Below are positions 1 through 16,294 of a stretch of DNA of 16,294 bases, piece by piece. This DNA comes from a bacterium (GTDB lineage: Bacteria > JAJRZV01): the NCBI GenBank assembly GCA_024275095.1, contig JAJRZV010000018.1, positions 1 to 16,294 of the forward strand. Reading direction: 5' to 3'. The notes beneath the pieces are model-generated. The model was not told the origin of the DNA. It did no database searches and was given only the letters and a program-made list of their open reading frames with translations. The stretch's first letter is position 1, and the number at the start of each line of letters is the position of its first letter. The position numbers and the translations under genes are program-made.

Positions 1-230
1 CTCAAATAAAGCAATAACAACGATTTGTTTTAGAACGATATTTTTTCAAATTGGGATATTGAGACAACATGCAGGCCAACAATTCGTCATATATTACACC
101 AGGTTAGACCTCTACAACATGAGCGTCGCCATATTGATTCTGTAGCCGATGTTGCTTTGGAATAATTTTAGAAATATAACTGTTTTTTCAAACCAATACG
201 GACACACAAAAAATTTTCAAACTGGCTCGT
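1..230. other. AT-rich left edge, no gene recognised
   Basis: This stretch lies downstream of the minus-strand precorrin-2 dehydrogenase. A stop-free frame runs on the plus strand from about 34 to 163, but it is only about 43 codons long, has no start and resembles no family I know. I see no tRNA, hairpin terminator or complete gene. It could be the decayed end of a gene lying to the left. Confidence 0.4.
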
Positions 231-821
231 TCAGCGCGTATTCGAACCATTGGTCTCAAGGGTTGCAGATACCCTGCTGAAAAGTTCTCTCAAAAAAGCG
301 CGGATGCTTTCCCGGTCAACTTTTTTACCAGCCCGGCGAAGAGAGTGGATCTCCTCTATGAAACCCGAGATATCCTCTGTAATCACACCTTCCAGAATTC
401 GTCGAATTTCCGCTGCTATTACGGGTGCGAGAGCTGATGTGGATATTGCCAGCAGGAGATGGCCCTTTCTCACGACAGCAGGGAAAACAAAATCGCACAT
501 GTCCGGCGCATCCACCACATTGCACAAAATTCCTCTTTCATGACAGTCATCCCGGACCTTCCTGGCTGCATCCCCTCCACACGCAACCACGACAAACCGG
601 AAACCCTCTTTAAGGCATGAACCTTGATAGCTTCCGTTTATCCACTCGAGTTTTCCATCCTGTATGAGCTCCCGCATCTCATCACACACATGCGGCGAAA
701 TCACTGTCACCCTTGCACCGGCTTCCAGCAATGCCTTCACTTTTCTGAAAGCGACCTTTCCACCACCAACCACAAGCACGTGCAGATTGTCGGTTTTAAA
801 CACAAGTGGCAAGTATCCCAT
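231..821 (-). CDS. Precorrin-2 dehydrogenase / sirohydrochlorin ferrochelatase-type protein (CysG N-terminal, Met8 family)
   Basis: This cytoplasmic enzyme oxidises precorrin-2 to sirohydrochlorin with NAD+; family members may also insert Fe to give siroheme. The 196-residue protein opens with a Rossmann glycine signature, VVGGGKVAFRK (residues 17-27). The family motif NVVDAPDMCDFVFPAVV follows, and its Asp104 falls where CysG and Met8 carry their catalytic Asp. The usual small-residue motif after IST is degenerate (STSALAP). The length fits the stand-alone dehydrogenase; the methyltransferase half of CysG is absent and no other tetrapyrrole gene is nearby. The ATG at 821 precedes the glycine motif at the usual distance, although no good Shine-Dalgarno is visible. 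Siroheme serves sulfite and nitrite reductases, and the same intermediate feeds the alternative heme route; the window does not say which applies. Confidence 0.9.
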   Translation of the reverse strand: MGYLPLVFKTDNLHVLVVGGGKVAFRKVKALLEAGARVTVISPHVCDEMRELIQDGKLEWINGSYQGSCLKEGFRFVVVACGGDAARKVRDDCHERGILCNVVDAPDMCDFVFPAVVRKGHLLLAISTSALAPVIAAEIRRILEGVITEDISGFIEEIHSLRRAGKKVDRESIRAFLRELFSRVSATLETNGSNTR

Positions 822-855
822 GGCCGATATTCTACCAGAAATCCCTGAACTTCTT

Positions 856-884
856 TTGATGAAATCTTCACGGTCGGTTACACT
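856..884 (+). promoter_or_regulatory. Candidate sigma-70-type promoter for the SDR gene
   Basis: TTGATG (856-861) and TACACT (879-884) are separated by 17 bases. Each box matches four of six consensus positions. Transcription would begin around 890, almost at the ATG at 893, so the message would be leaderless or nearly so. The absence of a Shine-Dalgarno before that ATG agrees with this. The match is modest and may be chance. Confidence 0.35.
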
Positions 885-892
885 TAAACACC

Positions 893-1684
893 ATGATAAG
901 GCGCGTGAAAGAAAAGGTTGTATTCATTACCGGGGCATCAAGCGGTATTGGTCGGGCGACAGCTGCGCTTCTGGGGCGTAAAGGAGCACGGGTCATTCTT
1001 GTCGCACGGAGATCTGAAAAGCTGGAAGAAATCGCCAACGAAATCACGGCTTCAGGCGGCGAAGCCCTTGTGTGCCCTGCGGACGTAACCCGCACAAACG
1101 AGGTCGAGCGTGCGGTAAATGCGGCAATAAAAAAATTCGGCCATGTGGATGTACTTATCAATAACGCGGGAGCAGGACTCGCAGTCCCCGTAAAAGAACT
1201 CTCAGAGGACCAGCTCCGCAGACTGTGGGAACTCAACTTCATGGGTATGTTTCACTGTACAAAGTTGCTTCTGCCCCACTTTCTCCAGCGGAACAGCGGT
1301 CACATCATCAATATTGCATCGGCCGCCGCACTGCGTGCACTCCCTTTATACGGTGCATATTGCGCGACGAAATCTGCAATGGCCGCGTTCTCAGACTCCC
1401 TGCGCAGTGAACTCCTGGGTACGGGTGTGAAGGTTACAGTCGTGTATCCCTTCATCACGCGCACGGAATTTTACGAGGTGGTCGAAAAAACATCCGGCGG
1501 GAGGGGCCGGGTAACAGGTCTGGCCCAGTCACCCGAGTGGGTAGCACGCGTTATCCTCTGGTGCATCAAAAGGCGCCCTTCACAGGCATTCACGATTCCT
1601 GGTATCAAAACCGCCGCTGCACTCAACCACTTTTTCCCTGGACTCTTCGACCGGGTGGCACGACTTGTCATCGGGGACATCTGA
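893..1684 (+). CDS. Short-chain dehydrogenase/reductase (classical SDR)
   Basis: This is an NAD(P)-dependent oxidoreductase of the classical SDR family with 263 residues. The dinucleotide-binding motif TGASSGIG is at 13-20, NNAG at 90-93 and the structural Asn at 115. The catalytic Ser143, Tyr156 and Lys160 (YCATK) are all present. The basic ARR after the second beta strand (38-40) suggests NADP(H) preference. The C-terminal part carries arginine- and phenylalanine-rich segments that could lie against the membrane. The substrate cannot be read from the sequence. The start is either ATG 893, with no Shine-Dalgarno, or GTG 905, preceded by a weak AAGG; both keep the glycine motif. It is divergent from the precorrin-2 dehydrogenase and probably monocistronic. 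Confidence 0.9.
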   Translation: MIRRVKEKVVFITGASSGIGRATAALLGRKGARVILVARRSEKLEEIANEITASGGEALVCPADVTRTNEVERAVNAAIKKFGHVDVLINNAGAGLAVPVKELSEDQLRRLWELNFMGMFHCTKLLLPHFLQRNSGHIINIASAAALRALPLYGAYCATKSAMAAFSDSLRSELLGTGVKVTVVYPFITRTEFYEVVEKTSGGRGRVTGLAQSPEWVARVILWCIKRRPSQAFTIPGIKTAAALNHFFPGLFDRVARLVIGDI

Positions 1685-2061
1685 TTAATTCGTGTCTACG
1701 GACTCATCCTCTTCAAGAGGGCGAGGAAGCACATGTGGTAGCTCTTGCATCTGTAGAGTATCCTGGTTCCTCGTCTCCACCTTAAAGAGGGAAAGATATA
1801 AAGGGTGGTGGCTACAGGCATTGCAGCATCATTAATTTTGACTCTTGAAGCTGGATCCCACCAGTTATTGCGAGGAGTCCTGCCACAGGCAGGACGACAA
1901 AGGAGCCCCACAAATTGCTTCGCCTTGGTATAGCAGGGCGACCGGAGCAATCCCACCCCCCGCACTCCACCGCGCCTAAAACCTCAGCGTTGAACCCCGA
2001 ATGTCCAATGTTGAGACCAGACCCCGAAATGCATGCCCAACATAAATCGCTTCCATCCATG
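1685..2061. other. Non-coding stretch with palindromic repeats
   Basis: No convincing gene lies between the SDR gene and tRNA-Leu. Open frames here are shadows of repeat sequence. It holds a short inverted repeat just after the SDR stop (CCTCT-TCA-AGAGG, about 1713-1725, with no T run), a palindromic repeat block (1864-1954), and a degenerate segment around 2001-2043 containing TTGAGACCAGACCCC. The last resembles, from memory, the ends of REP/RAYT-type elements. Confidence 0.5.
1864..1954. repeat. Composite palindromic (REP-like) intergenic repeat
   Basis: Two hairpins lie side by side. GTCCTGCC (1877-1884) and GGCAGGAC (1888-1895) form a perfect 8-bp stem with an ACA loop. ATTGCTTCG (1914-1922) pairs with CGGAGCAAT (1943-1951) with one mismatch. 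The block begins TTATTGCGAGGAG and ends GCGACCGGAGCAATCCC. This matches a common dispersed intergenic repeat style in anaerobic Gram-negative genomes (ATTGCGAGGAG ... GAAGCAATC), a similarity I recall and cannot test here. A dispersed repeat is inferred; only one copy is in this window. Confidence 0.55.
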
Positions 2062-2145
2062 TGCGAGGGGAGGGACTTTAACCCTCACCCCATTTCCGGG
2101 ACTGGATTCTAAGTCCAGCGCGTCTACCAGTTCCGCCACCCTCGC
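2062..2145 (-). tRNA. tRNA-Leu(UAG), with C56 replaced by A
   Basis: This is a class II tRNA read on the minus strand. The 7-bp acceptor GCGAGGG/CCCTCGC is perfect, followed by a D-arm with the GG dinucleotide. The anticodon stem CTGGA/TCCAG carries loop CTTAGAA, giving anticodon UAG, which reads CUN leucine codons. The variable arm is long, as expected for Leu. The T-stem GAGGG/CCCTC is perfect, but the loop is TTAAAGT instead of TTCAAGT, so the near-invariant C56 is A. The 3' CCA is not encoded; the discriminator A is followed by CAT. Confidence 0.93.
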
Positions 2146-2176
2146 ACTATGCACAGCGGCTTTGCGTGCTTTTTAC

Positions 2177-2204
2177 ATTATATAAGTATAATTCAGGATG
2201 TACG
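2177..2204 (-). promoter_or_regulatory. Candidate promoter for tRNA-Leu
   Basis: A perfect -10 box TATAAT (2182 to 2177, minus strand) lies about 31 bases upstream of the tRNA. A weak -35, CGTACA (2204 to 2199), sits 16 bases further upstream. A second overlapping TATACT lies just upstream. The -10 is good and the -35 is poor. Confidence 0.4.
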
Positions 2205-2247
2205 ACCGAATGTTCGAATATCTCTGAAAATCATCTATTACTATTAC

Positions 2248-2321
2248 TGGGCCACCCAGGACTCGAACCTGGAACCAACGGATTAAGAGTCCGCTGCTCT
2301 ACCATATTGAGCTAGTGGCCC
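2248..2321 (-). tRNA. tRNA-Lys(CUU)
   Basis: This is a minus-strand cloverleaf with a perfect 7-bp acceptor GGGCCAC/GTGGCCC. The D-arm has GG in its loop. The anticodon stem GCGGA/TCCGT (one G-U pair) carries loop CTCTTAA, giving anticodon CUU. The T-arm CCAGG-TTCGAGT-CCTGG is canonical. CCA is not encoded. It lies about 100 bases upstream of tRNA-Leu on the same strand and has its own strong promoter. Confidence 0.96.
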
Positions 2322-2346
2322 ACGGATGCTTTCTTCTTCGCTGCTC

Positions 2347-2375
2347 AGTATAGGCCGCCATTCTCCTATTTTCAA
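2347..2375 (-). promoter_or_regulatory. Promoter of tRNA-Lys
   Basis: TTGAAA (2375 to 2370) and TATACT (2352 to 2347) are separated by exactly 17 bases on the minus strand. Five of six positions match consensus in each box. The -10 box ends 25 bases before the tRNA 5' end, a normal distance. This is the best promoter in the window and indicates a standard sigma-70-like housekeeping factor. Confidence 0.75.
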
Positions 2376-2509
2376 CACCTGTAAAACTCTTTTGAAACTT
2401 CGGGCGCTTAACAAAGCGACCCCAGGTTATATTGACCCACCAGAGTGAAACATGACTTGTGTAAGGGATGCACGAGACAGGATTAAATTTCTATTTGACC
2501 CTTAAGGAA

Positions 2510-2902
2510 TCAGGCCACTGCGATCCTATCCAGGACAAATTCTTTAACCTTTTCTGCTATCTCTATTGATTCTTTAGCTTCGCTACGACTGGGAAAGTAT
2601 ATTTCATCTGGATATCTTACCACTACTGAATATTTTGTAAGATAATCTGCATTCCAGCCAGGCATTTCTTCAAATTCATTATCAACTTCTGCACACGCTT
2701 TGATCAATTCTGTAATGTCATGGTTTTTTCTTATCTCCTTGTCGTGATAAGTAAGAAAGGCCTTCAAAAACTTTTCAACACATTGCTGAGAACGGAAACA
2801 AACTGATCTGAAAACCGGGTCCTCTGAATTCATCTCATGACGGGCAGTTTTCAAATCATCCTTTGCAAGTTGAATCCAGTTTTTCACTATCTCTTCATTC
2901 AT
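2510..2902 (-). CDS. HEPN domain protein, partner of a minimal nucleotidyltransferase (possible toxin)
   Basis: This is a 130-residue helical protein of the HEPN family. The typical core SQQCVEKFLKAFL (38-50) is followed by the conserved NHDITELI (60-67) and VVRYPDE towards the C terminus. Such proteins are encoded beside minimal nucleotidyltransferases (MNT) and form toxin-antitoxin or nucleotide-transfer pairs. The RX4HXY nuclease motif of HepT-type toxins is not evident; near the conserved His only R-K-N-H is seen. RNase activity is therefore doubtful. The ATG at 2902 overlaps the stop of the upstream MNT relic by four bases (ATGA), which indicates translational coupling. The reading frame is intact while its partner is broken. 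Confidence 0.82.
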   Translation of the reverse strand: MNEEIVKNWIQLAKDDLKTARHEMNSEDPVFRSVCFRSQQCVEKFLKAFLTYHDKEIRKNHDITELIKACAEVDNEFEEMPGWNADYLTKYSVVVRYPDEIYFPSRSEAKESIEIAEKVKEFVLDRIAVA

Positions 2903-3218
2903 ATTTCAACACCTTCTTTAAGAGCATAATACGTTATAATTCTTACATTGATCTTCTGTTTTTCAACATCCATCAGGGATTTTATAAAAATATCATTGGG
3001 AATCTTTCTTTCTGCCAATCTCCTTTTAATCTTCAGAATTATTTCCCATTTTTTTATACGGGATTTCCCTATCTGCTACAACAAAAAAATCCCAGTCGCT
3101 TTCTTTTCTACCCATTCCCCTGACTCTGCTTCCAAAAAGAAGAATTTTGATCACTATAGCCTTCTTTTTCCACTTCTTCTTCTATTATCCGTTTAGCAGT
3201 GTGGAGAACGGATTTCAT
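2899..3218 (-). pseudogene. Frameshifted minimal nucleotidyltransferase (MntA-like antitoxin)
   Basis: On the minus strand ATG 3218 opens a frame beginning MKSVLHTAKRIIEEE that breaks near 3149. The next frame carries FGSRVRG and KESDWDFFVV, which together give the GS-x10-D-x-D signature of minimal nucleotidyltransferases. It breaks again in a run of seven T on the plus strand (3049-3055). The third frame gives WEIILKIKRRLAERKIP and ends GVEI at TGA 2899, overlapping the HEPN start. Restoring two bases (AT) at the first site and removing one A at the second yields one continuous protein of about 107 residues. All catalytic residues are still present, so the damage is recent or is a sequence error. 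Confidence 0.8.
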
Positions 3219-3532
3219 AACGTGGTCTCAAAAAATATTTTGCTTTGAGTACTTATTGTACACCCATACTCACTCGAAAGAAGCAGAATAACAGCTTGCA
3301 TGAAAGTTTTTAAATTACCTCCCGGCCGGCCATGTTTTCAGGGCTTTACCACATTAAGATCAAGCCACGGCAATCTTTCTGTGGCATTACGCCCTGGGAC
3401 AAAGGAAATCACAATGCGTGATATCCTGCTATCACGTTCTCACAGAATTCCTCACCTTCCGCTACTCCCCACTCAGACATATACCCTCGAATACATGAAA
3501 TGTTAAGTCCCTACAACAGCAACCCACAAAAT
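3219..3532. other. Intergenic region, no gene recognised
   Basis: This region lies between the nucleotidyltransferase relic and the end of the split lipoprotein gene. Stop-free pieces on the minus strand change frame repeatedly. One contains ERLPWLDLNVVKP just before a stop (about 3338-3380), which reads like protein but which I cannot assign. A CCGGCCGGCC-type palindrome lies near 3322-3332. I see no terminator, RNA gene or complete ORF. Decayed accessory DNA is the most likely content. Confidence 0.35.
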
Positions 3533-4522
3533 CTATTCTGTACCAATCTCCATGCCCGGCACACCGACCTGGAGCCATGCCAGCAGCTTGTTAAGCGAGT
3601 AAAGGTCTGCCGGAGCGAAACCCAGAACATCTGCTTCAGGAAGATAAGGCAACTGAGAGAGGTCAAGGAAAAGCATTCCATTAAACGTGGGGTCCTGGAA
3701 TCCGATATAAAAGATGGTTTCGTCAAACACTGGTCCCATGTCAGGCCCAATACCGTCTGCGGCGATTTTTGTGGCTACAGCCTGACCCTTGAACTGCACC
3801 GCATCCGGGAAATGACTCCAGTCATAGCCGGCCACATGAGCCGAAGAGTAATAGAGGCTTTCACCTTCCACGAGAAATTCCTTTGGCGTATCAGGACTCC
3901 CGTCATCATCATACCAGATGGGCAGGTAATCCCTCAGAGGCTTTGGACCTGATGTGTACTCGGGTCCGGGGCCGAGAAAGAAAGCCGCGGGATCTATCCG
4001 TACCACGTTGGGGATTTCCGGCACATCAAACAAGGGAGAAAATCCCTGAAGAATCTCATTTACATCAGCAGCATCAATGTACACAGGCTGACCACCGCCT
4101 TTGTCCACCATTGCAAGGCTCTGCTCCAGTTTCCAGAAAAGTGCAGAAACACTCTGGTGCACGCTGTCAAACACCTGGGCCAGATCGGCATTGAGAGTAA
4201 GAACAATTCCCTCGGGCATGGAAGGAACGGATATTACATCTCCAACCTCTGCACCTCTCACTCCAATGATGAACTTATCCCCGGGCGAGAACCTGCCCAG
4301 GGGTACGGTGTCAACAAATCCCAGAACATTGTCTGTAACGTCGGCGTCAACCTGAGCCTGCTGAAAGAGGAAGGGTATAATTCCCTCGTCATCTGAGACA
4401 TCTTCTGCCACTTCACCGGAATCATTCAGTGCACGCAGAAGGTCAAGCCAGCGGTTGTCAATGTTGTCAAATCGAACCCGGTCTTCCGCATTACTGGAAA
4501 GGCCAAAAGGTCCGGATTCCAA
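3533..4522 (-). CDS. C-terminal two-thirds of a frameshifted lipoprotein of unknown function
   Basis: This open frame has no proper start: its first possible codon is TTG 4522, without a Shine-Dalgarno, inside the upstream frame. Its sequence reads straight on from the upstream lipoprotein if one base is restored near 4509, giving NPDPFGLSSNAEDRVRF across the join. The combined protein would be about 546 residues. This part is acidic and soluble, with aspartate-rich stretches (DVSDDEG, YDDDGSPD) and no membrane segment. I recognise no domain. It would be exported and held at a membrane by the N-terminal lipid. It ends at TAG 3533 with no visible terminator. Confidence 0.6.
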   Translation of the reverse strand: MESGPFGLSSNAEDRVRFDNIDNRWLDLLRALNDSGEVAEDVSDDEGIIPFLFQQAQVDADVTDNVLGFVDTVPLGRFSPGDKFIIGVRGAEVGDVISVPSMPEGIVLTLNADLAQVFDSVHQSVSALFWKLEQSLAMVDKGGGQPVYIDAADVNEILQGFSPLFDVPEIPNVVRIDPAAFFLGPGPEYTSGPKPLRDYLPIWYDDDGSPDTPKEFLVEGESLYYSSAHVAGYDWSHFPDAVQFKGQAVATKIAADGIGPDMGPVFDETIFYIGFQDPTFNGMLFLDLSQLPYLPEADVLGFAPADLYSLNKLLAWLQVGVPGMEIGTE

Positions 4523-5172
4523 TCCATAAGGGCCCCAAGAGAGCGGATCATTTCAACCGTGTTCTCCTCGTTCAAATCCGGCATCTGAAAAACCTCTACT
4601 TCGAGAGAATGAGAATAGAGAAAATCAAACATGGAGAGGATAAACTCTCCAACAGCATAAACAACCCGAGCCACTGTCTGATCCCACTGGTAACCCAGTG
4701 TGACGGAGAATGACATCCAGGATTCAGGGCCGGTGATGGAAAAGTTCACCCCATAAGGCGTGTAAAAAGTACAGTTGTTCTGATACGCATAAAGAGCATT
4801 GTCCCTCAATTCGGTAATCAGGTTTTCATAGGGATCGAGATAAGTGTGCACGTAACTCATCAGGTCAACACCCAGGGTCTGAATGTCTGAAAGAGCATTT
4901 TGGGTCGCTGCTTCCGCTCCCATATTCATCAAGTTTTCAAGTGTGTCCAGAAGCTCCTGAATATTGACCAGCATGTAGAGGTAGTGTTTCTCACATTCAG
5001 TGAACTCTCCGTCCAGCTCAGGCTCCTGTTCCTTGACTGCGCTGTAATCACTGGAAGCAAGGGCCTGGTACACACTTTCCTTCACATCCGGGGCATTTTC
5101 TTTCACCCCGTCAGAACATGAACACATGAAGGCAAAAATTAATGCCCAGATGACCCACCCTTTATTCCTCAT
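4426..5172 (-). CDS. N-terminal part of a frameshifted lipoprotein of unknown function
   Basis: A lipoprotein signal peptide starts MRNKGWVIWALIFAFMCSC, with the lipid Cys at residue 17 or, better, 19 (Ser before it). The body is helical, with leucine-rich segments such as NIQELLDTLENLMNMG. The start is ATG 5172: a GTG at 5181 is in frame but lies inside the Shine-Dalgarno GGAGGTGA. After about residue 220 (near 4510) the frame loses sense and stops at 4426, while another frame continues the protein. A single C lost from a CCC run would explain this. It is divergent from the LPP20 cluster. No family is recognised. Confidence 0.6.
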   Translation of the reverse strand: MRNKGWVIWALIFAFMCSCSDGVKENAPDVKESVYQALASSDYSAVKEQEPELDGEFTECEKHYLYMLVNIQELLDTLENLMNMGAEAATQNALSDIQTLGVDLMSYVHTYLDPYENLITELRDNALYAYQNNCTFYTPYGVNFSITGPESWMSFSVTLGYQWDQTVARVVYAVGEFILSMFDFLYSHSLEVEVFQMPDLNEENTVEMIRSLGALMDWNPDLLAFPVMRKTGFDLTTLTTAGLTFCVH

Positions 5173-5438
5173 AAAAATCACCTCCTTCCCCCTCTAAGGA
5201 ATGATGCCTCTATCACTTCTATCTATCATAAATAATTATATCAAATACTTCGGCAGAGCGCTTTAAAATTTTCGAGTGCACTTTTTTGAAAAAAAATAGC
5301 AGGTGTGACGAACTTAACAGCAAATGCAAGAAAGATTCGCTATTTTTTTATTGCAAAATACACATCAAAATGTAAGATGTTTATGAAGTTTATGGAGATT
5401 ATAAATTCAAACAATCAAACCCTGAAGGAGGTGGTGAT
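5173..5438. promoter_or_regulatory. Divergent AT-rich control region between lipoprotein genes
   Basis: This region must hold promoters for both the split lipoprotein (minus) and the LPP20 cluster (plus). On the minus strand a perfect TATAAT lies at 5240 to 5235 without a clear -35. On the plus strand TTGCAA (5351-5356) and TAAGAT (5373-5378) are 16 bases apart. A perfect 11-bp inverted repeat, AAAAAAATAGC (5290-5300) with GCTATTTTTTT (5339-5349), encloses 38 bases. Strong Shine-Dalgarno sequences (GGAGGTGA at 5186-5179, minus; GGAGGTGGTGAT, plus) define both starts. The promoter calls are tentative. Confidence 0.4.
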
Positions 5439-6020
5439 ATGAGAAGAATCACCAAGATTGTAACAGGTTTGTCTGTCCTCGCATTCCTCGCTGCCTGCGG
5501 AGGTGGGGTTAAGCCGCCCGAGTGGGTTACGAAAGGTTCGGGTGCGTTCCCCGGAGATCAGGGCGCTGTACTTTATGGAGTGGGTGTGGCGAGCAAATCT
5601 CCAAATATTGCTCTCCAGCGAAAAATTGCAGATAACCGTGCGCGCCAGGAACTTGCTGCTCAGATCAGCACTTATGTGGCCACTTTCATGAAGGATTTCA
5701 TGGAACAGCACAAGGACTATTTCAATCCTGATGCAGCAGGATCAGATGAACTCGTACAGTTCGTTTCCAAGTCCGTATCCGAAGCCACACTCGTAGGTTC
5801 TCAGATCGTGGACAGGTGGACCGATCCACGAGACGGCACCCTTTACAGTCTGGCCGTCCTGCGTGTAGACGACGTGCTTAATCAGATCAAGGAAAAAACC
5901 AAGCAGGCCATCCGTGCACAGCACAGGGCCGTGGTTGTGGAAAAAGCCAACGAGCTGGTAAAAGAGCTGGATAAGGCTGTAGAGCAGAAAAGGCAGTACG
6001 AGTCCGGGGTGGTCCAGTAA
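5439..6020 (+). CDS. LPP20-family lipoprotein
   Basis: This 193-residue exported lipoprotein has a signal peptide with lipobox FLAAC and lipid Cys20. A PPEWV tract and the family-type segment LYGVGVA are followed by a basic helix IADNRARQELAAQIS, typical of LPP20-type proteins. A beta-rich part follows (GTLYSLAVLRVDDV), then a charged C-terminal helix likely to be a coiled coil (ANELVKELDKAVEQKRQYE). Family members are surface or periplasmic lipoproteins; no molecular role is established that I could assign. The start has a strong Shine-Dalgarno, GGAGGTGGTGAT. It heads a same-strand cluster, with the next gene 27 bases downstream. Confidence 0.85.
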   Translation: MRRITKIVTGLSVLAFLAACGGGVKPPEWVTKGSGAFPGDQGAVLYGVGVASKSPNIALQRKIADNRARQELAAQISTYVATFMKDFMEQHKDYFNPDAAGSDELVQFVSKSVSEATLVGSQIVDRWTDPRDGTLYSLAVLRVDDVLNQIKEKTKQAIRAQHRAVVVEKANELVKELDKAVEQKRQYESGVVQ

Positions 6021-6047
6021 CCGGTTACTTTTTAAAAGTCCGAAACA

Positions 6048-6980
6048 ATGAAAAAAAAGGGAGGTTGCCGTGGAAGAAGGGTAATCTCCCTTTTTTTACT
6101 TCTTCTACTTTTTTCTCCATTTCCAGCATGTTCACCCTCACAAACGCCTCACGTTCCATCGTGGATAAAGCGTACCCCGGCAGAACACGGTTATGTTTAT
6201 GCTGTCGGTTCCTGCGGAAAAACATTCTTTCCACGAGACGCTGAAAATTGCGCGCGTCGGGACGGTGTTGTCAACCTTGCCCTCATGTTGAACGCGTCCG
6301 TCAGTGAAAAGACGGTAACGTTCACGGGCAAGCATACAGTAACTACCGAAAGTGCTTTAGATGTATATCTCCCTGTGGACATACTCGCGAAAATCACTGA
6401 AAAAGCAGAAGTTGTTGATATATGGTACGACGAAAAAGGGTTATCAGGTCCGCCAGGCACCACGTATGCGCTGCTGAGAACACCGTTAAAAGAAATTGCT
6501 CAATTCGGAGCAGCCCGTCCACCACAAGAAGAATGGAAGGACATAACACTTTCCGCGGTTAACCAGTGCAAGGGAAGTTTTTCCAAAGTGCTGCTTAAGT
6601 CTAAAATAGCTGCCGAAGGCATCTGCCCGCCCCGTTTTTTCAGAAAAGATGCTATGCTGTGTGCACGCAAAGAAGCATTTGCAGAACTTGCCAGAATAAT
6701 AGTGGTGTCTGTAAAGGAAGTGATACTCGATTTCGTGGACAATTCCCGTACTGGTTCTTACATAATCTCAACCATAATCACCGACGCTGTTCTCAACGGT
6801 GCAGTACTTGATAAATTTTTCTTCGACGAAAATGGTAATGCTCATGCTGTCGTATCAATCAGTGGCAAAAATCTCACCCAGAGCATCGAAAACACTGCCA
6901 AACACCTCCGGAGAAGTGGCAAAGAAGGAACAGCAAACCTACTAACGTGCCTTTTGAAGCACATTACATTCGGGAAATGA
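6048..6980 (+). CDS. Lipoprotein with two LPP20-like repeats
   Basis: This 310-residue lipoprotein has a basic N terminus, a leucine-rich core and lipobox FPAC (lipid Cys28). The mature part has two similar halves. Residues 54-70 (GSCGKTFFPRDAENCAR) and 191-207 (GICPPRFFRKDAMLCAR) share the pattern C-x3-FF-x2-DA-x2-CAR, each followed by a helix such as AFAELARIIV. Each half resembles the LPP20 helix-plus-sheet unit. The paired cysteines could form disulfides or bind a ligand. The start ATG 6048 has no Shine-Dalgarno, although the signal peptide supports it. Its TGA overlaps the ATG of the next gene, so it is probably co-translated with the enzyme downstream. Confidence 0.75.
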   Translation: MKKKGGCRGRRVISLFLLLLLFSPFPACSPSQTPHVPSWIKRTPAEHGYVYAVGSCGKTFFPRDAENCARRDGVVNLALMLNASVSEKTVTFTGKHTVTTESALDVYLPVDILAKITEKAEVVDIWYDEKGLSGPPGTTYALLRTPLKEIAQFGAARPPQEEWKDITLSAVNQCKGSFSKVLLKSKIAAEGICPPRFFRKDAMLCARKEAFAELARIIVVSVKEVILDFVDNSRTGSYIISTIITDAVLNGAVLDKFFFDENGNAHAVVSISGKNLTQSIENTAKHLRRSGKEGTANLLTCLLKHITFGK

Positions 6981-8548
6981 ACCCCGATGCTCAATCACTC
7001 AATGTGGCTGATGCCCTCCTTCAAATGCTACTTCAGAAAGAAATTAACACGTGTTTTCAACTGCCGGGCAGCCAGGTAATCCATTTTCTCTCCAGTAAAG
7101 TGCTAAAAAAATTCAAAGTGGTGGATATGGTCCATGAAAGTCACGGGGTGTACATGGCGGGGGGTTATGCAGCAGCCTCAGGTCGTGCGGCACTCGTACT
7201 CACCGCCGGGGGACCGGGTGTACTCAACACCGTATGTGCCCTATCTCACCTTTCAAAATACAGTTTTCCGTGCGTGATGATCTCAGGAACGGTGTCAAAA
7301 AGTGGAAGGATTTCCCATGCATTTCAGGATATTAACGTCTTTCCGGTGATACAAAAAGTCGTCAAAAGTGCTGTGCGTCTTACAGAGCCTGCAAATCTGG
7401 ACAGAGTAAAAGACCTTGTTGAATTGACACTTAAAGAACCGGCGGGGCCCGTATATCTGGAGGTACCGATAGAAATACAAAAGTTGAGTCTCTCGACACC
7501 GCAGTTAAAAATCAGACATTCTTCCTGCACTCACAGGAACATATCACTTAAACATGACCGGAAAAAAATGCTTAAATCCAGAAAGCGTGTTGTAGTCATC
7601 GCTGGCGAGAGGTTTTTAACAAATCCTGCCTTAAAGAAAACTTTAAAAACTTATCTGCAAAAATACCCCGTAGCGGTTGTAGCACCATACGGGATAAAGG
7701 GGGTGCATCTCCATGAATTGAAGCTCGTGCCCCTTCTTCATCCAGAAAAGATTTTCCAGCAAGATGTGCTTGTGGTTACAGCTGGTGTGGGAAAAGACTG
7801 GCGGATAAAAGCTCTGTTAAAAGGCCTTAACACGGAGGTTCTTAGAATCGAGAGCTGTGAAATTGATTCCCTCTTCAAAACAATGAACAGAAACCTTCTT
7901 GATGGAGAATGGGTACAGGCACTGGAAAAATACGAACACCACCTCATTGAGGAATACGTCAGCACCGGGGACTCCAACCCGGCGGTACTCCTTCAAAAGG
8001 TGGCCAAAGTCCTGTGTGAACCTGTGAATCTGGTAGCAGATGGAGGAGATGCTTCGGTACTGGCCGAATGTTTTTTCCCTTCCGGATTAACATTATCGTT
8101 TGCTGGTCCCGGACCTCTCTGGAATATTGGAGCAGGACTGCCGACAGCAATTGGAATGTGGGTGGCTTCTGGCAAAAAAACCCTTCTCATCACCGGAGAC
8201 GGATCTATGGGCATGTCATTTTCAGAAATATTCACCCTTAAAAAACTCAATGCAAACGTCAAAATTCTTGTTCTTAACGATGCATCGTGGGGACTGATCA
8301 AAAAAACACACGGAAATGAAGGAAAGTCTATACAGAGGGCGACAGAACTGGATGTTCGGCTGTACGGTGCAGCAGCAAAGGCGCTCGGCATAAGCGGCAC
8401 AGATGTAGATATTCGAAAAGTTAACGAAAGGCTCCTCGCCCGTTTCTTCAGGAACAACGGACCCGCTGTTATTAATGTTTTCACTGGCAACAACAGGCCG
8501 TCGCATGCAAAACTACTGATACAAAAAGCTCTGGAGGGTTACCTGTGA
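6977..8548 (+). CDS. Thiamine-diphosphate-dependent enzyme, acetolactate synthase/decarboxylase superfamily
   Basis: The 523-residue protein has the three domains of this superfamily. The N-terminal Pyr domain carries catalytic Glu54 (VHESHGVYMAGGYA), AGGPG and FQDIN. A central domain with weak sequence landmarks follows. The C-terminal PP domain carries the ThDP/Mg signature GDG (407-409) with the Asn-Asp pair NDASWG (434-435). The reaction should be decarboxylation or carboligation of a 2-oxo acid; the substrate is not evident. It is shorter than acetolactate synthases (about 560-570) and no small subunit is adjacent. ATG 6977 overlaps the preceding stop; GTG 6947, ten codons upstream, is possible but less likely. 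Its end overlaps the dehydrogenase gene by four bases (GTGA). Confidence 0.85.
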   Translation: MNPDAQSLNVADALLQMLLQKEINTCFQLPGSQVIHFLSSKVLKKFKVVDMVHESHGVYMAGGYAAASGRAALVLTAGGPGVLNTVCALSHLSKYSFPCVMISGTVSKSGRISHAFQDINVFPVIQKVVKSAVRLTEPANLDRVKDLVELTLKEPAGPVYLEVPIEIQKLSLSTPQLKIRHSSCTHRNISLKHDRKKMLKSRKRVVVIAGERFLTNPALKKTLKTYLQKYPVAVVAPYGIKGVHLHELKLVPLLHPEKIFQQDVLVVTAGVGKDWRIKALLKGLNTEVLRIESCEIDSLFKTMNRNLLDGEWVQALEKYEHHLIEEYVSTGDSNPAVLLQKVAKVLCEPVNLVADGGDASVLAECFFPSGLTLSFAGPGPLWNIGAGLPTAIGMWVASGKKTLLITGDGSMGMSFSEIFTLKKLNANVKILVLNDASWGLIKKTHGNEGKSIQRATELDVRLYGAAAKALGISGTDVDIRKVNERLLARFFRNNGPAVINVFTGNNRPSHAKLLIQKALEGYL

Positions 8549-9780
8549 AAATTGTAGAAATTGCTAACTACCACGTGCGTAAAGCAGCAAAAACACTGGG
8601 TATGTCCAAACGAATAGAGAAACTTCTCATAAATCCTCGTCGCGAGGTAAAGGTAGAACTTGTCATTGAAAAAGAAGACGGCACCCTTGGTATTTACACG
8701 GGCTATCGGGTTCAGCATTCTAACGCTCGTGGGCCGATGAAAGGAGGGCTGCGGTATCACCCCACAGTCGATGACGACGATGTAAAAGGCCTGGCATCTC
8801 TCATGACCTGGAAGACAGCGCTTGTAAATATTCCATTTGGTGGAGCAAAAGGTGGAATATCCGTCGATCCCGCGGAGCTCTCCGAAAAGGAAAAAGAGCT
8901 ACTAACGCGTAAATTCGTCGAAAGTATCCACGAAATCATTGGACCAAACATCGACATTCCTGCCCCGGACGTCAACACCAACCAGCAGGTGATGGCGTGG
9001 ATTATGGACGAATATGCAAAATTCCACGGATTCGAACCGGCGGTTGTCACCGGAAAACCTGTTGATCTCTTCGGCTCCCCTGGCAGAGAAGAAGCAACCG
9101 GCCGTGGAGTCTTCATCATTACAAAAACATACCTGGAGAGAATGGGTAAACCGGCAAACGTAACCACATTTGCCGTCCAGGGATTTGGGAACGTGGGTTC
9201 TCATGCAGCGTACTTTGCATGGGAAGCAGGTGGAAAAATTGTGGCCGTGTCTGACGTAACATGCTGTATTTACAATCCAGAAGGCATACACATTCCATCA
9301 GCTATTGAACATGTAAAAGCCCACGGTGCACTCAAAGGCTTTGACGGGGGTGAGGAAAAAGAACGCGACTTTGCACTCTACTGCGAGTGCGATGTACTTG
9401 TACCGGCAGCACTGGGTGGAGTTATCTCCACAGAAAATGCAGATGAGATAAGAGCGAAGATAATCGTTGAAGGTGCCAATGCCCCGATCACACCTTCTGC
9501 TGAGGAAACTCTGGAAAAGAAGGGCGTTCAAATTATTCCTGGAATTCTTGCTAATGCAGGAGGTGTAACAGCTTCGTACTTCGAATGGGTACAGAATATT
9601 CAGCGCTTCCGCTGGTCAAGAGAACAGGTGTACCGCGAAATGGACAAAATTATGCTCGAAGCCTACAACAAGGTGGATGAACTTGCGCGTGAGAAAAAAC
9701 TGAAGTTTCGAGAAGCAGCGTATATCATTGCACTGGGCCGCGTGGCCAAATCAGTGGCGCTCAGGGGGGTAATGGGATGA
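8545..9780 (+). CDS. gdhA: Glu/Leu/Phe/Val dehydrogenase, probably glutamate dehydrogenase
   Basis: This cytoplasmic NAD(P)-dependent enzyme interconverts glutamate (or a related amino acid) with its 2-oxo acid and ammonia. The 411-residue length is that of hexameric bacterial and archaeal GDH. Visible motifs are KGGLRYHP, the catalytic-lysine motif PFGGAKGG (Lys102), PAPDVNT, the Rossmann GFGNVG (213-218) and GANAPITPSA. Starting GTG 8545 follows GGAGGG at a six-base distance and overlaps the upstream stop. Its last codons overlap the next gene (ATGA). Substrate choice within the family cannot be fixed by eye; glutamate is favoured by length and the KGGLRYHP context. Pairing with a 2-oxo-acid ThDP enzyme suggests shared amino-acid or 2-oxo-acid metabolism. 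Confidence 0.92.
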   Translation: MKIVEIANYHVRKAAKTLGMSKRIEKLLINPRREVKVELVIEKEDGTLGIYTGYRVQHSNARGPMKGGLRYHPTVDDDDVKGLASLMTWKTALVNIPFGGAKGGISVDPAELSEKEKELLTRKFVESIHEIIGPNIDIPAPDVNTNQQVMAWIMDEYAKFHGFEPAVVTGKPVDLFGSPGREEATGRGVFIITKTYLERMGKPANVTTFAVQGFGNVGSHAAYFAWEAGGKIVAVSDVTCCIYNPEGIHIPSAIEHVKAHGALKGFDGGEEKERDFALYCECDVLVPAALGGVISTENADEIRAKIIVEGANAPITPSAEETLEKKGVQIIPGILANAGGVTASYFEWVQNIQRFRWSREQVYREMDKIMLEAYNKVDELAREKKLKFREAAYIIALGRVAKSVALRGVMG

Positions 9781-10313
9781 AATGTCGACAAAAGCTTGAA
9801 AACCAGATAAGCAAATTAAAACTCTTCAAAAACTTCCCGGCTGACCTCATCAGAGAAATCTGTGAATTCTCCACCATTGAAGAGTACAGCAAAGGGGACA
9901 TCATTTTTCATCAGGGTGATAAAGGAGATGCAATGTATATCATTCTTGAAGGCAAAGTGAAAATATGCAGGATAGAAAAAAATCAAAAAATTAAGATTGC
10001 AGAACTCTCCAAAGGCGACTTCTTCGGTGAAATGGAAATATTTGCTCCATCGCGTTCAGGTAGAGCCGGTGAAGCTGTTGCCATGACACGCACACGACTT
10101 TTAAAAATGGGCAAAAAGGAACTTCTGAAAGCCATCTCATCGGGAGCCAAGTCGGCAACACGTTTTCTTCTTACACTCAACAAAGTACTCATACAGAGAC
10201 TTCGTAAGATGGATGAAGCATATACCCGTCTATTCATTGAATATCATGGGAAAGAAAAAGTTGATGAACTACGTACACTGAAGGAAAAAATACTGAAAGA
10301 GTGGAAAATATAA
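9777..10313 (+). CDS. Cyclic-nucleotide-binding domain protein without DNA-binding domain
   Basis: This 178-residue protein has a cNMP-binding beta-roll at about residues 15-130: KGDIIFHQGDKGDAMYIILEG, then the phosphate-binding cassette FFGEMEIFAPSRSGRAGEA with Glu85 and Arg96 in the expected positions. The C-terminal part is helical and charged and lacks the CRP/FNR helix-turn-helix. It may therefore sense a nucleotide and act through protein contact, not as a transcription factor. Its ATG overlaps the gdhA stop by four bases. It converges on moaA with only nine bases between the genes once the moaA frame is corrected, and no terminator is seen. The ligand and target are unknown. Confidence 0.85.
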   Translation: MKCRQKLENQISKLKLFKNFPADLIREICEFSTIEEYSKGDIIFHQGDKGDAMYIILEGKVKICRIEKNQKIKIAELSKGDFFGEMEIFAPSRSGRAGEAVAMTRTRLLKMGKKELLKAISSGAKSATRFLLTLNKVLIQRLRKMDEAYTRLFIEYHGKEKVDELRTLKEKILKEWKI

Positions 10314-10339
10314 ATAGACCCCCTATCCACCAAGAGAAA

Positions 10340-11293
10340 TCATGCCTTTTGACGCAGAAATATGCGGTTTTTCTGCCGAGTCTCCCGGAGGCTTGAAAAA
10401 AGGCTGCGGCGGAGGGCAGCAGCAATCTCTGCATCTGATTTGCCTTCCCTCAGCATTTTCTTGATGTCAGGACCCAGCGGACTGTAAAGGCATAGCCGCA
10501 ATTTACCACTACTTGTAAGTCTGATCCGGTTGCACTCTCCACAAAAACCCCGTGTTCTGGCCGGGATAATTCCAAATTCCACCCCCGGACGCGAGGATGA
10601 GTATACGTTTTCAACACCTTGTGAACGCAGGTAAGCAACGTGTGTCACACATTTCAAAAATTTCAACATTTCCTTTTCGCTCATGTACCCCTTTTCGGAC
10701 CAGGAACTACCTGTCTCCACCAGCTCAATAAATCTGACTCTGATACCTGTCTCGCGGGAGAAATTTAAAAAATCCAGCATTTCTTCGTGATTCTGTCCCT
10801 TTATGATCACAACGTTGAGTTTTACGACCAGTCCTTCCCGACGGGCGGATTCTATTCCATTCAACACGGAATAGAGCTCGTCACGTCCTGTAATGCTTCT
10901 GTAAACCCGGCGGTTGAGAGAGTCAAGGCTCACATTAACACGTGTGACCCCAGCACGGCGAAGTTCACCAGAAAAATCCGCAAGTAAAGTTCCATTGGTT
11001 GTTAGAGTCACCTCCTGTATCCCTGGCATCGAAATTATACGCTCCATGAGCCCCACCGAGCCCTTTCGCAGAAGAGGCTCACCCCCAGTAAATCGAACGC
11101 GAGAAATACCCAGAGCTGCAAAAATCTGAATTACACGGTGAATCTCTTCAAGTGACAGCAGTTCTCCTTCGGGGGTAAAGTATTCGCACTGCGCTGCAGG
11201 AACACAGTAACGACACTTCAAATTACACCTATCAGTAAGAGATACGCGAAGGTATGTAATTGTCCTGCCCAGCCCGTCTCGCAAGTGAAGCAC
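10340..11293 (-). CDS. moaA: GTP 3',8-cyclase MoaA, frameshifted near the C terminus
   Basis: This radical-SAM enzyme catalyses the first step of Moco synthesis from GTP. The N-terminal cluster motif is C23-x3-C27-x2-C30 and the SAM motif GGEP is at 70-73. The C-terminal cluster is C251-x2-C254-x13-C268. As read, the protein ends FLRQKA at 10340 and lacks the essential Gly-Gly tail. Another frame from the A6 run at 10396-10401 (T6 in the gene) onward encodes KPHISASKG then MISLGG and stops at 10323, the canonical MoaA end. One missing T explains it; the corrected length is 323. GTG 11293 starts one base after the tatA stop. It is the last gene of the barrel-cytochrome-tatA operon. Confidence 0.93.
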   Translation of the reverse strand: MLHLRDGLGRTITYLRVSLTDRCNLKCRYCVPAAQCEYFTPEGELLSLEEIHRVIQIFAALGISRVRFTGGEPLLRKGSVGLMERIISMPGIQEVTLTTNGTLLADFSGELRRAGVTRVNVSLDSLNRRVYRSITGRDELYSVLNGIESARREGLVVKLNVVIIKGQNHEEMLDFLNFSRETGIRVRFIELVETGSSWSEKGYMSEKEMLKFLKCVTHVAYLRSQGVENVYSSSRPGVEFGIIPARTRGFCGECNRIRLTSSGKLRLCLYSPLGPDIKKMLREGKSDAEIAAALRRSLFSSLRETRQKNRIFLRQKA

Positions 11294-11294
11294 C

Positions 11295-11507
11295 CTATTC
11301 TTTCTGTTCCTCGTCAGAGGCGGAACTCACCTTTTCAGAAATGGCTTTCTTGTCCTCTCCACCACCTTCATCCACCTCTCTCACTGCTTTTCTGAATTCT
11401 CTCATGGCCTTGCCCATGCCTTTGGCAACCTCTGGCAGCTTCCTGCCTCCAAAGATAAGCAGAACAATGGCCAGAATAATGAGTAGTTCATAAAAACCCA
11501 TTGTCAT
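11295..11507 (-). CDS. tatA: Twin-arginine translocase subunit TatA/E
   Basis: This 70-residue membrane protein forms the pore-like part of the Tat system, which exports folded proteins. An N-terminal transmembrane helix (ELLIILAIVLLIF) is followed by the hinge FGGRKLPEVAKGMGKAMREF, an exact TatA pattern, and a charged tail. The ATG at 11507 follows GGAGGTGA at a normal distance; ATG 11501 is in frame but further away. It lies between the cytochrome gene (seven bases upstream) and moaA (one base downstream). No tatC or tatB is in the window. The context suggests a role in exporting a cofactor-loaded redox enzyme. Confidence 0.95.
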   Translation of the reverse strand: MTMGFYELLIILAIVLLIFGGRKLPEVAKGMGKAMREFRKAVREVDEGGGEDKKAISEKVSSASDEEQKE

Positions 11508-11513
11508 AGGATA

Positions 11514-12197
11514 TCACCTCCCATGGCAGAATATACAGGGCCGATCGGTTTCTCTATCGAGCCCCGGATGCTTCTCGACCCATCCCGGGGGATGTGGATT
11601 GCCCCCGATACCCCCTGCACGATGACATTCAATACAATCTGTTGCAGCACCTCTTTCATGACACGAAACGCATTTGACAATATTTCGTCTGGCTTCAGTT
11701 CCGTGATTCCATGCAGATGGATGAGGATTTCGAGGAAGCGACGAAGAACCTGGAGCGTAAGACTTGTCTACGTGACAATCGTAGCAATAACTCTGTGTAT
11801 GACACCGATAGCACCGGTCTGGCTCCACCTTTGCCTCAACGAAGTGCCGTGATATCCAGTTGCCTCTGTGGGGGAAGGTGCTTTCTACATCTTCAGGATT
11901 TTTCTCCGAGGGTTTCAACGATTGTTTGAAAGAGTGACACTCTGCACAGTAAGTTCGGGAATGACATTTTTCACACTCGGCTGATCTGTTGACAGCCACT
12001 GATTTATGCACATCAACCCATACAGCGTTATGAGTAAGGATTTCAAGTCTTACCGATGTGTCATGACATGTGCTGCACCGGGCTTCCTGTATAGTGTCTT
12101 TATGCTGAATGAACACCTGTCTCCGCGTGGCTGCCAGCACATTTGAAACACATGTCAAAAAGAAAAGCCAGGTGATAACGGCGATTCTCTCTTTCAT
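11514..12197 (-). CDS. Periplasmic octaheme c-type cytochrome
   Basis: A 227-residue exported cytochrome has a signal peptide ending near NVLA. It has eight CxxCH heme-c sites: CSTCH, CEKCH, CAECH, CYRCH, CYDCH, CVSCH, CIECH and CIFCH. Two close pairs (CEKCH/CAECH and CYRCH/CYDCH) suggest stacked heme pairs. Many further histidines could give bis-His ligation. ATG 12197 is chosen; an in-frame TTG at 12209 would add four residues. It starts just after the beta-barrel gene ends (gap under 20 bases) and is followed by tatA. The function is probably electron transfer in the periplasm or through the adjacent barrel; no catalytic family is recognised. Confidence 0.9.
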   Translation of the reverse strand: MKERIAVITWLFFLTCVSNVLAATRRQVFIQHKDTIQEARCSTCHDTSVRLEILTHNAVWVDVHKSVAVNRSAECEKCHSRTYCAECHSFKQSLKPSEKNPEDVESTFPHRGNWISRHFVEAKVEPDRCYRCHTQSYCYDCHVDKSYAPGSSSLPRNPHPSAWNHGTEARRNIVKCVSCHERGAATDCIECHRAGGIGGNPHPPGWVEKHPGLDRETDRPCIFCHGR

Positions 12198-12212
12198 CTT
12201 CAAGACCAACTC

Positions 12213-13475
12213 TCACAATTCATACGTAAGTTTTCCCATTCCCTTAATTCTCCACGTATATTCTACACCCCCGGCAATACTTACAGCTGCTGTAATTTTT
12301 ACATTTTCAACCAACTCGTATTTTAACGAAATGGTAGATTCATAACTCCAGAGCATATCCTCACGAACTTCCTCATCAAAAACATCCCACACTGTATCCA
12401 CGTTCCCTTGCAAGGAAGTCAGGATAAGTGCACTGGCAGCAAAACGAAGTTCCGTATAACTGGTGTCGGAACGCAACCTCGAAGCATGAAGTAACAGCAG
12501 GTATCTCTCCCCGTCAAAATAGCGTTTCGCCTTTATATAAATACGATGAGCTGCGGTTCGGCTGTCCGCATACATCAAAAATTCATACCCTGTGCCCACC
12601 ATCACACCTGACACCTCGAACAATCCGGAAACTTTCAAATTTGCGTAATCACCTGATGCAAACACACTTAAAACAGACTGATTCCCGAGAAAACTCATTG
12701 CACTTTTCGTCCCTGCCTCTACAGCAAACAGTTTCCACATTCGTGAAGCAGGGTAATATGAAAATGTCACAGATGAATCATGCAGTCTGCTGTAAGTAAT
12801 ATCATAACTCAAATATCCGGTAATATTCATCGAAGGAGAAATATGAAACCAGCCGTCAAATCCGAGCCTGTTAAAATTCACGTCTTCACGTTCTTTTTGC
12901 AAAAAATACGAAACCCCCAATTCTGCCCTGGTCCCCCACCGGTGACCTGCTCTAAATCCGGCAAGCCAGTCACCTTTGCGTGACCCATCCATATCATTGA
13001 GAGGAATGCCCGTGTAAAGATTTATCGAAGTTCCACCTTTTGTGCTGAACGATACATATCCACCATCCATCTGGAGTGTAAGAGGGGCTGCACCTGCATT
13101 AATCAGCATGCGTCCCACCTTCGTATCCAAACGGGCATCACTGCTTCGGAAACGCACATATCCGTAAAGGAGACTACCCTTCCAGCGCTCTTCCTTCCAC
13201 CAGTCCCACGTTTCCACTTTCGCCCAGCCGGAAAAGACAACTTCGAGTCCCTTCACCCCAACATCCAGTGCTTCAATATCAGCAAACTCGTAAAGAGGAG
13301 CAAGGGTCGCTTCAACATTACCTCTGACATCCGGATAAACGGTAACGATCGTGCGTAATCTTGTGTGCAGAGAATAAGCACTGCTACTTGCAGGAACTCC
13401 GACGGATAATACTGCAAAAAAATATAAAAAGAAAAACACTCCTCTTGAGCACATAGACGTAAAGGAGCGATTCAC
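12213..13475 (-). CDS. Predicted outer-membrane beta-barrel protein
   Basis: The 420-residue protein has a signal peptide ending around ASSSA-Y (33/34). It is followed by alternating polar/hydrophobic strands with many aromatic residues throughout (LYGYVRFRS, GYLSYDITYS, VTFSYYPAS, YLLLLHASR), as in a barrel. The C terminus LTYEL is a weak beta signal. GTG 13475 follows AGGAGG at a suitable distance. It heads an operon with the octaheme cytochrome, tatA and moaA. No porin family is recognised. The neighbouring cytochrome raises the possibility of a porin-cytochrome electron conduit, but a plain porin is equally compatible with the sequence alone. Confidence 0.7.
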   Translation of the reverse strand: MNRSFTSMCSRGVFFFLYFFAVLSVGVPASSSAYSLHTRLRTIVTVYPDVRGNVEATLAPLYEFADIEALDVGVKGLEVVFSGWAKVETWDWWKEERWKGSLLYGYVRFRSSDARLDTKVGRMLINAGAAPLTLQMDGGYVSFSTKGGTSINLYTGIPLNDMDGSRKGDWLAGFRAGHRWGTRAELGVSYFLQKEREDVNFNRLGFDGWFHISPSMNITGYLSYDITYSRLHDSSVTFSYYPASRMWKLFAVEAGTKSAMSFLGNQSVLSVFASGDYANLKVSGLFEVSGVMVGTGYEFLMYADSRTAAHRIYIKAKRYFDGERYLLLLHASRLRSDTSYTELRFAASALILTSLQGNVDTVWDVFDEEVREDMLWSYESTISLKYELVENVKITAAVSIAGGVEYTWRIKGMGKLTYEL

Positions 13476-13518
13476 CCGGATCCTCCTCCTTTAGAAATGG
13501 AAATCAAAATCTTTTCAG

Positions 13519-13547
13519 ACTTTACTGCTGAGGCTAATAAAAATCAA
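13519..13547 (-). promoter_or_regulatory. Candidate promoter of the barrel-cytochrome-tatA-moaA operon
   Basis: TTGATT (13547 to 13542) and TAAAGT (13524 to 13519) are exactly 17 bases apart on the minus strand. Each box matches four of six consensus positions. The predicted start is about 35 bases before GTG 13475 and leaves the AGGAGG intact. It lies in the divergent gap shared with mobA. Confidence 0.45.
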
Positions 13548-13608
13548 GCACCCGACCCCGGATTTCTATCGCAAAAAGCAGGTCTTACAGGTATATTGAA
13601 AGTATAAA

Positions 13609-14214
13609 ATGAAAACAGGTGTGCATATCGCCGGTGTGGTCCTTGTTGGTGGCAAAGGTAAACGTATGGGATGTGACAAACTATCCCTGGTTATTCGAGG
13701 GCATCGTGTGCTGCAGTACGTGGTAAACGAGCTTGCACAGGTCTGTGAGGAAATCATATTCGCGGGACGCAGTGGAGGACCCCGGATCACCTGCCGCAAG
13801 CCCACAAACTGGATACCTGATATCATACCGGAACGCGGGCCGCTCGCTGGAGCAGTCTCGGCTATGAAACATTCAAGAGCGCTCTGGTTTTTGATAATCC
13901 CATGTGATATGCCATTTTTAAATGCAGCGGTATTTCGACGCTATCTCGCTGAAAAAGAAACAGCCTCTGTTATTGTTTCTCCGTTCCGCGGTTTTCCTGT
14001 ACTGATACACCATTCAGTATTACCAGTGCTGGAGAAAGCCCTGAAAATGGAAAGTCTTTGCTTTTTTGACGTAATATTTCAGGCTTCCTCCGTACGAATG
14101 CTGTCCAGGGAGAAACTTGCAGACCTCGGGAATCTCGATGTAATCTTCTGTAATATTAACACACCTGAAGATCTTTCATTTGCAGAACAGGTGTTCACGT
14201 CCGTGTGGATGTAA
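13609..14214 (+). CDS. mobA: Molybdenum cofactor guanylyltransferase MobA
   Basis: This cytoplasmic enzyme transfers GMP from GTP to Mo-molybdopterin to make the bis-MGD form used by DMSO-reductase-family enzymes. The 201-residue length fits. The nucleotide-binding loop LVGGKGKRMGCDK is at 12-24, followed by IIPERGPLAGAV and PCDMPF, all standard for the family. ATG 13609 is preceded by a weak GAAAG. It starts the plus-strand Moco cluster, with moaD six bases downstream. Its presence implies that bis-MGD enzymes are encoded elsewhere in this genome. Confidence 0.93.
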   Translation: MKTGVHIAGVVLVGGKGKRMGCDKLSLVIRGHRVLQYVVNELAQVCEEIIFAGRSGGPRITCRKPTNWIPDIIPERGPLAGAVSAMKHSRALWFLIIPCDMPFLNAAVFRRYLAEKETASVIVSPFRGFPVLIHHSVLPVLEKALKMESLCFFDVIFQASSVRMLSREKLADLGNLDVIFCNINTPEDLSFAEQVFTSVWM

Positions 14215-14220
14215 ATTCCA

Positions 14221-14463
14221 ATGAAAGTAAAAGTTAAATATTTCGGCATATTAAAAGATATTACCGGTGTTCCAGAAGAAACCCTTGTCACGAATACAGC
14301 AACCATTGAAGAGCTGCTTCGCTCCCTTGCAGCACGTTATCCCCTGCTGGCACAACATATAGAATCAGTACGTGTTGCTCTCAATGGTCGGCTGGTGGAT
14401 AAAAGCAACTCTGTTGAAAACGATGGTGAAATAGCACTGCTTCCTCCTGTAAGCGGAGGCTAA
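14221..14463 (+). CDS. moaD: Molybdopterin synthase sulfur-carrier subunit MoaD
   Basis: This 80-residue ubiquitin-fold sulfur carrier donates sulfur to cPMP from a C-terminal thiocarboxylate. The protein ends PPVSGG, the required Gly-Gly tail, and NGRLVDKSN plus IALLPPVSGG match the family. No good Shine-Dalgarno precedes ATG 14221, so it may be translated by coupling to mobA. The two terminal glycine codons (GGA GGC) also provide the Shine-Dalgarno of moaE, two bases after the stop. Confidence 0.94.
   Translation: MKVKVKYFGILKDITGVPEETLVTNTATIEELLRSLAARYPLLAQHIESVRVALNGRLVDKSNSVENDGEIALLPPVSGG
14455..14459 (+). promoter_or_regulatory. moaE ribosome binding site inside the moaD Gly-Gly codons
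   Basis: GGAGG is formed by the last two codons of moaD (GGA GGC), six bases before the moaE ATG at 14466. The site fixes the moaE start and ties translation of the two synthase subunits together. Confidence 0.7.
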
Positions 14464-14465
14464 AA

Positions 14466-14897
14466 ATGGGAAAAATCACTCGCAATCCCATAAACATTCA
14501 AAAAGTTATAGAAGACGTGTCACTACCTCACTCAGGGGCGGTGGCTGTATTTACCGGGACAGTGAGAAATCACGACCGCGGTAGAAAAGTGGCTTATCTC
14601 GAATACGATTGCTATGAAACAATGGCTGATGAAGAACTGATCAAAATTGAAAAAGAATTAAGTAAAAAATACAGACTCAATGCCTGTTGTATCATTCATC
14701 GGATTGGTCAGCTCAGGGTCGGAGAAATCAGCCTTATAGTCGCTGTATCTTCCGACCACAGGAAAGAAGCCTTTGCTGCTCTTTCCGAAGCAGTGGAGAT
14801 GGTAAAAAAACGTGTACCCATATGGAAGAAAGAATATTTTACCGATGGCACGTCTGTGTGGATTAATGGAGAAAAGCTGGAGGTCGGAAATGATTGA
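14466..14897 (+). CDS. moaE: Molybdopterin synthase catalytic subunit MoaE
   Basis: With MoaD this 143-residue cytoplasmic protein converts cPMP to molybdopterin dithiolene. Visible family motifs are GAVAVFTGTVRNHDRGRKV, YLEYDCYETMA, HRIGQLRVGE and the conserved VPIWKKEYFTDG with its active-site lysines. The length is normal. It follows moaD by two bases with its own GGAGG, and its last codons overlap the moaC-mogA start by eight bases. Confidence 0.95.
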   Translation: MGKITRNPINIQKVIEDVSLPHSGAVAVFTGTVRNHDRGRKVAYLEYDCYETMADEELIKIEKELSKKYRLNACCIIHRIGQLRVGEISLIVAVSSDHRKEAFAALSEAVEMVKKRVPIWKKEYFTDGTSVWINGEKLEVGND

Positions 14898-15822
14898 CAT
14901 CAGTAACAAATACAACACCCTTCGGTTTGCCAGAGCAAAAGCCCTCGTAGAATTATCGCTTGATACAATGGAGAAAATCCGTACCGGAAACCTTCCCAAA
15001 CAGGACCCGCTTGCAGTCGCCCGTGTCGCAGCCATACAGGCAGCAAAAAAGACATGGGAAATTGTACCTTACTGTCACCCTATACCACTCGATTGGGTTA
15101 ATGTAGAGTTTGACATAACCGGGAATACCATTTGCATCATCGCTGAAGTAAAAGCCGTCTACAAAACAGGAGTGGAAATGGAAGCGATGACAGCTGCCTC
15201 TGTGGCAGCTATTACACTGTACGACATGCTCAAACCTGTGGATGCAGACATTGTTATCCGCGAGATCCGGCTGGAAGAAAAGAAAGGGGGTAAATCTGAT
15301 TACACAGACACCTATGACAGATCGCTCACAGCGGCTGTTATTGTTGTGTCAGATTCAGTTTCCGCGGGTGAAAAAGAAGATCGGGCAGGAAAAGCCGTAA
15401 TAGCAGAGTTAAAAAAATACAACCTGCACATAGAAGGTTACGATATTGTACCCGACGAAAAAGAATTAATAGAAGCCGCTATAAAAAAGTATGCAGATGA
15501 GAAAAAAGTGGATATGATTCTCACATGTGGTGGTACGGGCCTGGGCCCGAGGGATGTGACTGTTGACGTGACTGCAAAGCTTATCGAGCGGGAGGTACCC
15601 GGAATCAGCGAGACTATTAGAAAATACGGAACAGAACGCACACCTTACGCCATGCTTTCAAGGGCCATAGCCGGCGTGAGAGGTCGAAGTCTTATCGTAA
15701 ATCTTCCCGGAAGCACCAGAGGCGCCACAGAAAGCATCCAGGCCATCATGCCGGGAGTGCTGCACATATTTCACATGATGGCAGGTCGCGGGCACAATAA
15801 AAACACAGGAGAAAAAGAATGA
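14890..15822 (+). CDS. Bifunctional MoaC-MogA/MoaB fusion (cPMP synthase plus molybdopterin adenylyltransferase)
   Basis: The 310-residue protein fuses two Moco enzymes. Residues 1 to about 140 are MoaC, which acts after MoaA to form cPMP: VARVAAIQAAKKT, PYCHPI with its catalytic His, KTGVEMEAMTAASVAA, YDMLK with the catalytic Asp and Lys, and GGKS. Residues from about 150 are MogA/MoaB: VVSDSVSAGEKEDRAG, TCGGTGLGPRDVT and NLPGS, which bind molybdopterin and ATP. MoaC-MogA fusions are known. The true start is ATG 14890: GGAGG lies six bases before it and MIDIS is the normal MoaC N terminus. Upstream in-frame starts fall inside moaE. Its end overlaps the next gene (ATGA). Confidence 0.94.
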   Translation: MIDISNKYNTLRFARAKALVELSLDTMEKIRTGNLPKQDPLAVARVAAIQAAKKTWEIVPYCHPIPLDWVNVEFDITGNTICIIAEVKAVYKTGVEMEAMTAASVAAITLYDMLKPVDADIVIREIRLEEKKGGKSDYTDTYDRSLTAAVIVVSDSVSAGEKEDRAGKAVIAELKKYNLHIEGYDIVPDEKELIEAAIKKYADEKKVDMILTCGGTGLGPRDVTVDVTAKLIEREVPGISETIRKYGTERTPYAMLSRAIAGVRGRSLIVNLPGSTRGATESIQAIMPGVLHIFHMMAGRGHNKNTGEKE

Positions 15823-16289
15823 CGGATATCATTGTATCCAGGGCTGTAAAAATCTTGTTTCTCCTCAATCAAATCAATCAAAAGGGCAAGTCCTTCAAAA
15901 TCACAATTCCCCCCGAGCAGGTGGAAAGGATACTGCGTACAGCTTACATGGTGTCGCTCATGCTCCTGATTTCCTGCTTTCTCATTTCCTGGTTAGTCTC
16001 ATTCTCCCTGCTTCTCAAAGGTGTAAGCAGAAAGATTATGCTCCTTTTTTCCGGTCTCATGTTCGCAATAATGTGGGCTCTTTATCTTTCACTTATGGGA
16101 CCCTACGGATTGAAGATAGGCACTATACCTGCATCTGTGACCATTGTATTCGGGGGAATAACAGGCTGGGCAGTGGGCAGAAATCGAACGTCGAACATTG
16201 TGAAATTTGGAGTGGCCCCCTTTGCAGGGGGTATAATAAGCCTCACATCTTTTCTTCTATTCACCTTTGTATTTAAAAAATTGTTTTAG
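15819..16289 (+). CDS. Small integral membrane protein of unknown function
   Basis: The 156-residue protein has an N-terminal soluble part of about 40 residues containing ITIPPEQVER, then four probable transmembrane helices at about 43-66, 72-94, 100-120 and 131-154. Glycine-rich turns lie between the last two (FGGITGWAVG, PFAGGI). No family, cofactor or catalytic motif is recognised. Its ATG overlaps the stop of the moaC-mogA fusion by four bases, so it is translated with the Moco genes. A role in molybdate handling or in the membrane side of a Moco enzyme is possible, but the sequence does not show it. Confidence 0.75.
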   Translation: MTDIIVSRAVKILFLLNQINQKGKSFKITIPPEQVERILRTAYMVSLMLLISCFLISWLVSFSLLLKGVSRKIMLLFSGLMFAIMWALYLSLMGPYGLKIGTIPASVTIVFGGITGWAVGRNRTSNIVKFGVAPFAGGIISLTSFLLFTFVFKKLF

Positions 16290-16294
16290 AAAAC

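Follow-up and report, generated by a model that had tools for sequence, protein, structure and literature searches.

The barrel gene and the adjoining eight-heme cytochrome gene of a four-gene bacterial operon probably encode a two-gene conduit of the porin-cytochrome (Pcc) type, a reading to which we assign a probability of about 0.78; the remaining genes, tatA and moaA, are in this reading co-transcribed neighbours without a specific role in the conduit. By analogy with known systems, the most likely role of the pair is to carry electrons across the outer membrane. Assignment to the Pcc kind follows from the relatives of the pair in named genomes, where the solo pairs match the Anaeromyxobacter clusters of Shi et al. 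2014. The window, i.e. the entire stretch of DNA analysed, is a contig of 16,294 nucleotides.

Predicted features of the operon and of the divergent genes beside it, in window positions
Feature	Position	Strand	Basis
420-aa outer-membrane beta-barrel, Pcc-porin type, Sec signal peptide	12213..13475	-	homology and weak model
8-heme periplasmic c-type cytochrome, Sec signal peptide	11514..12197	-	8 CXXCH, Cytochrome_C7
TatA, twin-arginine translocase subunit	11295..11507	-	PF02416, TIGR01411
MoaA, GTP 3',8-cyclase	10340..11293	-	TIGR02666
mobA, moaD, moaE, fused moaC-moaB (divergent, context only)	13609..15822	+	Pfam, NCBIfam

The four operon genes (barrel, cytochrome with eight CXXCH motifs, TatA and MoaA) all lie on the minus strand and are packed as closely as the first-pass annotation had claimed, with gaps of one to about fifteen bases: about 15 between barrel and cytochrome, 6 between cytochrome and tatA, and 1 between tatA and moaA. 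The barrel reading frame starts with GTG, preceded by AAAGGAGGAGG. The cytochrome starts with ATG at 12197, and an alternative TTG would shift this start to 12209. The tatA ribosome-binding site and the stop codon of the cytochrome gene overlap (GGGAGGTGA), and the packing therefore looks translationally coupled. The candidate promoter proposed ahead of the operon is not supported by a consensus scan, which finds no sigma-70-type site upstream of the barrel. Elsewhere in the window, genes for tRNA-Leu and tRNA-Lys occupy positions 2061-2145 and 2247-2322 of the minus strand.

The 420-aa barrel protein matches no Pfam family, and its putative assignment draws on homology and a low-confidence structural model. 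The AlphaFold model is rich in strands, with about 20-22 of them at that low confidence (pLDDT 56.5, pTM 0.47). The best Foldseek matches of this weak model are OprD-type porins at a TM of about 0.4, which we judged generic and did not use to assign a family. A profile built from the window barrel and six relatives matches the same-strand reading frame just before the cytochrome in 20 sampled genomes that had not contributed to it, and a profile-profile comparison joins the window barrel to those of more distant relatives (98.6%, E 5e-16); against the PDB, the barrel profile has no match at E<=1. Both the barrel and the cytochrome carry Sec-type signals, with no twin-arginine before the hydrophobic stretch.

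The cytochrome contains exactly eight CXXCH motifs and matches Cytochrome_C7 weakly (1.1e-7). Eight additional histidines are invariant in its alignment with relatives, so that a second ligand is available and bis-His ligation of all eight hemes is possible. The AlphaFold model has a pLDDT of 42, a low value that may be expected of a protein modelled without hemes. In alignments with 13-heme relatives, the window cytochrome corresponds to their eight C-terminal hemes and is missing the five N-terminal ones. Alignments indicate a modular build for this Pcc-like cytochrome family, in which the N- and C-terminal heme segments are optional: a five-heme core is shared, three C-terminal hemes are added here, and about five N-terminal hemes are added in the long forms. 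At four other loci (L074, L077, L078 and L080, about 1370-2030), the cytochromes retain no more than the five-heme core of the middle, and the next gene in each case is lipoprotein-like, with 5-10 hemes.

Sequence comparison identifies the barrel and the cytochrome as a genuine, conserved homologous pair. A first search of 59 sampled genomes revealed cytochrome relatives in two lineages, at 39-41% identity, and in both of them the barrel directly precedes the cytochrome. With a cytochrome profile, relatives are found at E<=1e-12 in 56 of 386 sampled genomes. The reading frame ahead of the cytochrome on the same strand encodes 400-480 aa in most of the fetched neighbourhoods, and many of these frames are unmatched by the barrel profile. 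The main clades are common to the barrel and cytochrome trees, and the window sequences form a deep unplaced branch in both. A search of the window genome for a second copy of the pair found none. Named genomes gave no match when scanned with the single cytochrome as a query; ten named loci were recovered with a closer cytochrome alignment. Three of these loci (L109-L111) come from uncultured Anaeromyxobacter, and each is a solo pair whose cytochrome has 12 hemes and 339-340 aa. Across the survey, which comprises a few dozen loci, some ending at contig edges, solo pairs invariably carry 12-14 hemes, and a further multiheme gene lies no more than 3 kb from each of the short cytochromes (5-7 hemes). 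The exception is the window pair, which combines eight hemes with the lack of a multiheme companion on the 16.3-kb contig.

Pcc barrels have 18-22 predicted strands and periplasmic Pcc cytochromes 5-14 hemes, and the Pcc clusters of Anaeromyxobacter consist of two genes, without an outer-membrane cytochrome, their cytochrome having 12 or 14 hemes and 338-344 aa (Shi et al. 2014, PMC4245776). In the window, a barrel gene, its fold indicated by homology and the weak model, adjoins the gene of a periplasmic multiheme cytochrome whose eight hemes fall within this range. Profiles join the window pair to the uncultured Anaeromyxobacter pairs, which we equated with the described Pcc clusters by gene number, hemes and length. 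An outer-membrane cytochrome gene is missing from the cluster within the window, where the eight-heme cytochrome is the only multiheme reading frame, in agreement with the initial remark that no outer-surface cytochrome follows. Such a gene is a feature of most Pcc members but not all, and since two-gene members are known, its absence is not disqualifying.

Among the known systems, the Group IV two-gene Pcc of Anaeromyxobacter (PMC4245776) shares with the window the order of a barrel of similar size followed by a homologous multiheme cytochrome, as well as the absence of an outer-membrane cytochrome gene. The window cytochrome differs from its 12-14-heme, 338-344-aa counterparts in having 8 hemes in about 200 mature residues and in missing the N-terminal heme segment. 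The resemblance to the Omb/Oma pair pointed out by the first-pass annotation proved a good lead to the Pcc kind; the nearest match in make-up is with these two-gene Anaeromyxobacter clusters. Compared by description, OmbB-OmaB-OmcB of Geobacter sulfurreducens also unites a porin with an 8-heme periplasmic cytochrome, whereas no OmcB-like surface cytochrome follows the window pair. ExtABCD and ExtEFG of Geobacter (PMC6148476), likewise compared by description, unite a multiheme cytochrome of the periplasm with a barrel predicted to have 18-21 strands; there, however, the periplasmic cytochromes have 12 hemes and are accompanied by lipoprotein cytochromes. MtrAB, MtoAB and PioAB consist of a barrel and a periplasmic cytochrome able to work without a surface cytochrome, and the window barrel is far smaller than the 26-28 strands of the MtrB type. 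Membership in the MtrAB/PioAB group was rejected: the barrel has no Pfam match, and no MtrA or MtrB chain occurs among the PDB profile matches. The initial impression of an undescribed arrangement holds for the four-gene order, but not for the pair itself, which has a described precedent in the two-gene Pcc of Anaeromyxobacter. Among the papers searched, none links porin-cytochrome clusters with tatA and moaA.

In the proposed mechanism, the cytochrome would be exported by Sec and loaded with eight bis-His hemes, and would act, inside or beneath the barrel, as an insulated wire along which electrons would pass between periplasmic carriers and the outside. We infer by analogy that the cytochrome inserts into the barrel and transfers electrons, and in which direction it does so. 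The window genome is rich in multiheme genes: it contains 428 CXXCH codon motifs, whereas the reversed pattern occurs 139 times. An operon on contig C34 (L045, 2013-8896) encodes an 8-heme cytochrome, an Fe-S protein, a Rieske protein, cytochrome b, and 9- and 11-heme cytochromes, and is a possible inner-membrane, quinol-oxidising electron source. The genome also encodes a small 4-heme cytochrome, another possible source of electrons.

It is quite conceivable, at somewhat under even odds, that the pair is half of a conduit and that a surface multiheme cytochrome from an unlinked locus completes it, in the manner of Geobacter OmbB-OmaB-OmcB. This would still be a Pcc-type conduit, i.e. a version of the preferred reading, and the confidences of the two overlap. 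It agrees with the companion multiheme genes that accompany all short cytochromes of the family, and a partner could come, for example, from contig C108. A cluster of about 20 kb on this contig (L043 11563 to L044 13032) encodes multiheme and NHL propeller proteins and a 565-aa possible barrel; its proteins of 1428 and 1429 aa have 5 and 13 hemes. The cluster is a candidate surface electron-transfer locus and could hold surface partners of the pair. The missing companion on the contig of the pair counts against a half conduit, as does the absence of a known link between C108 and the pair locus. That the pair is a complete, stand-alone eight-heme wire across the outer membrane, the shortest solo Pcc member and one that works with no surface cytochrome, is less likely than not. 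In the absence of a surface cytochrome, its eight hemes are below those of any surveyed solo pair, and the wire might not span the membrane alone.

Another, improbable explanation is that the two genes are adjacent but their products form no conduit: the barrel would be a common porin or transporter, and the cytochrome an electron carrier acting separately in the periplasm. The OprD-type porins retrieved with the weak model are in its favour, but barrel folds generically resemble one another. It is further opposed by the adjacency of the two genes, which is kept across many lineages with matching clades in the trees, and by the best-known relatives of the pair, which are proposed conduits.

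The two downstream genes are probably passengers that share the transcription of the conduit genes but not their function. TatA matches PF02416 (7e-18) and TIGR01411 above its cut-off, and MoaA reaches 318.9 bits with TIGR02666 against a cut-off of 284. About 40 neighbourhoods of relatives, all outside the phylum of the window, contain no tatA or moaA orthologue near the pair, the sole moaA match (L020) being weak (25% over 170 aa, E 3e-6). The four-gene order, whose conservation had been put forward as a check, is accordingly not kept, and the pair and the Moco genes are separable in these other phyla. A conserved tatA-moaA gene pair was also rejected: tatA does not adjoin moaA at any of 29 other, distant moaA loci. 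MoaA probably belongs with the divergent Moco genes. TatC is encoded on contig C34, close to likely Tat clients (the Rieske protein and a ferredoxin-type protein), and the genome contains three TatA/B-like genes. It also has one gene of the AOR family (tungsten aldehyde oxidoreductase, cytoplasmic-type), a family known as cytoplasmic. This only AOR-family gene found (L051 709-2697, contig C88) has one in-frame TAG inside a conserved motif, which may reflect misassembly, a disrupted gene or recoding; the gene adjoins a moeA-like part, a MoaD-like gene and a cNMP-binding paralogue of window 9777-10313. The earlier proposal of an exported Mo or W enzyme that is served by TatA and MoaA and supplies the pair with electrons is highly improbable despite the operon packing and the divergent Moco genes, given that PF00384, PF02738 and PF00174 proteins are all missing from the 97%-complete genome, the single AOR belongs to a cytoplasmic family, Tat has other likely clients and further TatA/B-like genes, tatA and moaA show no synteny in relatives, and neither the barrel nor the cytochrome has a Tat signal.

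Read as a Pcc-type conduit, the pair adds to the Pcc family a bacterial phylum represented by a single sampled genome, and depicts the family as wide and modular. It also cautions against taking operon neighbours such as tatA and moaA for functional partners. A stand-alone pair, if true, would go against the pattern of the survey, in which a solo pair has 12-14 hemes and a short cytochrome depends on a partner. If the eight-heme pair works alone, it would give a lower bound on natural heme wires that span a membrane, and would make a small test system.
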